Source of the DNA: Geosporobacter ferrireducens
GTDB lineage: Bacteria > Bacillota > Clostridia > Peptostreptococcales > Thermotaleaceae
Assembly (NCBI RefSeq): GCF_001750685.1
Contig: NZ_CP017269.1
Span: 1,715,416-1,779,415, forward strand
Length of the DNA: 64,000 nucleotides
Reading direction: 5' to 3'
The translations under genes were made by a program, and so were the position numbers. Below the pieces are notes generated by a model, which worked only from the letters and a program-made list of their open reading frames with translations, made no database searches and had not been told where the DNA came from. Shown piece by piece: positions 1 to 64,000 of this stretch (positions are counted from its first letter, which is position 1; each line of letters begins with the position of its first letter).

Positions 1-432
1 CACAATTGCAGCAGCTTCGTCAGGGGCATCTTCTGCAATTTTCATCAGTTTTTGCACATAATCTTGAATACCCGGATTCCCCCATTCCAATAATACTGTA
101 TAGGGGTTAGCGGTGGCAACAATATGAAATCCCAGTGATAGAAATTTTGACGTATTTATAGGTTTTGTAAATAGATGCAGCGCTGTTATACCGCAGGTTA
201 GCCCATGGTTAATCAAGTGTGTCAGCACCTTGGCAGACAAATCTTCTCCTTGATAATCCGGTAAAACAGCCAACCCCTGTATCATATCACCGGCTAGAGA
301 ACCCGTAGCTACCATTTGATGATTATCAAATAAACCCATGCTATAAGTCAAGTTATGTGGTATAGTCAAATCACATTGCCTAAAGAGTTCCGCTGCCTCA
401 TGAATAGAGTGCAGCTTACGCTCAATAATCAC
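1..432 (-). CDS. citC: [Citrate (pro-3S)-lyase] ligase, N-terminal part (runs off the left edge)
   Basis: Open frame of 144 codons starting at a GTG (432) behind a GGTGAGG ribosome binding site and continuing past position 1. The visible part reads as the N-terminal acetyltransferase-like domain of citrate lyase ligase, which acetylates the prosthetic group of CitD; family features seen are the short helix-rich start, TGSLAGDMIQGLAV and the Leu-rich LTHLINHGLTCG stretch. The nucleotidyl-transferase domain would lie outside the window. It follows the AbrB-family gene by 45 bases on the same strand. The presence of citDEF on the same strand about 8 kb upstream supports the call. The identification is from remembered family sequence, not a search. 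Confidence 0.8.
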   Translation of the reverse strand, partial: MIIERKLHSIHEAAELFRQCDLTIPHNLTYSMGLFDNHQMVATGSLAGDMIQGLAVLPDYQGEDLSAKVLTHLINHGLTCGITALHLFTKPINTSKFLSLGFHIVATANPYTVLLEWGNPGIQDYVQKLMKIAEDAPDEAAAIV

Positions 433-476
433 TTTCCCTCACCTACCTCTATAATTATCAGCATGGCCTCTTTAAA

Positions 477-1532
477 TTACCCTGCAAGCTTCACGATCAA
501 ACTAATAAGCTGTGGAAAAACAGAAACAACTACTACCATTCGAATAATCTGTAAAACGATAACATCTGCGCTTTCAACACCTATGTCTGCAGCAATCAGA
601 GCCATATCAGATGCCCCAGCCGGTGTAGCTGTCAGCATAGATTCTTTAATGGACATATTAAAAGTCCTATTCAAAAATCTTCCAATCATCATGCAGGCTA
701 ATGAATATCCGAGAATCAGTATAATGGCAGGTACCACTAGATATTTCATTTCCAAAACATCAGCATATTGAACACTACTGCCTATATATGCACCAGCAAG
801 AACCTGTGCAAAGCGCCTCATCCATTTTGGCATACACGCTTTACCCGTAGAAAGCTTTAAGACAATAATGCTCACCATTGACAGAATCAATGCACCTGCT
901 GTGATTCCTGCGTATTTTCCAATTAATCCAAAAACTGCAGCGATGACAATCGTCATAATAAAAGACGCTAAATGATGGGATTCAGATTTAACTCTTTTAT
1001 ATACTTCATCGTGACAAACTTCCAGCTCATCTTTTCCCTTGGCAATCTTTGCAATTATAGCCGGAAAAAAGCCTATGCCTGCCACAAGTCTAATAAACTG
1101 CATCACTGCAACCTTAGACGCATCCGCTCCCATATCTCCGCTGATAATAGGAATATCACTCATTCCTCCAGGAACCGCACACATCAGTGAGGTCACCAAA
1201 TCTAAAGGACTAAATCTATATATCAGCAATCCAGAAACAATATTGAGAATCATCATCCCAATAATTAAAACAATGGCAGGTTTAATAATAAATTTAAGTC
1301 TGGACAAATCGCTTTTTTCTACACTTACACCAATAAAAGCACCGGCAACAATTTGTGCTGCCAGTCTCCCTGCTGCGGGTATATAAGCCATTCCTGTTGT
1401 AATATTAAATAGAGAGACTGCTACGATGCTGCCTACCATCATTCCTCCTGGAATTTTAAATCGTGAAAACAGGTAGCCGACAAATGTACCTAGCAGGATT
1501 GTCATTAAGAAACTATACATTAAAAATACCAC
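477..1532 (-). CDS. AbrB-family (PF05145) inner-membrane protein
   Basis: 351 residues, strongly hydrophobic, about ten membrane segments. An internal duplication is visible: PGGMSD followed by VAVMQFIRLV near residues 120-155, and PAGASD followed by VIVLQIIRMV near residues 300-335. This two-fold repeat is the hallmark of the AbrB membrane family (named from an ammonia monooxygenase annotation, unrelated to the Bacillus regulator AbrB). The transported substrate is unknown. It lies directly upstream of citC on the same strand and divergent from a LysR gene, so a role in citrate or organic-acid metabolism is a reasonable inference but nothing more. Confidence 0.8.
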   Translation of the reverse strand: MVFLMYSFLMTILLGTFVGYLFSRFKIPGGMMVGSIVAVSLFNITTGMAYIPAAGRLAAQIVAGAFIGVSVEKSDLSRLKFIIKPAIVLIIGMMILNIVSGLLIYRFSPLDLVTSLMCAVPGGMSDIPIISGDMGADASKVAVMQFIRLVAGIGFFPAIIAKIAKGKDELEVCHDEVYKRVKSESHHLASFIMTIVIAAVFGLIGKYAGITAGALILSMVSIIVLKLSTGKACMPKWMRRFAQVLAGAYIGSSVQYADVLEMKYLVVPAIILILGYSLACMMIGRFLNRTFNMSIKESMLTATPAGASDMALIAADIGVESADVIVLQIIRMVVVVSVFPQLISLIVKLAG

Positions 1533-1576
1533 CCTTATACTTATTTATTCATTCCCGCTAACACCCTGTACTTAAA

Positions 1577-1606
1577 TTGACAAGCAAATATGACCCATTA
1601 TATAAT
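1577..1606 (+). promoter_or_regulatory. Sigma-A type promoter for the LysR gene
   Basis: TTGACA at 1577-1582 and TATAAT at 1601-1606 with an 18-base spacer, both hexamers perfect. It is oriented toward the LysR gene at 1680, leaving a short leader that contains its AAGGAGG ribosome binding site. The divergent AbrB/citC promoter must overlap this 147-base gap but I could not place it with confidence. Confidence 0.7.
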
Positions 1607-1679
1607 TAAAGTATCATATTAAAGCTTTTTTACTTACATAGGACCAGGGTATAAAGAGACTTAAGGAGGTCGAAATCCT

Positions 1680-2630
1680 TTGATACCTCATTTGATACCT
1701 AAAGAATTGATTTATGTTACTACAGTAGCTCAGTACGGAAATATCTCTAAAGCCGCAGAGCGTTTGTTTGTTGCTCAACCTTCATTAAGTCGTTGTATTC
1801 TCAGAATCGAAAGAGATCTTGGGGCAGAATTATTTAAACGTACTTCAGAAGGCTTGAAACCAACCTTTGCAGGAGAGTACTATATTGAAAATGCCAATAA
1901 AATCATCCGCCTTTACAAAGAACTTGAAATCCAGTTTTCTAATATTAGCAATATGCATATGGGACGACTGGCAGTAGGAACTACCACCCACTTAGGTTCC
2001 TTTGCTCTTCCAAAGATCTTAGCAAACTTTACTACACGCTTTCCTAAAATTGAGTTATCGATTGTAGAAGGTGTCTCCACTGGCATTGAGGAAGAAATTC
2101 TCAAAGGGAGGGTTGATGTAGGTATTTTACATTCTCCCATCAACAATCACGGAATCAAATATACAGTTATTCACGAAGAAAAGTTTCTCTTGGCAGTTCC
2201 TCCTGATGATCCCATTAATGAACAGGCCTATTTTAAAGATGGAGGGGAGGGGCCCTATATCGATATCCAGCTTACAGCCGATCGCCCCTATATCTTGACA
2301 CATACAAGTCAACGAACCAGACAGGTCACCACTAAAATTCTAGAGAATGCAAAAATTGATGTAAAACCACGATATCTAACAAAAAGTATTCAAACTGCAT
2401 CTCGCCTTGTTAGAGATAATCTTGGTTTCACTTTGGTTCCTCTTAGTTATTGCAAACTGTTTGGCTCAGCCTATTCTCCAAACTACTATTTTATTGAAGA
2501 GCAATATCAACCTTCATGGGAGTTGGTTATCGCCTATTCAAAGGATATTCCCTTATCTAAAGCCTCAAAAGAGTTCAATAAAATTGCCCTTGAAACACTT
2601 CCTCAACTCTACGATTTTCCAAATGACTAG
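1680..2630 (+). CDS. LysR-family transcriptional regulator
   Basis: 316 residues, the usual LysR length. A winged helix-turn-helix occupies residues 7-65 (GNISKAAERLFVAQPSLSR is the recognition region) and a periplasmic-binding-like effector domain follows from about residue 90. Translation starts at a TTG, chosen because AAGGAGG lies 10 bases upstream. It is divergent from the AbrB-citC pair and converges on tctA, sitting inside the citrate gene region. By family habit it would bind a small organic acid and control the divergent genes, the cit/tct operon or both. This regulatory link is inferred from position only. Confidence 0.9.
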   Translation: MIPHLIPKELIYVTTVAQYGNISKAAERLFVAQPSLSRCILRIERDLGAELFKRTSEGLKPTFAGEYYIENANKIIRLYKELEIQFSNISNMHMGRLAVGTTTHLGSFALPKILANFTTRFPKIELSIVEGVSTGIEEEILKGRVDVGILHSPINNHGIKYTVIHEEKFLLAVPPDDPINEQAYFKDGGEGPYIDIQLTADRPYILTHTSQRTRQVTTKILENAKIDVKPRYLTKSIQTASRLVRDNLGFTLVPLSYCKLFGSAYSPNYYFIEEQYQPSWELVIAYSKDIPLSKASKEFNKIALETLPQLYDFPND

Positions 2631-2641
2631 TCTATACGCAT

Positions 2642-2670
2642 GTAACCATAATGGTTACCTCTTTTCTTAT
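2642..2670 (+). terminator. Terminator after the LysR gene
   Basis: Eight-base-pair stem GTAACCAT/ATGGTTAC at 2642-2658 with a single-base centre, followed by a pyrimidine run CTCTTTTCTT. It begins 12 bases after the LysR stop. Confidence 0.55.
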
Positions 2671-2693
2671 CCTGATTTAAATACACCCGGAGA

Positions 2694-2735
2694 AAAGCCG
2701 CAGCCTATTCTATAGCAGCGGCTTCTCTAGATTTT
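2694..2735 (-). terminator. Terminator after tctA (probably bidirectional)
   Basis: Stem AAGCCGC (2695-2701) with GCGGCTT (2718-2724), extended imperfectly by flanking AGAA/TTCT, in the 108-base gap between the convergent LysR and tctA genes. Confidence 0.55.
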
Positions 2736-2737
2736 CT

Positions 2738-4234
2738 TTATGCTGTTGCTTTCTTTTTAGTTTTAATCATTCTGCTAATGACCGGATAAAGAAGCATAAG
2801 CATACATGCAAGCAGTAAAGTAGCTGTGATAGGTTTTGAAATAACTGCCATAATATCTCCATTTGCAAGGGAAACAGCTCTTCTTAAATTGGCTTCTGTC
2901 ATCCCGCCAAGAACAAGTCCTAAAACGAGGGCCGCAGAAGAGAACTTAAATTTAGAAAAAGCGAATCCCAGTATGCCTGCGATAGCCATCAACATAACAT
3001 CACCCGTACTATTCTGAAGGGCGAAGCTGCCAATCACCGCAAATAGAACAATTGCCGGACCCAGAATGCTGTAGGGCACTTTAAGGATTGAACTAAAAAC
3101 TTTAGCGATTCCCATGGCGATGATAACCATGATAATATTTGTCACGATCATGGAAGCAAAGACACTGGAGAGATAATCAGGCTGCGTCTTAACAAGAAGC
3201 GGTCCAACCTGAACGCCCTTTAGAACTAGTGCCGACATCATGATGGCTGCCGCATTCCCTCCCGGTATACCCAAGGCAAGGAGTGGAACCATCGATCCGC
3301 CTGTAGCTGCATTATTTGCAGCCTCTGAAGCAGCTACCCCTTCAATGGCACCCTGACCGAATTTTTCAGGGTTCTTAGACATTTTTACTTCCGTTGTATA
3401 GCTTAAAAAAGATGCAATCGTCGCACCTGCTCCGGGCAAAATTCCAACAAGGGTACCAATAATGGAAGAACGGATAATCGTCCACTTAATAGACCATGCC
3501 TCTTTGAAGGTTAAAAGATCTGTTTTAACTTTAGAACCTGAACCCGTATCAACAAGCTTAGATGGTTTTGCAGTCTGTTTAAGCACTTCAGTGATAGCAA
3601 ACATACCGATCATAACCGGAATCATTTCTATACCACTGAGAAGAGAAGAATTCCCCCATGTAAATCGGGGAATCGCCAGCAATGGATCCATACCGACAGT
3701 GGCAAGCAAAAGACCAATCAATCCTGAAATAAGGGTTTTAATAACATTGTCACTGTCGAGGGCTGTAAGAACACTAAGTCCCAAGAAAGATACGGCAAAG
3801 AGTTCTGATGGCCCGAATTTAAGCGCTACATCTGCCAACTGAGGTGATAACAAAAACATGGCAACAGCAGCGACAACACCGCCTATCGCCGAGCAGACAA
3901 GGGATGTACCAAGCGCTTTGCCCGCCTTACCCTGCACAGCCAGAGGATAGCCGTCAAAAGTAGTTGGTGCACTGGAGGGTGTACCGGGAATTTTAAAAAG
4001 AATAGCTGTGATACCGCCTCCAGTGATCGATGCACAGTAAACAGCAACCAGGAAAGCAATGGCGATGATTGGGCTCATTGCATAGGCAAAAGGCATCGCT
4101 AAAGCTACTGCCATTGAAGCACTTACGCCAGGCATTGCACCAAAGATAACACCTAAAACTGTACCTGCACAGATAAGAAGAAAAGTCATTGGCGCAAATA
4201 CAATTTGAAAACCTGCAACTAACATATCACCCAT
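2738..4234 (-). CDS. tctA: Tripartite tricarboxylate transporter large permease TctA
   Basis: 498 residues with about twelve membrane segments, matching the TctA family length. Family landmarks are visible: the early GAMPGVSASMAVALAMPF stretch, GTPSSAPTTFDGYPLA near residue 82 and ALGIPGGNAAAIMM near residue 325. It forms the membrane channel of a secondary, ion-driven TTT transporter with TctB and the binding protein TctC encoded just upstream. Start ATG is preceded by GGGAGTG. Because the operon begins with citrate lyase, citrate or a related tricarboxylate (isocitrate, aconitate, tricarballylate) is the likely substrate. Confidence 0.92.
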   Translation of the reverse strand: MGDMLVAGFQIVFAPMTFLLICAGTVLGVIFGAMPGVSASMAVALAMPFAYAMSPIIAIAFLVAVYCASITGGGITAILFKIPGTPSSAPTTFDGYPLAVQGKAGKALGTSLVCSAIGGVVAAVAMFLLSPQLADVALKFGPSELFAVSFLGLSVLTALDSDNVIKTLISGLIGLLLATVGMDPLLAIPRFTWGNSSLLSGIEMIPVMIGMFAITEVLKQTAKPSKLVDTGSGSKVKTDLLTFKEAWSIKWTIIRSSIIGTLVGILPGAGATIASFLSYTTEVKMSKNPEKFGQGAIEGVAASEAANNAATGGSMVPLLALGIPGGNAAAIMMSALVLKGVQVGPLLVKTQPDYLSSVFASMIVTNIIMVIIAMGIAKVFSSILKVPYSILGPAIVLFAVIGSFALQNSTGDVMLMAIAGILGFAFSKFKFSSAALVLGLVLGGMTEANLRRAVSLANGDIMAVISKPITATLLLACMLMLLYPVISRMIKTKKKATA

Positions 4235-4253
4235 AATTTACACTCCCTATCTG

Positions 4254-4757
4254 TTAAAATGATTCCAGCATCAGCGCAAAATCACGTAGGATTCCATATC
4301 CTCTAGGCAGCATAATGCTCAGACCCCTAGCGAATAAAAAATATACCGAAAATGTCATGACAAATGCGCTGCCTGCTAAAAACTTAATTCGCTTTTCTCC
4401 GATTAATCTAGCATAGACAATGAAGAAAATATAAGTGCTGAGTATAAAACCTGCTGCTTCAAGGGAAGCGGCATAGACAAGAATGATGACAATCCCTTGA
4501 AAGAGTCTGCTTCTCAAAATCGCCTGCAACTTTATGTTTTTAATCTGATCGAAGTTACGTTCTTCAGCCGCTGCAGTTTTATAGATTTTGAACATATTAA
4601 TTAAGATTAAAACAATAAGGCCACTTAGAATAAGCTGCGGCCATTGCTCTGCCCCTAACTCTGTAGGTGCAGAAGCTGGCATTGTAGCGCCAATATAATA
4701 ATAGCAGTAGGCGAATAAAATCAATAAAACTGCATTATATAATAACTCAAGTATCAA
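4254..4757 (-). CDS. tctB: Tripartite tricarboxylate transporter small permease TctB
   Basis: 167 residues, four predicted membrane segments, the typical TctB size and layout. It lies 19 bases upstream of tctA and downstream of tctC, the usual C-B-A order. The only reasonable start in frame is a TTG at 4757 with a rather distant AAGGAAAG, so translation initiation may be weak. A strong palindromic hairpin separates it from tctC. Confidence 0.85.
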   Translation of the reverse strand: MILELLYNAVLLILFAYCYYYIGATMPASAPTELGAEQWPQLILSGLIVLILINMFKIYKTAAAEERNFDQIKNIKLQAILRSRLFQGIVIILVYAASLEAAGFILSTYIFFIVYARLIGEKRIKFLAGSAFVMTFSVYFLFARGLSIMLPRGYGILRDFALMLESF

Positions 4758-4794
4758 AATCCATCAACTCACTTTCCTTATAATCTAGGAATCC

Positions 4795-4814
4795 GGGGCA
4801 GCATATGCTGCCCC
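4795..4814 (-). other. Intercistronic hairpin between tctC and tctB
   Basis: Perfect palindrome with arms GGGGCAGC (4795-4802) and GCTGCCCC (4807-4814). There is no U-tract directly after it in the direction of transcription. By analogy with other binding-protein operons, it may protect the tctC message or reduce read-through into the permease genes. Confidence 0.6.
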
Positions 4815-4842
4815 AGAGCTTTCAATATTTTTATAGGCTCTA

Positions 4843-5847
4843 TTATTTGTTAAACTTATTAAATAAAGCTGTGAGTGTTTCGTTTTGTTCTGTCCAAATT
4901 GCTTGGAAGTCTGCGGAATTTGCATAGCCAGGTCTTTGATCCAATGCAACAGTTTTTGTCCACTCCTGGAATTGGTCACTTGCATGTGCTTTTGCAGCTG
5001 CTGCTTCAAATGCCTTAATTGCTGCTTCAGGTGTTCCTTTTTTCGCCAAAATACCTCTCATTGGTCCAAGGTAGGATTCAATACCTTTCTCTCCCGTGCA
5101 CGCAACATCCGGAATCATAGGAAGTCTCTTTTCAGAAGCAACAATAATCGGCTTCATATCTCCTGATTCTACCAGACCTTTAACCTCAGCCGGTCCAACA
5201 GTGGCAAGATCTACATGCCCGCCAATGATGGCTGCATTAACCTCTGCCCCATTGTTAAAAGCTACAAGTGGAACCTCTACGCCTGCCTCTGAAAATGTTT
5301 CTCTAACCGTGAATGCATCTACTCCCGTAACCGTCATAACACCACACTTAACTTTTCCTGGATTTTCTTTTATGTAGGCTACCAACTCATCAAAATTATT
5401 GTAAGGCGCTTTTCCAGATGCCACAATAACATTGGTATCATGAACCAATCTTGTTACAGGTATAAGTTCTTCATAAATATCAACGGAAGAAAGTTTTTGA
5501 ATGTTCGCAAGAAGAAGAGACTGTGTCCCAAGCATAAAGGTATATCCATCAGCTGGCTGCTTAACTGTGTATTCTACACCCTTAACGCCACCGCCGCCTT
5601 CTACATTGTTGACAACAATTGGAACGCCAATTTCTTTCTCAAGTGCAGAAGCAAAAGCTCTAAGCGTAGAATCTGCTCCACCGCCAGCGCCCCATGGACA
5701 AACAAGTTCGATCTTTCTCTCAAATTTGAATTCAGCATCTGCTGCACCTTCAGCATTGTTGACTTCTGGCGCTTTTGGAGCACATCCCATTAAAGCAGCT
5801 GTAAATATCAAAACCAGGCACATCAATAAAACGAGTCTTTTTTTCAT
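4843..5847 (-). CDS. tctC: Tripartite tricarboxylate transporter substrate-binding protein TctC (lipoprotein)
   Basis: 334 residues. An N-terminal lipoprotein signal ends in LMGC with the lipidated cysteine at residue 22, as expected for an extracytoplasmic receptor in a Gram-positive cell. The mature part shows the TTT receptor hallmark VCPWGAGGGADSTLR and later GGHVDLATVGPAEV. The start at the third codon of the longer frame is preferred because AAAGGAGG sits 8 bases upstream; ATG at 5853 is the alternative. First gene of the tctCBA group, 93 bases after the aconitase-like gene. Confidence 0.9.
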   Translation of the reverse strand: MKKRLVLLMCLVLIFTAALMGCAPKAPEVNNAEGAADAEFKFERKIELVCPWGAGGGADSTLRAFASALEKEIGVPIVVNNVEGGGGVKGVEYTVKQPADGYTFMLGTQSLLLANIQKLSSVDIYEELIPVTRLVHDTNVIVASGKAPYNNFDELVAYIKENPGKVKCGVMTVTGVDAFTVRETFSEAGVEVPLVAFNNGAEVNAAIIGGHVDLATVGPAEVKGLVESGDMKPIIVASEKRLPMIPDVACTGEKGIESYLGPMRGILAKKGTPEAAIKAFEAAAAKAHASDQFQEWTKTVALDQRPGYANSADFQAIWTEQNETLTALFNKFNK

Positions 5848-5940
5848 TTTCATTTCCTCCTTTTTTTATTTATTTAGAATGCTTACCCTCCTTAGAAAAC
5901 AGCATTCAATAAATACGCCTTTTCTATCCCTGTACTAAGA

Positions 5941-8241
5941 CTAGTCATTGTGATCCCGATAATAATTTATCAAACATCCTTTTATTATGATTTGTCTCTC
6001 ATCCGGTGATAGCTCTCCAAGTGTTAGTTTCAAGATCTGGAGCTGATCTCCAATCACATAGGCTTTGATGCTCGTTTTTTGTAATTCAACAGCTTCTCGG
6101 ATATTAGGTATATAGATATAGTCACCATTCTGAAAGTTTGGCTCTTCTTTAAGAATAAAAGGGATCATCCCCCAGTTGATCAGATTAGAACGATAGCGTT
6201 TGGTTGCATATTCTCTCGCAATATTTGCCCAGCCTCCAAGGACTTTTTGCGAAGACGCAGCTTGTTCTCTAGCAGACCCGTCACCAGGTTTAACCGCATA
6301 GATTGTACTTCCTATACCAATCTCTTGTGGGGCAACCGGTGCCATACCTTCGATCTTAGAGATATTTTGATAAACAGCTTCAAGCTCTTTATATTCCTCA
6401 ACAGGATTGTTTCCTGTCTGTCTTACTTTTTCATACTTGTTTACCGCTTTCGCCTTGCCTACATAGGCCGGATCTTTTCTTGAAAGAGTAAACTCTGCCA
6501 ACTTAAGTGGATTAGAACGATAGGATGAGGTTTCCCCAGAGGGAATAAGCTCATCTGTTGTTGTAACCGGGTCCGTCAGAAAAGAGACAACCTTTAACAG
6601 CAGGTGTTTTGGTAATGCCGGAAAGTCTGGCCAGTCAGCAATATTGGGTCCCAAGCTCAAAGCTGTATCGCTTCCTGCTTTTCCAAAACCATTATAGACA
6701 CGTTTATTATATACTTCACTGCTAAAATGATATTGGGGTTTCGTATATTCCACCTCAATTGCCGTAGCAGGGGTAAGTCTTCCTCCGTTGATAGCTGTAG
6801 CAGCGATAGATCTGGCATCCATCAGTGCTACCGAAGCAATTTGTCCATTTGATGGCACCGAGCCCTCACGGTTTGGAAAGTTTCGGGTAGTATGGCGAAT
6901 AGAAAGCCCCTTATTTGCAGGGACATCTCCTGCTCCAAAGCAAGGTCCGCAGAATGCCGATCGTACAATAACACCTGCATTCATCAGCTTCTCGATGGAA
7001 CCGTTTTTCACAAGACTGATATAGGTAGGCTGACTGGAAGGATACACGCTCATGGAGAATACCCCATTTCCCGTTGACCGGCCAGCTAAAATATCTGCTG
7101 CATCGATGATATTGTCGTAGGTTCCACCAGCACAACCCGCCACAATTCCCTGATCAACATAAATACTGCCATTTCTGACTTTACCCGCTAAGTCAAGCTT
7201 GATATTAGTATTATCAAGCAGCCGCACGGCTTCCTTTTCCACTTGATTTAGAATGTCAATAGGATTGGCGTTGAGTTCTTCAATCGTGTAAGTATTACTT
7301 GGATGAAAAGGCAGCGCAATCATCGGCTTAATTTTCCCAAGATCAACGTAGATCAGGCCATCATAGTAGGCAATATCCGCTGGTCCAAGCTTAGCATAGG
7401 CCTCAGCTCTGCCATGTGCAGAAAAGTAATCCTTAACTTTTTCATCTGTAGACCAGATTGAAGAAAGACATGTGGTTTCAGTAGTCATAACATCAATGCC
7501 GTTTCGATATTCTACCGATAGACCTTCGATTCCATCGCCCACAAATTCCATAATTTTGTTGTTCACATAGCCATTTTTAAAAACTGTACCAATAATGCCA
7601 AGAGCAATATCCTGTGGTCCTACACCTTTCTGCGGCGTGCCAGTGAGATAAACGGCCACCACTTCAGGCCGATTGATGTCATAAGTCTTGTTGAGGATTT
7701 GCTTGGCTAACTCTCCACCGCCCTCACCGATGGCCATGGTGCCCAGGGCTCCATAACGGGTATGACTGTCTGAGCCTAGGATCATACTGCCGCAGCAGCT
7801 CATCATCTCCCGCATATACTGATGGATAACCGCTAAATGGGTAGGTACATAAATCCCTCCATATTTTTTTGCTGCTGAGAGCGCGAACATGTGATCATCT
7901 TCATTGATGGTCCCCCCTACGGCGCATAAGCTGTTATGGCAGTTTGTCAGTACATAAGGAAGGGGAAATTTTTCCAGGCCGCTGGCCCGTGCCGTCTGAA
8001 TAATGCCCACATAGGTGATGTCATGGGATGCCAGGGCGTCAAACCTGAGTTTCAGTTTGTCCATACTACCGGAAGTATTGTGCCGTTCCAAAATGGAGTA
8101 GGCTATCGTGCCTTGAATTGCTTGCGCTTTAATTACTTCCTTCCCTACCTTATGCAGCAGTGCAGCCTTTGCATCGTACTTGTCCTCAATAATTTCTCTA
8201 CCCTTAACCAGATAAACTCCTGAGTCATAAAGCTTGATCAT
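5941..8241 (-). CDS. Aconitase-family hydratase (YbhJ-like)
   Basis: 766 residues. Aconitase landmarks are present: GSDSHTRYG from residue 156, and three cysteines in the positions that bind a [4Fe-4S] cluster (Cys370 in GCAGG, Cys431 and Cys434 in CGPC). The swivel domain with [11 protein letters not shown] lies near residues 655-665. Overall layout resembles the uncharacterised E. coli YbhJ type more than AcnA or AcnB, so the exact substrate is open. Location between citF and tctC suggests that it converts an imported aconitate or isocitrate to citrate for the lyase. AGGAGG precedes the ATG. Confidence 0.8.
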
Positions 8242-8267
8242 TTAACCTTACCTCCTGTATAGCGGAT

Positions 8268-9815
8268 TTATCTCGAAACTTTTCGAATCAGATCGATGAC
8301 ACTGCCGTCCCGATAACTGACGATCCCAACAATTTTATCGTTATATCGAATTGCGTTGGGTTTACCGACAATTTTCTCTGCTTTTTCTTTTAGTTCTTCA
8401 ATCGTAAAAACCGAAATACCTGCACCTTTAAGATTCTCAATCAAGTCAATTCGTAAAGGATTCACTGCAGTTCCATGATCTGTAACCAGTACATCCACAG
8501 TGCTTCCCGGTGTAACGATCGTATTCACACGATCTAGAATCGTTGGAATTCTTCCCCGAATAAGAGGTGCTACGACGATACATAATCGAGCGCCTGCTGC
8601 CGTATCTTGATGCCCGCCTATGGCACCTCGGATCACGCCATCAGATCCTGTTAAAACGTTTACATTATAATTGACATCCACCTCTAGCGCACTCAATACC
8701 ACAACGTCTAATTGATCTACAGTAGAACCTTCGGTACCAGGCCCTGCATAATAGTGTGCATCCACTTGCTGATGAAATGGATTCTTTTGAATACTCTCAA
8801 TCGCGCCAAGATCAAAGCTTTGTACATCAAGAAGTTTCTTGATCAATCCCTCTTCATGAAGTTTAACGATCTGTCCCGTAATACCGCCCAATGCAAAACT
8901 TGCTTTAATATTCTTTTTTATCATTTTATCTCTAAGAAATCGCGTTACAGCCAGAGCGGCTCCTCCTGTACCGGTTTGAAAAGAAAATCCATCCTCGAAA
9001 TATCCTGATGCTTCGATTACCCTTATAGCATTTTGTGCAATCAATAGTTCTCGAGGATTTGTACTGTATCTAGTGGCACCCGATGCAATCCCTTTTGGAT
9101 CTCCAATTGCCTCAACCTCTACAATATAATCTACGTTGGTTTGTGGTATTGCACAGGGTGTATTTGGAAAGGGTACGATATTATTCGTCAATAAAATAAC
9201 CTGCTTTGCATACAGTGCATCTACCATGGCATATCCAAGGGAACCGCAGGCTGAGTCATTATTCCCTTCCCGGCTAAAGCCATTTGCATTTCCATAGATA
9301 TCACTCGATGCTACCCCTAGAAAAGCCACATCGATTGTGAGTTCCCCCGAAGCAATTGAATAGGCTCGGCCGCCGTGAGATCTGAACAAAACAGGTACTT
9401 CCATCAAGCCATTTGAGATGGCATTAGCAAGTTCCCCTCTGATTCCACTTGTCTCAATGCGGTAGATAGTACCGTTTTTAATATGCTCAATCATAGGTGT
9501 GTGAATGTCCGTAAGAGAACTGGCAGCTATCGTCAGCTTCTTAAATCCCATCTTTGCAATTACTTCCATTACGGTATTGACAATATAATCTCCGTTTCTG
9601 AAATGATGGTGAAATGAAATGGTCATTCCATCGGTCAATCCAGACCGTCGGATTGCCTCTTCTAAATCCCTCACAATCTTGCTCTTTTTTATCCTATAGT
9701 CTTTTAATCCCTCTTTTTCATGTGTCTTTTCGTCATAAACCCTGCCGTCGAAAGCTGTAAGTGTTCCCACACCCTCTATGTATGTTGGTATTTCAACATC
9801 TAATATATTTTTCAT
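8268..9815 (-). CDS. citF: Citrate lyase alpha subunit (citrate CoA-transferase)
   Basis: 515 residues, the usual CitF length. The alpha subunit exchanges acetate for citrate on the CitD prosthetic group. CoA-transferase-like motifs are seen, such as FRSHGGRAYSIASGE, GGHQDTAAGARL and VTDHGTAVNPLR. The ATG at 9815 lies 9 bases after AGGAGG; an ATG at 9821 inside that spacing is the alternative. It is 14 bases downstream of citE and 26 bases upstream of the aconitase-like gene, consistent with one transcript. Confidence 0.94.
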   Translation of the reverse strand: MKNILDVEIPTYIEGVGTLTAFDGRVYDEKTHEKEGLKDYRIKKSKIVRDLEEAIRRSGLTDGMTISFHHHFRNGDYIVNTVMEVIAKMGFKKLTIAASSLTDIHTPMIEHIKNGTIYRIETSGIRGELANAISNGLMEVPVLFRSHGGRAYSIASGELTIDVAFLGVASSDIYGNANGFSREGNNDSACGSLGYAMVDALYAKQVILLTNNIVPFPNTPCAIPQTNVDYIVEVEAIGDPKGIASGATRYSTNPRELLIAQNAIRVIEASGYFEDGFSFQTGTGGAALAVTRFLRDKMIKKNIKASFALGGITGQIVKLHEEGLIKKLLDVQSFDLGAIESIQKNPFHQQVDAHYYAGPGTEGSTVDQLDVVVLSALEVDVNYNVNVLTGSDGVIRGAIGGHQDTAAGARLCIVVAPLIRGRIPTILDRVNTIVTPGSTVDVLVTDHGTAVNPLRIDLIENLKGAGISVFTIEELKEKAEKIVGKPNAIRYNDKIVGIVSYRDGSVIDLIRKVSR

Positions 9816-9829
9816 TCTCATGCTCCTCC

Positions 9830-10732
9830 TTAAGACCTTCTGTAGCTGCCCGCAGCCTCAGCAAGTTTTAGCGTGCGAAGGGCCCTCTCTACCACTGGTT
9901 TATCTACCATTTTGCCATTAAGGCTGATAACACCCAGCCCTTTCTCTTCTGCTTCCTGAATCGCTTCTAAAACGTTTTCCGCATGTTCAATTTCTTGAAG
10001 AGTTGGGGTAAATATCTCAACGACCGGTGCGATCTGTCTCGGATTTATAACTGACTTTCCATCAAAGCCAAGCTGTTTAATCAGTTCAACTTCTTTTCGA
10101 AAGCCTTCTTCATTATTCACATCACTGTAGACCGTATCCAGTGCCGCAATACCTGCTGCTCTCGCTGCAAACAACAGCATGCTGCGCGCAGTGATCAGTT
10201 CAATTCCATCTGGAGATCTGCTTGTCTTCAAATCTGTGACAAAATCCTCTGCGCCGATCGCCATACCGATCAGTCTTGGACTTGCAGTTGCAATCGCATA
10301 TGCATGAATGATTCCAAGTCCACTTTCGATGGCAGCCATCATACCTACGCTGCCTTTTTCAATACCATGCTTCTCTTCAAATTCACTAATGAGTGCATCC
10401 ACTGCTTTCACATCCTCTGCGGTTTCCGACTTAGGTAATCTGATGATATCCGCTCCAGCTTTGACCATCGCCTCAATATCCGCTTTACCAAAAGGTGTAT
10501 CTAAAGGGTTTACTCTGACAACCTTCTCCACATCCCCATAGTCAATGGTCTTTAGCGCATTATAAACCAGAAATCGCGCTGCATCCTTCTCTGAAAGCTT
10601 AACGGAATCCTCCAGGTCAAACATGATGGCATCCGGACCATAAATATGTGCATCACTCATCATACTTGGATTATTTCCTGGAATAAACATCATCGTCCTT
10701 CTAAGTCTATCCTTTTTAACTGTCATGATCAT
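9830..10732 (-). CDS. citE: Citrate lyase beta subunit (citryl-ACP lyase)
   Basis: 300 residues, HpcH/HpaI-type aldolase barrel. The start MMFIPGNNPSMM, the metal-site motif DLEDSV (residues 39-44), IGAEDFVTDL and NPRQIAPV are characteristic of CitE. It cleaves citryl-ACP to oxaloacetate and acetyl-ACP. The start overlaps the citD stop by four bases (ATGA), so the two are probably translationally coupled; the third codon is another ATG and is better spaced from GGAG. Confidence 0.95.
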   Translation of the reverse strand: MIMTVKKDRLRRTMMFIPGNNPSMMSDAHIYGPDAIMFDLEDSVKLSEKDAARFLVYNALKTIDYGDVEKVVRVNPLDTPFGKADIEAMVKAGADIIRLPKSETAEDVKAVDALISEFEEKHGIEKGSVGMMAAIESGLGIIHAYAIATASPRLIGMAIGAEDFVTDLKTSRSPDGIELITARSMLLFAARAAGIAALDTVYSDVNNEEGFRKEVELIKQLGFDGKSVINPRQIAPVVEIFTPTLQEIEHAENVLEAIQEAEEKGLGVISLNGKMVDKPVVERALRTLKLAEAAGSYRRS

Positions 10733-11016
10733 TCACTCCAATCGTAGTCTACAGACTCGGCTGCACGGTATGCCGCCGCTAAAACTCTTGCTCTTATGGT
10801 ACAATCCAGTGCGCCTCTATCTGTGGCTGTAACCTTGGCACTGAACATTCCAATAGACTCTAGGGTCTGTTTAATCACACTGCGAATTTGGTCTCCATAC
10901 TGGTAGGTTACTGTACTATTCAAATTTATCTCTATCCCATCGTAGCCCTTTTCTATCACCACAAAAATGTCACTGGATTCCATTGTACCTGCATTAGACA
11001 TTTTTTTAATTTCCAC
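10729..11016 (-). CDS. citD: Citrate lyase acyl carrier protein (gamma subunit)
   Basis: 95 residues, the full CitD length. The N-terminal AGTMESSD motif contains Ser14, the residue that carries the phosphoribosyl-dephospho-CoA group in characterised CitD proteins. First gene of the minus-strand operon citD-citE-citF-hydratase-tctC-tctB-tctA. The apo-protein modification genes citX and citG are not in the window, though citC begins at the left edge. Confidence 0.95.
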   Translation of the reverse strand: MEIKKMSNAGTMESSDIFVVIEKGYDGIEINLNSTVTYQYGDQIRSVIKQTLESIGMFSAKVTATDRGALDCTIRARVLAAAYRAAESVDYDWSE

Positions 11017-11077
11017 ACCAGTCCCCCCTTCCTATAGGAAAACAAGTTTCATTAGGTCTTTTCAATATAAGACTGCG

Positions 11078-11104
11078 ACTGAAAACCCCACTTTAATTTT
11101 CAGT
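11078..11104. other. Small inverted repeat in the citD leader
   Basis: ACTGAAAA (11078-11085) and TTTTCAGT (11097-11104) form a weak hairpin in the 5' leader of citD. The overlapping TGCGACTGA also matches the end of the interspersed repeat seen at 27183 and 33771. Function unknown. Confidence 0.3.
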
Positions 11105-11212
11105 ATATTCCTCTTTCTTTTAAATAGCTAATGCTTATTCATCATAGTATCCATACACAAAAAGCATAAGAAAATTCTAAAAAGTTCATCAAAAGTCCTA
11201 TTCAAGGGAAAA

Positions 11213-11260
11213 GGAATTAGCTTAAACACAGCAAAGACCGCCTTTACGCTAATTCCCTTT
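11213..11260 (-). terminator. Terminator after the M20 amidohydrolase gene
   Basis: Arms GGAATTAGC (11213-11221) and GCTAATTCC (11248-11256), followed on the minus strand by TTTTCCCTT. It lies just after the stop at 11280 and upstream of the citD promoter region. Confidence 0.65.
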
Positions 11261-11279
11261 CTTTTATTATTTTATCCAG

Positions 11280-12455
11280 TTAAAAATCACTCATGGCCGC
11301 TTTCGTATTCTTAAATTCTTCTTTGATTTCCTCTAAAAGTACTTTATTCGCAATGATATCGTAACTGGATGCTGCTAATATTTTGGCTGCTAAAACTTCA
11401 GCTTCATGTGCTTTTTCAGTTTTGCCTGCATCCAGATACTCCTGAGAATGTGCTGCTGTCTTTTCATCCACAAAAGCTATACGAATACAAGAACCCGGAA
11501 CGTTATACATCACATTTCCAAAATCTGTAGACCCGGTTTTTTCTCTTGCCGGCTTTATGGCAGGGGCATTCACCAATCGTGCATTCTCCATAAGGAGATC
11601 ATTTAATTTTATGACAGGTATTTTGCTGTCAAAAGCATTATCTTCCAAAATATCGTAACGGGTCCCTGTCATCAAAGCTGCACCCTTGATAATATTTTTA
11701 AACCTATCTACAACATGATCTAAGTATTTTCTATTGTAAGAACGGAGGGCAAAAGTACCTGTAGCGATGCCCGGTACTACATTATCCGGTCCACCGGCAT
11801 TCGTCACAGTGTAATGCATTCGGGTATCTTCCTTTACATGTTCTCGCAAGCATTCAATACCATGGAAAGCCAATAGTAAAGCGTCAAGAGCGCTCCTTCC
11901 CATTTCAGGCTCAATCGCTGCATGAGCACTCTTCCCTTTAAAGGTCACAGCAAAGCTGGAGAGGGCCATGCATTTTACATCTGTTGTCGTTGTAGGACTG
12001 CCATGCATCATCAATGCGATGTCTATATCCTTAAAGCATCCGTTTTTTAACATGATTATTTTTCCACCGGAAGTTTCTTCCGCCGGTGTACCGTATATAA
12101 CCAACTTATAGGGCAGATCCATCACGGTATTTTTTAAAGCTATTGCTGCTGCCACTATAGAGGGACCTTGCATGTGATGGGCACATGCGTGTCCTATATT
12201 GATGAGTGCATCGTATTCACACAACATCCCTATGGATGGCCCACCTTCTCCATTTTCATATACTGCCCTAAAGGCTGTTTCAAGTCCTCCTATACCACAC
12301 TCAACGCGAAAACCATTTTTATCCAAATAATTGGTTAACCGTTCTGCCGCTTTATGCTCACCAAATCCAATTTCCGGATTATCAAAAATATAGTCGGCCA
12401 TATCATGTATTTCTGCCTGAATAGAATCTATGTAAGCAAAGATATTATCTTTCAT
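11280..12455 (-). CDS. M20D-family amidohydrolase/peptidase
   Basis: 391 residues. The zinc-site pattern of M20D enzymes is present: GMLCEYDAL near residue 78, GHACAHH near residue 89, the PAEETSGGK catalytic glutamate region near 127, a MMHGSP histidine near 150, and a late AAHSQE. A dimerisation domain with KGKSAHAAIEP lies in the middle. Closest in feel to AbgB/PM20D2-type enzymes that split aminoacyl or p-aminobenzoyl-glutamate conjugates. It is 19 bases downstream of an M28 peptidase gene, so the operon likely degrades an imported amide-linked compound. The precise substrate is unknown. Confidence 0.85.
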   Translation of the reverse strand: MKDNIFAYIDSIQAEIHDMADYIFDNPEIGFGEHKAAERLTNYLDKNGFRVECGIGGLETAFRAVYENGEGGPSIGMLCEYDALINIGHACAHHMQGPSIVAAAIALKNTVMDLPYKLVIYGTPAEETSGGKIIMLKNGCFKDIDIALMMHGSPTTTTDVKCMALSSFAVTFKGKSAHAAIEPEMGRSALDALLLAFHGIECLREHVKEDTRMHYTVTNAGGPDNVVPGIATGTFALRSYNRKYLDHVVDRFKNIIKGAALMTGTRYDILEDNAFDSKIPVIKLNDLLMENARLVNAPAIKPAREKTGSTDFGNVMYNVPGSCIRIAFVDEKTAAHSQEYLDAGKTEKAHEAEVLAAKILAASSYDIIANKVLLEEIKEEFKNTKAAMSDF

Positions 12456-12474
12456 TGCGTATCCTCCTCGGTCA

Positions 12475-14202
12475 TCATGATCTCCAAGTACTTAGAATCA
12501 AATCTGCCTCTTTTATAATATATTTTATCTCTGTTATAAACCTATTTCTTTGTCTTACAAACTCCGTTTTAATAAATAAGTATTCCTTCTCCCCTGTGTT
12601 GTTTTTATATATGCCGTTAACTGCACTGATATAAGGAAATAGCTGGGTAGCTATGGCAGCATCGTGTTCATACCGGCTTGAATACGAATACATCAGTCTG
12701 TTCATTTCTCCACCGATCAGCTTCATCAACCGGTTGTACATGTCAACCGATAGGTTCTGCTGTTCAAAAATATACTTTGTTTTCTTCCTTAAGGCTTCCA
12801 GCCATAGATACATATCATTGAAGTCAAATTCCTTATCAGAATTATGATCTACCTTTTCCAGAATACGGCGACTGTTGTCAAAGTAGCTGTCGAAGTCATG
12901 GGGAAGCACTTCTGCCGTTGCCAGTTTATACACCGTTTCAATTAATATCTTTGTATCTTTCATAAGAATCTCTTTGTCAATCTTATCATAGGTGTCCTCT
13001 GTCGTATGCCACCACCATACACCTGCACCGGGACAGGCAAATATTCTATTTTCCCTGCTGACTTCATGCCTTGTCATGATATGAATAGGGATTCTCGGTC
13101 CCCAAAAGGATTGATCTGCACCCCGGCCGATCCTGCCGTATTCAGCCGGATCATCCCCGGTAATATCTTTTACAATATCTCCGATAAAATTTTTTCCTTC
13201 CCATAGTGTTGTTTTTACAAAAACAGCATTCGTATCCTTTGAGCCGATACAGTCGCTGTTGATATGGGCAACACAATGCTCATACAGCAGATCCCAAAAG
13301 TTATCACAATACCAGGTTGATCCCATATACCGGCCATTGGAGTGCCCGGGCCACCATGCAATCCTTACACTTCTCAACAGCCGCTCCTTATTTGCAGAAA
13401 GGATTCTAGCAGCTTCCAGACACGCAGCATTGCTGGCTCCATTATCCGTCATCCCTTCATACCAGGTGTCATAGTGTCCTGAAAGCAGCACAAAATCTTC
13501 ACTCTTACCTTGGATACGAGCCACCGGCAGACTTACTTTACACACTTTGGTATCTACATTGGAGTAGAATTTTACCTGTATCCTTTCCTTTTGCAGCAGG
13601 GATTCCAGCATGGCACCATCACTATTTTTAATGGATATAACCGGAATGTCCAATAGAAAGTATTCACTGTCCAAAGTTGGCGTTCCCCATACAGCACCCA
13701 CCGTATCCTCATGGAGTGCATCTTCTTTACTTGGCCATATCTGAATTAATCCTATGGCTCCGTACTTCTCTATTTTTTTTGCATACCCTTCATCATAGCT
13801 ATAGCTTAGTACAATTTTGTTCTTAAATTTTTCATAGAATAAATCTAATTCTCTTGTCGATAGGGTACTGCCTGCACTGTAGGGATCAAATATGATCTCT
13901 CCTTCAATTCCATAGGGGCAGTCCTTTGAAAAAGATCTGGGCCTCGATTCCATCCTATATTTTTTCCCGATAATTTCCAGGGTACTGCAAAGCGGATTGC
14001 TTATATAAGCGTCGAAGACATACTTTTCACATTCAACGCCATACTGCTTCAACCGATCTATGATATATTGCACGGCACGTTCCGCTTCTCTGGTCCCTGA
14101 AAGCTTCTCAAATGTAGCAAAATACTTGAGCATTTCATCCATGTTATATAAATTCACATCGTCACACACTTTCCTTGGATCGTCCTCTACTGCCAATGTC
14201 AC
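12475..14202 (-). CDS. M28-family metallopeptidase with PA domain
   Basis: About 575 residues. LLSGHYDTW and TDNGASNAACLEAARIL give the first metal ligands of M28 aminopeptidases, AHINSDCIG and the WWWHTTEDTYDKID motif near residue 435 supply the later ones. A protease-associated insert precedes the catalytic part (about residues 95-215). No signal peptide is visible, so it is probably cytoplasmic. The GTG at 14202 is chosen because GGAGGTGA lies 5 bases upstream; a GTG at 14217 inside that site is less likely. It sits between the M20 gene and the YfcC carrier. Confidence 0.8.
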   Translation of the reverse strand: MTLAVEDDPRKVCDDVNLYNMDEMLKYFATFEKLSGTREAERAVQYIIDRLKQYGVECEKYVFDAYISNPLCSTLEIIGKKYRMESRPRSFSKDCPYGIEGEIIFDPYSAGSTLSTRELDLFYEKFKNKIVLSYSYDEGYAKKIEKYGAIGLIQIWPSKEDALHEDTVGAVWGTPTLDSEYFLLDIPVISIKNSDGAMLESLLQKERIQVKFYSNVDTKVCKVSLPVARIQGKSEDFVLLSGHYDTWYEGMTDNGASNAACLEAARILSANKERLLRSVRIAWWPGHSNGRYMGSTWYCDNFWDLLYEHCVAHINSDCIGSKDTNAVFVKTTLWEGKNFIGDIVKDITGDDPAEYGRIGRGADQSFWGPRIPIHIMTRHEVSRENRIFACPGAGVWWWHTTEDTYDKIDKEILMKDTKILIETVYKLATAEVLPHDFDSYFDNSRRILEKVDHNSDKEFDFNDMYLWLEALRKKTKYIFEQQNLSVDMYNRLMKLIGGEMNRLMYSYSSRYEHDAAIATQLFPYISAVNGIYKNNTGEKEYLFIKTEFVRQRNRFITEIKYIIKEADLILSTWRS

Positions 14203-14258
14203 GGTCTTCACCTCCACCGCATCCGTAAATTTTATAAGAATGGATTTCTATTCAGCAG

Positions 14259-14348
14259 AAGGGTGCACTTTTACTGCCTGTGTATTCCATCCACGGGACC
14301 TTAATATCCCCTCGAATACAGGACCTATCCCCATACCGGTGCACCCTT
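14259..14348 (-). other. Structured intergenic element between the YfcC and M28 genes
   Basis: A 90-base segment closed by a perfect 10-base stem (AAGGGTGCAC at 14259-14268, GTGCACCCTT at 14339-14348). Inside it a second stem pairs TGTATTC (14281-14287) with GAATACA (14314-14320), with adjoining CCTG/CAGG, and a third inner stem pairs GGGA with UCCC. The stems are nested into one long rod. It lies in the transcribed gap of the operon. It matches no riboswitch class I know and could be a miniature repeat or RNA element. Confidence 0.5.
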
Positions 14349-14394
14349 AGCGATCTATTCTTTTGTTATCCCCTTTGCCTTAAATATCATTTTG

Positions 14395-15798
14395 CTAATA
14401 GTTTATAATTGAAGCAATGATAGAAAGCGCCATTCCATACAGGATCCAAATGCCCATGAGGGGACCGGCAAATTTTATCCACTTTTCATAAGGTATCTTT
14501 GCAACCGAAAGGGCAGCCATTAATGCACTGGATGTAGGCAAAATATTGTTTGTAATGCCGTCACCTAACTGGAAAGTAAGTACTGCCGTCTGTTTGCTCA
14601 ATCCAATTACTTCCGACAAGGGGAGCATGATGGGCATTGTAGCTGCCGCTTGACCTGAACCGGATGTTATTGGAATATTAATGAGGGTATGTGCAAAATA
14701 CATACCTACAGCTTGAAGAGAGCCTGGCAACCTGCCTAACGGGGTAGACAAGCCATAAACAACAGTATCTATAATCTGTCCGTCTTCCATGATAACAGAT
14801 ATGGTTCTGGCAACCCCAATGATAAGGGCGCCTACCGCAACATTTTTAAGACCTATGCAAAATAATCCTGCAATTTTGTTTGCCCCATACCCATTGATGA
14901 TTCCTGCCACAATCCCCATGGTCAGGAATAGTGCTGCCAGTTCGGCGATAAACCACTCGTATTTTAAAACCCCAAATACAATCGCTGCAAACCCAATCAA
15001 AACAGTGAATAGTATGACATAATCCTGTACGCTTGCTGCACTTCTTATATCATGCAGTCCGTTTTCTATATCCTCCCATTCATTTAGATCACTGACAACA
15101 CTGTTCAGAGGATTTTCCTTCACCTTTGAAGCATATCGCATGACATACAGGCTGGTGATAATTAGGAAACCGACCAGTACGATGACTCTAAACCATGCAC
15201 CAGAAAACATCGGTAATCCGGCTATTGCTTGTGCTACACCTACATTAAAAGGATTCAATATACCTGAAATAAATCCACAGGCGGCTCCAAGGGATACTAC
15301 TGCCATACCTGTAACCGCATCATATCCTAAAGACATCATTAACGCCATGATCGTAGGGATGAATACAATGTTTTCAACGGACATCCCAAAGGTAAATCCC
15401 CCTACTGAAAAAACCGTCATTAAAAGCGGGATTAACAATCTCTCCCTGTTGGCAAATGATTTTGCAGCCTTACTAATAAATACGTTGAGTGCCCCCGTTG
15501 AATTAATGATTTCAAATGCACCACCGATAATAAAGATAAAAACAGATATATTTGCAGCTTTGACGATTGCATTATAAATTGCCAACGGAAATTTAAAAAC
15601 ACTCACCGGCGCTTGTTCTACATAATGAAAGCTGTTTGGGTCAATGACTGTTTTGCCTGATATGGCGTCCTTTACCCGGTCATACTCACCGGCAGGAATC
15701 ACATAGGTTAAGAGCAGCATTAAAAAAGCTAATCCGATGAGAATAACAAAGGTATGTGGCACTCTTGATTTTTTTGCACTGGTTGCCTGATTGCTCAT
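14395..15798 (-). CDS. YfcC/DcuC-family membrane carrier
   Basis: 467 residues with about twelve membrane segments. The PHTFVILIGLAFLMLLLTYVIPAG beginning, PLSEVIGLSKQTAVLTFQ and GDGITNNILPTS are typical of the YfcC branch of the C4-dicarboxylate carrier superfamily (PF03606). It likely imports the amidated or peptide-like substrate handled by the downstream M28 and M20 enzymes. The ATG at 15798 is chosen because GAGGGTGA lies 8 bases upstream. It is divergent from a LysR gene. Confidence 0.85.
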   Translation of the reverse strand: MSNQATSAKKSRVPHTFVILIGLAFLMLLLTYVIPAGEYDRVKDAISGKTVIDPNSFHYVEQAPVSVFKFPLAIYNAIVKAANISVFIFIIGGAFEIINSTGALNVFISKAAKSFANRERLLIPLLMTVFSVGGFTFGMSVENIVFIPTIMALMMSLGYDAVTGMAVVSLGAACGFISGILNPFNVGVAQAIAGLPMFSGAWFRVIVLVGFLIITSLYVMRYASKVKENPLNSVVSDLNEWEDIENGLHDIRSAASVQDYVILFTVLIGFAAIVFGVLKYEWFIAELAALFLTMGIVAGIINGYGANKIAGLFCIGLKNVAVGALIIGVARTISVIMEDGQIIDTVVYGLSTPLGRLPGSLQAVGMYFAHTLINIPITSGSGQAAATMPIMLPLSEVIGLSKQTAVLTFQLGDGITNNILPTSSALMAALSVAKIPYEKWIKFAGPLMGIWILYGMALSIIASIINY

Positions 15799-15975
15799 GT
15801 TTTCTTTCACCCTCTTTTCATCATTTATCCTATCTATATTTTAAAGATGTATATTAAAGTATTTTCCAAATGGATTCTACTGTGTTCTAAAAAAGATCAT
15901 TCCTCCTTATGAAAATCCAACTTTTTCCTATTTTATCGGAAGCGCGCTTTTCCTCTTTGTATCCCAAACTACATC

Positions 15976-16002
15976 ATTATCCTACATGAAGTATCCTGTC
16001 AA
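15976..16002 (-). promoter_or_regulatory. Candidate promoter of the YfcC-M28-M20 operon
   Basis: TTGACA (15997-16002 on the complement) and GATAAT (15976-15981) with a 15-base spacer, which is short. Oriented toward the YfcC gene, about 180 bases upstream of it. The rest of the 370-base divergent gap (15799-16171) shows no coding sequence. Confidence 0.45.
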
Positions 16003-16023
16003 TAAATGATCATCTATCTCCTA

Positions 16024-16037
16024 TAAGGAAAACCTTA
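16024..16037. promoter_or_regulatory. Palindromic LysR-type operator
   Basis: Perfect palindrome TAAGGAAAACCTTA, which fits the T-N11-A spacing class of LysR sites. It lies between the two divergent promoters, 22 bases upstream of the YfcC -35 box and 31 bases upstream of the LysR -35 box. Confidence 0.55.
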
Positions 16038-16068
16038 CTGTGGTCTTAACCCCCGGATATAGAAAATA

Positions 16069-16098
16069 TTGCTTGAATTATTAACATTGTAGTATAAT
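16069..16098 (+). promoter_or_regulatory. Promoter of the second LysR gene
   Basis: TTGCTT (16069-16074), 18-base spacer, TATAAT (16093-16098), with the LysR ATG about 75 bases downstream. Confidence 0.55.
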
Positions 16099-16171
16099 TA
16101 TCAGAAAAGCGGAAATATTGGTTTTCTATCATACCCCTATAAAATTTTTTTATAGCACCGGAGGATCTACT

Positions 16172-17053
16172 ATGGATTCTAATGATTGGATTATGTTAAA
16201 GACGATTCGTAAAGAACACAGCCTCTCAAGAACAGCAGAGCGGCTTTTTATCTCACAGCCTTCTCTTACCTATCGTCTGAATAAATTGGAAAAAGAATTT
16301 GGGGTAAAAATACTAAACCGGCATTCCAATGGTGTTTCTTTTACCATTCAAGGCGAATATCTATTAAAGTATGCAGAAGAAATGCTTGAAAAGCTATCTT
16401 TAGTAAAAGATACTGTACAAAATATGAAAGATTCCACACGGGGAACCTTACGCCTAGGAGTGAGCACAGTTTTTGCAAAATTCAAGCTGGCCCCCATCCT
16501 AAAAACCTATCAGGAGCGTTTTCCTGATGTGGAAATCATTCTGAAAACAGGATCCAGCACTTTGCAACTGCCTGATATGCTGTTTAAAAATGATGTTGAC
16601 TTGATTATTCTTCGGGCGGATATTGATTGGCCGGAAAAAAAGCATGTTATTTTAGAAGAACCCCACGGGATTATCTCTGCACACCCCATTGCGTTTCATC
16701 AGCTGCCTCATGTCCCCTGGATTCAGGATGATTCGGTAGTGATCACAAAGTTCGACGAAGTATTTTATAAATGGTGGCAGGTTCAATTTTCAACGCCTCC
16801 CCCTGCCCTCATTACACAGGTAAACTCGCTCGAGGCTTGTATTCAGCTAGCATCCCACGGCCTAGGCTGGACGATCGTACCTAAGATTCATATCGGCAAT
16901 CGCCGTTCCCTTTTCTTTTCTCCGCTGCTTTGGCCAGACGGGCAGCCTATGCTGCAAAAAACCTTTATGCTTTATAGAAACGAGGTTTTAGAACGATCGG
17001 CAATCAAAATGTTTATAGACTATGTCCTGGATGAATGCATCTCACGTCTTTAG
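16172..17053 (+). CDS. LysR-family transcriptional regulator
   Basis: 293 residues. N-terminal winged helix-turn-helix at residues 3-62 (SLSRTAERLFISQPSLTYRL is the recognition part) and an effector-binding domain after residue 85. The ATG at 16172 is preferred over an upstream in-frame codon because GGAGG lies directly before it. Divergent from the YfcC-M28-M20 operon with a palindromic operator between, so it very likely regulates that operon and itself. Confidence 0.9.
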   Translation: MDSNDWIMLKTIRKEHSLSRTAERLFISQPSLTYRLNKLEKEFGVKILNRHSNGVSFTIQGEYLLKYAEEMLEKLSLVKDTVQNMKDSTRGTLRLGVSTVFAKFKLAPILKTYQERFPDVEIILKTGSSTLQLPDMLFKNDVDLIILRADIDWPEKKHVILEEPHGIISAHPIAFHQLPHVPWIQDDSVVITKFDEVFYKWWQVQFSTPPPALITQVNSLEACIQLASHGLGWTIVPKIHIGNRRSLFFSPLLWPDGQPMLQKTFMLYRNEVLERSAIKMFIDYVLDECISRL

Positions 17054-17065
17054 CAAGCTTAAAAT

Positions 17066-17110
17066 AAAAAGGTAAGCACATATTGCCCTTTCATCTGTGC
17101 TTACCTTTTT
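17066..17110. terminator. Bidirectional terminator between LysR and leuD-like genes
   Basis: Perfect 15-base arms: AAAAAGGTAAGCACA at 17066-17080 and its complement at 17096-17110, giving a U-run on both strands. It serves the convergent LysR gene and the dehydratase small-subunit gene. Confidence 0.85.
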
Positions 17111-17175
17111 ATCTTATTTTCTCAATCTAAATCCTCATTCCAGCTTAATTCTTGAGAGAATATTTAAGAAATATC

Positions 17176-17679
17176 TTAAATCCTTTTATCTTTAACCCGA
17201 TCTCTTAAATAAGACATTAGCCCGCCGCTGCTTATCAAATCCATTATATGCAATGGAATTTTATCACATTTATATACTTGATTTCGGGTTTTATTTATAA
17301 TTTCTCCTTCAGTATAATTGATTGAGATTTCGTCTTCATCCTGTATTTTATCAGTTTCCGGGCATTCGATCGCCAAAATGCCTAAATTGGTTGCGTTTCT
17401 ATAAAAAATTCTAGCAAAGGATTTTGCAATAATTATATCGACTCCTAAATGTTTAAGCATTAGCGGTGCTGTTTCGCGGCTTGACCCGGAGCCGAAATTA
17501 TCTTCTGCTATTAAAATATCTCCTTTTTTAAACTTTGTTGAAAAGGATGGGTCAATGGTACTCATACAATATTTTGCTGCATCTTCCGTTTTCAGCTCCA
17601 TATATTGAGGTGGAGATATTATATCTGTATTTATATTGCTCCCATATTTCCACACGCGTCCTTTGATTATACGATTCAT
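17176..17679 (-). CDS. LeuD-like dehydratase small subunit
   Basis: 167 residues, the swivel subunit of the isopropylmalate/homoaconitate/dimethylmalate dehydratase family. The motifs GRVWKYGSNINTDIISP, EDNFGSGSSRE and AKSFARIFYRNATNLG are clear. It follows the large subunit by 15 bases. The organisation with a dicarboxylate carrier and a dedicated sigma-54 activator, and the absence of leuA/leuB, argue for a catabolic substrate (for example a dimethylmalate- or methylmalate-type acid) rather than leucine biosynthesis. That substrate is inference. Confidence 0.88.
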   Translation of the reverse strand: MNRIIKGRVWKYGSNINTDIISPPQYMELKTEDAAKYCMSTIDPSFSTKFKKGDILIAEDNFGSGSSRETAPLMLKHLGVDIIIAKSFARIFYRNATNLGILAIECPETDKIQDEDEISINYTEGEIINKTRNQVYKCDKIPLHIMDLISSGGLMSYLRDRVKDKRI

Positions 17680-17694
17680 CCAATCACTCCTTTA

Positions 17695-18957
17695 TTATAG
17701 GTATTTCCTTGGATCTGCAATTTTTCCTTCGATTGCAGCAGCTGCAACAGAAATCGGTGATGCCAGATAGATTTGAGAATCTGCGCTTCCCATTCTTCCG
17801 ATGAAATTTCTATTTGTTGAAGAAATACAAACCTCACCGGGAGCAATTGTTCCGGAATGAAGCCCAAGACAAACACCGCAAGTAGGTGATAATATTACAG
17901 CACCAGCATCAGAAAGTTTTTGAAGGATTCCATCTTTTGCACATCTATCCCAAATATCCTTTGATGATGGAGATACGAGGAGTCGAATGCCTTTAGCAAT
18001 CTTTTTTCCTTCTAATACTTTTGCCGCCATCAATAGATCATTATATCTCCCGCCCGTACAGGAACCTATATATGCCTGGTCAATTTTTGTACCTTCTATA
18101 TTTTTAATTTCTGTTACATTATCTACCTCATGGGGACATGCGGCAACCGGTTCTAATTCCTCTGCATTGAACCTTAGCTCATCACAGAAATGTGCTTCTT
18201 TATCGCTTTTCAGAAAATCAAAGTTTTGATTTATATTTCTCTCCTTCAGATACTCCAGGGTTATATTATCAACAGGTATAAGTCCTGCTTTTGCACCCAT
18301 TTCAACAGCCATATTTGTAATGGCCATTCTTTCATCCATTATCATATTTTCAATAGTGTTTCCTACATATTCGATTGCCTTATAGGTAGCACCTACATGT
18401 CCAACTTTTCCAATGGTTTTCAGAACGAGGTCTTTTGCCATTGTTCCTTTCGGCAGATTACCGGACCACTCTACCTTAACCGTCTCAGGGACCTTCAGCC
18501 AGATCTCGCCTGTAACCAATACCCCCAGCATTTCCGTTGACCCTATTCCAGTTGAAAAGCTCCCTAATGCCCCATACATACAGGTATGAGAATCGGTGCC
18601 GACAATAATTTGTCCCGGCAATACATGACCCTTCTCAACCATAATCTGATGGCAGGGTCCGACAAATTCATAATAATTGTCAACACCATACGCACTGCAC
18701 CAATCTCTTGTAAACTTGACAATCGCAGCCTGTGTCGCATTTGCAGGGGGTGTATAATGATCCGAGATTACAACAATTTTATCTTTATCCCAAACCCCAA
18801 CATTAAGTTCTTTTAACTTTTCTGCGATTTCAACTCTTGGTCCCAGAACATCATCCATCATGGCCTTATCAACTTTGACCCATAGTATATCTCCCGCTTT
18901 TGCAGAGGCTTTCCCAGCCGCTTGTGCTAAAATTTTTTCAGACATTGTCATCCCCAT
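17695..18957 (-). CDS. LeuC-like dehydratase large subunit
   Basis: 420 residues, the [4Fe-4S] subunit. Cluster cysteines are Cys300 (GSCTGG), Cys360 and Cys363 (PTCGVC); VGTDSHTC from residue 119 is the aconitase-family substrate motif. Length and spacing match the archaeal/clostridial LeuC-HacA-DmdA branch rather than E. coli LeuC. AGGAGG lies 11 bases before the ATG. It is co-transcribed with the small subunit and, upstream, the carrier gene. Confidence 0.9.
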   Translation of the reverse strand: MGMTMSEKILAQAAGKASAKAGDILWVKVDKAMMDDVLGPRVEIAEKLKELNVGVWDKDKIVVISDHYTPPANATQAAIVKFTRDWCSAYGVDNYYEFVGPCHQIMVEKGHVLPGQIIVGTDSHTCMYGALGSFSTGIGSTEMLGVLVTGEIWLKVPETVKVEWSGNLPKGTMAKDLVLKTIGKVGHVGATYKAIEYVGNTIENMIMDERMAITNMAVEMGAKAGLIPVDNITLEYLKERNINQNFDFLKSDKEAHFCDELRFNAEELEPVAACPHEVDNVTEIKNIEGTKIDQAYIGSCTGGRYNDLLMAAKVLEGKKIAKGIRLLVSPSSKDIWDRCAKDGILQKLSDAGAVILSPTCGVCLGLHSGTIAPGEVCISSTNRNFIGRMGSADSQIYLASPISVAAAAIEGKIADPRKYL

Positions 18958-18987
18958 AATATATAAGACCTCCTTATTTTTATTTTA

Positions 18988-20241
18988 TTAAAAAATTCTG
19001 TAGAGCCCAATTCCTGCAATGACGGTCATTGTCAAAACACCACCTATTGCTACAGCAAACATTTTTATGAATAAATCCTGTTGCTCCTTGTCAGAAACGT
19101 GGGCATTCTGGACATAAGAAGCAAGTGCTAAAGCCCCGCCTGTTGAAATAGGGCTGGTCCCGGCAACATTTGCAGCGTTGGTAATTGCAGAAATGAGCTC
19201 AAGACCTGATAGATTCCCTCCAACTTTTGCAATCAAGTCTCCCACTGTTGGAATAAGAGTAGGCATAACAACGCCTGAAGCGGAGCTGAACCATGACATA
19301 ATTCCTGCAGTAAGACTTATGATCGCCGATGCTGTTTTATCTGTCATAAAACCGGCTAATGTGGATGAAAGCAAGTCGATTCCTCCAAGCTTTATAACAA
19401 TACTCATCAAAACATTGACGCCTGTTACCAGGATCAATGTGCTCCAAGGAATATTTGCAATTGCCTTTTTTTCACTTGCAACTCTAAACAAAGATAAAAC
19501 AAGTGCAATACTGAAGGATAACAGTCCAACATTATATTTGAATATAATTACTCCGACAACCAGCACAGCCATACCGATAAGGGTTATGATCTGATTTCTG
19601 TTGAATTTCGGAAGCTCAGACAGTTTCAATGCGGTTTCAGACTTCATTTTATAGCCTTTTAGTACAATATACAAAAGAGCTGCATAAATCGTAAATCCAA
19701 GCATGGCATTCATCAAATATGCTCTTTCAATGCCGGTTATGCCCTGCTCTGCAGCTAAGGTTATCCCTATAATGCCCGTAGGGGCAATGGAAGAAATCCC
19801 TCCTGCTGCAGCACCCATAATAGAAATCGCAGACAGCAAGAGCGGCGAAACCTTCAATTCAGCTGCCAAAGCCATTGTAAACACTGCCATAAGAGACATT
19901 ACAGGGATGGTTCCAGGACCAATGCCTGAAAGAATGACTGAAAAAACGTAAACAATTATAGGAATTAAATTTGTTCTCTTGCCGGCGAGGGAAACCACCT
20001 TTTTTGCCAATAATTCCAGCGTACCGTTTTCCTGGGCAATACTGAAAAAGTACATCACCCCAAGAAGCATAATGAATAATTTGGTGGGAAACCCTCCCAT
20101 AATATCGTTTTCCGTTACGCCTCCTATAACCCCAAGAATCAAAGAAAGTCCGACAGCAACCAATCCGGTGTTGATCTTTCGCGTAAATCCGAGTATTATA
20201 GCCCCAATAAGAAATACTAAAGACAATAATGCATAATTCAT
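18988..20241 (-). CDS. SLC13/MatC-like dicarboxylate carrier
   Basis: About 417 residues with roughly eleven membrane segments, resembling MatC/SLC13-type permeases (GGFPTKLFIMLLGVMYFFSIA and the late ANVAGTSPISTGGALALAS loop). The ATG at 20241 is chosen because GGGAGGAG lies directly upstream, making the codon at 20256 unlikely. First gene of the sigma-54-dependent operon; it would import the hydroxy-diacid processed by the downstream dehydratase. Confidence 0.82.
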   Translation of the reverse strand: MNYALLSLVFLIGAIILGFTRKINTGLVAVGLSLILGVIGGVTENDIMGGFPTKLFIMLLGVMYFFSIAQENGTLELLAKKVVSLAGKRTNLIPIIVYVFSVILSGIGPGTIPVMSLMAVFTMALAAELKVSPLLLSAISIMGAAAGGISSIAPTGIIGITLAAEQGITGIERAYLMNAMLGFTIYAALLYIVLKGYKMKSETALKLSELPKFNRNQIITLIGMAVLVVGVIIFKYNVGLLSFSIALVLSLFRVASEKKAIANIPWSTLILVTGVNVLMSIVIKLGGIDLLSSTLAGFMTDKTASAIISLTAGIMSWFSSASGVVMPTLIPTVGDLIAKVGGNLSGLELISAITNAANVAGTSPISTGGALALASYVQNAHVSDKEQQDLFIKMFAVAIGGVLTMTVIAGIGLYRIF

Positions 20242-20304
20242 TTTTTCTCCTCCCATCTTAATCTTTATATTTGTTTATTATGAATTCATAATATTTGAAT
20301 TAAG

Positions 20305-20321
20305 AGCAAGTATCATGCCAA
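20305..20321 (-). promoter_or_regulatory. Sigma-54 (-24/-12) promoter of the carrier-dehydratase operon
   Basis: TTGGCATGATACTTGCT on the minus strand: the invariant GG and GC are separated by exactly ten bases, as sigma-54 requires. It lies 64 bases upstream of the carrier start and just downstream of a sigma-54 activator gene, which makes the assignment strong. Confidence 0.88.
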
Positions 20322-20392
20322 AAAACAACAATATCTTTCATAAAATGACAAAGCTCCATTTTCTAGGCTTAGCAAGCATATTTCTCAAAAAT

Positions 20393-20420
20393 AAAAAAGC
20401 CTCTTTGTAGAGACTTTTTT
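20393..20420 (-). terminator. Terminator after the sigma-54 activator gene
   Basis: Near-perfect hairpin AAAAGCCTCT/AGAGACTTTT with U-runs on both sides, between the activator stop and the sigma-54 promoter. Confidence 0.7.
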
Positions 20421-20437
20421 ATTTTGTTCAGCATTCG

Positions 20438-20470
20438 TTTCATTTTGTTTGAAATCATTTCATTTTGTTT
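20438..20470. promoter_or_regulatory. Candidate activator binding sites (enhancer) of the sigma-54 operon
   Basis: TTTCATTTTGTTT occurs twice, at 20438-20450 and 20458-20470, 20 bases apart (two helical turns), with related ATTTTGTTCA at 20421 and GTTTCGTTCAAAC at 20478. The first copy is followed by GAAA, giving TTTCA...TGAAA symmetry. They lie about 115-165 bases upstream of the -24/-12 element, a usual distance for bacterial enhancer binding proteins. Confidence 0.5.
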
Positions 20471-20494
20471 CAAAAGGTTTCGTTCAAACTGTTT

Positions 20495-22399
20495 TTATAT
20501 CTCTATGTTATACGCTTTTAGTTTACGCCATAGGGTACTTCTGCTCATTCCTAAGCTTTCTGCCGTTTTTGCTTTAGATAAATTATTTTCTTCTAAAGCC
20601 CTTATGATTCTATTGTATTCTAAATTTCCCAGTTTTTTTTCTTCGAATCTTTCTTTATCTATTTTTGAAACAAGAAGTCCTGTATCGATTAATTTCGTCT
20701 CTTTATTGACGGCAAGTACATGAATTCTTTCTACTAAATTTTGAAGTTCTCTTATATTTCCCGGCCATAAATAATGCTCTAATTCATTTAGTATTTTCAT
20801 TAGAACCGATTCATATTGCCTGTAATTTTTATTATCCAGTTCCATTAAAAAGTTTTTAGCTATTTCTTTTGTGTCATTCCTCCGGTCCCTTAAAGGCGGT
20901 AAATACAGCTTTAATATATTCAGCCTATAAAATAAGTCCTCTCTAAAATTTCCTTTCTCAACTTCTTCTTCCAGATTTTTATTGGTTGCTGTAATAACCC
21001 GTACATCAACAGGAATTATTTTATTGCTTCCTACCCGTCTTATTTCTTTTTCCTGAAGCACCCGCAAAAGATGTACCTGTGTTTCAGGAGAGATATCTCC
21101 TATCTCGTCCAAAAAGATTGTTCCGCCATGGGCAATTTCAAATAATCCGGCTTTTCCACCCTTCGAAGCACCCGTAAAGGTTCCCTCTTCATAGCCGAAA
21201 AACTCGGATTCCAAAAGACTTTTTGTCATCGCAGAACAATTTATAGCCACAAAAGGACCATTCTTCCGTAAGCTACTGTTGTGAATACTTTGAGCAAATA
21301 GTTCCTTTCCCGTCCCTGTTTCTCCATGAATTAAAATTGTTGATGATATTTTTGCATAGCTTTTTGCTATTTTTATGGTTTTGTGAATTGTTTCTGAATT
21401 CCCTTTGATATCATTAAAAGTATATTTTGCCAGGTACCCCTTATTTACTGATTTTCTTCTTATGCTTTTTTCACTTTCTTGAATCGTTTTAACATCCTGA
21501 AATGTAGCAACAACACCTTTTACCTTATCATCAATTATAATAGGGATACGATTTGTTAAAATCGTGGTACCGCTGATATTCATTATCTGATTTATCTGTT
21601 TTTCTCCATTCTCCAAGCTTTGCAGCATTTGTGTATTTGGAAATACTCTATGAATATCCTCTCCTATGCATTTTTCTTTTTTAACCTTTAATATCTTTTC
21701 TGCCACAGGATTTATTATATCTATACTGCCGTTTTCATCAATGGCTATAATTCCATCATGGGTAAAATTCAATACAGCTTCATAGCGTTTGATTTGAAGA
21801 CTGTAATTTTCTTGTTTTTTGATCTCTTCATTTTGGACCTTTACGATTTGTTTTGCTGTTGTAATTGCTTGAAGAATTGCTTCTTTTGAGCTTTCTAAAA
21901 CCGTATATTTAAAGTCTTTTTCCGCTGCAAAGTTCTCAGCAACGATTCCTCCTATGCCAAATATCGCACCGTCTGCTATTGCCTGATTTACACATTCTTC
22001 ACACTCTCTAATACTTCTAAAAATATATTGTTTTGCATTAATACCCATTAATTTGCAAAGGGATTCCATATTGTCCATAGATCGATCATGATTAATAAAA
22101 GCAACAAGTCCGGTTATTTCTTTTATTTGTTTCATAACATCAATATAATCTGCTGTTGTCAAATCAATACCTACAGTCGTAATTTTCACATTCTCTTCGA
22201 TATAAGCTTTGGTACCCTGACGGCATATTATTACTTTTGCCCCTAGTTCGGCCAATTGGTTACACATCAATACAATGTTGTCTAGCGCTGCTATATAAAC
22301 ATTTACATTATGGTTATATTCTGCTATGACTTCTTTTGCTTTCATGCCCATTTTTTCCGAAGGCACAATCATACAAATTTCCGTTACTTGTCGGTTCAA
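20495..22399 (-). CDS. Sigma-54-dependent activator with PrpR_N, PAS, AAA+ and Fis-type HTH domains
   Basis: 634 residues. An N-terminal PrpR_N-like sensor (residues about 10-185) is followed by a PAS domain (about 205-310), an AAA+ domain and a C-terminal Fis-type HTH (about 590-634). GETGTGKE is Walker A and GGTIFLDEIGD is Walker B. The sigma-54 contact loop reads GTFTGA instead of the usual GAFTGA. Start is TTG after GGAGGGG. It is upstream of, and almost certainly activates, the carrier-dehydratase operon in response to its organic acid. Confidence 0.93.
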   Translation of the reverse strand: MNRQVTEICMIVPSEKMGMKAKEVIAEYNHNVNVYIAALDNIVLMCNQLAELGAKVIICRQGTKAYIEENVKITTVGIDLTTADYIDVMKQIKEITGLVAFINHDRSMDNMESLCKLMGINAKQYIFRSIRECEECVNQAIADGAIFGIGGIVAENFAAEKDFKYTVLESSKEAILQAITTAKQIVKVQNEEIKKQENYSLQIKRYEAVLNFTHDGIIAIDENGSIDIINPVAEKILKVKKEKCIGEDIHRVFPNTQMLQSLENGEKQINQIMNISGTTILTNRIPIIIDDKVKGVVATFQDVKTIQESEKSIRRKSVNKGYLAKYTFNDIKGNSETIHKTIKIAKSYAKISSTILIHGETGTGKELFAQSIHNSSLRKNGPFVAINCSAMTKSLLESEFFGYEEGTFTGASKGGKAGLFEIAHGGTIFLDEIGDISPETQVHLLRVLQEKEIRRVGSNKIIPVDVRVITATNKNLEEEVEKGNFREDLFYRLNILKLYLPPLRDRRNDTKEIAKNFLMELDNKNYRQYESVLMKILNELEHYLWPGNIRELQNLVERIHVLAVNKETKLIDTGLLVSKIDKERFEEKKLGNLEYNRIIRALEENNLSKAKTAESLGMSRSTLWRKLKAYNIEI

Positions 22400-22630
22400 A
22401 GAATCCCCTCCTGAAGCCTGAAATAATAGCCTGTTTTCTTGTACAGCTTTTATTATTTTATTTTACATAACCCAGACTTTTTCTTCAAGTCTTCTATTGC
22501 AGGAAGATAGGTTAAGCTCATTGAACATAATCTTTATAGCAGCATTTTATTTAATTTAGATGGAAGCTCTCTGGTAATGGTAAATCAAGCACAGCGTAAA
22601 CTATATCTTTATTGGAGGGATAAAAACTTC

Positions 22631-22676
22631 AAAAGACTACCCACAATCTTTGAAGTCATATTGTGGGTAGTCTTTT
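22631..22676. terminator. Terminator after selO
   Basis: Perfect 17-base arms at 22631-22647 and 22660-22676 (AAAAGACTACCCACAAT and complement), with U-runs in both directions. The rest of the 22400-22711 gap holds the activator leader and no gene I can support. Confidence 0.85.
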
Positions 22677-22711
22677 CTATTTCTCCTAGCTAACAGTATT
22701 CAATACACATA

Positions 22712-24190
22712 TTAAGTTCCGCAAAAGGTTCGGTAAGGATAAACTGCTGAAGCGGGCAGTGCAGCATAATCGGCCTGTTCTGGAGAATGGGCATAAGGTT
22801 TTGAAAGAACATTCAAAAGCCGCTCCATCGCACTGTAGTCTCCTTGATTCACTGCAGCCTCTAATGCATCTTCTACCCGGTGGTTCCTCGGGATTAGAGC
22901 GGGATTGGCCTTTCGCATCAACTGGTGAGCATTCGCCTTCGATCCCTGCTGCCTGCCCAGCCTTTCCTGCCACCGCTCGTGCCATTGAGCAAATTCTGTG
23001 GTGTCAAACAGGGCCGCATCTTCCAGCTTATCAAAAGTTAATGCACGGAAGGTATTGGTATAGTCCGCACGATGCTTCTGCATCATATGGAGGAGGCCCT
23101 CAATAAGGGATTCATCCCCTGGCTCTTCATTAAACATTCCCAGTTTTGCTCTCATTCCCGCAAGCCAGTTGCAGTGATACATCTCAGTAAAATCTGAAAC
23201 CGCATCCTGGGCTAACTTGACAGCCTCCTCTTGGTTGACGTGCAACAGCGGTAGTAGGCTTTCAGCAAATCTTGCGAGATTCCATGCGGCAATACTCGGC
23301 TGATTGCCATAAGCATAGCGGCCATACGTATCGATGGAGCTAAATACCGTTGCCGGGTCATAGGCATCCATGAAGGCACATGGACCATAATCAATGGTTT
23401 CTCCGCTAATCGTCATGTTGTCGGTGTTCATCACCCCATGGATAAAGCCCACCAGCTGCCATTTAGCAATCAGTCCGGCCTGACGCTTGATTACTTCCTG
23501 CAGCAGCAAGAGATATCGGTTCCCATCCGCTTCAATGTCTGGAAAATGACGCTTTAGTGTATAGTCAGCCAAGGCCTGGAGTTCTTCAACCGTTCCCCAT
23601 TTTGCAACGTATTGAAAAGTTCCGACCCGCAGATGGCTGGCAGCCACACGGGTCAAAATTGCACCAGGCAGTTCTGTTTCCCGAATTACCGGTTCCCCGG
23701 TTGTCACCACTGCCAGGCTGCGGGTGGTTGCTATACCCAGTGCTTGCATTGCTTCGCTGATGATGTATTCGCGCAGCATCGGTCCTAGTGCCGCTCGACC
23801 ATCGCCCCGCCGGGAATATGGTGTTCTTCCTGCACCCTTCAGTTGAACATCAAACCGTTCCCCTGAAGGTGTGACCTGTTCACTTATCAACAAAGCCCGG
23901 CCGTCCCCTAACATCGTGAAATGTCCGAACTGATGCCCCGCATAAGCTTGAGCAAGGGGTAAAGCACCCTCAGGAATCCGGTTTCCGGCAAACACGGCTA
24001 TGCCGTCTTCGCTTTCCAGTGCCTGGATGTTTAACCCCAGAGATGTTGCCAGCGAATCATTGAGTATGATCAACTTCGGTGACCGTACAGGTGTTGGGTT
24101 AAGACAGGAAAAAAATAATTCCGGAAGGCAGGCATAACTGTTGTCTAGATTCCATCCTGCTTCTATTACTGCGTTTCCCTCAATCCTCAC
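22712..24190 (-). CDS. selO: Protein adenylyltransferase SelO (YdiU/UPF0061 pseudokinase)
   Basis: 492 residues, full length. SelO transfers AMP to protein side chains. Seen landmarks are [10 protein letters not shown] near residue 83, [20 protein letters not shown] near 115-135, HGVMNTDNM near 248 and DYGPCAFMD. The protein ends in FCGT, so no selenocysteine is needed. GTG start follows AAAGGAG. The gene is visibly richer in G+C than its neighbours (for example CCGCTCGACCATCGCCCCGC at about 23795), suggesting transfer. It stands alone between terminator and leader. Confidence 0.95.
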
Positions 24191-24299
24191 AGTTCTTTTT
24201 CTCCTTTCCTTCTTTTCTCTTTTATAATCTTAGTTTTTTCTTTTACATAAAATGAAACGCTAGGATTCTATGCTGTTTTTATTTTCCAACTTCCTATTT

Positions 24300-24319
24300 C
24301 TACATAAGTCGGCCTCCTT
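24300..24319 (-). other. Start-stop element in the selO leader
   Basis: A perfect AAGGAGG (24313-24319 on the complement) is followed, 7 bases on, by ATG immediately followed by TAG (24305 to 24300). This would let ribosomes initiate and stop at once about 110 bases before the selO start. Upstream, GTTTCA and TATAAT (24343-24348) with a 17-base spacer could be the promoter. Function unproven. Confidence 0.35.
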
Positions 24320-24680
24320 TTAGTGTCTGCTTCTGCCAATTTATTATACCCTTTTCAAACATCGCTGAAACCCTTTAGGTATTTTAAACACAGCGATCTG
24401 ACAAACTCAATGTTCACATAACCCATCTTTTTCAATAGCTTTATCCGTCTCACTGCTCTGTATCGTTAAATATAGGTAATGGAACACTCCTGGTTATTTT
24501 TTCAAAATTGTAGTCACTGATACAAAAAATTATTTTATACTATGGTATCCTTTTAATAAATTGGAGAATAGAAAGAATTGATGTTCATTTCATAATATTT
24601 CATTTAAAAGATCTTACTTCTTGCTTCATGGAAATTATCATTTCCTTCCTATCTTCTGAAAAGGACTTGGTCTTTTGTCA

Positions 24681-24730
24681 CCTGTTCAACTTAACAGGGG
24701 TTTATTTTCGAATGATAGATCATTCTTTTT
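24681..24730 (+). other. Leader hairpins before the DUF969 gene
   Basis: CCTGTT/AACAGG (24681-24698) followed by GGTTTATTTT, then GAATGAT/ATCATTC (24710-24725) followed by TTTTT. Either could be a weak terminator or attenuator. The rest of the 573-base gap 24191-24763 shows no convincing gene. Confidence 0.3.
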
Positions 24731-24763
24731 ATTCCAATAAAAAAATTAAAGAAGGGAGATAAA

Positions 24764-25468
24764 ATGATGATTAAGCTTGTGGGAATACTTATTATCATTA
24801 TTGGGTTTATGATGAAAATCGACACCATCGCCGTGGTCGTCGTGGCAGGAATCGCAACAGGCCTTGCTGCTGGAATGTCCTTTAATGAAATCATGACAAT
24901 ATTAGGGGGAGCCTTCGTAACCAACCGATATATGTCAATTTTCATTATTTCTTTACCGGTGATCGGGCTGCTGGAAAGATATGGACTTCGGGAGAGGGCT
25001 GCTTATTTGATCGGAAAAATAAAATCTGCAACGGTCGGTAGATTAACCTCTCTATATTTAATCATAAGAACCATCGCAGCTATGTTTGGCTTAAGGATAG
25101 GGGGACATGTTCAGTTTATCCGGCCCCTTATTCTTCCAATGGCTGAGGGAGCTGCAACCAGCAGATACGGTGATATGGATGAAGCAGATATACAAACAAT
25201 AAAGGGCCTGGAGGGGGCAGTTGAAAACTATGGCAACTTCTTCGGACAAAATTTCTTTGTAGCCTCAGGCGGCGTACTGCTAATCGTTGGTGTAATGAAC
25301 GAGCAGGGCTATCCGGTGGAAGCAATTGACGTAGCTAAAGCTTCGCTCCCTGTCGCATTAATTATTATGTTGATCGGTACCTTGCAGTTTTTATATTATG
25401 ACAAGAAATTTGACAGAAAATATATTAAAAATGTACGTGATTACAAAAATACCAGTGAAAATTCATAA
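24764..25468 (+). CDS. DUF969 membrane protein
   Basis: 234 residues with about five or six membrane segments; family PF06149. Conserved-looking central motif SLYLIIRTIAAMFGLRIGGH. Almost always found next to DUF979 and a pyroglutamyl peptidase gene, as here, so the two membrane proteins together probably form a carrier for a pyroglutamyl (5-oxoproline) compound. Start ATG follows GAAGGGAGAT. The DUF979 gene starts 16 bases after its stop. Confidence 0.85.
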   Translation: MMIKLVGILIIIIGFMMKIDTIAVVVVAGIATGLAAGMSFNEIMTILGGAFVTNRYMSIFIISLPVIGLLERYGLRERAAYLIGKIKSATVGRLTSLYLIIRTIAAMFGLRIGGHVQFIRPLILPMAEGAATSRYGDMDEADIQTIKGLEGAVENYGNFFGQNFFVASGGVLLIVGVMNEQGYPVEAIDVAKASLPVALIIMLIGTLQFLYYDKKFDRKYIKNVRDYKNTSENS

Positions 25469-25484
25469 TTGAGGAGGTGTAATT

Positions 25485-26441
25485 ATGCTTAAAAATTCAT
25501 TAACAGAAATATTATATATTTTATGCGGACTTATATGCTTTTTCTCAATGTACACTACCTGGAAGGATAAAAAGCATCCTTCAAAAGCACCAACTATACT
25601 GTTTTGGGGAATTTTAGGATTTATTTTTACTTTCAGCAGAATAGGGGTATTGTGGGGCAATGATAAAATATTTATAAAAGATATCGTCATTGGCTATCTG
25701 GTTTTGGTCATGGCTGTTTTATCAGCCTCTAAACGGGTTAAATACAATACATTTCAAGAATCCACTGCTGATTTTAAGGAAAAAATGGCTAACACGATTA
25801 AAAATAAAATATTTATACCCGCATTAGCTTTGGCAATTATAGCCTTTGTTACTGCACAGCTATGGACGCAGCAGTTAGGTTCTCTTGTAGCACTTGGAAT
25901 ATCTGCAGTAGTTGCTTCTATACTTTCCTTAGTGATTACAAAAGGAAAAGGAAGTGAAATGATAGAAGACGGCAGGAGGCTGCTGGAATTGGTTGGCCCT
26001 GTCAGCATATTGCCCCAGCTTCTTGCCGCCCTTGGATCTGTTTTTGCAGTAGCAGGCGTAGGGGATGTAATTGCAGGGGCAATTAAAACCGTAATTCCTG
26101 AAGGAAATATATTTCTAGGCGTCGTTACCTACTGTGTGGGCATGGCTTTGTTTACAGTAATTATGGGAAATGGCTTTGCCGCCTTTGCAGTTATAACAGC
26201 TGGGATAGGCGTTCCTTTTGTATTCATGCAGGGAGCTAATCCTGCTATTGCATCAGTCCTTGCCCTTACCGCAGGTTATTGCGGTACACTGGTAACCCCA
26301 ATGGCAGCAAACTTTAATATCGTGCCGACAGCCATCCTGGAAATAGAGGATAGAAAGTACGGGTTAATTAAATATCAAGCTCCTGTAGCAGCAATCATGT
26401 TAATGATTCATATTATTCTGATGTACGTCTGGGCTTTCTAG
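25485..26441 (+). CDS. DUF979 membrane protein
   Basis: 318 residues with about nine membrane segments; family PF06166. GNGFAAFAVITAGIGVPF and LTAGYCGTLVTPMAANFN resemble the re-entrant loops of ion-driven carriers. Partner of the DUF969 protein and co-transcribed with pcp. The transport role is inferred from context; no biochemical evidence is known to me. GAGGAGG ribosome binding site. Confidence 0.85.
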   Translation: MLKNSLTEILYILCGLICFFSMYTTWKDKKHPSKAPTILFWGILGFIFTFSRIGVLWGNDKIFIKDIVIGYLVLVMAVLSASKRVKYNTFQESTADFKEKMANTIKNKIFIPALALAIIAFVTAQLWTQQLGSLVALGISAVVASILSLVITKGKGSEMIEDGRRLLELVGPVSILPQLLAALGSVFAVAGVGDVIAGAIKTVIPEGNIFLGVVTYCVGMALFTVIMGNGFAAFAVITAGIGVPFVFMQGANPAIASVLALTAGYCGTLVTPMAANFNIVPTAILEIEDRKYGLIKYQAPVAAIMLMIHIILMYVWAF

Positions 26442-26483
26442 AAACACACATAAACATTTCTAATTACACTATGGAGGTGCTGA

Positions 26484-27125
26484 ATGAAAGTTTTAGTAAC
26501 AGGATTTGAACCATTCGGAGGAGAAAGTGTAAATCCTTCATTTGAAGCTGTAAAAAATCTAGATCATACGATCGCTGGTGCACAAATTGTAAAAGCTCAA
26601 ATCGCAACGGTATTTAACAAGTCTATTCATCAACTGGAGAAACTGATTATTAAAGAGCAGCCTGATATCGTCATTTGTGTTGGCCAGGCAGGTGGAAGAT
26701 ATGATATAAGTATTGAAAGAATTGGAATAAACATAGATGACGCCCGCATTAAAGATAATGAAGGAAATCAGCCAATAGATAAACCTATTTTTGAAGATGG
26801 AGAAAATGCTTATTTTTCCAATCTGCCTGTAAAAGCAATGGTAAGAGAAGTAAAAAATGCTAATATTCCTGCTTCTGTCTCAAATACTGCCGGCACTTTT
26901 GTGTGCAACCACATATTCTATGCCCTCCTTTACCTCATTCATAAAAAATATCCGGAAATACGCGGCGGGTTTATTCATGTGCCCTTTTGTGCACATCAAA
27001 TCATTGATAAGCCCAACACCCCTTATATGGATATTGATAAAATTACAGAAGGATTAAAATATGCGATAAAAGCAGCAATTGAACATAGGGAAGATATAAA
27101 AACTACCGGCGGAACCATATGTTAA
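26484..27125 (+). CDS. pcp: Pyrrolidone-carboxylate peptidase (pyroglutamyl peptidase I)
   Basis: 213 residues, family C15. The catalytic residues are all visible: Glu78 in ISIERI, Cys141 in [11 protein letters not shown] and His165 in GGFIHVPF. The enzyme removes N-terminal pyroglutamate from peptides in the cytoplasm. Preceded by GGAGG and by the DUF969/DUF979 pair, so the three genes probably form one import-and-hydrolyse unit. Confidence 0.96.
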
Positions 27126-27182
27126 TGAGCTGATATAAACAAAAATTGTTTATTTCTAAAGCTTTAATCCACTATAGATGGG

Positions 27183-27315
27183 TGCGACTGAAAATCCTTA
27201 TTTATCCATTCACAACCACAGGTGAGGGCAGACACAAGGCCTGCCCCTACGAAAATCAGATATTGTAGGGAACGGTGTTTCACCGTTCCGTTGAATACTA
27301 AACTTCTCAGTCACA
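27183..27315. repeat. MITE-like interspersed repeat, copy A
   Basis: Bounded by inverted ends TGCGACTGA (27183-27191) and TCAGTCACA (27307-27315). It contains hairpin GGGCAG/CTGCCC around ACACAAGGC (27226-27246) and a second perfect hairpin GGAACGGTG/CACCGTTCC (27269-27289). A related copy lies at 33771. No coding sequence, so it is a non-autonomous element or structured repeat. Confidence 0.6.
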
Positions 27316-27349
27316 CATCTATAGAGCGGCTGTCAATAGAAAAAAACGT

Positions 27350-27395
27350 AAAAAACAGATTAACCCTAAAGTATATTCGGTTTAATCTGTTTTTT
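27350..27395 (+). terminator. Terminator after the pcp operon
   Basis: Perfect 14-base arms at 27350-27363 and 27382-27395 (AAAAAACAGATTAA and complement), ending in a T-run. Confidence 0.8.
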
Positions 27396-27490
27396 ATAAT
27401 ACTTGAAAAGTTTCGTTAAATTTGTTAATCTCATCATAAACTTTAGAACGCTTATATGCATTTAGATCCTATAAGGGGGAGGAGGAACAT

Positions 27491-28174
27491 ATGTATAATA
27501 ATTTCTTCGATGATAACAGGCAGTCAATTATGAGAGACTTTTTCAGAAATGATCTTGCTAAATTAGGTACTGTAAAAAACTTCAAAAAGAACGAAATCAT
27601 AAACATCAAATCCGAGAACTATGTGGCCATTGTTTTAAAAGGTATTATAACGCAAAGTGTAATCAGCGCAAGAGGACATGAGAAATTATTATATGTATTA
27701 AGATCAGGAGAGATATTCGGAGAAATGTATTTTTTTTGCGGAGGAACAGACTCAATTATTGCAAAGGGAAAAACCAACGGGCAAATGGCCGTTATTGCGG
27801 GAAATCTATTAGATGAAATGTTGAAAACTCATCCTGAAATTTATAGACACTTTATTCACAGCATCACTAGAAAGTTTAGAATTGTAATGCTTCAGCTTAC
27901 CAACTCTGTATTTAACGATGCATTGGGAAAAATTGCAGATGCCCTATTGCGGCTTTATTCTTGTGCAGATCATGATGAGAGCGGCCGTGCCTGTATCAAT
28001 ATAGCACTTACACATCAGGAGCTGGCCAACAATATCGGCTGTTCTAGAATAACGGTTACCCGGTATTTAAATACGCTTTTAGATGAAGGTGTCATTCGGT
28101 ATGAAGACAAGTGTATTGTTATCGATAAGCCGGATATTCTAAAGCTTTATATTGATAAAATTGTAGATGAATAG
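27491..28174 (+). CDS. Crp/Fnr-family transcriptional regulator
   Basis: 227 residues. Cyclic-nucleotide-binding-like jelly roll at residues about 20-125 (LRSGEIFGEMYFF), long dimer helix, then a Crp-type HTH at about 165-215 (THQELANNIGCSRITVTRYL). There is no cysteine cluster of the Fnr type, so the ligand is probably a small molecule or haem-like effector. GGGGGAGGAGG precedes the ATG. It is separated from the pcp operon by a terminator and may stand alone. Confidence 0.88.
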   Translation: MYNNFFDDNRQSIMRDFFRNDLAKLGTVKNFKKNEIINIKSENYVAIVLKGIITQSVISARGHEKLLYVLRSGEIFGEMYFFCGGTDSIIAKGKTNGQMAVIAGNLLDEMLKTHPEIYRHFIHSITRKFRIVMLQLTNSVFNDALGKIADALLRLYSCADHDESGRACINIALTHQELANNIGCSRITVTRYLNTLLDEGVIRYEDKCIVIDKPDILKLYIDKIVDE

Positions 28175-28215
28175 GAAGCGGATTACCTACTTGATAGCCC
28201 CCTGCATTGAATACG

Positions 28216-28248
28216 TTTGAGGATAGTCTGCTGACTATCCCCTTCAAA
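28216..28248. terminator. Hairpin between the Crp-family and hisS-like genes
   Basis: GGATAGTC (28221-28228) pairs with GACTATCC (28233-28240), extended by TTTGA and TCAAA. There is no good U-run, so termination is only possible. It lies between convergent genes. Confidence 0.45.
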
Positions 28249-28315
28249 TCAACTGCTAAACCAGTCAATTTTATTGTGTTGATATAAAAAAGTATCGTTG
28301 CATCCCCATAATAGG

Positions 28316-29596
28316 CTAAAAATTAAACTTCTCAATTTCTGCAATTACCAGTTCTTTTTCAACACCGCTGCTCATATCCTTTATTTTCACACAGCCTTTA
28401 TTTAATTCGTCTTCTCCCAAGATAACAACATAGGGAATCCCTTGCTTGTTTGCATAGTCTAAACTCTTTTTCAGTTTGATGCTTCTTAGCTCGATCTCGA
28501 CTTTAATATCTTTTTTTCTCAAGGCGCATGCTAATCGCAAGGCTTCTACTTGCGTTCCCATGGGAATAATCAACAGATCAACAGGCGATTTTTTCTGAGC
28601 TTCAGCTTTCAGTTCCATTGCTGTATAAATGACATCCAGTCCGAAGGATATTCCAACTGCAGGATATTCCTGCCCGGAATCCAGGAATTTTCCTATAATT
28701 TTATCATAGCGTCCTCCGCTGGCAATGCTTGATTGAATGCATCCATCGGACAAAAAGACTTCAAATACTGTTCCCGTGTATATACCTAAGCCTCGTGCCA
28801 AAAACAGATTGAGCTGCGTCTTCGTCATTAATTCTAGCCCGGACAAATAGGATTGAAGTTCCCGTATCTCCGCAATACCCTCCCGGATATTAACATTCGG
28901 AGAATCTTGAAAATCACTAAGGCTAAAATCTTCATTTAGAAGATCAAATAGCTTTGAAAGCATATCCTCTGTAATGCCTTTCTGCACCAGTTCTTCTTTT
29001 ACTGCATCCTCTCCTATCTTTTCAATTTTATCCATTGTCAAAATCACATCATTTATTAAATCCTTATTTACACCTGCAAATTCTAACAGGCCTGTTAGCA
29101 ACTTTCTATTGTTATACTGGATATATACACCCATACCCAGCCGCCTAAATACTTCAAAGGTCAAACTCATTAGTTCAGCTTCGGCGATAGTATCCTTTAC
29201 TCCTACAACATCCACATCACACTGGACAAATTCTCTCAGCCTTCCTGTTTTCACAGGTCCATCCCGAAATACTTTGCCGATCTCATATCGTTTAAATGGC
29301 AATTGTAATGTTGGATTAGCTCCAATTACTTTGCAAAAGGGGACCGTTAGATCGTATCTTAGGCCCAAATCGCGATTTCCCTGGTCTTTCAACCGGTACA
29401 CCTCTTTGAGTATTTCTGAACCGCCGGCATACTTTGAAGCAAGCAAATCATACTGGCATAGAATGGGTGTTTCTAATGGTCTGTATCCGTAGTTCTGAAA
29501 TACTTCTTCCAGTACGTTTCTAATCTTATTTCTTATCTGCTGTTCTTCCGGCATAAAATCCTTTGTTCCCTTTAGATTTTGTAATAAAGATTCCAT
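28316..29596 (-). CDS. hisS: Histidyl-tRNA synthetase paralogue (clostridial/bacillar HisS1 type)
   Basis: 426 residues, class II synthetase. LKGTKDFMPEE start, motif 2 (KRYEIGKVFRDGP), the histidine-A motif RGLGIYTGTVFE and SGGRYD are present, and a C-terminal anticodon-binding domain (about residues 330-420) distinguishes it from HisZ. In motif 3 the usual GLER is GLDV, so the arginine is missing; I recall the same in Bacillus HisS1-type proteins. Expression is very likely controlled by the His leader peptide and terminator just upstream. Confidence 0.88.
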   Translation of the reverse strand: MESLLQNLKGTKDFMPEEQQIRNKIRNVLEEVFQNYGYRPLETPILCQYDLLASKYAGGSEILKEVYRLKDQGNRDLGLRYDLTVPFCKVIGANPTLQLPFKRYEIGKVFRDGPVKTGRLREFVQCDVDVVGVKDTIAEAELMSLTFEVFRRLGMGVYIQYNNRKLLTGLLEFAGVNKDLINDVILTMDKIEKIGEDAVKEELVQKGITEDMLSKLFDLLNEDFSLSDFQDSPNVNIREGIAEIRELQSYLSGLELMTKTQLNLFLARGLGIYTGTVFEVFLSDGCIQSSIASGGRYDKIIGKFLDSGQEYPAVGISFGLDVIYTAMELKAEAQKKSPVDLLIIPMGTQVEALRLACALRKKDIKVEIELRSIKLKKSLDYANKQGIPYVVILGEDELNKGCVKIKDMSSGVEKELVIAEIEKFNF

Positions 29597-29622
29597 TTTT
29601 CGTTCCTCCTCATCTTTTTTTA

Positions 29623-29659
29623 AATAAAAAAGCCATGCAGGCTTTATACCTGCATGGCT
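29623..29659 (-). terminator. Attenuator terminator in front of the hisS-like gene
   Basis: AGCCATGCAGG and CCTGCATGGCT form an 11-base-pair stem (29631-29659) followed by TTTTTTATT on the minus strand, ending 27 bases before the coding start. It follows a histidine-rich leader peptide, which marks it as the regulated terminator. Confidence 0.85.
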
Positions 29660-29700
29660 ACATGATCTTAATCATTCATTACAGTCACCATCTCAGATAC

Positions 29701-29742
29701 AAGTCCCTATCTTCGTATTCTTAAGCAATACAAATAGGGCTT
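29701..29742 (-). other. Leader-RNA hairpin upstream of the attenuator
   Basis: Arms AAGCCCTATTTGTATT and AATACGAAGATAGGGACTT pair imperfectly around a short loop. In addition the His codons (29780-29792) can pair with GATGGTGA at 29685-29692, so ribosome stalling on His codons would change the folding downstream. Confidence 0.5.
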
Positions 29743-29774
29743 GCATCTTTTATCATTCTAAAAGAAGCATTCCC

Positions 29775-29825
29775 CTACGGATGGTGATGATGAAGTTTTT
29801 TAGCAAAATTATCGATTTCTCTCAT
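29775..29825 (-). CDS. Histidine leader peptide MREIDNFAKKLHHHHP
   Basis: A 16-residue open frame with ATG at 29825 and TAG at 29775. It is preceded by GTGAGGGA at good spacing, contains four consecutive histidine codons and lies about 115 bases before an intrinsic terminator and 180 bases before a HisRS-family gene. This is the classic layout of ribosome-mediated attenuation: with scarce charged tRNA-His, the ribosome stalls on the His codons and the terminator does not form. No T-box features (specifier loop, UGGN motif) were seen. Confidence 0.85.
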   Translation of the reverse strand: MREIDNFAKKLHHHHP

Positions 29826-29848
29826 AAAAAATCCCTCACTTTTGCAAT

Positions 29849-29877
29849 ATTATATCAATAAACGATACATTTGTATA
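29849..29877 (-). promoter_or_regulatory. Promoter of the His leader-hisS transcript
   Basis: TATACA (29872-29877 on the complement), 17-base spacer, TATAAT (29849-29854), placed 24 bases before the leader-peptide ATG. Confidence 0.6.
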
Positions 29878-29981
29878 GGGTAACTTGACATTTCTTAATC
29901 AAATTCAAGTAAGGATTATTTTATAGACTCCCAGTGAGGGTATCTGTTTCAAGATTCTGCGCAAATATATACCTGCCCCTT

Positions 29982-30662
29982 CTATTTTCCTTCTTGATAG
30001 GGTCTCGCATAAAGTTTCTTCTTTGCATTATTTTTCTTCGCCTGACTTTTCCAACCTATATGCCCAACCAAGGTATATAGCCCTATTGGCAACAACTTCC
30101 TTGACATTAATTCAAGTGCTTCTGCCGGAATAGGCGCATCCTTCATCACGGCTTCTGCAGCCATATCGAGGGCTCTGGTTATATTTCTCGTCATACCTCC
30201 CAATTGTTCAATCGCTCTACCGCTTATTGCCCCCCCGCCTCCCATGGCAAGACCTCCAAGCCATTTGAAATGGGTCTCATGTGCAAAGCTTTTACATATT
30301 TTCAATGCCGTATCATTGTGGAAGGTTTCAGGAAACCCACAATTTATAATGGTCATCATAGCTTGTTTTCTATGGATTTGTTTTTTCTTTCTATCCGCAT
30401 CGATCGCTTCCAGTGCCCTGATTACCGGGGATGGCAGACTATCCACATATAAAGGAAACGAAAGGATAAGTATGTCACAATCATTTACCCTATTAAGAAG
30501 TTTTTGTAAATCCGTCTTTAATATGGACAGGATGTGGAGTTCTTCAATGATGAATCCCTTTTGGTATAGGCTATTGAGCAGGTAATTTCCTAATGCGGCT
30601 GAAGTACTGTCTCTTTTTTTAGGGCTTCCTATCAGCAATAAGGCCTTCTTTTGATTTAGCAT
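29982..30662 (-). CDS. Flavodoxin-fold NAD(P)H:FMN oxidoreductase-like protein
   Basis: 226 residues. N-terminal LLIGSPKKRDSTSAALG is a flavin-phosphate-binding loop of the flavodoxin fold, and LILSFPLYVDSLPSP is the second FMN loop. A C-terminal extension with GWKSQAKKNNAKKKL is basic. Overlaps the preceding flavoprotein gene by 7 bases. The pair with a PadR regulator suggests a stress- or drug-responsive reductase system. Substrate unknown. Confidence 0.7.
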   Translation of the reverse strand: MLNQKKALLLIGSPKKRDSTSAALGNYLLNSLYQKGFIIEELHILSILKTDLQKLLNRVNDCDILILSFPLYVDSLPSPVIRALEAIDADRKKKQIHRKQAMMTIINCGFPETFHNDTALKICKSFAHETHFKWLGGLAMGGGGAISGRAIEQLGGMTRNITRALDMAAEAVMKDAPIPAEALELMSRKLLPIGLYTLVGHIGWKSQAKKNNAKKKLYARPYQEGK

Positions 30663-31228
30663 ATGCTCCCCTCCTTAAGCATTAATTGTTCTTCAAGCTG
30701 ATTTTTCATATCACCTTCCACACCTTTATACAGGATTCCTCCGCCATAGGTATTGTACCAGTTTAAAGCATTCCGCTTAATCAGACAATTAAATATTTCT
30801 TCCCGTTCATCGTCTTTCTCTTCCATGACCCCTAACACGGATACCCTTGGATATTTTTCGTATCGCTCTTTGTGGTGTACTTCTCCCTGAACTTTTTTGA
30901 AAAAAGGAAGGAGCAAGGGAATGATCCTATCCATGGCCTTTTTAAGCTCAGAAGAATATCCTCCGTAAGCGATAGGGGTAAGCCAGAGTACAAATTCACT
31001 GTTAATAATCTTTTCTGCAATAATCCGCCCGTAATCATTGATTATACAAATCCCTGGCGTCTTTACCCAGCAGTCAAAACAGCCGATGCATTCACCGATT
31101 TCCTTTTCACGCAGCAAAATTGAGTCTACTTCATATCCTTGCTGAACAAGAATTTCTTCAGCAAACCGGCTTACTGCGACCAACTCTTGATCTTCCTTTA
31201 ATGCTCCATTAAGTATTAATGCTTTCAT
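30656..31228 (-). CDS. NADPH-dependent FMN reductase family protein with Cys motif
   Basis: 190 residues, flavodoxin-like fold. After the N-terminal loop the motif CIGCFDCWVKTPGIC (residues about 47-61) is typical of iron-sulfur flavoprotein and clostridial multimeric flavodoxin-like reductases. The ATG at 31228 is favoured by GGGAG 10 bases upstream; a GTG at 31234 is the alternative. Lies 17 bases after the PadR gene and is presumably regulated by it. Confidence 0.75.
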   Translation of the reverse strand: MKALILNGALKEDQELVAVSRFAEEILVQQGYEVDSILLREKEIGECIGCFDCWVKTPGICIINDYGRIIAEKIINSEFVLWLTPIAYGGYSSELKKAMDRIIPLLLPFFKKVQGEVHHKERYEKYPRVSVLGVMEEKDDEREEIFNCLIKRNALNWYNTYGGGILYKGVEGDMKNQLEEQLMLKEGSIC

Positions 31229-31244
31229 TTTCACTTCACTCCCT

Positions 31245-31757
31245 TTATATCTTTTTTAAATCATTTAAAAACCTTCCGTACCAACCGACCACAAATTTCA
31301 AATGATCTATTCCAAAATAAAGTGTTGAGATTTCAAAACGATCCGCTATATCTTTAATCTTTGTCTCCAGCTTTTCAAGATTTTCTATCTTTTTATGAAT
31401 GTCTTCAATCAAATGCTCGATGTGCCGGATAGCCTTTTCTTTTGGCAGATGTCCATAAAAAAATATTTTAGCTAGAATATCTTCATAGGATTTCATAAAG
31501 TCCATAGGCTCTTCGAGCCATTGAATAAAAACTTCCTTTCCAGTTTCATGAATGGCATATACCTTTTTGTATTTCCCCTTTTCTATTATTTTTGTGGCGG
31601 TGATTAATCCATCCTTCTCTAGTCTATCCAGTGCAGGATAAATACTTCCAAAGCTGGCATTCATAAAATTAGAGGTACTATGGATCATGATTTGCTTTAT
31701 ATCATATCCGGTTAATTCTTTATGCATTAAAAAACCCAGGATCACAAACTTTATCAT
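31245..31757 (-). CDS. PadR-family transcriptional regulator
   Basis: 170 residues: winged helix (residues about 1-78, with LTGYDIKQI and FGSIYPALDRLEKDGLI) and a C-terminal coiled-coil dimerisation domain (KIENLEKLETKIKDI). The ATG at 31757 is chosen for its spacing to GAAAGGATG. First gene of an operon with two flavoproteins. A long perfect palindrome lies directly upstream and is the probable autoregulatory operator. Confidence 0.9.
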   Translation of the reverse strand: MIKFVILGFLMHKELTGYDIKQIMIHSTSNFMNASFGSIYPALDRLEKDGLITATKIIEKGKYKKVYAIHETGKEVFIQWLEEPMDFMKSYEDILAKIFFYGHLPKEKAIRHIEHLIEDIHKKIENLEKLETKIKDIADRFEISTLYFGIDHLKFVVGWYGRFLNDLKKI

Positions 31758-31787
31758 TCTTTTCATCCTTTCAAAATTTAGCAGGTT

Positions 31788-31836
31788 ATATATCTATAAA
31801 ATATATATCGTATCGATATATATTTTATAGATATAT
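31788..31836. promoter_or_regulatory. Perfect inverted repeat, probable PadR operator
   Basis: Two 23-base arms (31788-31810 and 31814-31836) that are perfect reverse complements around a 3-base spacer. Each arm contains alternating TA steps and ATCTATAAAATA. It lies 30 bases upstream of the PadR start. Confidence 0.7.
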
Positions 31837-31924
31837 GTTTCAATTGTCAATATATTTTGCATTTAACATATCTCCCCCGAAGTTTTAACCTGTCACAACA
31901 CATTTCACCTGTGAATGACCGTTC

Positions 31925-32029
31925 TTACGATTTTCTCCAGTAATAAATCGCCAATTGTGTCCGAGCTCTCACCTGCAGTTTTTCCAGTATAACCGACAGC
32001 GTGTTCCGTACTGTTCCCTGTGTAATATA
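31925..32029 (-). pseudogene. Remnant of a LuxR/NarL-type response regulator (3' end)
   Basis: A 35-codon frame reading ITQGTVRNTLSVILEKL followed by QVRARTQLAIYYWRKS and a stop. This is the recognition helix and C-terminal helix of the LuxR/NarL HTH (compare ISEGTVRNYLS). An in-frame stop lies two codons upstream and no start codon or receiver domain remains, so it is a decayed fragment within the 31837-32220 gap. Confidence 0.7.
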
Positions 32030-32150
32030 ATGTTAATGTTATTAATTAATGTTATCTGTTTATTTATGATATTTTTCAAATTGCCTTCTAGCATTTAGCA
32101 GGTAATTTTATGTAAAAAGATAATTATAGAATTAAAAAGTTTTAAACCCA

Positions 32151-32177
32151 TGCAACCATATACAGGCGCCATTCATC
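32151..32177 (+). promoter_or_regulatory. Possible ECF-type autoregulated promoter
   Basis: TGCAACC (32151-32157) and CATC (32174-32177) with 16 bases between AACC and CATC resemble ECF promoters (AAC motif and CGTC-like -10). It lies 44 bases before the ECF sigma gene. Weak evidence. Confidence 0.3.
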
Positions 32178-32220
32178 TAATAGGTGTAATACTTAGCTAA
32201 GTAAAATATAGGAGGCGAAC

Positions 32221-32763
32221 ATGGAACTTGTATCATTTCTCGATCATAGAAAAAAGTCAACCGTCTATAAAGCAAAGAAAGGAGATAAAGAAGCGTTTTT
32301 GTCACTCATCGATGAAAATCGTTTAAACATTTACCGGGTGGCCAGAGGAATTTTGAAAAATGAAGAAGACATTAAAGATGCGATTCAAAATACTATAATC
32401 AAAGCATTTGAAAACATGTGCACTTTAAAAAAAGATGAATATTTTAAAACCTGGTTGATCAGAATTTTGATCAACGAGTGCAACGAAATATTAAGAAAAG
32501 ATAAGAGAAGTGCTTCATTAGAAAAAAATATGGGTGATGTCACTGAAAGATATATCGATAGTTATGAAAATATGGATTTAATCCAGGCGATCAATTCATT
32601 AAGTGAAGAATTGAGAGTAACCATTACATTATTTTATTTTGATGATATTCCGGTTAAAACCATATCGGAAATTTTAGAAACTTCAGAAGGAACTGTCAAG
32701 GCAAGGCTTAGCAGGGCAAGAGCAAAACTTAAAGAAATACTTGGGGAGGATGCATGGTCATGA
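32221..32763 (+). CDS. ECF RNA polymerase sigma factor
   Basis: 180 residues. Sigma region 2 at about 20-85 (AIQNTIIKAFENMCTLKKDEYFKTWLIRILIN) and region 4 at about 120-172 (DDIPVKTISEILETSEGTVKARLSRARAKLK). Similar in layout to the SigV/SigW branch. AGGAGG precedes the ATG. Its last ten bases overlap the anti-sigma gene, so the two are translationally coupled. Confidence 0.92.
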   Translation: MELVSFLDHRKKSTVYKAKKGDKEAFLSLIDENRLNIYRVARGILKNEEDIKDAIQNTIIKAFENMCTLKKDEYFKTWLIRILINECNEILRKDKRSASLEKNMGDVTERYIDSYENMDLIQAINSLSEELRVTITLFYFDDIPVKTISEILETSEGTVKARLSRARAKLKEILGEDAWS

Positions 32764-33662
32764 TGAATAATGATGAGTTATTTGATATTACGATGAAAGA
32801 AAAATTCAAAAAGGAAGTGCAAAAGATCCCAGAAAATATTAACGAAGAATTTGAAAATGTTTTAACGCTTATTGGGGTCAAGGAGGATGAAAATATGAAG
32901 AGATTAAACAAAAGGAAACGCGTCGGCGCCATAGCTGCATCCATATTGTGTTTATTATGTGCATCCACGTTTATTATGCAAACAGCTTTCGCGCAAGAGA
33001 TAGTAAATCAGATTATTAGAAGTTTATCCTTGAAAAATATCACCATATTTGAAAACAAAGATTATAAATGGCAGGATAAGGATATCCCTGAAGCAGCAAA
33101 AGGAAAAGTATTTGATAAAAACAAAAATGTAATCGGAAAAATTACGTTGGCAAATAAAGATGAAATGTATAATGTCCATGGAGAAAAAGTTTTGGATGTA
33201 GAACCTGACGGAACTTTGGTAACAGAAGCATTACAACAGCAAAACATGGAAAAAAACCGTCAAGAACATGAATCGGAAACGCTCATAATCCATGATTCCG
33301 GAAAATTGAATGGGTATACCTGCTTCGATATAAAACTGCCGGCTTATTTACCGGAAGGCTTTGAATTTTATAGCGCTGAATTTTATAAGGATGATAAGGG
33401 AGGGGTTTATGATAAAGGATGTAGTTTATACTTCATGAACAACAAGACAGAAGATAGCATATTTATAGCCCAAACCTATGTATGTGAAGAAACCGCCGGG
33501 GAAACATCCTTTGACAATATTGAAAAGGTAAAGGTTAATGGCGCCGACGCTATTTTAGGTGATGAGGGAATCGTTTGGGAATACAATGGTATACGTTACT
33601 TAATGTATACTTATAATCTCGGAAGAACTGAAAGTATAAAAATTGCGAAATCCATTCGATGA
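32754..33662 (+). CDS. Membrane-anchored anti-sigma factor with extracytoplasmic domain
   Basis: 302 residues. A cytoplasmic N-terminus (about 1-55) contains the sigma-binding helix region, one membrane segment follows (about 58-80, GAIAASILCLLCASTFIMQTA), and the rest is extracytoplasmic with a DUF4367-like domain near the C-terminus (SGKLNGYTCFDIKLPAYLPEGFEF). Overlap with the sigma gene and this topology define the role. The signal sensed is unknown. Confidence 0.85.
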   Translation: MVMMNNDELFDITMKEKFKKEVQKIPENINEEFENVLTLIGVKEDENMKRLNKRKRVGAIAASILCLLCASTFIMQTAFAQEIVNQIIRSLSLKNITIFENKDYKWQDKDIPEAAKGKVFDKNKNVIGKITLANKDEMYNVHGEKVLDVEPDGTLVTEALQQQNMEKNRQEHESETLIIHDSGKLNGYTCFDIKLPAYLPEGFEFYSAEFYKDDKGGVYDKGCSLYFMNNKTEDSIFIAQTYVCEETAGETSFDNIEKVKVNGADAILGDEGIVWEYNGIRYLMYTYNLGRTESIKIAKSIR

Positions 33663-33692
33663 GATTTCATCCAACTGAATATTACTGCATGC

Positions 33693-33720
33693 AAACCCCT
33701 TGGTATCCGCCAAGGGGTTT
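33693..33720 (+). terminator. Terminator after the sigma/anti-sigma operon
   Basis: Perfect 11-base arms AAACCCCTTGG (33693-33703) and CCAAGGGGTTT (33710-33720), then GTTATTCT. Confidence 0.8.
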
Positions 33721-33770
33721 GTTATTCTCTAAATTTATTTTAGGGATTAATTGATATCTAATTATAGATT

Positions 33771-33896
33771 TGTGACTGAGAATCCTTATTTATGCCCGTT
33801 ATTTTCCTGATTTCAACAGATAGAAGAGTCACTGCTAGCAGTGCTGAAAATATAGCCGGCAGACACAAGGGCTGCCCCTACGAAAATCGGATAGTG
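33771..33896. repeat. MITE-like interspersed repeat, copy B (truncated right end)
   Basis: Starts TGTGACTGAGAATCCTTATT, matching the left end of copy A at 27183, and shares the core GGCAGACACAAGG followed by CTGCCCCTACGAAAATC. Between these it differs and holds its own palindrome CACTGCTAGCAGTG (33830-33843). The right inverted end is missing. Confidence 0.55.
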
Positions 33897-33908
33897 TATT
33901 GCCATGAA

Positions 33909-34298
33909 TTAATAATGCCTGTTTAAAATCTGGAATCCTCCTAAATATCCGACCAAACCTGCAAGCAATTCAACAATTGTTCTCATAGACACCTTGCCGT
34001 CAAAAATGATTTCTTTTGTATAAAACCAAAGAATCGCACCCAGCATTAAATAAAATCCGATACTGACAGCACGATACGTAATCATCTGCAGCCGTTCGTC
34101 CAGCTTTTGCGTACTGGATTTAATCCGCTTAATCTTAACTGCCAATGCCAATGCTAAAACCAATAACAAACCGATTGATTTGCTCCAGCTTTCTAGTGTA
34201 CCTCCATACAATAGATTGCTTATGATAATGATCATCCCAAAGGCTCCAATAAACAAATAATTGGTGAGTACTAATTCCTTTACAAATGATTTATTCAT
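33909..34298 (-). CDS. Small integral membrane protein (DUF2178-like)
   Basis: 129 residues with four membrane segments and a charged central loop (KIKRIKSSTQKLDERLQMI). It has the look of the small membrane proteins that are regularly paired with a short XRE regulator in Firmicutes; the family name is tentative. The ATG at 34298 overlaps the XRE stop region by 8 bases, so the two are coupled. Function unknown. Confidence 0.65.
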   Translation of the reverse strand: MNKSFVKELVLTNYLFIGAFGMIIIISNLLYGGTLESWSKSIGLLLVLALALAVKIKRIKSSTQKLDERLQMITYRAVSIGFYLMLGAILWFYTKEIIFDGKVSMRTIVELLAGLVGYLGGFQILNRHY

Positions 34299-34509
34299 GC
34301 TCAATCTCTCCTTTCACCTCCGAAAAATCAAAAACATCTTCAATCAGCCTATCAAAAGCCGATGCGATCTTAAACGCCAGAATCAATGAAGGATTGTACC
34401 GATCAGCTTCAATAGAGATGATTGTTTGCCTGGAAACACCTAATTTCTTAGCCAATTGCTCTTGCGTCATATTCGCCTTCTCTCGAAATTCTTTTACTTT
34501 ATTTCGCAA
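34291..34509 (-). CDS. Short XRE-family regulator
   Basis: 72 residues, nearly all a lambda-repressor-like HTH (NMTQEQLAKKLGVSRQTIISIEADRYNPS). Start is a TTG with GGGAGG 9 bases upstream; the nearby ATG is out of frame and stops after five codons. Upstream repeats of GTAAA/TTTAC are a likely operator. Probably a repressor of itself and the coupled membrane protein. Confidence 0.88.
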   Translation of the reverse strand: MRNKVKEFREKANMTQEQLAKKLGVSRQTIISIEADRYNPSLILAFKIASAFDRLIEDVFDFSEVKGEIEHE

Positions 34510-34550
34510 TATGCATTACCTCCCTTTAAGGCAAGTTAAGATTTGCATTT

Positions 34551-34566
34551 GTAAAGTTTACTTTAC
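34551..34566. promoter_or_regulatory. Candidate XRE operator
   Basis: GTAAAGTTTACTTTAC, with perfect half sites GTAAAG/CTTTAC around 4 bases. Further TTTTAC/TTTACA half sites lie at about 34577-34583 and 34610-34616. Confidence 0.45.
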
Positions 34567-34676
34567 GTTAAGTTTATTTTACATCGCTATTCAAATAATG
34601 TCAAGTCTATTTTACATTTGTCATTTAAACAATAAGATACCCAGCTATTACCCCCAGAATAAAAAATTTGAAAGAC

Positions 34677-34714
34677 AAAGGGCATGACTTCTCTTGCTGG
34701 AAGTCATGCCCTTT
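34677..34714 (-). terminator. Terminator after the flavodoxin gene
   Basis: Perfect 15-base arms AAAGGGCATGACTTC (34677-34691) and complement (34700-34714), 45 bases after the flavodoxin stop. Confidence 0.8.
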
Positions 34715-34758
34715 ACTTTACTCTGTGCTTAACAGCTAAAATGCTTACATATGTATGA

Positions 34759-35181
34759 TTACAGGAGTCTCGCTCCAAGTTTTTTGCAAGCATCCAAATT
34801 CTGATCTGCCGGTTCTAAATTTACAATTAAGCCCTCCGCGATCAGATTTGCTCCATAACCCTTCATTCTTTCTTCCCAATCTCTCATCCATTCACCATCT
34901 CCCCAATCATAAGAACCGAAAAGGACTAATGGTTTACCAGTTACTACTTTTTCTAAGGACTGTACAAAGGGTTCCATTTCGCTTTCTTCCAGAACTTCTG
35001 CCCCCATAGAAGGACAACCTAAAGCAACCCCATCAGCATTCATCACATCTTCTACGGAGGCTTTGTCTACACTTAATAGTTTCACCTCGTTATTATCTCC
35101 TTGTGCGCCCTCTGCAACAGCTTTTGCCATCATCTCTGTATTCCCGGTACCGCTCCAGTAAATCACTGCTATCTTTTTCAA
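34759..35181 (-). CDS. Flavodoxin
   Basis: 140 residues, flavodoxin length. FMN phosphate loop WSGTGNTEMMA, second loop GCPSMGAEVLEE and third loop FGSYDWGDGEWM are characteristic. Start is taken as the TTG at 35181: the upstream in-frame ATG (35199) is part of the sequence that forms the AAGGAGG ribosome binding site. Lies 60 bases after a cysteine-rich small gene that has a Fur-like site upstream, so it is probably induced by iron limitation as a ferredoxin substitute. Confidence 0.92.
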   Translation of the reverse strand: MKKIAVIYWSGTGNTEMMAKAVAEGAQGDNNEVKLLSVDKASVEDVMNADGVALGCPSMGAEVLEESEMEPFVQSLEKVVTGKPLVLFGSYDWGDGEWMRDWEERMKGYGANLIAEGLIVNLEPADQNLDACKKLGARLL

Positions 35182-35241
35182 ATCAAATACCTCCTTCATA
35201 TTGTTTATAATGATTTAACTACCAACCTTATGTAGATACAA

Positions 35242-35373
35242 TTACTCATTTTTTTCCTTGCATCCACATCCCTTGAGTGTATGGCATTGACAGTCTGTGC
35301 AGCTGCAAACCACTTCTGCAGTTTTTGTGGAGGTCGAAAGGTATTCTTGAAAAATGTCTATCATTTTTTTCAT
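35242..35373 (-). CDS. Cysteine-rich 43-residue peptide
   Basis: ATG at 35373 with GGGGTGG upstream, stop at 35242. The N-terminal half is a short amphipathic helix (MKKMIDIFQEYLSTSTKTAE). The C-terminal half has six cysteines and a histidine in the pattern CSCTDCQCH then GCGC (Cys23, 25, 28, 30, 36, 38), as expected for a metal-binding peptide. It is not a family I recognise. It lies directly upstream of flavodoxin on the same strand, probably in one transcript. Confidence 0.7.
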   Translation of the reverse strand: MKKMIDIFQEYLSTSTKTAEVVCSCTDCQCHTLKGCGCKEKNE

Positions 35374-35402
35374 TTTAGCCACCCCTTTATTTTGATATTG
35401 AA

Positions 35403-35430
35403 TTTCATTATCAATAATTAAACATTATCA
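35403..35430 (-). promoter_or_regulatory. Candidate Fur box upstream of the Cys-rich peptide and flavodoxin
   Basis: On the minus strand TGATAATG occurs twice (complement of 35406-35413 and 35423-35430), 17 bases apart, in an AT-rich context; TGATAAT is the Fur 7-1-7 half site. It lies 30-57 bases before the peptide start. The remainder of the gap to 35771 shows no gene. Confidence 0.5.
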
Positions 35431-35771
35431 TATTGCGCTAATATGTGTCAACACATTCAAATTATTTTTTGCAAACTACTCTTTTTATTTCTAATGCAGG
35501 GATCTTTGTACGACTGCTTTATAAAAAGTATTTTAATCGCTATACGTTCCTGACAAGAATCTTTTAATCCTTCGAAAGTTGAAAGATATATCGTTCAAAC
35601 ATTTATAAAATATTCCAAATATGTACATATTCCATATGAAAAGGGATTTCATAAAGCATGATGCGCACCGGGAAATATAATCCTATTCGTTATATTGTAT
35701 AAACCTATAAATTTTTTTTAAACTATGGTAAACTCATTTTAGAGCATTTATTACTTACGAGGAGTGATTGG

Positions 35772-36179
35772 ATGGCATATAAAGACCTACAGGATTTTAG
35801 CAGGCATTTGGATGAAAAAAGCTTACTGAAAAGAATAAAAATAGATATAGATTCAGAGCTGGAGATTACTGAAATAGCTGATAGGCTATCTAAGCAGTAT
35901 GGCCCTGCTCTTTTATTTGAAAATGTAAAAGTATCTCCCTTCCCTGTGCGAATCCATGCAATGGGCGCCTGCAAAAGAATATGTACAGCTCTTGGAGATA
36001 TAATTCTATCAGAAGGGCTATTAAATGCCCTAGCTCATGATGGGCATAAAATGGGTATAGATGCTGCGAAAAAGTGGACAAGCGAAGGACATGGGAGAAA
36101 ATGGCCGGAGGATATTGAAATGACAAAGGATATGAAAGAACTTGTTTCAAAAAGATGGGCTGAATATGGTATTCACTAA
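35772..36179 (+). pseudogene. ubiD: UbiD-family decarboxylase with a large internal in-frame deletion
   Basis: 135 residues where UbiD proteins have about 430-490. Residues 1-75 match the UbiD N-terminus (YKDLQDFSRHLDEKSLLKRI, EITEIADRLSKQYGPALLFENVK). Residues about 85-135 match the UbiD C-terminus (HKMGIDAAKKW, WPEDIEM, RWAEYGI). The central prenylated-FMN binding and catalytic parts are missing, yet the frame stays open. It cannot be an active decarboxylase as read. Directly upstream of, and overlapping, the prenyltransferase gene. It may be a deletion allele, an assembly error, or a repurposed short protein. Confidence 0.7.
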
Positions 36180-37035
36180 GGCAATTAAAAAGATTCAGGA
36201 TTATGGAATCCTTGTCATGTTCTCCCATACGGTTTTTTCTCTGTCTTTCGCTCTTATTTCAATGCTTCTGGCTAGTAATGGACTGCCCTCCCTCCGTACA
36301 GTATTCTGGATATTTATTGCTTTTATGGGTGCCCGGACCGGTGCGAATGCCATCAATAGAGTAATTGATGCGGAGATAGATGCCAAAAATCCCCGTACTG
36401 CTTTGAGGCAGCTGCCGCAGGGCTTGCTGCAAAAGAAAGAAGTTATCCTTTTTACAGCAGCTTGCTTCTCTGTTATGATAATTGCAGCCGCTATGCTCAA
36501 TCCTTTATGTGTACTGCTTTCTCCTATAGCCCTATTTCTAATGACCATTTATTCCTATACAAAACGCTTTACTTGGACCTGTCATTTAATTTTGGGCATA
36601 ACCTGCGCCGCCGCACCTGTAGGCGCTTGGCTTGCAGTCACCGGAAAGCTTTCATGGCTCCCCTTATTTATGGGGGCCGCAAACACCTTATGGGTTGCCG
36701 GCTTTGACATCATTTACGGTTCACAGGATTATGACTTTGACACCGCCAATGGGATATATTCAATTCCATCAAGATTTGGTGTAAAAAATGCCTTGCATAT
36801 TGCTGCACTTTTTCATGGAATAACGCTGGTTCTGCTCGCCATTGTGGGTTCTTTAAGCAATCATTTTGGCATAATTTATTATACAGGACTGGCGATTATA
36901 GCGATCTTGTTTGTGATGCAGCATAAAATGGTTTCACCCGATAATCTGTCCAATGTAAAGCTCGCTTCCTATAGCGTCAATCAATTGGTCAGCATCATTT
37001 TTCTAATCTGCGGTTCCATAGACATCCTAATCTAA
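36166..37035 (+). CDS. UbiA-family prenyltransferase (MqnP-like)
   Basis: About 289 residues, eight or nine membrane segments. Both aspartate-rich, Mg-prenyl-diphosphate motifs are intact: NAINRVIDAEIDAKNPRT near residue 60 and DIIYGSQDYDFDTANG near 178. The FDIIYGxQDYxFD and GIYSIPSRFG signature resembles the prenyltransferase of futalosine-type menaquinone synthesis. The ATG at 36166 overlaps the ubiD stop; no strong ribosome binding site, so coupling is likely. It would join a polyprenyl chain to an aromatic acid, with ubiX next. Confidence 0.88.
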   Translation: MVFTKAIKKIQDYGILVMFSHTVFSLSFALISMLLASNGLPSLRTVFWIFIAFMGARTGANAINRVIDAEIDAKNPRTALRQLPQGLLQKKEVILFTAACFSVMIIAAAMLNPLCVLLSPIALFLMTIYSYTKRFTWTCHLILGITCAAAPVGAWLAVTGKLSWLPLFMGAANTLWVAGFDIIYGSQDYDFDTANGIYSIPSRFGVKNALHIAALFHGITLVLLAIVGSLSNHFGIIYYTGLAIIAILFVMQHKMVSPDNLSNVKLASYSVNQLVSIIFLICGSIDILI

Positions 37036-37057
37036 TCTACTTTCAAGGAGTGTTAGC

Positions 37058-37633
37058 GTGAAAAAAATAGTAGTAGGCATCACTGGTGCCAGTGGCAGCA
37101 TCTATGCCAAAGTATTGATTGAGGAACTTTTGAAAAGAGGTATCTATACCCATGTCATATTTACAGACAATGGGAAAAAAGTTATGCAATATGAGACATC
37201 CTTGGATATAGAAAAATGGATGAAATTATTAAAAGAAAAGTATAACCATATCAAAGCAGAGGATATAAACAATCTGTTTTCCGGAGTCGCCAGCGGCTCC
37301 TATAAATTTGATGCTGTCATAGTCCTTCCCTGCTCCATGGGGACTCTCGCAGAAATCAGTAATGGTTTATCTAAAAATCTATTATGCAGAGTGGCCGATG
37401 TGGCTTTAAAGGAAAACAGAAAACTGGTTATCGTTCCCAGGGAAACGCCGCTGAATGCAATACATCTTGAAAACATGCTGAAACTGTCAAAGCTGGGGGT
37501 TACAATACTTCCTGCCATACCTGGGTTTTATCATAAGCCTGAAACCCTGGATGACTTAGTCAATTTTGTAGTTGGAAAGATTCTGGATAATCTTTCAATT
37601 GAAAATGAATTGTTTAAAAAATGGGAGGGCTAG
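37058..37633 (+). CDS. ubiX: Flavin prenyltransferase UbiX
   Basis: 191 residues. GITGASGSIYA is the FMN loop, VLPCSMGTLAEIS the central motif, and VPRETPLNAIHLENMLKLSKLG with PGFYHKP the prenyl-phosphate site. UbiX makes prenylated FMN, the cofactor of UbiD decarboxylases. Its intact state contrasts with the gutted ubiD two genes upstream, suggesting that another UbiD enzyme in the cell uses the cofactor. AAGGAG upstream of the GTG start. Confidence 0.95.
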   Translation: MKKIVVGITGASGSIYAKVLIEELLKRGIYTHVIFTDNGKKVMQYETSLDIEKWMKLLKEKYNHIKAEDINNLFSGVASGSYKFDAVIVLPCSMGTLAEISNGLSKNLLCRVADVALKENRKLVIVPRETPLNAIHLENMLKLSKLGVTILPAIPGFYHKPETLDDLVNFVVGKILDNLSIENELFKKWEG

Positions 37634-37636
37634 AAA

Positions 37637-38593
37637 ATGTTAAAATTTAAAAAAATATTCACCATACTGATTGCTTCCGTATTCCTCTTCGCTATATCCG
37701 CTTGTTCATCACCAAAGGAAACTCCTGCTAGTCAAACATCAAAACAAACCTTAAATATAGGTGCTATATCTTCTATAGATGTAATCCCCATTATTATGGC
37801 TGCTGAAAAAGGATACTTTGAAAAAGAAGAAGTGGCAGTTAACTTTCAGCCCTTTAAAAGTGCAAAGGATCGGGATGCCGCTTTTCAAAGTGGAAATCTG
37901 GATGGAATCATTTGTGATGTGGTAGCAGTCAGTCTTTATCAAAATGCTGATTTCGACGTAAAAATCACAGGTATTACCGATGGAGATTTTATGCTGATAG
38001 CAAATCCCAACTCCGGGATAAAGGCTATAAATGATCTCATTGGTAAAAGCATAGCGATTTCAGAAAAAACTTGTATTGAATACACTCTGGATAAAATATT
38101 GAAAAAAAACGCTTTGGAGCCTAATGATGTCCAAAAGTCCATGGTTCCACCCATACCTACCCGGCTTGAAATGTTAAGAACCAATAATGTAGACACAGCA
38201 CTGCTTCCTGAGCCATTCTCTACCCTTGCTATCCAAGACGGAGGAATACTTCTGGGAAGTGCAAACCAAGAAGGCTTCTATCCTTCAGTGACCGCCTTTA
38301 CACAGCAGGCAATCAATACAAAGCCTAACGAAATCAAAGCATTTTACAAAGCCTATAATGAGGCGGTAGATTATATTAATAATACGCCTATTGCGGAATA
38401 TGAAGATATCATTATAAAAACCGTCGGATATCCTGAGGATATGAAAGGCAAAATTACCTTACCTGTCTTTAGAAAAAATATGCTTCCATCCGAAGAGGAC
38501 ATTCAGTCTGTCATCAATTGGGCTGTCGAAAATGGCCTTGTTCAGAAAACACTCAACCCCAAAAACTTACTGAATGATATAGGTATTCAATAA
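37637..38593 (+). CDS. ABC importer substrate-binding lipoprotein (SsuA/THI5-like)
   Basis: 318 residues with a lipoprotein signal (ISAC, lipidated Cys23) and a type II periplasmic-binding fold: IIMAAEKGYFEKEEVAVNF, IPTRLEMLRTNNVDTALLPEPFS. Starts 3 bases after ubiX and forms a complete importer with the next two genes. The NMT1/SsuA-type family carries sulfonates, thiamine precursors and aromatic acids. Close linkage to prenyltransferase and ubiX suggests import of an aromatic quinone precursor, which is inference. Confidence 0.85.
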   Translation: MLKFKKIFTILIASVFLFAISACSSPKETPASQTSKQTLNIGAISSIDVIPIIMAAEKGYFEKEEVAVNFQPFKSAKDRDAAFQSGNLDGIICDVVAVSLYQNADFDVKITGITDGDFMLIANPNSGIKAINDLIGKSIAISEKTCIEYTLDKILKKNALEPNDVQKSMVPPIPTRLEMLRTNNVDTALLPEPFSTLAIQDGGILLGSANQEGFYPSVTAFTQQAINTKPNEIKAFYKAYNEAVDYINNTPIAEYEDIIIKTVGYPEDMKGKITLPVFRKNMLPSEEDIQSVINWAVENGLVQKTLNPKNLLNDIGIQ

Positions 38594-38611
38594 TATGGTT
38601 GGAGGTATCCT

Positions 38612-39367
38612 ATGCTTGAAATAGAAGAACTCTCTGTCGGTTACCGCTCCGGAAAAAAGATGATCCACGCTTTAGGCCCTATAAACCTTAAAATAACACC
38701 GGGGGACATCTATGCACTTATAGGGCCCTCCGGCTGCGGTAAATCTACCTTTCTCCATGTACTGAGCGGTATCACCAAAGATTATCAGGGGAAAGTAACC
38801 CTTAAAGGAGAAGGCCTTGACCCTAAAAAACAGGATATTGGATTTATACCGCAAAACTTTGGGCTGCTTCCCTGGAAGAATGTTCAAAAGAATTGCCGCC
38901 TCTCTCTGAAGATCAAAAAACAAAACATCGACCCTCTTCTGGCAGAGAGAATGGATTATATCATGGATAAACTGAATATCCGATCATTGCAAGACAGGTA
39001 CCCGAGGGAATTAAGCGGAGGTCAAAAACAAAGGGTGGCTATCGCCAGAGCCTTTATCATGAATCCGGATTTGTTACTAATGGACGAGCCCTTTTCTGCT
39101 TTAGATGCCCTTACAAGAGAAGAAGCCCAGGAACTTTTCATTGACATATGGAACCAGTATAAAACAACAACCCTATTTGTAACCCACAGCATTGAAGAGG
39201 CGATTTACATGGGTAAAAAGATTGTAATCATGTCCCACTGTCCCGGTACAGTCGTTGAAATCATCGATAATCCTCTTTTTAATACTGAAAACTTAAGAGA
39301 AAATGAAGAATACCTTAAATTATCCACACATCTGAGAAATGTGGTGAAAAAGGGATGGAAAATATGA
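38612..39367 (+). CDS. ABC importer ATPase
   Basis: 251 residues. Walker A GPSGCGKST (about residues 38-46), Q-loop IPQNFGLLPWKN, signature LSGGQKQR, Walker B LLLMDEPFSALD and H-loop VTHSIEEA are all intact. Taurine/nitrate/sulfonate-type ATPase. Its 3' end overlaps the permease gene by 13 bases. GGAGG precedes the ATG. Confidence 0.95.
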   Translation: MLEIEELSVGYRSGKKMIHALGPINLKITPGDIYALIGPSGCGKSTFLHVLSGITKDYQGKVTLKGEGLDPKKQDIGFIPQNFGLLPWKNVQKNCRLSLKIKKQNIDPLLAERMDYIMDKLNIRSLQDRYPRELSGGQKQRVAIARAFIMNPDLLLMDEPFSALDALTREEAQELFIDIWNQYKTTTLFVTHSIEEAIYMGKKIVIMSHCPGTVVEIIDNPLFNTENLRENEEYLKLSTHLRNVVKKGWKI

Positions 39368-40125
39368 AGGCAAGAAAAAAAATAAAGATATTCCTACAGG
39401 GCTTTATGCTATTTAATATCTTATGGTATATCCTTGCAGTCCTCGTCAATATGCGAGTGCTGCCAAAACCTGCAGATGTATATCTAAATATGAATCAACT
39501 ATATGGAGAAAAGCTTTATATCCATGTTTTTGTGAGTCTCTACCGGGTACTGGGAGGATTGGCTATATCCCTGGTATTAGGAATCTCTATAGGCCTGCTT
39601 ATGGCTTATTCAAGGATAGGAAATAAACTATTGAATCCTTTAGTATATTTTACATATCCTATACCCAAAACTGCCTTGCTGCCGGTAGTCATGCTGTTAT
39701 TTGGATTGGGAGACCGCTCCAAAATTATCTTAATCGTACTCATCTTAGTATTTCAGGTTATCGTAGCGGTAAAAGATGCTATACTGAATATTTCACCGGA
39801 AACCTACCATCCCATAAAAAGCCTGGGTGCTTCAAGGCTTCAAATATTTACACATATAACGGTGCCTGCTATTTTACCGGAGCTGCTTACGAATCTCAGG
39901 TTATCCATAGGAACTGCCCTCTCCATATTATTTTTTGCTGAAGGTTATGGAACACAGTATGGCATCGGCTATTACATCCTCGATGCATGGATGAGAATCG
40001 ATTACATCGGAATGTATGCAGGCATTATCGTCATAAGTCTTTTGGGCTTTGCACTATTTATTTTAATTGACCTTCTTGAGGAAGCAGTATGCAAATGGAA
40101 GGTTAAGCTACCTTATTCACTATAA
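39355..40125 (+). CDS. ABC importer permease
   Basis: 256 residues, about six membrane segments. The cytoplasmic coupling motif (SPETYHPIKSLGASRLQIFTHITVPAILPELL) is the EAA loop that docks on the ATPase. BPD_transp_1 family of the SsuC/TauC type. Its TAA overlaps an ATG of the U32 gene, suggesting a single transcript and coupling. Confidence 0.93.
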   Translation: MENMKARKKIKIFLQGFMLFNILWYILAVLVNMRVLPKPADVYLNMNQLYGEKLYIHVFVSLYRVLGGLAISLVLGISIGLLMAYSRIGNKLLNPLVYFTYPIPKTALLPVVMLLFGLGDRSKIILIVLILVFQVIVAVKDAILNISPETYHPIKSLGASRLQIFTHITVPAILPELLTNLRLSIGTALSILFFAEGYGTQYGIGYYILDAWMRIDYIGMYAGIIVISLLGFALFILIDLLEEAVCKWKVKLPYSL

Positions 40126-40142
40126 TGTCTCGAGGTGAGGAT

Positions 40143-42080
40143 ATGTCAAGATTCTTTAACGGTAAAAAGATAGAGCTGTTAGCTCCCGCAGGAACAATGG
40201 AAACTTTTAAAAGTATGGTGCAGGCAAATTGTGATGCGATTTATTTTGGCGGCAAGATTTTAAATATGAGAATGATCCGGAAAGGATTTAACTTCTCAAA
40301 TGAAGAAATCCATGAAGCTGCAGCAATGGCCCATGCAGTTAATAAGAAAGTTTATGTCACGGTAAATAATCTGCTGAATGATTATGAAATCGGTGAAGCC
40401 GCTGAATACCTGCAGTTTCTGCAGAACATACAGGTTGACGGCATTATCATTCAGGATTTAGGGATTTTACAAATTTGCAAGGAGCAAAATTTAAATAAAT
40501 TTGAAATTCATTCTTCCGTTATGATGAATGTACATAATATCGAATTTGTAAAAGTGCTGAAGGGATTTGGCGTATCCAGGGTCGTATTATCCAGGGAAAT
40601 GGACCTGAAGACTGCAAAAAACCTTCAAAATGAGACAGGCATTGAAACAGAGTACTTTGTACACGGTGATATGTGTACCGTCAACGGTGCAAATTGCTAT
40701 TACAGCTCTTTTATTTGGGGCAACAGCTCTAACCGGGGGCGGTGCTTTAAACCGTGCAGGTGGCCCTACCGTGTAAAAAAGGATGGTGTTGTCTTCCCAA
40801 CAGAATATCCCCTTGCGGCAAAGGATATGTATATGTATGAACATATCCCCGAACTGATTGAAGCCTCTGTTACTTCATTTAAGATAGAAGGCCGTATGCG
40901 GGATACTGATTTTATTGTGGATTTAGTGAATACCTATGGAGAAGCAATTGACCGGTATATAGGCGATCCCCTAGGCTTTGACCGCAAAAAGTATGCAGGA
41001 GAACTGTTTGAGAACAGGAAACGTGATTTTACTACTGCCTATGCTTTCACAAAACCCGGTTTGGACTTCATCAATACCCGATACGAAGGTACAGGCAAGT
41101 TTTATTCCACCGGTAAAGTTTTTTCTACGCCTACGGAAGAACCGGAACTGACAGATCCTGTTATCAACAGGATTCAGGCTGAACTAAGCAAACATTCCGG
41201 TCAATCCGTCTCAAAACACAATTTGTCGGTAAAAGTAAATAATTATATCCAGGCAAAACTTTGTATAGGATTAGGCGTAGACCGTATTTATCTGCCCTGT
41301 GAAGTTTTACGTCCCGACCAGTTTATAACATTGGAACAGCTCCAGCATTTGGCCAGTATAAAAAATACTACCGAGCTTTATCTTGATTTGCCTCAAATGA
41401 TGGATGAACTGCAGTTTGATAAGCTAGATCATTATTTAGGAAAACATGGATACCTGTTTGACGGATTATTGGTTTCCAATTTGGGTGCTGTAAAAAGATA
41501 CGGTCATCAGCACAGAATTGTGACCAATTACAACGTAAACATTTATAACCATAAAGCAATGGAATTCTATCAGGATCTGGGTGTTAGCGAATGTACCGTA
41601 TCTATAGAGACAAAAGTCGATGAACTGGTCAAATTCATCGCCCTGTCCAAAAATCCTTTAGAACTCATAGTCCATGGTCCACTAAGAGTTATGTACTTGG
41701 ATCATAATCTTTATGAAAATGCAAAAGCATTCAAGCCCATTGAACAAGGCGATAATCAATATGTAGACAACAGTATATTGGTATTGATGACAGATCGAGG
41801 TGAAAATCCGGTTTACATAGATCAAAACATGAAAAACCACCTATTTACCGCGAAAGAGTTCTGCTTGCTTCCCATTCTCAACCATTTGAATTTTGATAAA
41901 CCGGTAGGTTTTCGCATTGAGGGCCAAACCTATACACCAGACGAATTAAAAAATATCATTGAAGTTTACCAAAAGGCTATAGCCGATCCATCCAGGTGTA
42001 AAAACCTATTTTTAGGTATGAAATCCTCAAGAGCCGGTTTTACTGCAGGCTCACTATCTTATAAGTTCAATATAGAATAG
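40143..42080 (+). CDS. Double U32-family protein (RlhA/UbiU-UbiV-like fusion)
   Basis: 645 residues. The first half (about 8-300) is a U32 domain: ELLAPAGTMETFKSMVQANCDAIYFGG and four cysteines (Cys178, 185 in MCTVNGANC, Cys201, 205 in GRCFKPC) that fit the U32 Fe-S site. The second half (about 360-600) is a second U32-like barrel (YLPCEVLRPDQF, DGLLVSNLGAVKRYG, LELIVHGPLRVMYLDHNL), without the matching cysteine set. ATG at 40143 follows AGGTGAGG. U32 proteins act in RNA hydroxylation (RlhA), tRNA modification (TrhP) and oxygen-independent quinone hydroxylation (UbiU/UbiV). Context points to the last. Confidence 0.82.
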   Translation: MSRFFNGKKIELLAPAGTMETFKSMVQANCDAIYFGGKILNMRMIRKGFNFSNEEIHEAAAMAHAVNKKVYVTVNNLLNDYEIGEAAEYLQFLQNIQVDGIIIQDLGILQICKEQNLNKFEIHSSVMMNVHNIEFVKVLKGFGVSRVVLSREMDLKTAKNLQNETGIETEYFVHGDMCTVNGANCYYSSFIWGNSSNRGRCFKPCRWPYRVKKDGVVFPTEYPLAAKDMYMYEHIPELIEASVTSFKIEGRMRDTDFIVDLVNTYGEAIDRYIGDPLGFDRKKYAGELFENRKRDFTTAYAFTKPGLDFINTRYEGTGKFYSTGKVFSTPTEEPELTDPVINRIQAELSKHSGQSVSKHNLSVKVNNYIQAKLCIGLGVDRIYLPCEVLRPDQFITLEQLQHLASIKNTTELYLDLPQMMDELQFDKLDHYLGKHGYLFDGLLVSNLGAVKRYGHQHRIVTNYNVNIYNHKAMEFYQDLGVSECTVSIETKVDELVKFIALSKNPLELIVHGPLRVMYLDHNLYENAKAFKPIEQGDNQYVDNSILVLMTDRGENPVYIDQNMKNHLFTAKEFCLLPILNHLNFDKPVGFRIEGQTYTPDELKNIIEVYQKAIADPSRCKNLFLGMKSSRAGFTAGSLSYKFNIE

Positions 42081-42092
42081 GGGTGTTATTAT

Positions 42093-43376
42093 ATGCATTA
42101 TATAGGTCCTGATGCTATCATTACAAAAAGACAAGAATATTTTTTCCCGGCCACCGCTCATTTTTACAAAGAGCCTCCTCAGATCGTCGGAGGATCTATG
42201 CAGTATCTTTTTGATCACAACAATAAAAAGTATGTTGATTTCTTTGCGGGCGTATCGGTCATGAACTGCGGACACTCAAATCCGCAGATTCTGAAAGATA
42301 CAATCGAACAATTAAACAACATACAACACACGACTACCGTATATCTAACACAGCCTATGGTGGAACTGGCTCAAAGACTTGCAGAAATATTTCCAGGAGA
42401 TATAAAAAGAACCTTCTTTTGCGTAACCGGATCAGAAGCAAACGAAGGGGCCATGGCATTAGCGCGGTTATATACGAAAAAAAATGGATTTATTGCGCTA
42501 ACCGGAGGCTTGCACGGCAGGACTCATTTAACCCTGAGTGTTACAGGAATACCCATGTGGCGGTTAGATGACCATTTAGTGAAAGAAAATATTTTCTTCA
42601 TTGAACGGCCTTATTCTGCTGACTCCAGCTATGAAGAAGCAATGGATAAATCTTTACAGCAATTGGATGCAGTCCTAAAAAGCCAGGGAAATGAACTCTG
42701 TGCTATGCTGGTAGAACCGATCCAAGGAAACGGCGGCATCATCATGTATCCTAAAAATTATTTAAAGAAAGTAAAAACCCTGCTGGAAGTGCATAATGTA
42801 TTGCTCATTGCCGATGAAGTACAAACAGGTTATGGAAGGACCGGCAAAATGTTTTGCATAGAACACTACGATGTGGTTCCGGATATTATCGTTACTGCAA
42901 AAGCCCTGGGCAATGGAATCCCAATCTCTACCTTTTCAACCACCGATGAAATTGCGAAAGCCTATAACAGACCCTCTGCCTCTACCTTCGGCGGAAATCC
43001 TGTGGCTGCGCAAACCGCACTCAGTGTTCTTCATTACATTGAGGAAAATAATTTGGTTCAAAGATCAAATGAGCTGGGAAAATATCTAAAACAGAAATTA
43101 GAACAAATAGCCTCTCCCTTGATTCAGGAAGTAAGAGGGTGCGGCCTTATGCTAGGGGTGCAGATTCAATCGCCCAGTTCCTCTGTCACATCAGCTGAGA
43201 TTACGGACATCATTTTAGAGGAGATGAAAGACAGGGGTTTTATCATTGGAAAAAATGGCTTAAACAGGGATGTCATTGCTTTTCAACCGCCGCTTGTCAT
43301 TTCTAAAGAAGACATTGATGCTATGGTGGTCAGTATGGAAGCCGTTCTCGAACAAATCTCCTTCTTATATGTATAG
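42093..43376 (+). CDS. Class III PLP-dependent aminotransferase (AGXT2/GABA-transaminase type)
   Basis: 427 residues. CVTGSEANEGAMALAR, LHGRTH, VEPIQGNGG, LLIADEVQTGYGRTGKMF and VTAKALGNGIPIS (Schiff-base lysine in AKALGNG) are all present. Starts 12 bases after the double-U32 gene with GGGGTG upstream, so it belongs to the same run. Class III enzymes act on omega-amino acids, alanine-glyoxylate, ornithine and similar; no specific substrate can be read here. Confidence 0.9.
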   Translation: MHYIGPDAIITKRQEYFFPATAHFYKEPPQIVGGSMQYLFDHNNKKYVDFFAGVSVMNCGHSNPQILKDTIEQLNNIQHTTTVYLTQPMVELAQRLAEIFPGDIKRTFFCVTGSEANEGAMALARLYTKKNGFIALTGGLHGRTHLTLSVTGIPMWRLDDHLVKENIFFIERPYSADSSYEEAMDKSLQQLDAVLKSQGNELCAMLVEPIQGNGGIIMYPKNYLKKVKTLLEVHNVLLIADEVQTGYGRTGKMFCIEHYDVVPDIIVTAKALGNGIPISTFSTTDEIAKAYNRPSASTFGGNPVAAQTALSVLHYIEENNLVQRSNELGKYLKQKLEQIASPLIQEVRGCGLMLGVQIQSPSSSVTSAEITDIILEEMKDRGFIIGKNGLNRDVIAFQPPLVISKEDIDAMVVSMEAVLEQISFLYV

Positions 43377-43456
43377 GTCTTTCAATCAAAGTGTATAATT
43401 TAATCATATACCAATACAATATACTCAGGTAGAATTTAACAAATTGGAGTTTTAAG

Positions 43457-44554
43457 ATGCTGCGTATCTCAACATATCAATTATTTACCCTGACCGTGCT
43501 GTTTGAAATAGGAAGCACTACCCTTTTTGCTTTGGGAATCGGTGCAAAACAAGATGCCTGGATTGCCATATTGCTTGCAATGCTTATTGGATTTTTTTTG
43601 ATATGGGTCTATACGGAGCTTCAAAGGAATTTTCCTGAAAAGAATTTTGCGGAGATCATTCTTATATTATTGGGTAAATGGCTTGGGGGTCCTCTTGTAT
43701 TCCTTTACGGATTATTTTTCATTTATATCTCCACCCGGAATTTTCGTGATTTTGGGGAACTAATTCTTATAACTGCACTCCCGGAAACTCCGCTACTGGT
43801 TATACTGATCCTTTTTATGCTTACGGGGATCTACATTCTTTTTTTAGGGCTGGAAGTATTGGCCCGTACCAGTGAAGTGATGCTGCCAGTGGTTCTATTT
43901 TTCATCATCAGTACATATGTACTGATTACTCTATCGGGACAAGTAAATCTAAAAGAACTCATGCCTGTCTTAGGCAATGGAATGGGACCCGTGCTAAAAG
44001 AGGTCTATCCGAATCTTGTAAATTTTCCCTTTGGCGAAATACTTGTTTTCTCCATGTTTTGGCCCTTTGCAGATTCTCAAAAGGCAGTCCGAAAAACCGC
44101 ATTGTTAGCTGTAGGCATATCCGGGGTACTGCTTTCCGTTTCATTGATTATCATTATTTCTGCTTTAGGTGTAGATTATGCTGCCATTGCTACCATCCCT
44201 TTTCTGGAGGTAATTAAGCTGATTGAGGTTGGAGACATTCTCACCCACCTGGATGCCATAGGCATCATTATTATGTTTATTGGAGGCTTTTACAAAATGT
44301 CCCTCTTTTTCTATGGAGCAATCCTCTCCTTTACTGCCCTGTTTAGGATAAAAGACCCTAGATGGATGATTATTCCTTTAGGCGTTTTTATATTATGGCT
44401 TTCCATTGTTTTTGAACCCAATTATCCCTTTCACCTTTGGCTGGGGCTGGAGGTTTCTTTAAAATATATACACAGTACTTTTCAGATTTTTATTCCAGCC
44501 CTATTGCTCATCATTGGATGGCTGAAAATGAAGTATAAAAAAAATACGGAATAG
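43457..44554 (+). CDS. Spore germination receptor subunit B (GerAB/endospore germination permease)
   Basis: 365 residues, about ten membrane segments, APC-superfamily fold of the GerAB subunit that binds the germinant. QLFTLTVLFEIGSTTLFALG and SEVMLPVVLFFI are typical of the family. Followed by a 49-residue membrane peptide and then, tail-to-tail, the GerC and GerA genes on the minus strand. The three subunits are usually in one operon, so this split layout is unusual. A forespore (sigma-G) promoter is expected; TGTATA at about 43391 is a possible -35 but the -10 is unclear. Confidence 0.92.
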   Translation: MLRISTYQLFTLTVLFEIGSTTLFALGIGAKQDAWIAILLAMLIGFFLIWVYTELQRNFPEKNFAEIILILLGKWLGGPLVFLYGLFFIYISTRNFRDFGELILITALPETPLLVILILFMLTGIYILFLGLEVLARTSEVMLPVVLFFIISTYVLITLSGQVNLKELMPVLGNGMGPVLKEVYPNLVNFPFGEILVFSMFWPFADSQKAVRKTALLAVGISGVLLSVSLIIIISALGVDYAAIATIPFLEVIKLIEVGDILTHLDAIGIIIMFIGGFYKMSLFFYGAILSFTALFRIKDPRWMIIPLGVFILWLSIVFEPNYPFHLWLGLEVSLKYIHSTFQIFIPALLLIIGWLKMKYKKNTE

Positions 44555-44580
44555 CCCTGTGGATAAGGATGGTGTTTCAC

Positions 44581-44730
44581 ATGCCAGATATGCAAAATAT
44601 ATTGAGTACACTGGAAAAAGCCGGTTTATTTCCCGCCATACTGGTTCTAGGGGGTTGGTTATTTGTACTTGTTTTACTTTTCGTAGTCTTGTATTATCTT
44701 TTTTTGTTAATCTTTCAAAGTCTGCGATAA
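44581..44730 (+). CDS. 49-residue single-span membrane peptide of the germination cluster
   Basis: ATG at 44581 with AGGATGGTG upstream, TAA at 44730. Short polar start (MPDMQNILSTLEKAGLF), one long hydrophobic span (about residues 18-45) and a short end (FQSLR). Starts 26 bases after the gerB stop. Several GerA-type operons carry a small D subunit of one or two spans, and this is a good candidate for such a subunit, though I recognise no exact family. Confidence 0.6.
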   Translation: MPDMQNILSTLEKAGLFPAILVLGGWLFVLVLLFVVLYYLFLLIFQSLR

Positions 44731-44759
44731 TTTTAAACGGATAGAATAGAATCATTACT

Positions 44760-45947
44760 TCATTCCGCAGGCATTATGGGTTTTAGTATCAACCCCGTTC
44801 TTCTAAGCCTTGCATCCACCTTTATGCTATACTGTATCCTGGGAAATATATCTTCCCAATCGTCTTTTACCTGATTCCACTCCTTTGGATATTTTTTATT
44901 CAAAGCACTTCCAAATCCAAAAATATCAGAGCGGTATTCCTTCTGTACTTTGTCAATCGCCATTCTGATCTCCTTTTCTATGCCCTTTCCCAATTCTTTT
45001 TCCAGCTTTTCAAACAGTGCTATATCTGAAGTATCTGTTCTACCCTGCTGCGCTCCAACATCTCCCTCTGCCTTCACCTCAATGGTAAAGAAAAATTTTC
45101 CATCCTTTATTTCCGGTTTTATACTAGCCCGGGCCCTTTTTATCTCAATGGCAATCTGTTTGTCTTTTCCATTGCCATCAATAGAAGGCACATGGATAAT
45201 CCCGCTTTTAACCTTTCCGGTTGCCCAATTTAATCCCCTGGTTTCAATCTCATCCAAATATCCTACCAGTTTATCACCTTTAAATACGGCTGTACCGGAA
45301 AGCTTAACTCCTTTCGTTGCCAACCCCATCTTTTCTTCGGCCGGCAAATTCCGTTCCTCTATAATTTCTACAGGGCCTGCTATGGGATGAATCCCACTGG
45401 CGGATACTTTTTTAATAAATTCCAATAAATTAACAGTCGTTGCTTTAGCATTCCATTTGCTAATCTCAATAATATTTTCTAAGTATACCGCCTGTATATC
45501 TTCCAGTCCCTTCTCTACCCCCAGTATGTCCCTTGCCCTTGTATTCTTAGCAATCAACACCCATACCAAACTACGCATCTCATGATCTCTCTTAAAAAAA
45601 TCAAGCATGGGCATGATGCCCTCTCTGGCTAACTGCTCATCAATGACAAGCACTTTATTTTGAGCATAGAAGGGTTTTCTGTCAAATTCCATACTGATTT
45701 TTCTAAGTGCCTCAAAGGCTGTGTCGCCTCTAGCCGTAACGATTTCTATTGGAGCTTCCTCACTGGGGCCTTCCTGTTTTAATGCTCCAGCCCTTACTAC
45801 CTGCGTAGTCAAAATAAGCTCCCCGGTCTCATTATCTTTGTCTACCCCAATGCCATAGACGATCCCGAGAGTATTTAATTCCCTTCTATTCCAGCATCCC
45901 GTTAAAACCAATGTACAAAAAACAAGAACCAAGAGCTTTCTTCTCAA
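44760..45947 (-). CDS. Spore germination receptor subunit C (GerAC lipoprotein)
   Basis: 395 residues with lipoprotein signal LVLTGCWNRRE (lipidated Cys18), which is the GerC hallmark, then TLGIVYGIGVDKD. Start TTG at 45947 overlaps the GerA stop by four bases. Ends 30 bases from the convergent 49-residue peptide gene. Ger(x)C proteins sit on the outer face of the inner spore membrane. Confidence 0.93.
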   Translation of the reverse strand: MRRKLLVLVFCTLVLTGCWNRRELNTLGIVYGIGVDKDNETGELILTTQVVRAGALKQEGPSEEAPIEIVTARGDTAFEALRKISMEFDRKPFYAQNKVLVIDEQLAREGIMPMLDFFKRDHEMRSLVWVLIAKNTRARDILGVEKGLEDIQAVYLENIIEISKWNAKATTVNLLEFIKKVSASGIHPIAGPVEIIEERNLPAEEKMGLATKGVKLSGTAVFKGDKLVGYLDEIETRGLNWATGKVKSGIIHVPSIDGNGKDKQIAIEIKRARASIKPEIKDGKFFFTIEVKAEGDVGAQQGRTDTSDIALFEKLEKELGKGIEKEIRMAIDKVQKEYRSDIFGFGSALNKKYPKEWNQVKDDWEDIFPRIQYSIKVDARLRRTGLILKPIMPAE

Positions 45948-47563
45948 ACCTCTTCACCCCTATTGTCATCTTTAAACTTTTTGGATAATAGCTTCAAGTA
46001 TCGTATTTTATAACTTTTCCAGGTAACCGTTTTAGGCTTTGATTTCATAAGCCACAGGGGTGCCCTTATCAGAAAATCCCTTAGATCCTTCCAGATGGTA
46101 GGAGCAAGAGGTGCCAAATAGGGGACACCAAAGGATCTTAGAGAGCACATATGTGCAAGCATAACAATCGCTCCGATGCCAATGCCATATAGCCCAAAAG
46201 CACCCGCCAGTACAATAAGAAAAAGTCTGAAAAAGATAACGCTATCCAATAAAGAAGGCACCACAAAGCTTGTAATCCCTGTAAGTGCCGTAATCACGAC
46301 GATAGGAGCCCCAACCAGTCCAGCCCTTACAGCAGATTCTCCAATTACCAAACCGCCTACAATGCTTACGGCTTGCCCTATCGGTCTGGGCATTCTGACA
46401 CCGGATTCCCTGAGCAATTCAAATACGAGTCCCATAACCATAGCCTCTACAAAAACAGGAAAGGGGACTCCTTCCCGGGCTGAAGCCATTGTAATTAGCA
46501 GTACAGCTGGAATCATTTCTTGGTGAAATGTGGATAATGCCACATATAAAGCTGGGGTAATCACTGTAATCAAAAACGATAAAAACCTGAATATTCTTGA
46601 AAGCGATGATAAATAAATCCTCGAGTAGTAATCTTCAGCACTCTGAAGGGTTTCCATAAACAAATAGGGTACTGTTAATACAAAGGGAGTACCATCGCAA
46701 AAAATAGCTACTCTACCCTCTAATAACTTGGCCGCTACTTTATCCGGTTTTTCGGAGTTTCCTATTGTGGCAAAGAAAGAAAAAGGGTGGTCTTCGATAA
46801 ATTGTTCAATATATCCTGATTCTAAGATAGAATCGGTGTCAATTCGGTTTAACCGTTTTTTTACTTCTTCTACAATATTTTTATTTACAACGCCTCTAAT
46901 ATAGCCGATAGAAACATCTGTATGGGTTTCTTTTCCAAGCCTAAAGGATTCAAAGACCAGGTTAGGACTTTTTATTCTTCTTCGAACTAATGCCGTATTA
47001 ACACGAAGGGTTTCATTAAATCCTTCACGGGAGCCCCTGACAGTGGCTTCTGTATTAGCCTCCTCTACCCCTCTTGCCTCCCAACCCTTCACATTGATAA
47101 TCAGTACCCGGCGATAGCCGTCTATAAATACAGCACCATTTCCTGATAAAATACCGTCCAAAATCTCGTTAAAGGATTCTACTTCCTTTAATTCCACTGC
47201 ATTCAGTACTTTTTTCTTTATCAAATCAAAGATATCCTGTGATAATAAGCTTTCATCATTCTCTGTAATGTGGAGATTTAAGGATAATATTTTAGCAATA
47301 TGCTCACTAACCATTTCCCCGCTGATCAATCCGTCAATAAAACAGATCAACCCTTTTCTTTGTTTTTCTACACCAATATTGAATTCTCTAAAAATCATAT
47401 CACTGCTGTTTCCGAGCAGCTGTTTCAAAGTACATAAATTACTATCTATTTTTTTTGCAATACGGTAGTCCTCACTAACATATCTTTCTTTTTTATTTTC
47501 CTCTTTTTCTTCTTTTTTTCGATGTTTTAAAAAACTTATATAGCTTTTAAACTTTTTCAACAT
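45944..47563 (-). CDS. Spore germination receptor subunit A (GerAA)
   Basis: About 539 residues. An acidic-basic soluble N-domain (1-300; FIDGLISGEMVSEHIAK, IGYIRGVVNKNIVEEVKKRL) precedes a membrane domain with about five spans (VTVPYLFMETLQSAEDYY, PIGQAVSIVGGLVIGESAV). Recent work shows that GerAA forms an oligomeric membrane channel in receptors of this type. ATG at 47563 is better spaced from GGAGTG than the one at 47569. Upstream gene of the A-C pair. Confidence 0.92.
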   Translation of the reverse strand: MLKKFKSYISFLKHRKKEEKEENKKERYVSEDYRIAKKIDSNLCTLKQLLGNSSDMIFREFNIGVEKQRKGLICFIDGLISGEMVSEHIAKILSLNLHITENDESLLSQDIFDLIKKKVLNAVELKEVESFNEILDGILSGNGAVFIDGYRRVLIINVKGWEARGVEEANTEATVRGSREGFNETLRVNTALVRRRIKSPNLVFESFRLGKETHTDVSIGYIRGVVNKNIVEEVKKRLNRIDTDSILESGYIEQFIEDHPFSFFATIGNSEKPDKVAAKLLEGRVAIFCDGTPFVLTVPYLFMETLQSAEDYYSRIYLSSLSRIFRFLSFLITVITPALYVALSTFHQEMIPAVLLITMASAREGVPFPVFVEAMVMGLVFELLRESGVRMPRPIGQAVSIVGGLVIGESAVRAGLVGAPIVVITALTGITSFVVPSLLDSVIFFRLFLIVLAGAFGLYGIGIGAIVMLAHMCSLRSFGVPYLAPLAPTIWKDLRDFLIRAPLWLMKSKPKTVTWKSYKIRYLKLLSKKFKDDNRGEEV

Positions 47564-47673
47564 ACCCATTCACTCCATTGCAGCTTTACAGATAGTATTG
47601 GTATTATAGCTTTTTTTATGTTAAGTGCACTGAAGCTTCAGTAATGTTGTAGAAACGAGGAAAAAATATAAGA

Positions 47674-47696
47674 GATCCACTTTCATGCAGTGGATC
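47674..47696 (-). terminator. Terminator after yjjW
   Basis: GATCCACT (47674-47681) and AGTGGATC (47689-47696) followed on the minus strand by CTCTTATATTTTTT. Confidence 0.65.
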
Positions 47697-47767
47697 CTTT
47701 ACTTTCACGAATATCTGATTCATAGAGAGAATATCTGGTACAAAGCCTCTTAGTGGTCTTCTTGTCC

Positions 47768-48607
47768 TTATACAATCTCTACCTTTTTTACTCCCAAAGT
47801 TGTTACGTAGGCTTTTAGTTCTTCCATATAAGCCTGGCTTGGTATTTTATTTTTTATATTTTCCTTTTGAATGGGTGTAAGGCCTGTTGTATGAACGCTT
47901 ATTAACTTGTAGGCCACCGATGGATAATTCCTTAATATTTTCGCCACGGTTCCCAGCGTATTTTCTATGTCCACCATTTCCAGTGCTATAACTGTCCTCA
48001 CTTCATAAACCTTATGAAGGCTTAAAAGGTACTGCAGGTTTTCCAGGTGCTGTTGATCCTCTCTGCCACAAAGTGCCGCTATCTTGTCTATGGCTTTAAT
48101 ATCTATCATAAATTGATCCGTCACTGTAATCAACTCTTTTATTGTGCCTCTGTCAAAAAAGCCGTTAGTATCGACAAAACAGCTTAGATTCAAGCCTTTT
48201 ACCCGCTTAAAAAGCGCTGCAATAAAATCTGCCTGTAGGGTAGGTTCTCCTCCTGAAACTGTGATACCCCTTATAAAGGGTGCATAGCCCTCGATCACTT
48301 CATAAAGGGCTTCCACGGTATATTCTTTTGTCCTGGGCGAAGCACTGAAACCGCATATTTTTATACATTGGTCACAGCCTATGCACAGGCCTTCCTCATA
48401 GGTCACCTTGTCCTCCGCCAGCTTGATGGCTTTTGTAGGACAGTGATTTATACATATGCCGCAGTGATTGCAGTGCTTAATGGTTTCGGGATTATGGCAG
48501 TAGACACAGTTAATATTGCAGCCCTGGAGAAAAACCGCCAGCCGATTGCCGGGACCATCGACGTTTGAAAAGGGAATGATTTTGTTCACTACTGCTCTAG
48601 GCTTCAT
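47768..48607 (-). CDS. yjjW: YjjW-type glycyl-radical enzyme activase
   Basis: 279 residues, radical SAM. Cys30, 34 and 37 (GCNINCVYC) bind the SAM cluster. A ferredoxin-like insert with eight cysteines (Cys46, 49, 52, 56 and 75, 78, 81, 85) follows. VSGGEPTLQ is the SAM-binding GGE motif. It would abstract hydrogen from the glycine of the YjjI enzyme; the genes overlap by 11 bases. Confidence 0.93.
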   Translation of the reverse strand: MKPRAVVNKIIPFSNVDGPGNRLAVFLQGCNINCVYCHNPETIKHCNHCGICINHCPTKAIKLAEDKVTYEEGLCIGCDQCIKICGFSASPRTKEYTVEALYEVIEGYAPFIRGITVSGGEPTLQADFIAALFKRVKGLNLSCFVDTNGFFDRGTIKELITVTDQFMIDIKAIDKIAALCGREDQQHLENLQYLLSLHKVYEVRTVIALEMVDIENTLGTVAKILRNYPSVAYKLISVHTTGLTPIQKENIKNKIPSQAYMEELKAYVTTLGVKKVEIV

Positions 48608-50123
48608 CTTTTCTCAATCTTCTTTCAAAAACATGGGCAATGCTATTGGTCCCGTAACCCAAAATATCTGTATCCCGAAGAACCGCTTCCCCTTTTGCAG
48701 CCTTTTTAACTTCACTTTTCTTCACCAGATATCCCGTCACCCGTATTAAATCGGTATTGTGCAGGTAGGTAGTGATGTACCGTCCCCCTAAGGAAAAAGC
48801 ACCATCAATAATATCCAGCACCGCCTCCGGCTTATTCAGATAGGTTTCATCAAAGGCAAAGAGATCGCCGGTACCGGAAGTAAAATATTCATGAAAGGGA
48901 ATTGCCTGCTTTATATGCAGCGGCAAAACCGGCTCATCCCCCACAGTTACCCGGTGGGCCGGTGTGTTGCAGGCGTCCTCTTCACTTAAGCTGGCACCTA
49001 CTTGTGCATGCAGCAGATAACGATGGTTGGTTCTTTCACAGTAAGAAGCCTCGTGGCTGTTGGCAATATCCTGTATGACCTTTAAAATACTATGTCCAAT
49101 TTCGTCACCTCTTTTGGATGTGCCAAATCTCTCCTGCAATCCTTCCATCTTTAGCAGATAATTGACGGCATCCGCTAATCCCACGATCCCAAACATGGCA
49201 GAAAAATTTTCTTTTTTTATATAACCCTCTTTAACCAGAAAAGAGGTTTCGAAGAAATGTGACGCCTCCACTAAGAATTTTATACGTTTATCCATCATGG
49301 TGGCCATTGCCTTTGTTACCTTTGGTAATCTATCCCTTAGAAGCTCCTCTAAAGATGGAACACCCTTAACAATCGTTCCCAATCTAAGTCTTGGCAGGGT
49401 ATAGGCACCGCCGCCGTTAGGGAGGGCATTATAACAGCTGACGATACGATGATCCCCGACATCACTGCAGTATTTTGCGTCGTTGCTAAAGGATGGTTTT
49501 GATACTTTCAAGCATGCTTCCACTGCTTTGAGCGCAAAGTCTTTAGCAGTTTTCTGTTTATCATACCTTAACGTCATGTTTGGGGTGGGGTTTTCCAATT
49601 CGATAACTGCCCTTAAAATCAGCTCCCCTGCCAGTGTCTTTTCTGGGCCGATATTTGCATGACAAAAGGAATCTGGTATGGATTTATCTACGTGGTTTAA
49701 AAACCGCTTAACTTTAATATAGTCCTTTTCCGCATCGGTAATAAAAGGATCTATTAGCTTATCCAGATCTCCTATAAAAACAGGAAAGGACGTGATAGAG
49801 GGGATATGGCGGTAAAGGATCAGCAGGCTGTCCAGCAACTCCTCTAAATCTGTTGGAGGTTTTAAGTCTAAGAAATCACAGCCTCTTGACAACAGTACTG
49901 AATAATCCGGTACAATATACCGTGGCCGATAGATGGTATAACCCTCATTTAAATCACAAATCATTTCATTTTCAATATACATCATTTCCGTATCACTATA
50001 GCCCAATACTTCTCTGGGGTCTAATAACCTTTCTGCTATGTTGGCAAGGTTAAAAAGCTTTTGCTGGTAGGTCAGACTTTTACTGGTGACAATTTCCATA
50101 ATCTCTGTCTCTTTCGATCTCAT
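48597..50123 (-). CDS. yjjI: YjjI-family glycyl-radical enzyme
   Basis: 508 residues. The active-site cysteine is probably in DHRIVSCYNALPNGGGAY and the C-terminal radical loop is in VLRDTDILGYGTNSIAHVF, with the glycine in place of the RVAGY loop of other members. Substrate of YjjI proteins is not established. ATG at 50123 follows AAGGAG at 9 bases; the longer frame begins with a TTG. Upstream partner of yjjW. Confidence 0.92.
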   Translation of the reverse strand: MRSKETEIMEIVTSKSLTYQQKLFNLANIAERLLDPREVLGYSDTEMMYIENEMICDLNEGYTIYRPRYIVPDYSVLLSRGCDFLDLKPPTDLEELLDSLLILYRHIPSITSFPVFIGDLDKLIDPFITDAEKDYIKVKRFLNHVDKSIPDSFCHANIGPEKTLAGELILRAVIELENPTPNMTLRYDKQKTAKDFALKAVEACLKVSKPSFSNDAKYCSDVGDHRIVSCYNALPNGGGAYTLPRLRLGTIVKGVPSLEELLRDRLPKVTKAMATMMDKRIKFLVEASHFFETSFLVKEGYIKKENFSAMFGIVGLADAVNYLLKMEGLQERFGTSKRGDEIGHSILKVIQDIANSHEASYCERTNHRYLLHAQVGASLSEEDACNTPAHRVTVGDEPVLPLHIKQAIPFHEYFTSGTGDLFAFDETYLNKPEAVLDIIDGAFSLGGRYITTYLHNTDLIRVTGYLVKKSEVKKAAKGEAVLRDTDILGYGTNSIAHVFERRLRKDEA

Positions 50124-50219
50124 ATAAAACAACTCCTTTGGTATTCATGTATCATACATAGAATTATATCATAATGGTGTCAAAATCTATATGCGCCTAT
50201 TAAGCTTCAACAAGACAAT

Positions 50220-50250
50220 TCAAAGGCAGGGAATCCATCCCTGCCTTTGA
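50220..50250 (-). terminator. Hairpin after the 188-residue lipoprotein gene
   Basis: Perfect 13-base arms TCAAAGGCAGGGA (50220-50232) and complement (50238-50250). U-run is weak on the minus strand. Confidence 0.65.
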
Positions 50251-50290
50251 TATCTGTCATGTATTGTTTTTAATTTTATCTAGTCTCATA

Positions 50291-50857
50291 TTATTTTTTT
50301 AACGCCTGCTCTCCCGTCACTTTGCTTGTATCGTCCATTTGGAATGTTTCCTGTGCTTCATCGGTAGTAAAGTATAGGTTTCCATCAATGGTAGCATCCA
50401 CTAGCTGAAAGTTTCTGGCTGAAACATACACATCCCCTTTAAACGTTCCACTTTGTATTCTCGCCTCAGGGCTATTAACTGTTAATCTGGGCGCAGTCAG
50501 CGTGAACCGGGCAGTTACATTACGATTTTCATCCTGGGTATAAAGCGCAATCTTACGCTGGATAATATCCTTGCCGTCATCATCTTTCCTACCATTTTTA
50601 AATTCGCCATCCAGGACAAGTTCCCTGTCGATCGTTAAGTCTTCTGTTATAGCAATAAGCCATGTACCGGTGCTGCTAATAGCCTGTTCAAAGGCTCCTG
50701 CAGTATTAACGATTGAGGCTGTTGTTACTACATCCGGTGTCGTTTCAGGCGGCGTTGTTTGCGGCGGCTGCGTCGGAGCTGGTGCAGGTTCCCTGCCGCA
50801 CCCTGAAAAAAGTGAAACTACCAGAACTAATATTAATGCTATGGCTTTAATCTTCAT
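50291..50857 (-). CDS. Lipoprotein of unknown function with beta-solenoid look
   Basis: 188 residues. Signal ends in LFSGC (Cys20), followed by a Pro/Thr-rich linker (APAPTQPPQTTPPETTPD) and a domain with repeating short hydrophobic strands (LTAPRLTVNSPEARI, GTFKGDVYVSARNFQLVDATIDGNLYF) that suggests a right-handed beta helix, similar to bactofilin-like folds. Exported and anchored to the membrane. No specific function recognised. Single gene between two terminators. Confidence 0.7.
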   Translation of the reverse strand: MKIKAIALILVLVVSLFSGCGREPAPAPTQPPQTTPPETTPDVVTTASIVNTAGAFEQAISSTGTWLIAITEDLTIDRELVLDGEFKNGRKDDDGKDIIQRKIALYTQDENRNVTARFTLTAPRLTVNSPEARIQSGTFKGDVYVSARNFQLVDATIDGNLYFTTDEAQETFQMDDTSKVTGEQALKK

Positions 50858-51009
50858 TGCAAATCATCCTCTTTTCAATATAATCTTTACTTTAAATACA
50901 TTATTGCCAAGATAATGAAATTTAATGTACAGTTTATTCCTTTTGCTATCCTTATACAGCTTTAGACAGTTCCTGAAACATCTGTAATCATTACTCAAAC
51001 AACAGGTCC

Positions 51010-51636
51010 TTATTCTTTACCTTCCTTGCTTAGCCAATACTTACTCCAAGGATTCTGACTGGGCTCAACAAATCCATAGGATCTTGTGCCATTTGCATAC
51101 TCTAATATCCAATCTCCACTTTCATTTTTAATGAAATAATTGCTTCGGCCATGCACGCCTTGGCTAATCATCCATTTTTCCTTTATAATTAATTTCTCAC
51201 TTTCAATTTCCCCAGTTCTCATCAAAATGGAAACCAGTTTTTTTCTTTTTCTTATAAATGCCTTGCTTATCTTGGCATCTTCACTGTAAATGCTTGGAAT
51301 ATATGCCAAATGATCTACATACAATTCTCCGTTTTTCTCTAATATTAAACTCTCGTAGATACTTTCAGCACTGATCTTGTTCATGTTATTAAATAAACCG
51401 ATAAAATCTTCTTTCTCTTTTATATGCTCCGGTATGGGGAGTGCATTCTCATCCTCTAAAAACACCAATTCTTTTATGAAATCCTCTAAGGGTTTATAGG
51501 TTTCTTTTAACAACTCTTCAGCCTCTGGTTTATTAATAGCTGTGTTTTCACTTATCTGCATGTTCAATATTGCGATACCATTGCTACATATTATTGCGAT
51601 TCCTACTAATACACTAATTATCTTCTTTCGCCTCAT
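51010..51636 (-). CDS. Secreted or membrane-anchored protein of unknown function
   Basis: 208 residues with an N-terminal membrane anchor (KKIISVLVGIAIICSNGIAIL) and a soluble extracellular domain. Mixed charged helices (EELLKETYKPLEDFIKELVF) then an antiparallel-strand region (YFIKNESGDWILEYANGT). GAGGAACG precedes the ATG. Its start codon overlaps the stop of a short coding frame at 51633-51821, evidence for an earlier two-gene unit. Not recognised. Confidence 0.65.
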   Translation of the reverse strand: MRRKKIISVLVGIAIICSNGIAILNMQISENTAINKPEAEELLKETYKPLEDFIKELVFLEDENALPIPEHIKEKEDFIGLFNNMNKISAESIYESLILEKNGELYVDHLAYIPSIYSEDAKISKAFIRKRKKLVSILMRTGEIESEKLIIKEKWMISQGVHGRSNYFIKNESGDWILEYANGTRSYGFVEPSQNPWSKYWLSKEGKE

Positions 51637-51821
51637 ATTCGTTCCTCAATCGCTTGATAATGTTTAGTTAAACAGGCATCCATAAATCTATGCGGAAGTC
51701 TTCTTATCTTGTCCACCCACAGGAAATTATACCCAAAACTGTCCTCCCTAAGCGTGTAATCCAATGTTTTCCTTAATTTATAGTACCATACCGCCTCAAG
51801 AATGTAAAATTTTGTATCTGT
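51633..51821 (-). pseudogene. Short translated-looking frame, probably a frameshifted gene remnant
   Basis: A 62-residue frame with protein-like composition (YILEAVWYYKLRKTLDYTL, FGYNFLWVDKIRRLPHRF, ACLTKHYQAIEERI) ending in TGA that overlaps the ATG of the next gene (ATGA), the normal sign of coupling. It has no start codon with a ribosome binding site. A -1/+1 shift at the AAAATTTT run (about 51808-51815) would join it to the ATG-started reading MNIAVLEQRKQIQ just upstream. Family not recognised. Confidence 0.5.
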
Positions 51822-51888
51822 TTACGCTGCTCTAAAACCGCTATATTCATACAATTTATCTTAAATCTTAAGGTTAATTTCCAATGAA

Positions 51889-51920
51889 AATAGGACAAGA
51901 AACTTTTTCCTTGTCCTATT
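51889..51920 (-). terminator. Terminator of the ABC-2 exporter operon
   Basis: Perfect 11-base arms AATAGGACAAG (51889-51899) and CTTGTCCTATT (51910-51920), 45 bases after the last permease stop. Confidence 0.75.
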
Positions 51921-51964
51921 ATACAATCAAATAAATTTATTATTTTTTCTTTATCCATCACCCT

Positions 51965-52960
51965 TTAAGATAACCTCTTTTCTATTTTCCTTCTAAAGAT
52001 TAAGAATACGAAAACTGTCAGGGCAAGGATCCATAGAGTATATTGAACAACCTGCCCCCATCCGGCGCTGTTCAAAACAATTTTTATCAGCCCGATTGCA
52101 CTCCAATACATCGGAGACCAGTATAGGAATACTTGCAAATTTTCTGGTAAAACAACTGCACCGATAAAGGAGGCGGATACGATTATCAACAAAAACTTCA
52201 TATTAGCTATGGCGGTGATTTGATTGCTGCTTAGAACGCCCATAAGAAAACCCATAATAATGGCAACCAAAGAACTGACAATGGTCATAACAAAAATCAT
52301 CGCAAAGTTTATATCCGAGATGCCTAGTATCCATAGTACAATAATCGTTTCAACAATCGGCAGAATTACGCCGATAAGGCTTTTACCTAAAATAAATTCC
52401 ATCCTCCCCATGGGGCTTACTCTTAAAGCACTGATTGTCTGAGCTTCTTTTTCTTCAACAATATTTAATCCGATAACCATACCTGACAATACGATTGCAA
52501 GGATTATAGCTGAACTGGTTCCATAAATTGCAATTGAGGACATTCTTGTTCCAATATCACTAAAGCTTGCAGAAATTTCCGTTGTTTTTCCTTGGAGCCG
52601 GTTGAGTATTTGCTGTGCTATATATTTTGAACTCTCCTTCTCGTTTCCCTCTAATATAACAATGTATTTTCCCTCTTCATTTTGCGTAATGCCTATGATG
52701 TCGTCTACTTTGCTGACTCTATCTTCTATCGCTGTTCTTCCCTCTAATATTTCAACTTTTCCATATTTATTAAAAGTTTCAATCACTTCCGGATTTAATG
52801 TTTCATCTAAGGCAAATTGAAAAGATATGGCATCTACACTGGGAATAAAGAAACGCAAGCCGATGGAAATGAGGATTGGTGCTAAAATAATATACAGCAA
52901 AAGAAACTCCCTGGTTCCGCTTTTCAAATCTCTCTTAAATATCGATAAGATTCTTTTCAC
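51965..52960 (-). CDS. ABC-2 type exporter permease
   Basis: 331 residues, six membrane segments: one at the N-terminus, a large extracytoplasmic loop (about 40-165) and five at the C-terminus. GTG start with AGGAGGTG upstream. LNIVEEKEAQTISALRVSPMGRMEFILGKSL is the ABC-2 coupling region. Follows the second permease gene by 13 bases; the two may form a heterodimer with the ATPase. Confidence 0.9.
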   Translation of the reverse strand: MKRILSIFKRDLKSGTREFLLLYIILAPILISIGLRFFIPSVDAISFQFALDETLNPEVIETFNKYGKVEILEGRTAIEDRVSKVDDIIGITQNEEGKYIVILEGNEKESSKYIAQQILNRLQGKTTEISASFSDIGTRMSSIAIYGTSSAIILAIVLSGMVIGLNIVEEKEAQTISALRVSPMGRMEFILGKSLIGVILPIVETIIVLWILGISDINFAMIFVMTIVSSLVAIIMGFLMGVLSSNQITAIANMKFLLIIVSASFIGAVVLPENLQVFLYWSPMYWSAIGLIKIVLNSAGWGQVVQYTLWILALTVFVFLIFRRKIEKRLS

Positions 52961-52973
52961 GAATATACACCTC

Positions 52974-54017
52974 CTAATCCCTTAGTAAGCTGCGTTTATA
53001 GGAAAGTATGGATAAACTGAACAGTATTGCACTAAGGATGAGTAATAGGACCATACTTTCATAAAATATGGCTTGATTGCCGCTGGGAAATATAGCCTCT
53101 CTTATGGCAAACATCAAACTATAAGTGGGAATGACCGTTAGAATCCTTGGCGCAAAGCTTGGTGCGAAATAAGAAATCATAGGTGCTGTAAGCAATAGGC
53201 TAATCCCTAAAACCCATATCATGGCCTTGGAAATGTTGTCAAAAAAGCTTGCTATAAACATGGCAATCGTAGAGCTAAATAAGCTGCCTGCTATGGTAAT
53301 GCTTATTAACATAAGCCAATTAATTTTAAAGCCCATTGTAAAAATCGTAATCAATATTGTAGATATTAATCCTAAAACAGCTATTAAGATTACTTTAGAC
53401 CATAAATATTCCGCAATTCCACCTGGGGAAACCATATACGCCTTTATTGTATCTTCTTCCTTTTCCATAAATATCAAGGTTGCAAGCAGTATAAACCCTA
53501 GCATAACCGGTTCATTTAAAATCATCAAAGGAACAAAACTCTTATTAAAAGGAATTTTTCCATAGTCTACCGTTTGCTTTAAAACAACTGTTTCAATATC
53601 CGGATCATTCAATTGGTTAGTATTTAATATAGATTCAATGGACAGGGCAAATGCATTTTTACTTTGATCACTCTCATACCCCTGCATAATGATCTCGAAA
53701 CCGGGTTTATTTTGCATTTGCCGAATCATTAAACCAACAGCCTCTTGATCTGCCTCCATGCTCCTTATAATCTCATCTCTTCCTTTCATCCGCTGGTTCC
53801 CTTCCAGTTTTTCAAGAAATTGAATGAGTGGTAAGATTTCATGGACTGGCTCTCCTTCCAAGGCATAAAAAACTTTAGCCTCCATGTTCACCTGCTCAGG
53901 AATTAAGATGTTGGTAACAAATATCAATATCGCTGCAACTACTACAACAATCAGAAAAAAGAAATTTCTGAAAGCAATCTTAAAATCCTTTTTTAGGAGC
54001 CCCAATAAGCGTTTCAT
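52974..54017 (-). CDS. ABC-2 type exporter permease
   Basis: 347 residues with the same layout as its downstream partner: N-terminal span, extracytoplasmic loop with EQVNMEAKVFYALEGEP, and five C-terminal spans; MEKEEDTIKAYMVSPGGIAEYLWSKV is the coupling region. AAGGAG precedes ATG, which follows the ATPase gene by one base. Confidence 0.9.
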   Translation of the reverse strand: MKRLLGLLKKDFKIAFRNFFFLIVVVVAAILIFVTNILIPEQVNMEAKVFYALEGEPVHEILPLIQFLEKLEGNQRMKGRDEIIRSMEADQEAVGLMIRQMQNKPGFEIIMQGYESDQSKNAFALSIESILNTNQLNDPDIETVVLKQTVDYGKIPFNKSFVPLMILNEPVMLGFILLATLIFMEKEEDTIKAYMVSPGGIAEYLWSKVILIAVLGLISTILITIFTMGFKINWLMLISITIAGSLFSSTIAMFIASFFDNISKAMIWVLGISLLLTAPMISYFAPSFAPRILTVIPTYSLMFAIREAIFPSGNQAIFYESMVLLLILSAILFSLSILSYKRSLLRD

Positions 54018-54018
54018 A

Positions 54019-54873
54019 TTATTTCAACTCCTTACCGATTATCTTTATGAAAATTTGTTCCAACGTAGCTTCCTGTGTATGCATGGTTTCTATCTTCGTT
54101 TTTGATATAAGCTCATGGATACGTTGCTTATGTTTTTCATCGGTTAATGATAATATTTCCTTCTTTAAAATGTTTCCTTCTCTATATTCAATATTTACAA
54201 AACTTTCTCCATACTTTAGCTTTAAGCTTCTGGGCGAATCAATGGCACTTATTTCTCCATTTGTAATAAATGCTACCCGGTCACATAATTCTTCAGCAAT
54301 ATGCATGTTATGGGTAGTTAAAAAAACTGTAGTACCCTGCTGCTGTTTCTCTTTTATGATCCCTTTTATAACACTTGTGGTATTTGGATCCAGTCCGGAA
54401 GTAGGTTCATCTAAAAACCATATTTTAGGATGATTGATCATAGACCTGGCAAACACCAGACGCTGCAGCATTCCCTTTGAATACCCTCCTGCCTTTTTAT
54501 GAGCGGCCTCTTCTAATCCTACCATTTTCAACAACTTTAATGGATCTTCCGTAGGCACACTGAACATTTCACTATAAAAAGCAAGATTTTCTACCCCGGT
54601 AAGTTTTTTGTAAATGTTCGGCCGTTCAAAGGAAACGCCTATTAAATTAAAGAGCGCTCTTGTACTCTTTCGAATATTTTTATTATCAACGAATCCCTCC
54701 CCTTTTTGCAAAGGCAAAAGACCGATAAGAATTTTTTGTGTTGTTGATTTTCCAGCTCCACTAGGGCCTAAAAATCCGAAGATTTCGCCCTTGCTGATTT
54801 CAAAGCTTACATCCCTTACTGCGTAATTTTCATCATTAGAATAGGAATGATATAGGTTTGTAACTTTGATCAT
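54019..54873 (-). CDS. ABC exporter ATPase
   Basis: 284 residues. Walker A GPSGAGKST, signature YSKGMLQRLVFARS (SKGM in place of SGGQ, common in ABC-2 drug/antibiotic exporters), Walker B IWFLDEPTSGLDP, H-loop LTTHNM. The ATG at 54873 is preceded by GGAGGAG; the ATG at 54891 overlaps the TAA of the 40-residue peptide. TetR-controlled multidrug or peptide exporter is the likely role. Confidence 0.93.
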   Translation of the reverse strand: MIKVTNLYHSYSNDENYAVRDVSFEISKGEIFGFLGPSGAGKSTTQKILIGLLPLQKGEGFVDNKNIRKSTRALFNLIGVSFERPNIYKKLTGVENLAFYSEMFSVPTEDPLKLLKMVGLEEAAHKKAGGYSKGMLQRLVFARSMINHPKIWFLDEPTSGLDPNTTSVIKGIIKEKQQQGTTVFLTTHNMHIAEELCDRVAFITNGEISAIDSPRSLKLKYGESFVNIEYREGNILKKEILSLTDEKHKQRIHELISKTKIETMHTQEATLEQIFIKIIGKELK

Positions 54874-54890
54874 GTCTGCTCCTCCATTCA

Positions 54891-55013
54891 TTATTCTTCC
54901 TCTTCCATCGGGTTATTTTTCTTTTGCATTATTTTCTTAAGAATTCTAAGTTTAACAGGTATCATAATTGCTGCCAGTATAATCCCTAAAATGACCCATC
55001 CCCATAATGGCAT
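54891..55013 (-). CDS. 40-residue single-span membrane peptide
   Basis: ATG at 55013 with AAGGAGGTG, TAA at 54891. Reads MPLWGWVILGIILAAIMIP, then a basic stretch (VKLRILKKIMQKKNN) and an acidic tail (PMEEEE). Placed between the TetR regulator and the exporter ATPase, with its stop overlapping the next ATG, so it is certainly translated with the exporter. Likely an accessory subunit or regulator of the ABC exporter. No family recognised. Confidence 0.75.
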   Translation of the reverse strand: MPLWGWVILGIILAAIMIPVKLRILKKIMQKKNNPMEEEE

Positions 55014-55032
55014 ATCCGTACACCTCCTTATT

Positions 55033-55662
55033 TTAATTTTTAAAGCCGTTCTCGATAATAAACAGCATTTTTTCTACTTTATCTAAAAGCTCATCCTGAT
55101 TCTGCAGTACTTCCTCATACTTCATATAACTAAGCACATAATCCAGGATAGAAGTATTTAAATTGGTAATGATATAAGCCCCAACCCTAGTATCAATTTG
55201 CGGATTAATCTCCCCTTTCTCCTTTGCCTTCTCAACCAGTATCTCGAAAAACTGATTGCTTTTCTCCATACCCATTCCTAGAATTTCTTCTTTAAACTTT
55301 ATGTCGCTTTCTTTCATGAAGTTGTTCGCTATACCGGCAAGCTTAGGATTCTCCCTTGCAAAGGCTATCCCTTTAACATAAAGTTCTCTAATCGTGTCTA
55401 TAAAATATAAATGCTCCAAATTGTGCAAACAATCCAGCAGATACGCTTGCTTTTTTAAGGATGAAATCTCCAAAACATATTTATAAAGATCTTTTTTATT
55501 TTCAAAATACTGGTACATACTTCCTTTGGCTACATTGGTATTCTCAGCGATTTTAGAAATGCTCGCATTTACAAAGCTGTTTTTTGAAAATTCATCAATG
55601 GCTGCCTCAATAATTTTATTTCTTCTTTCTTCCGGTAAATTGAAAAAGGTTTGTTTCGGCAT
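55033..55662 (-). CDS. TetR-family transcriptional regulator
   Basis: 209 residues. N-terminal HTH (RRNKIIEAAIDEFSKNSFVNASISKIAENTNVAKGSMYQYFENKKDLYKY, residues about 12-58 in family terms) and a helical ligand domain. First gene of the operon regulator-peptide-ATPase-permease-permease. Upstream it has a consensus promoter with an operator between the -35 and -10 boxes, plus two further sites, so tight autorepression with release by an exporter substrate is likely. Confidence 0.93.
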   Translation of the reverse strand: MPKQTFFNLPEERRNKIIEAAIDEFSKNSFVNASISKIAENTNVAKGSMYQYFENKKDLYKYVLEISSLKKQAYLLDCLHNLEHLYFIDTIRELYVKGIAFARENPKLAGIANNFMKESDIKFKEEILGMGMEKSNQFFEILVEKAKEKGEINPQIDTRVGAYIITNLNTSILDYVLSYMKYEEVLQNQDELLDKVEKMLFIIENGFKN

Positions 55663-55680
55663 AATCCTTGTATCCTCCTC

Positions 55681-55698
55681 AGCGACTAGGTAGTCATA
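55681..55698. promoter_or_regulatory. TetR operator, third (weaker) site
   Basis: Reads TATGACTACCTAGTCGCT on the minus strand, a degenerate version of the consensus TATGACTGnnCAGTCATA, located in the leader just before the TetR gene. Confidence 0.45.
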
Positions 55699-55734
55699 TT
55701 GTGTGCAAAAAAATATTTCTTATTCCTTTTCACG

Positions 55735-55756
55735 CATATGACTGGACGGTCATATG
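55735..55756. promoter_or_regulatory. TetR operator, second site
   Basis: CATATGACTG/CGGTCATATG palindrome, with arms nearly perfect around a 2-base centre, 15-35 bases downstream of the -10 box. Confidence 0.7.
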
Positions 55757-55766
55757 CTTTAGTATC

Positions 55767-55795
55767 ATTATATGACTGCCCAGTCATAATGTCAA
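55767..55795 (-). promoter_or_regulatory. Consensus promoter of the TetR-exporter operon with embedded operator
   Basis: TTGACA (55790-55795 on the complement), 17-base spacer, TATAAT (55767-55772), all perfect. The palindrome TATGACTGCCCAGTCATA at 55771-55788 fills the spacer, so a bound repressor would block RNA polymerase. Confidence 0.85.
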
Positions 55796-55820
55796 GATCT
55801 ATTTTTCTTCTGCTTAACTT

Positions 55821-56462
55821 CTATTCTATCTCCTTGCTTTCCCTCCAACTCTTTGTATTTTTACTATATGTGTCCTCTAACAAATCCTTGAGTAAATTAT
55901 AACTTCTATCAAAAATATAAGGATCTATTTCTCTACCTTTCATATTCTCCATTAATTTCATTGTATTTTTAATTTTAAACGGTCTATAGACTCTAGGCCG
56001 TGTGATTGCATCAAATATATCTGCTATTCTTATAATACGGCTATTTAGAGGTATTGCTTCACCTGCTTTGTTTTCCGGATATCCGCTTCCATCCCAGTTT
56101 TCATGATGATATCTCACTATTTCTCCGATTTCTATATTCTGTTTACTTTTATACACCATGCTTAGAAATAACTCTTCTGAGTAAACGGCGTGTTTTTTCA
56201 TAATTTCCCATTCTTCAGAGGATAATTTGCCTTCCTTATATAAAATAGACTGTGGAATTTTACTTTTTCCTATATCATGTAGTAATGCTGCTTCATATAA
56301 TTTTTGTTTCTCAATTTGCTCTAGCTTTATTTTCTCTCCTATTCTTAGCGCTATGTTACCTACATTTTTAGAATGTACAAATATTTCCAAAGAAAAATTA
56401 TGTTTTACAACACTGCTATTCATATGTAACAATTCAGATTGCCCTTTTATTGCCCATTCCAT
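55821..56462 (-). CDS. HD-GYP domain protein (cyclic-di-GMP phosphodiesterase-like)
   Basis: 213 residues, essentially one HD-GYP domain. ALLHDIGKSKIP (HD), RYHHENWDGSGYP (HHENxDGxGYP, the HD-GYP signature) and IADIFDAITRPRVYRP are intact, so it may be an active phosphodiesterase. No sensor domain. The ATG at 56462 has AAGGAG 8 bases upstream. Stop is just before the TetR promoter; they are separate units. Could affect motility or sporulation signalling. Confidence 0.9.
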   Translation of the reverse strand: MEWAIKGQSELLHMNSSVVKHNFSLEIFVHSKNVGNIALRIGEKIKLEQIEKQKLYEAALLHDIGKSKIPQSILYKEGKLSSEEWEIMKKHAVYSEELFLSMVYKSKQNIEIGEIVRYHHENWDGSGYPENKAGEAIPLNSRIIRIADIFDAITRPRVYRPFKIKNTMKLMENMKGREIDPYIFDRSYNLLKDLLEDTYSKNTKSWRESKEIE

Positions 56463-56739
56463 ACAAAGCACTCCTTAATGTCAATTTAAATACTAAAGCT
56501 ACTATTTTAGAACAATGATACGTATTTAGACACCCTTTTGCTTATACTAATACAAATAGCTGATTTTCAGTTCCTTTCAAAATAACGTATTTTTCTACAA
56601 CATTTGCTATTTTTATACCACTAAATATAATTGTAAGTCATTACCATATAGGTGTCAATTCTTTTAGAATTGTTTATTAATTCTATTAGTTCATAGAAAT
56701 ATATAGGTTATCTGTATAAAGTTATAATGAGGTGATAAC

Positions 56740-57102
56740 ATGGAAATTGATTATAAATCTATCGGAAAAAAAATTCGCAAAGAACGGATAATACGTAACT
56801 TGACATTAGAACAGCTAGCTGAAATTTTAGACTTATCCCCTTCTTACATGGGTTTAATAGAGCGAGGACAAAGAGGAATCAGTATTGAAACTTTATATAA
56901 GCTTGCAATAGCCTTCGATGTAACTACGGATTATCTAATATCTTCAGACGGTGATGAGGATATATCCGAAGATATTTTTTCTTGCAATGTTCTTTATCAG
57001 AAAATCCTTGCTCATATTAAAAAATATTCTACTGAAGAATTAAAGTTTCTGTTAGAATTTATCGAATTAAAGAACAAGCATGATAGCCAATCTTCTAAGT
57101 GA
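56740..57102 (+). CDS. XRE-family regulator (SinR-like)
   Basis: 120 residues. HTH at about 8-62 (RNLTLEQLAEILDLSPSYMGLIERGQRGISIETL) followed by a short acidic region and a C-terminal helix (ELKFLLEFIELK) which may be a dimerisation or SinI-type interaction segment. GAGGTGAT precedes the ATG. Convergent with the 51-residue peptide gene. Possibly a regulator of post-exponential functions; unproven. Confidence 0.85.
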   Translation: MEIDYKSIGKKIRKERIIRNLTLEQLAEILDLSPSYMGLIERGQRGISIETLYKLAIAFDVTTDYLISSDGDEDISEDIFSCNVLYQKILAHIKKYSTEELKFLLEFIELKNKHDSQSSK

Positions 57103-57121
57103 GGGCTATTCTGCCCTCTAC

Positions 57122-57277
57122 TCAGTCTTCGTCTGCTTCCATTGCAATAACCAATCTCTCCAGAATCTCATTTAACTCATAGCTTCCCCTAGCTATTTCC
57201 TCATTAAGCTCCACGTGAATTCTCGGATTATCATGGAGAAGCAGCTTAAATAATAAAATTACATTTTTAGCTTGCAT
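57122..57277 (-). CDS. 51-residue helical peptide, possibly Spo0E-like
   Basis: ATG at 57277 with a perfect AGGAGGTGAT, TGA at 57122. Reads QAKNVILLFKLLLHDN, then GSYELNEILERLVIAMEA. Two predicted helices, the second with S-x-E-L-N where Spo0E-like phosphatases have the motif SQELD. The match is suggestive only. The strong ribosome binding site and placement beside an XRE regulator make it a real small gene. Confidence 0.6.
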   Translation of the reverse strand: MQAKNVILLFKLLLHDNPRIHVELNEEIARGSYELNEILERLVIAMEADED

Positions 57278-57551
57278 AGTATCACCTCCTATCAGGTAAT
57301 ACTATAGATTAAAGTCTATATTTACTAAAGTATTTTTGGACTCTCGCCGAATTTTAAATTTTCATATAGGAATAACCCCCATAGCTTAATCCGTCTCTAT
57401 GCATAAGGTCATGAATAAAATAAAACCGGCACCTTCATAAAGGACCGGTACATTCCAGATATTCATTAGCTTTTTTAATATACGGTTATTGATATTAGAC
57501 TGACTTTATACTTTAATTTTACAATTCTATTCCAAATTGTATGAAAATCAA

Positions 57552-57576
57552 AAGCAAGAGATTCGATCTCTTGCTT
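57552..57576 (-). terminator. Terminator after the IclR gene
   Basis: Eleven-base arms AAGCAAGAGAT (57552-57562) and ATCTCTTGCTT (57566-57576), followed on the minus strand by TTGATTTTC. The rest of the gap 57278-57551 shows only an imperfect ACCGG/CCGGT hairpin near 57424-57446. Confidence 0.7.
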
Positions 57577-57585
57577 CTCATTAAT

Positions 57586-58389
57586 CTATTCAATTTTAGG
57601 CAGCATTGGGCAATTTGGAAACATTTCCGGTTTCTGTGCCAATATATTTGCAACAGAAATCAACATTTGTGCATAATCCAAAATCATTTCATCTTTAATG
57701 CTTATAATTGAACCTGAAATACTAATGGCACCCAAAACTCTATCTCCATTGACGATAGGAACAGCCACACATTTAACACCATGCGCTTCCTCACTTCTGT
57801 CAATAGCATAGCCACATTCTCTTATTTGCTTAATTTCCTTCATTAAGTCTTCAAAATTGGTGATTGTAGTAGGGGTAAATCTCTCCATGCCATGATAGTC
57901 AATAATTTGCTTTATTTCATGCTCAGACAGCTTACTCAACATTGCTTTACCAACACCGGTACAGTGCATATTCAATGTTTTTCCTGTAATTGAATAAAGC
58001 ACATTTTTATTTGCCGGATAACTTGCATCAAGATAGAGTACTTTTCCATGTCTAGGCACAGTAAAGTAAACAATTTCACCAGTTTTTTGCTGGATTTCAT
58101 CTAGAAAATGCATGGCATATTCAATAATAGGCAATCCCATTCTTGCACCATAGCTCATTTCCAAAATTTCCATCCCTAAACGATAAAACTGGTTGCTTTC
58201 ATCTTTTTCTAGTATGTCGCAGTATTCTAAGGTTTTAAGCATGTTAGACAATGTACTTTTCGGCATTTTCGTTTCTTGAACAAGCTGCGTGAGTGTCCAT
58301 TGTGGTTTTTTACCCGTAAAATATTTTAAAATACTGGCTGCTTTTATAACAACATTTATTTTCCAAGTCTCGGAATTATGCTTGTCCAT
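57586..58389 (-). CDS. IclR-family transcriptional regulator
   Basis: 267 residues. Winged helix at residues about 14-75 (LTQLVQETKMPKSTLSNMLKTLEYCDILEKD) and the IclR effector domain (GTGVGKAML-like CTGVGKAMLSKL, GYAIDRSEEAHGVKCVAVPI, GAISISG). ATG at 58389 is preceded by GAGGTG. KdgR-type IclR regulators control keto-deoxygluconate genes, and this one lies at the end of such an operon, so it probably regulates it. Confidence 0.93.
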   Translation of the reverse strand: MDKHNSETWKINVVIKAASILKYFTGKKPQWTLTQLVQETKMPKSTLSNMLKTLEYCDILEKDESNQFYRLGMEILEMSYGARMGLPIIEYAMHFLDEIQQKTGEIVYFTVPRHGKVLYLDASYPANKNVLYSITGKTLNMHCTGVGKAMLSKLSEHEIKQIIDYHGMERFTPTTITNFEDLMKEIKQIRECGYAIDRSEEAHGVKCVAVPIVNGDRVLGAISISGSIISIKDEMILDYAQMLISVANILAQKPEMFPNCPMLPKIE

Positions 58390-58514
58390 CAAATTTTCAC
58401 CTCATACAAATATATATGTTTTACTATATAATACAATTAAATCATAGTCAATAGTTCATCAATGTTGAACCATTGACTGGATAAAGTAAAAACACGCTGA
58501 TTTTTCAGTACATT

Positions 58515-60038
58515 TTATTTTACTACGGACTTAACCGTACTATTTCTGTATCTAACAACAGCTGCCTTTATTGCAGGATAAAATAAAGAAATTCCTGTAA
58601 AAATAATCAGAATAAATGTCACAGGTCTTGTAAAAAAAATTGAGTAGCTGCCTTGTGACATTACTAAAGCTCTACGCATATTTGATTCAAGCATTCCCCC
58701 TAGAAGCAGCCCTAATATAAATGGGCCAGGTGCATAACCGCCGCGTTTGAATACAAAACCCAAGAATCCTGCTGCTACCATAATCATCACATCAAAAAAG
58801 CTGTTATTTAGAGCATAAGAACCTACTACGCAGAGAATCATAACAGAAACCCATACGGTTTCTTTACGAACATTTAATACTCTTGCAGATAGTTTTGCTG
58901 TCAAAAGTCCAAAAACGAATATAATCAAGTACGCAAGAAGCATTAACAACATTATATTTATTACAAATGGTTTATTCTCTGTAAACATTTTGGGCCCTGG
59001 CTGCATCCCATACATCATCAGTGAACCGATCAAAATTGCACTAACAGTATCTCCTGGAATTCCCAATGTCAGCATGGTTGTAAGGGCGCCTCCAATAACG
59101 CCATTATTTGCCGCACAACTTACCGCAAGTCCCTCTATCGAACCATTTCCATATTCTTCAGGGTGTTTTGAAGTTTTCTTTGCTTGTCCCCAGCAGATAA
59201 TAGAGGCTATATCCCCGCCTGCCGCCGGTACAGCTCCAACAACAGAAGCAACTATAGATGCAATCAATGTTGGTTTAGCAAGTTGTAATGCCTCCCCTTT
59301 CGTCGGGATAACTCTTCCAAGCTGAAGATTCTTTCTCTTTTCTGTTTCTTCACGCTTTTCAAGTTCCCAGTTTCGTTCAAAAATTTGAGACAGTACCTCC
59401 CCAATGCCAAACATGCCAATCATAATCGGTAAAAATGAGATGCCTGCAACTAAGCTTGTAGAACCCATGGTAAATCTTTTCGTAGCCAATATGGGGTCAA
59501 TGCCTATAGTTGATAAAAGCAATCCGCAAAATCCTACGATCAAACCCTTAATCACTGAATTTTCGGATACCGCTATCATCATAGACAGTCCAAATAATGC
59601 CAGGGCAAAATACTCCGAAGGTCCAAATTTTATTGCAAATTTTGCAAGCGGAAAAGAAAATAGAATTAAAACAATGGTACTTATTACTCCACCAAATACA
59701 GAATAAATCACATTTATTCCCAATGCCAAGCCACCCTGTCCTTTTTTATACAGACTATATCCATCAAAAGTTGAGGCGATTGAAGCCGGCGTTCCTGGCG
59801 TATTGATTAGGATGGCTGATATACCTCCTGCAAATATTGCAGCATTCCAAAGACCAATCAGCATTGCAAAGCCTTCTGCCGGGCTGAACCAAAATGTAAG
59901 GGGTGTTAGTATTGCAATAGCCATCGTTGCAGACAACCCTGGAAGTGAGCCTACAATTGTTCCTACGATAACGCCAATGAAAGTGCAAAAGATAACCATC
60001 GGCTGTAATATATCCATCAAACCTGTAATCCATTCCAT
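58515..60038 (-). CDS. tctA: TTT transporter large permease TctA (second set)
   Basis: About 507 residues, twelve membrane segments. GTIVGSLPGLSATMAIAILTP, NTPGTPASIASTFDGYSL and LGIPGDTVSAIL correspond to TctA landmarks. The ATG at 60038 has AGGAGG 8 bases before it. Clearly paralogous to the gene at 2738-4234 but divergent. Follows TctB by 12 bases. Linkage to KDG metabolism suggests that it carries a sugar acid rather than a tricarboxylate. Confidence 0.92.
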   Translation of the reverse strand: MEWITGLMDILQPMVIFCTFIGVIVGTIVGSLPGLSATMAIAILTPLTFWFSPAEGFAMLIGLWNAAIFAGGISAILINTPGTPASIASTFDGYSLYKKGQGGLALGINVIYSVFGGVISTIVLILFSFPLAKFAIKFGPSEYFALALFGLSMMIAVSENSVIKGLIVGFCGLLLSTIGIDPILATKRFTMGSTSLVAGISFLPIMIGMFGIGEVLSQIFERNWELEKREETEKRKNLQLGRVIPTKGEALQLAKPTLIASIVASVVGAVPAAGGDIASIICWGQAKKTSKHPEEYGNGSIEGLAVSCAANNGVIGGALTTMLTLGIPGDTVSAILIGSLMMYGMQPGPKMFTENKPFVINIMLLMLLAYLIIFVFGLLTAKLSARVLNVRKETVWVSVMILCVVGSYALNNSFFDVMIMVAAGFLGFVFKRGGYAPGPFILGLLLGGMLESNMRRALVMSQGSYSIFFTRPVTFILIIFTGISLFYPAIKAAVVRYRNSTVKSVVK

Positions 60039-60050
60039 AATGCCCACCTC

Positions 60051-60503
60051 CTAAATAACAAACTGTACTCTGAGCAGCATATTAAATACAAAATAAATTA
60101 GACCTACAAACAGTACTGTATAAACCGCATTAAATTTAAGTGTTCTTTCATAGGTCCAGTTTAAAAATAGAGAAATCGATGCTGCTGCAATTAAAAATGT
60201 TGTTAGCTTCCATAAAGCTAAAAATACCAAAATTGCAAAAACAGTTGTGAAAAAAAGTTTTTTATTCTTTTTTTGTGCATCCTCTAATTTAAAGTATTCA
60301 AAACTTCCATTTGCTTTTATTCCTCTTATAAAAAGAATCAACCCAAATACAACAACCATCAAGGCCATAATAAATGGAAAAAAACCCGGGCCTGGAACAC
60401 CATCTGAGGTTGGCGATGCTATTCCGAGACTTAAAGAGGGGAATATGAAAAGTCCGCCTAGTATTACAAATAATACACCTGGTATCGTATCTCCCTTAAA
60501 CAT
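60051..60503 (-). CDS. tctB: TTT transporter small permease TctB (second set)
   Basis: 150 residues, four membrane segments; the GDGVPGPGFFPF-like loop (TSDGVPGPGFFPFIMALM) is a typical TctB feature. AAGGAGG precedes the ATG. A strong hairpin lies between it and tctC, as in the first tct operon. Confidence 0.88.
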   Translation of the reverse strand: MFKGDTIPGVLFVILGGLFIFPSLSLGIASPTSDGVPGPGFFPFIMALMVVVFGLILFIRGIKANGSFEYFKLEDAQKKNKKLFFTTVFAILVFLALWKLTTFLIAAASISLFLNWTYERTLKFNAVYTVLFVGLIYFVFNMLLRVQFVI

Positions 60504-60528
60504 AGTTCCTCCTTAATATGAACGTATA

Positions 60529-60548
60529 GGGTGAGAATTTTCTCACCC
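60529..60548 (-). other. Intercistronic hairpin between tctC and tctB (second set)
   Basis: GGGTGAGA (60529-60536) and TCTCACCC (60541-60548), loop of four, without a U-run. Same position as the hairpin at 4795-4814 in the first set. Confidence 0.6.
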
Positions 60549-60558
60549 TGTGCTTTAA

Positions 60559-61551
60559 TTACTTTTTCTGCGCAATACCTAGCTTTGGAATTAATTCTGC
60601 ATACATTTCAAGCTGCTTCTTTGCAATGGCATCCATTTCTGCCCCCGGTAGATATGCAAATTCGAAACCCCGTTCTGCAAGTAGTTTTTTCACAGCATCC
60701 GAATTTATAGCTGTTTTAGCAGCCTCTTCAAGAATCTCCACGACTTCTTCCGGTGTATCTTTCGGTACCGCAAAGCTTCCCCAGGCTTGCGCTACAACAT
60801 CAATGCCTTGTTCTTTTGCCGTATGTACATCCGGAATAATGCTGGATCTCTCTTCTCCGAGAACTGCCAATACCTTAAATTCACCGCCATCAACACCGGC
60901 TTTTACCTCTGACGGGCTTACCGTAACTGCATCTATATTCCCACCCATAAGTGCAGCCACTGCTGGTGCTCCACCTTCAAAAGGCACATGTGTAAACTTG
61001 CTGTCATTTGCTTGCTCCAACAAAGCTGCAGAAATATGCCAAATAGAGCCGGTTCCTGAATTTCCCACAAGAATTTTTCCTGGGTTTGCTTTTGCATCAG
61101 TCAAAAATTCTTCTAATGTATTCCACTTTGCATCCTTACGAACAGTTACAGACGCCGGAATAGTCATTGCACGTGCAAAAAACGCAAAGTCATTGCTTGT
61201 CAAATCAGTCAGTCCCAATGCACTGATCATTGTAGATTCTACCGGCATATAGGCTATGGTGTACCCGTCTGCTGTACTATTTTTAACAAACTCTAATCCA
61301 ACTGCGCCGGAAGCCCCTGTTTTGTTTGTAACGATAACAGGCTTGCCTAAGCTTTTTTCAAGCTCTTGGGCAAAAATTCTTGCAACGGTATCTGATGCAC
61401 CGCCTGGTGAATACGGCACTACCAGGGTGAGCTGTTTGGTTGGAAAATCTGTTTTCCCTCCTGTACTCTTTGTTTGTGTACAACCTGTGAATAGGGCAAG
61501 GACAATGACAAGTACCGTTATAATGGGTAAACTGCTTCTTAATTTTTTCAT
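60559..61551 (-). CDS. tctC: TTT transporter substrate-binding lipoprotein TctC (second set)
   Basis: 330 residues, lipoprotein signal ending in LFTGC. LVVPYSPGGASDTVARIF and GGNIDAVTVSPSEV are TctC landmarks. ATG at 61551 follows GGGAGGA. Likely binds the sugar acid imported for the KDG/KDPG enzymes. First of the transporter genes downstream of the aldolase. Confidence 0.92.
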   Translation of the reverse strand: MKKLRSSLPIITVLVIVLALFTGCTQTKSTGGKTDFPTKQLTLVVPYSPGGASDTVARIFAQELEKSLGKPVIVTNKTGASGAVGLEFVKNSTADGYTIAYMPVESTMISALGLTDLTSNDFAFFARAMTIPASVTVRKDAKWNTLEEFLTDAKANPGKILVGNSGTGSIWHISAALLEQANDSKFTHVPFEGGAPAVAALMGGNIDAVTVSPSEVKAGVDGGEFKVLAVLGEERSSIIPDVHTAKEQGIDVVAQAWGSFAVPKDTPEEVVEILEEAAKTAINSDAVKKLLAERGFEFAYLPGAEMDAIAKKQLEMYAELIPKLGIAQKK

Positions 61552-61638
61552 GTAATTTCCTCCCAATATCCTTAAATTTATGTAGTCAATGCAAAATAAA
61601 TTTTAATTCTATTTGATTACACGGTTTAAATGAAACGT

Positions 61639-62610
61639 TTATTTTTTAGGGTTCTTTAATAAGTGTATCGCAAACCCTCCAAATGTTTCCTTTAAGTAAA
61701 CTACTTCCAGTCTTCCATCTTCATCATATGCCTTCGTGTCCTCGATAAAGGACATACCCTTGCGTTGAAAAAAGGCATATGCTCTTGGCACATCATCGGT
61801 TCCCAATGCAACATGGCCGTTTTCACCATAAAATTTAAACTTCATAACTTCAAATAAATTTCCAGCAAACAAGGATTTTGAAGCCTCTCTCGAAGGGAGA
61901 CCCAATAGATCACAAAGTGCATTGGTCGTTTCTGCTGCCTCTGTGAGATCTTTAGCATTTATTCCAACATGTTGAATAGTAAAATTCAATTGATCAGCAA
62001 CCGTTTCCTTTATATATTGCTCAAGAGCCACAAAATCCCGGTTTTTAATCGCTGATTTGTCCACCATGAAACCACCGCCAACAGCAATGATTTTTGCATT
62101 TTTTGTATAGGTCTTTAGATGTTCACGGGTTATACCTCCTGTTGCAATGAAGCGTACTTCCGGAAAGGCACCCGCTAACAATTTCATGGATTCCACACCG
62201 CCTAGCGGCACTGCTGGAAAATACTTTACTATCTGAATGCCCATCTTTCTTGCTGCGTCTATTTCTGTAGGCGTTGTACAGCCTGGTATTATTGTAACAT
62301 TTTTGCCGGTACAAAATCTCACAACTTCTTCATTAAAATTGGGTGAAACAATAAAACTTGCACCTGCGTCAATAGCTTTTTTTGCCTGTTCACAGCTTAA
62401 TACCGTTCCTGCACCAATTGTAAATTTGGGCATTTCCTTTGCGATTCTATGAATAGCTTCAAAGCCTGACTCAGTTCTCAGCATTACCTCCATTAATGGA
62501 AGAGAAGCATTATTTAATGCCTTTGCAATATTGGCGGCATCCTTTGCATCTTCAATAGCAAGGGTTGGTACCATGCCTAAATCCTTAATCAGCTCAAATA
62601 GTTCTTTCAT
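61639..62610 (-). CDS. KDPG aldolase fused to a glyoxalase/VOC domain
   Basis: 323 residues. Residues 1-205 are a 2-keto-3-deoxy-6-phosphogluconate aldolase: Glu41 (MEVMLRT), IPGCTTPTEI, Schiff-base Lys129 in IVKYFPA, and GGITREHL. Residues about 210-320 form a vicinal-oxygen-chelate domain (FTIQHVGINAKDL, NGHVALGTDDVPRAYAFFQRKG). The fusion may combine aldol cleavage with a downstream isomerase or methylglyoxal function. GGTGAAT ribosome binding site. A second, ordinary aldolase lies upstream at the right edge. Confidence 0.9.
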   Translation of the reverse strand: MKELFELIKDLGMVPTLAIEDAKDAANIAKALNNASLPLMEVMLRTESGFEAIHRIAKEMPKFTIGAGTVLSCEQAKKAIDAGASFIVSPNFNEEVVRFCTGKNVTIIPGCTTPTEIDAARKMGIQIVKYFPAVPLGGVESMKLLAGAFPEVRFIATGGITREHLKTYTKNAKIIAVGGGFMVDKSAIKNRDFVALEQYIKETVADQLNFTIQHVGINAKDLTEAAETTNALCDLLGLPSREASKSLFAGNLFEVMKFKFYGENGHVALGTDDVPRAYAFFQRKGMSFIEDTKAYDEDGRLEVVYLKETFGGFAIHLLKNPKK

Positions 62611-62617
62611 AATTCAC

Positions 62618-63646
62618 CTACCTTTGGACTCTTCCGGATCCATCCCCTTTTACCAAAGCTTCAATTTCTGAAACTGAGACCAGATTAAAATCAAGCTCTA
62701 TGGAATGCTTCAGACATGATGCTGCGACTGCAAATTCAAGGGCCTCCTGGCTTTCAAAGCCATTCAATAACCCGTACATTAGCCCGGAAGCGAAGGAATC
62801 TCCACCACCTACACGATCAACAATATGTATTTTATACTCCTTGGAAAAATAAGCCTTGCCATTTGTATAAAGCATCCCTGCCCAGTTATTATCTGATGCT
62901 GAAATACTTGTTCTAAGTGTCGTTGCAATCATTTGACATCCATATCTTTCCGTTAGTTTTCTTGCAACATCAATATAGGACGTCTTGTCCAGCTCCCCCT
63001 TTGCAACATCTGTATTTGCAGCTTTAACACCTAAAACCTTATCTGCATCTTCCTCATTGCCTATTAGCACATCTACGTAATGAACCAGTTCCTGCATGAC
63101 ACTCTGCGCTCTTTCTGGAGTCCAAAGGTTTTTCCGGTAATTCAAATCACAAAACACCTTCACCCCTTTTGCTCTCGCCATCTTGCAGGCATCTAATAAT
63201 ATAGCTGGCAGATTTTCACCGAGGGCTGCAGTAATACCTGTAAAAATAAAGGCTGAAGCGTCTTCAAATATTTTATCCCAGTTGAAATCATTTTGTTTGG
63301 CAAATGAAATAGATGAATATTTTCTATCATATACCACCTTTGATGGTCTTTGAGAAGCACCTTTCTCGACAAAGTACACACCGACGCGATCCCCGCCATA
63401 TACGATGTTTTCTGTACCTGCACCGAACTTTTTAAGTGTAGCAACCGCAGCTTTTGCAATATCGTTATTCGGAAGTTTTGTCACTACTTCCGTTTTCATG
63501 CCAAATTGCGCCAGCGCAACAGCCACATTTGCTTCTGCACCGGTATAATTTACAACAAACTTATCTGCCTGAATAAATCTGTAGTAGCCCTCCGGACCTA
63601 ATCTCAATAACACCTCTCCAAAACATATAATTTTTTCCATCGTCAC
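62618..63646 (-). CDS. kdgK: 2-keto-3-deoxygluconate kinase (PfkB family)
   Basis: 342 residues, ribokinase fold. ICFGEVLLRLGPEGYYRFIQ at the start, NYTGAEANVAVAL substrate motif, DRVGGGDSFASGLMYG as the catalytic-base signature 2. Phosphorylates 2-keto-3-deoxygluconate to KDPG. GTG at 63646 lies 6 bases after GGAG; the third codon is an ATG. Lies 13 bases downstream of one KDPG aldolase and 7 bases upstream of the fused aldolase. Confidence 0.93.
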   Translation of the reverse strand: MTMEKIICFGEVLLRLGPEGYYRFIQADKFVVNYTGAEANVAVALAQFGMKTEVVTKLPNNDIAKAAVATLKKFGAGTENIVYGGDRVGVYFVEKGASQRPSKVVYDRKYSSISFAKQNDFNWDKIFEDASAFIFTGITAALGENLPAILLDACKMARAKGVKVFCDLNYRKNLWTPERAQSVMQELVHYVDVLIGNEEDADKVLGVKAANTDVAKGELDKTSYIDVARKLTERYGCQMIATTLRTSISASDNNWAGMLYTNGKAYFSKEYKIHIVDRVGGGDSFASGLMYGLLNGFESQEALEFAVAASCLKHSIELDFNLVSVSEIEALVKGDGSGRVQR

Positions 63647-63659
63647 AATCTACTCCAAT

Positions 63660-64000
63660 CTATCGGCAAGCGTTTACAAATGCTTGTGCACGTCTTGTAA
63701 ATTCTGTATAATCACCGGCGTCTATTACCTTAGCGTCTGTAAGTCTGCCGCTAACTCCAAAGCAACTATATCCAGCATTATGATACTCTAGAACGTTTTC
63801 CTCGGTAACACCGCCTGCTGCAACCAAATGAATATGACTGAGCGGTGCACGGACATCTTTGATATATTTTAGCCCCAAATAACCTGCAGGAAATACTTTC
63901 ACAATGTCTGCACCTAGATTATGTGCTGACGTTATTTCTGTGGGCGTCATGGCTCCTGGTATAGAGACTAACCCCAATTGTTTAGTAAGCATAATAACTT
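63660..64000 (-). CDS. KDPG/KHG aldolase, C-terminal part (runs off the right edge)
   Basis: About 113 residues at the right edge, no start within the window. IPGAMTPTEI, IVKVFPAG (Schiff-base lysine) and VAAGGVTEEN are the KDPG aldolase motifs. Unlike the fused enzyme it ends normally after the aldolase domain. Why the operon has two aldolases is unclear; they may act on different keto-deoxy acids (KDPG and KDPGal). Confidence 0.9.
   Translation of the reverse strand, partial: VIMLTKQLGLVSIPGAMTPTEITSAHNLGADIVKVFPAGYLGLKYIKDVRAPLSHIHLVAAGGVTEENVLEYHNAGYSCFGVSGRLTDAKVIDAGDYTEFTRRAQAFVNACR

Follow-up and report, generated by a model that had tools for sequence, protein, structure and literature searches.

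The cluster and its shortened ubiD gene

The window, which is the whole 64,000-nucleotide stretch of Geosporobacter ferrireducens DNA analysed here, holds a plus-strand gene cluster at positions 35772–43376. An earlier note, made from the sequence alone, had proposed eight genes there; all eight ORFs (8/8) were confirmed, and families were assigned to them by profile matches, as follows.

35772..36179, +, ubiD (mqnL-type) with a large in-frame internal deletion (PF20695, UbiD_N only, 58.6 bits)
36166..37035, +, UbiA-family prenyltransferase, MqnP-like, in a clade of its own (PF01040, 198 bits)
37058..37633, +, UbiX flavin prenyltransferase, MqnM-like (TIGR00421, 225.6 bits, cut-off 108.9)
37637..38593, +, lipoprotein substrate-binding protein (SBP) of the SsuA/NMT1/THI5 fold, putative aromatic-precursor binder (PF13379, PF09084)
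38612..39367, +, ABC transporter ATPase (PF00005)
39355..40125, +, ABC transporter permease, TauC/SsuC-like (PF00528)
40143..42080, +, double-barrel U32 protein (PF01136, two matched stretches)
42093..43376, +, class III PLP aminotransferase (PF00202, 342 bits)

ATG 36166 and ATG 40143 are probably the better starts of the UbiA and U32 genes, as several homologues begin there, with TTG 36142 and ATG 40125 also possible. No known RNA or riboswitch was found in the window or at loci L040, L101 and L117, except for one tRNA in L117.

The first gene had been described in the earlier note as a ubiD remnant. The gene is indeed shortened, but both of its ends are kept: residues 1–75 run on in frame into the final ~60 residues, a normal UbiD having 482 aa. 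The main junction lacks 341 internal codons, and against the intact Geosporobacter subterraneus UbiD the N part aligns with one end and the C part with the other. A genome check for other ubiD genes, also suggested in that note, found two elsewhere in the genome. The deletion fits a cluster that is decaying in this genome and is without present function, as do the raised dN/dS of ubiD between two Geosporobacter genomes (0.21) and the failure to find ubiD in genome G111. However, the other seven genes are strongly constrained in the same comparison (0.07–0.15), the short ORF keeps its overlap with the ubiA start, as arranged in G. subterraneus, and the genome has its two other UbiD genes; decay is considered very improbable.

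Conservation of the cluster and early quinone routes

Genes were counted by tblastn on locus DNA for 32 named loci, picked by UbiA alone as those whose UbiA proteins are closest. The SBP was present in 30 of these loci, UbiD in 28 (including one contig-edge fragment, L121), the ATPase and permease in 26 each, UbiX in 24, the U32 protein and the aminotransferase in 14 each, and EetA in five. The SBP gene lies directly after UbiX or UbiA in most of them; in L116 and L119 it is without an adjoining cluster-type ATPase or permease, and L128 is without the ATPase. None of 48 loci with more distant, MqnP-type UbiA proteins has SBP, permease, U32 or aminotransferase genes. The neighbourhoods thus bear out co-conservation (SBP 30/32 versus 0/48; U32 14/32): the cluster is conserved in many, mostly anaerobic, bacteria, its gene grouping exceeds chance, and the set is kept across many genera.

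The early-route markers looked at were MqnA/MqnD and MenD. The window's genome gave no match to MqnA/MqnD (PF02621), and its best MenD match scored 71.4 bits on TIGR00173 (cut-off 244.2), which extends genome-wide, for these markers, the earlier note's remark that early menaquinone genes are missing. The neighbouring genes that do not travel together, or the separate menaquinone pathway, which that note held would tell against its reading, have not appeared as far as tested. The 52 cluster genomes comprise the 31 from L098–L128 and 21 genomes of the order, namely G111 and 20 with both SBP and UbiD-N; these 21 were selected for carrying SBP, which makes finding it among them non-independent. 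Strong MqnA/D matches occur in 2/52, versus 12/12 MqnP controls hand-picked from the 48 other loci. MenD exceeds its cut-off in 2/52, both of which hold the importer, and 48/52 are without both markers. Ten further matches to MqnA/D in cluster genomes were weak (nine over the Pfam cut-off) and were rejected: every one begins with a lipoprotein-like N-terminus (shown by a simple motif in eight and by eye in two) and has an ABC ATPase gene nearby; permease-like ORFs, read by eye, lie near nine of them.

The two MqnA/D-bearing cluster genomes (L113, L124) are without the importer, and their SBP-search matches are background (27–28% identity). This SBP search covered 24 of the 64 genomes screened for MqnA/D, and gave a match of 31% identity and 124 bits in one control genome (G333). 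Locus L113 stops 150 bases past UbiA at a contig edge, and SBP absence there rests on the genome search. As L113 and L124 are sister Bacilli in the UbiA tree, the exclusion between importer and MqnA/D represents one evolutionary event. Both genomes have further UbiA genes beside their MqnA/D genes (with in-frame stops in G323). The window's genome also has, outside the cluster, an isolated MenA-type DHNA prenyltransferase gene (L007:8088–9080, 393.9 bits, cut-off 289), through which DHNA would be usable without the cluster.

The predicted SBP model (pLDDT 90.9) has SsuA, TauA, PqqT, Thi5 and MqnD among its neighbours in the fold search, and in fold comparison PqqT (Z 26.2) is nearly as close as SsuA (Z 27.2). 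PqqT has a role in uptake. It shares the fold of the cluster SBP (PDB 9b1u, 9ooz) and binds a quinone, PQQ, but identity is 16% and the ligand of the cluster SBP is a prediction. MqnD was tried as the nearest fold and rejected; it was matched (2czl, Z 19.6) and ranks below SsuA, CmpA and PqqT, so the fold gives no pick of the SBP ligand, being also compatible with sulfonate, bicarbonate, pyrimidine and thiamin binders. The precursor could be made in the cell by an unrecognised route, with the importer merely a neighbour carrying a sulfonate, pyrimidine or thiamin precursor. We regard this as unlikely: the best fold and sequence neighbours do include sulfonate, taurine and pyrimidine binders, and MenD is present in two importer genomes, but the SBP accompanies UbiA at 30 of the 32 UbiA-picked loci, mostly right after UbiX or UbiA, and at none of the distant ones, it misses the SsuA-family cut-off (104 bits, cut-off 163.5), and the two MqnA/D-bearing cluster genomes gave only background SBP matches.

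Prenyltransferase, decarboxylase and U32 types

The window UbiA scores 299.8 bits on TIGR01475 (cut-off 180.8) and stays below the cut-offs of the MqnP models, with 292.3 bits on NF041586 (MqnP_DT, cut-off 430) versus 131 on ubiA_proteo; in two Peptococcaceae loci the MqnP next to MqnL is likewise under the cut-off of 430, at 351.8 and 342.7. The cluster UbiA proteins form a clade of 52 rows (support 99/97), separate from MqnP, in a tree in which identical rows were counted once and the bootstrap is not fully settled. By its score over the TIGR00421 cut-off, the UbiX protein qualifies as a UbiX-type MqnM. The product of UbiX, prenylated FMN, is the cofactor for UbiD. On TIGR03701 ('menaquinone biosynthesis decarboxylase', cut-off 495.9) the window UbiD copy reaches 57.5 bits and the intact UbiDs of two cluster relatives 655.1 and 631.6, comparable to MqnL beside MqnP (663.7, 669.5). 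Intact cluster UbiD falls below the cut-off of the E. coli UbiD model (434 bits, cut-off 788). The MqnL type of the full-length UbiD relatives had been missed in the earlier note.

The same note had linked the double U32 protein to UbiU/UbiV, and this link did not hold. The protein scores 142.8 and 58.0 bits on the UbiU and UbiV models (cut-offs 440 and 275) and is below the curated cut-offs of every U32 model matched. UbiU/UbiV and the TrhP U32 hydroxylases share with it the U32 barrel and four conserved cysteines; unlike them, it has a single generic CX6CX15CX3C set, with invariant cysteines, in the first barrel and no conserved cysteines in the second. A UbiU-UbiV fusion (CX6CX16CX38C / CXnCX12CX3C) was therefore ruled out by model scores and cysteine pattern. 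Searches of solved structures with the protein or the U32 alignment gave no sequence match, and the fold search returned generic barrels, with the U32 protein 5d88 at rank 13. A1 took in 27 of the 30 available rows and A2 47 of 52.

Matches of at least 86 bits to the C-terminal half of the U32 protein occur in 14/22 cluster genomes versus 0/275 other genomes of the order, a count that left out 18 of 32 matching genomes with weak matches (at most 70.2 bits; ORFs of 311–336, 420 or 813–853 aa). The 22 consist of G111 and the 21 genomes that gave a UbiD-N match; one of them, G094, lacks an SBP match and lies outside the 52. In fetched loci holding a double U32, the aminotransferase gene is its direct neighbour; the pair is tied to the cluster. 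Cluster-type UbiD is absent from L105, L106, L113 and L124 (tblastn on locus DNA) and was not found in G111. A tie between UbiD loss and the U32-aminotransferase pair is not claimed: U32 is at the locus in 5/6 cases with UbiD missing or broken (the window, G111, L105, L113, L124; absent in L106), but also in 12 of the other 20 genomes of the order that have a UbiD match.

These genes could also make a benzoquinone. In that case a benzenoid resembling 4-hydroxybenzoate would be imported, prenylated and decarboxylated; U32 would then hydroxylate it and the aminotransferase add an amino group, giving a benzoquinone like rhodoquinone or ubiquinone. Relatives of U32 carry out O2-independent hydroxylation of ubiquinone rings (excerpt of PMC6747719), intact UbiD aligns over its full length with E. 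coli UbiD (2idb, 401 bits), and the pair is tied to the cluster. This route is nevertheless judged quite unlikely, as intact UbiD passes the menaquinone-type model and fails that of E. coli UbiD, and UbiA has the higher score on MqnP_DT (292, versus 131 on ubiA_proteo).

Proposed salvage of a quinone precursor and links to electron export

The cluster is probably a salvage version of the late futalosine module, MqnP-MqnL-MqnM, in which an ABC importer of its own would bring in a naphthoate-type precursor. That module was predicted previously (excerpt of PMC4746308) and likewise has adjacent UbiA-, UbiD- and UbiX-type genes, with intact cluster UbiD passing TIGR03701; the cluster differs in its linked importer, its separate UbiA clade and the lack of strong MqnA/D in 50/52 genomes. 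Aromatic-precursor salvage with prenylation, as the earlier note had suggested, stands as the best reading because of co-conservation, the absence of MqnA/D matches and the lack of MenD over cut-off, without its UbiU/UbiV-type U32. With the ring-making markers missing and an uptake pump present, the building block would probably be imported from neighbouring microbes.

In the proposed order of steps, the lipoprotein and the ATPase/permease would import a soluble aromatic acid shed by other microbes; 1,4-dihydroxy-6-naphthoate or a close relative is the likeliest candidate. Prenylation by the UbiA protein would follow, and UbiD with the UbiX cofactor would decarboxylate the product to a demethylmenaquinone-like carrier. 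As the cluster UbiD is broken in the window's genome, this organism, if it uses the route, may rely on another UbiD or skip decarboxylation. The double U32 protein and the aminotransferase would be an optional add-on, probably for O2-free modification of the ring or precursor.

Use of an outside naphthoate by a quinone auxotroph is described for Lactiplantibacillus plantarum, which scavenges DHNA for electron transfer (excerpt of PMC10746273). There the 2023 paper calls the uptake pathways 'yet to be identified', whereas the cluster has a linked candidate. Quinone-precursor importers are called undescribed in published papers. A literature search, which covered few subscription journals, returned no paper recognised as describing this cluster. 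The cluster offers a specific candidate importer that is widely conserved and for which a ligand class is predicted; it occurs in named Clostridia, with G. subterraneus and C. homopropionicum among the cluster-bearing strains. It is a speculative, rather doubtful extension that the SBP founds a family of dedicated quinone-building-block ABC importers and that U32 and aminotransferase make a new hydroxylated or aminated prenylquinone, O2-free, for the electron export of strict anaerobes.

In several relatives Ndh2 and flavin-based extracellular electron transfer may draw on the carrier, which would connect quinone sharing with that process. Flavin-based extracellular electron transfer loci comprise Ndh2, DmkA, DmkB, EetA, EetB and FmnB. 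Neither Ndh2, polyprenyl synthase nor EetA/EetB lies beside the cluster at the window locus, which in this differs from such loci; an EetA/EetB-like pair is found beside Rnf-like genes elsewhere in the genome. Eight relatives resemble them, their UbiD-UbiA run also containing Ndh2 and a polyprenyl synthase (L043, L045, L047, L115, L117, L125, L256, L257); EetA was undetected in L043 and L047 by tblastn on locus DNA. In L115 and L126 an ApbE gene directly precedes UbiD; ApbE is also upstream of the cluster in L111 (ahead of SBP) and in L109 (one opposite-strand gene intervening). L115, L117 and L125 carry a second UbiA-family or UbiA-size gene, to which the MqnP-type prenyltransferase, UbiD, UbiX and importer are additional. 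These electron-export neighbours of several relatives had been missed in the earlier note.

Gene content and co-conservation

An ORF check of the window and profile searches bore out all eight reading frames and family assignments of the earlier note: UbiD (N-terminal domain only), UbiA, UbiX, an SsuA/NMT1-type lipoprotein (hereafter the binding protein), an ABC ATPase, a permease, a U32 protein with two matched stretches (double U32) and a class III aminotransferase. Among 297 genomes of the order, the binding protein (E 1e-20 or better) was found in 34, the UbiD N-terminal domain in 21 and both in 20. In regions from these 20 genomes and from G111, UbiD and UbiA were together in all except G111. 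Most of the 21 regions also possessed UbiX, ATPase and permease, the binding protein belonging to the locus itself or lying a short way off. UbiX was not seen in the fetched regions of genomes G043, G008 and G020, and the binding protein of G020 is on a different contig from UbiD-UbiA. In G111 the importer genes (binding protein, ATPase, permease) lie with U32 and aminotransferase, while UbiA and UbiX are on another contig; its genome gave no match to the UbiD remnant as query.

A UbiA scan of named genomes gave 178 confirmed loci, of which 80 were kept, and genes were counted by tblastn at the 32 closest (L097–L128) and the 48 others (L129–L176). The neighborhood survey suggested in the earlier note upheld co-conservation of UbiA with the binding protein, present at 30 of the 32 closest loci and none of the 48 others, where permease, U32 and aminotransferase were likewise not found. 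The closest loci also carried UbiD (28, one being a contig-edge fragment), ATPase (26), permease (26), UbiX (24), U32 (14) and aminotransferase (14). In L116 and L119 (the Bacilli Amphibacillus and Natronobacillus) the binding protein follows UbiX, and cluster-type ATPase and permease were not found in the locus. All 52 cluster UbiAs form one clade (support 99/97), separate from MqnP. Named genera with the cluster include Clostridium, Lutispora, Sedimentibacter, Caloramator, Herbinix, Caproiciproducens, Halanaerobium and several Bacilli. In an excerpt of the literature, quinone-precursor importers were stated to be undescribed, which is why the cluster matters, and our literature search recognized no publication describing it.

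Also observed by eye in the window were two three-gene sets resembling tripartite tricarboxylate transporters (2738–5853 and 58515–61566, minus strand), one of which adjoins citrate-lyase-like genes.

Early menaquinone markers and the importer

Early routes were followed by MqnA/D (PF02621) and MenD alone. The earlier note had seen no early menaquinone genes in the window, and both markers proved absent from the whole genome (5.8 Mb, two contigs), with no match to PF02621 and a best MenD score of 71 against a cut-off of 244 bits. Strong PF02621 matches were found in every one of the 12 MqnP-type control genomes and in two of the 52 cluster genomes, G312 (L113, Texcoconibacillus) and G323 (L124, a Bacillus MAG). 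MenD exceeded its cut-off in two others (G297 and G326), leaving 48 of the 52 without either marker.

Ten further cluster genomes gave weak PF02621 matches (21.7–42.4 bits). All ten proteins begin like a lipoprotein and have an ABC ATPase encoded nearby, and on these grounds they were rejected as MqnA/D; they probably belong to another importer. This second ABC system (L258–L267) could import futalosine-route intermediates. A flavodoxin-like gene, identified by eye, occurs just upstream of the window cluster (34759–35199, minus strand), with a similar gene near the second importer in L258.

The only loci without the binding protein among the 32 named were L113, which is truncated by a contig end, and L124, both in MqnA/D genomes, where genome-wide searches for it gave background matches only (27–28% identity). 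Matches occurred in six of the 12 controls, mostly at 27–28% identity, with one, in G333, at 31% and 124 bits. Fisher's test of binding protein against MqnA/D gave p = 0.0008 over 52 genomes, 21 of which had been picked for having the binding protein; among the 31 picked by UbiA alone, the split was 29:2. As the UbiAs of the two MqnA/D genomes are sisters in the tree, this exclusion counts as one event. Both genomes have extra UbiA genes, one near MqnA/D genes (with in-frame stops in G323). In L124 (9244–12059), U32, aminotransferase and UbiA are followed by genes that, by eye, resemble a NiFe hydrogenase.

The UbiD remnant and the predicted pathway

The 135-aa UbiD ORF of the window corresponds to the two termini of the intact UbiD (482 aa) of Geosporobacter subterraneus DSM 17957, matching residues 1–75 and, after a 341-residue jump, the C-terminus, which has one further gap of six residues, all in frame. 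Between the two Geosporobacter genomes, dN/dS was 0.21 for the remnant and 0.07–0.15 for the other seven genes, which fits relaxed rather than absent constraint, and this raised divergence argues against an assembly slip as cause. The ORF overlaps the ubiA start, as does ubiD in G. subterraneus, and so the remnant may be retained for translational coupling to ubiA.

Elsewhere in the genome, which the earlier note proposed searching for a full-length ubiD, are two other UbiD genes, the cluster's own being broken. One (L008:8708–10543, 611 aa) shares 82.6–84.9% identity with UbiDs adjoining the cluster in L104 and L106 and is a candidate to stand in for the broken copy; the other is near another UbiX. 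The former represents a highly conserved second UbiD type of 609–611 aa, common to Geosporobacter and two Clostridium genomes, and is the sole type in L106, which lacks the cluster type.

Second-type UbiD genes adjoining the cluster in Clostridium
L104:3016–4845, second-type UbiD
L106:13454–15283, second-type UbiD

UbiD lies in two ORFs in L098 (8565–10014) and L115 (8315–10014), reflecting a frameshift, stop or sequencing error.

With 655.1 and 631.6 bits, two intact cluster UbiDs exceeded the cut-off (495.9) of the menaquinone biosynthesis decarboxylase model, on a par with the UbiDs next to MqnP in two Peptococcaceae (663.7 and 669.5 bits); on the model for E. coli UbiD they reached 434 and 390 bits, short of the 788 required. 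The window UbiA resembles proteobacterial UbiA less than it does the MqnP-type and general models; it falls below the MqnP cut-offs, as do two MqnPs compared. These scores point to naphthoate rather than benzoate as the substrate.

The binding protein model (pLDDT 90.9) has an SsuA/TauA/Thi5 fold; PqqT, a binder of the quinone PQQ (Z 26.2), comes almost as close to it as SsuA does (Z 27.2), and MqnD is more remote (19.6). The predicted fold would suit several ligand types without picking one. Invariant residues in an alignment of 47 sequences include R79, D80 and R176.

We infer that, most likely, the importer takes up a naphthoate-type precursor, which UbiA would prenylate and UbiD decarboxylate in a prFMN-dependent reaction, the product serving the window's organism as a membrane electron carrier. 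What the data establish directly are the genes, their linkage, the lack of the early-route markers and the UbiD type. The cluster would work like the late futalosine pathway fed from outside. The window copy falls short of full futalosine membership, since it lacks MqnA/D and its own UbiD is not a working one.

Optional genes and electron-export neighbors

By hits of at least 86 bits in open frames of 621–702 aa, 14 of the 297 order genomes carry the C-terminal half of the double U32; all are among the order's 22 cluster genomes (p about 1e-18, uncorrected for relatedness). An aminotransferase of the same type adjoins it in the fetched loci having it, as two ORFs in a few; the splits in L042 (2950–4225) and L099 reflect a frameshift, stop or sequencing error. 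Many intact clusters showed no such pair, which makes it optional. The link to UbiU/UbiV drawn in the earlier note did not hold, as the single invariant CX6CX15CX3C set (27 sequences) fits neither pattern; the available text of one paper gives it as a generic U32 motif (PMC6747719). As a guess, the pair might hydroxylate the ring or the precursor without oxygen and also carry out an amination.

Immediately upstream of the cluster in G106, G078, G057, G020 and G008 are genes for an Ndh2-like NADH dehydrogenase, EetB and polyprenyl diphosphate synthase, joined by EetA in G078, G020 and G008. A longer run precedes UbiD-UbiA-UbiX-importer in L115, L117 and L125: Ndh2, polyprenyl synthase, a second UbiA-like protein (~300 aa), EetA and EetB. 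In L117 this second protein resembles MenA, at 240 bits where the cut-off is 289; Pfam places the L115 copy in UbiA, and the L125 copy was assigned from its length and initial residues. UbiD has ApbE as its immediate upstream neighbor in L115 and L126, and in L111 ApbE precedes the binding protein; in L109 it lies upstream of the cluster, separated from it by a single gene on the opposite strand.

The window cluster has no Ndh2, EetA, EetB or polyprenyl synthase neighbors. G. ferrireducens strain IRF9 is named among iron reducers in the portion of a paper available (PMC9629499). Elsewhere in the window's genome are an isolated MenA-type gene and an EetA/EetB-like pair adjoining Rnf-like genes. 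In this set EetB was recognized through a family match, and EetA and the Rnf-like genes by inspection of their ORFs.
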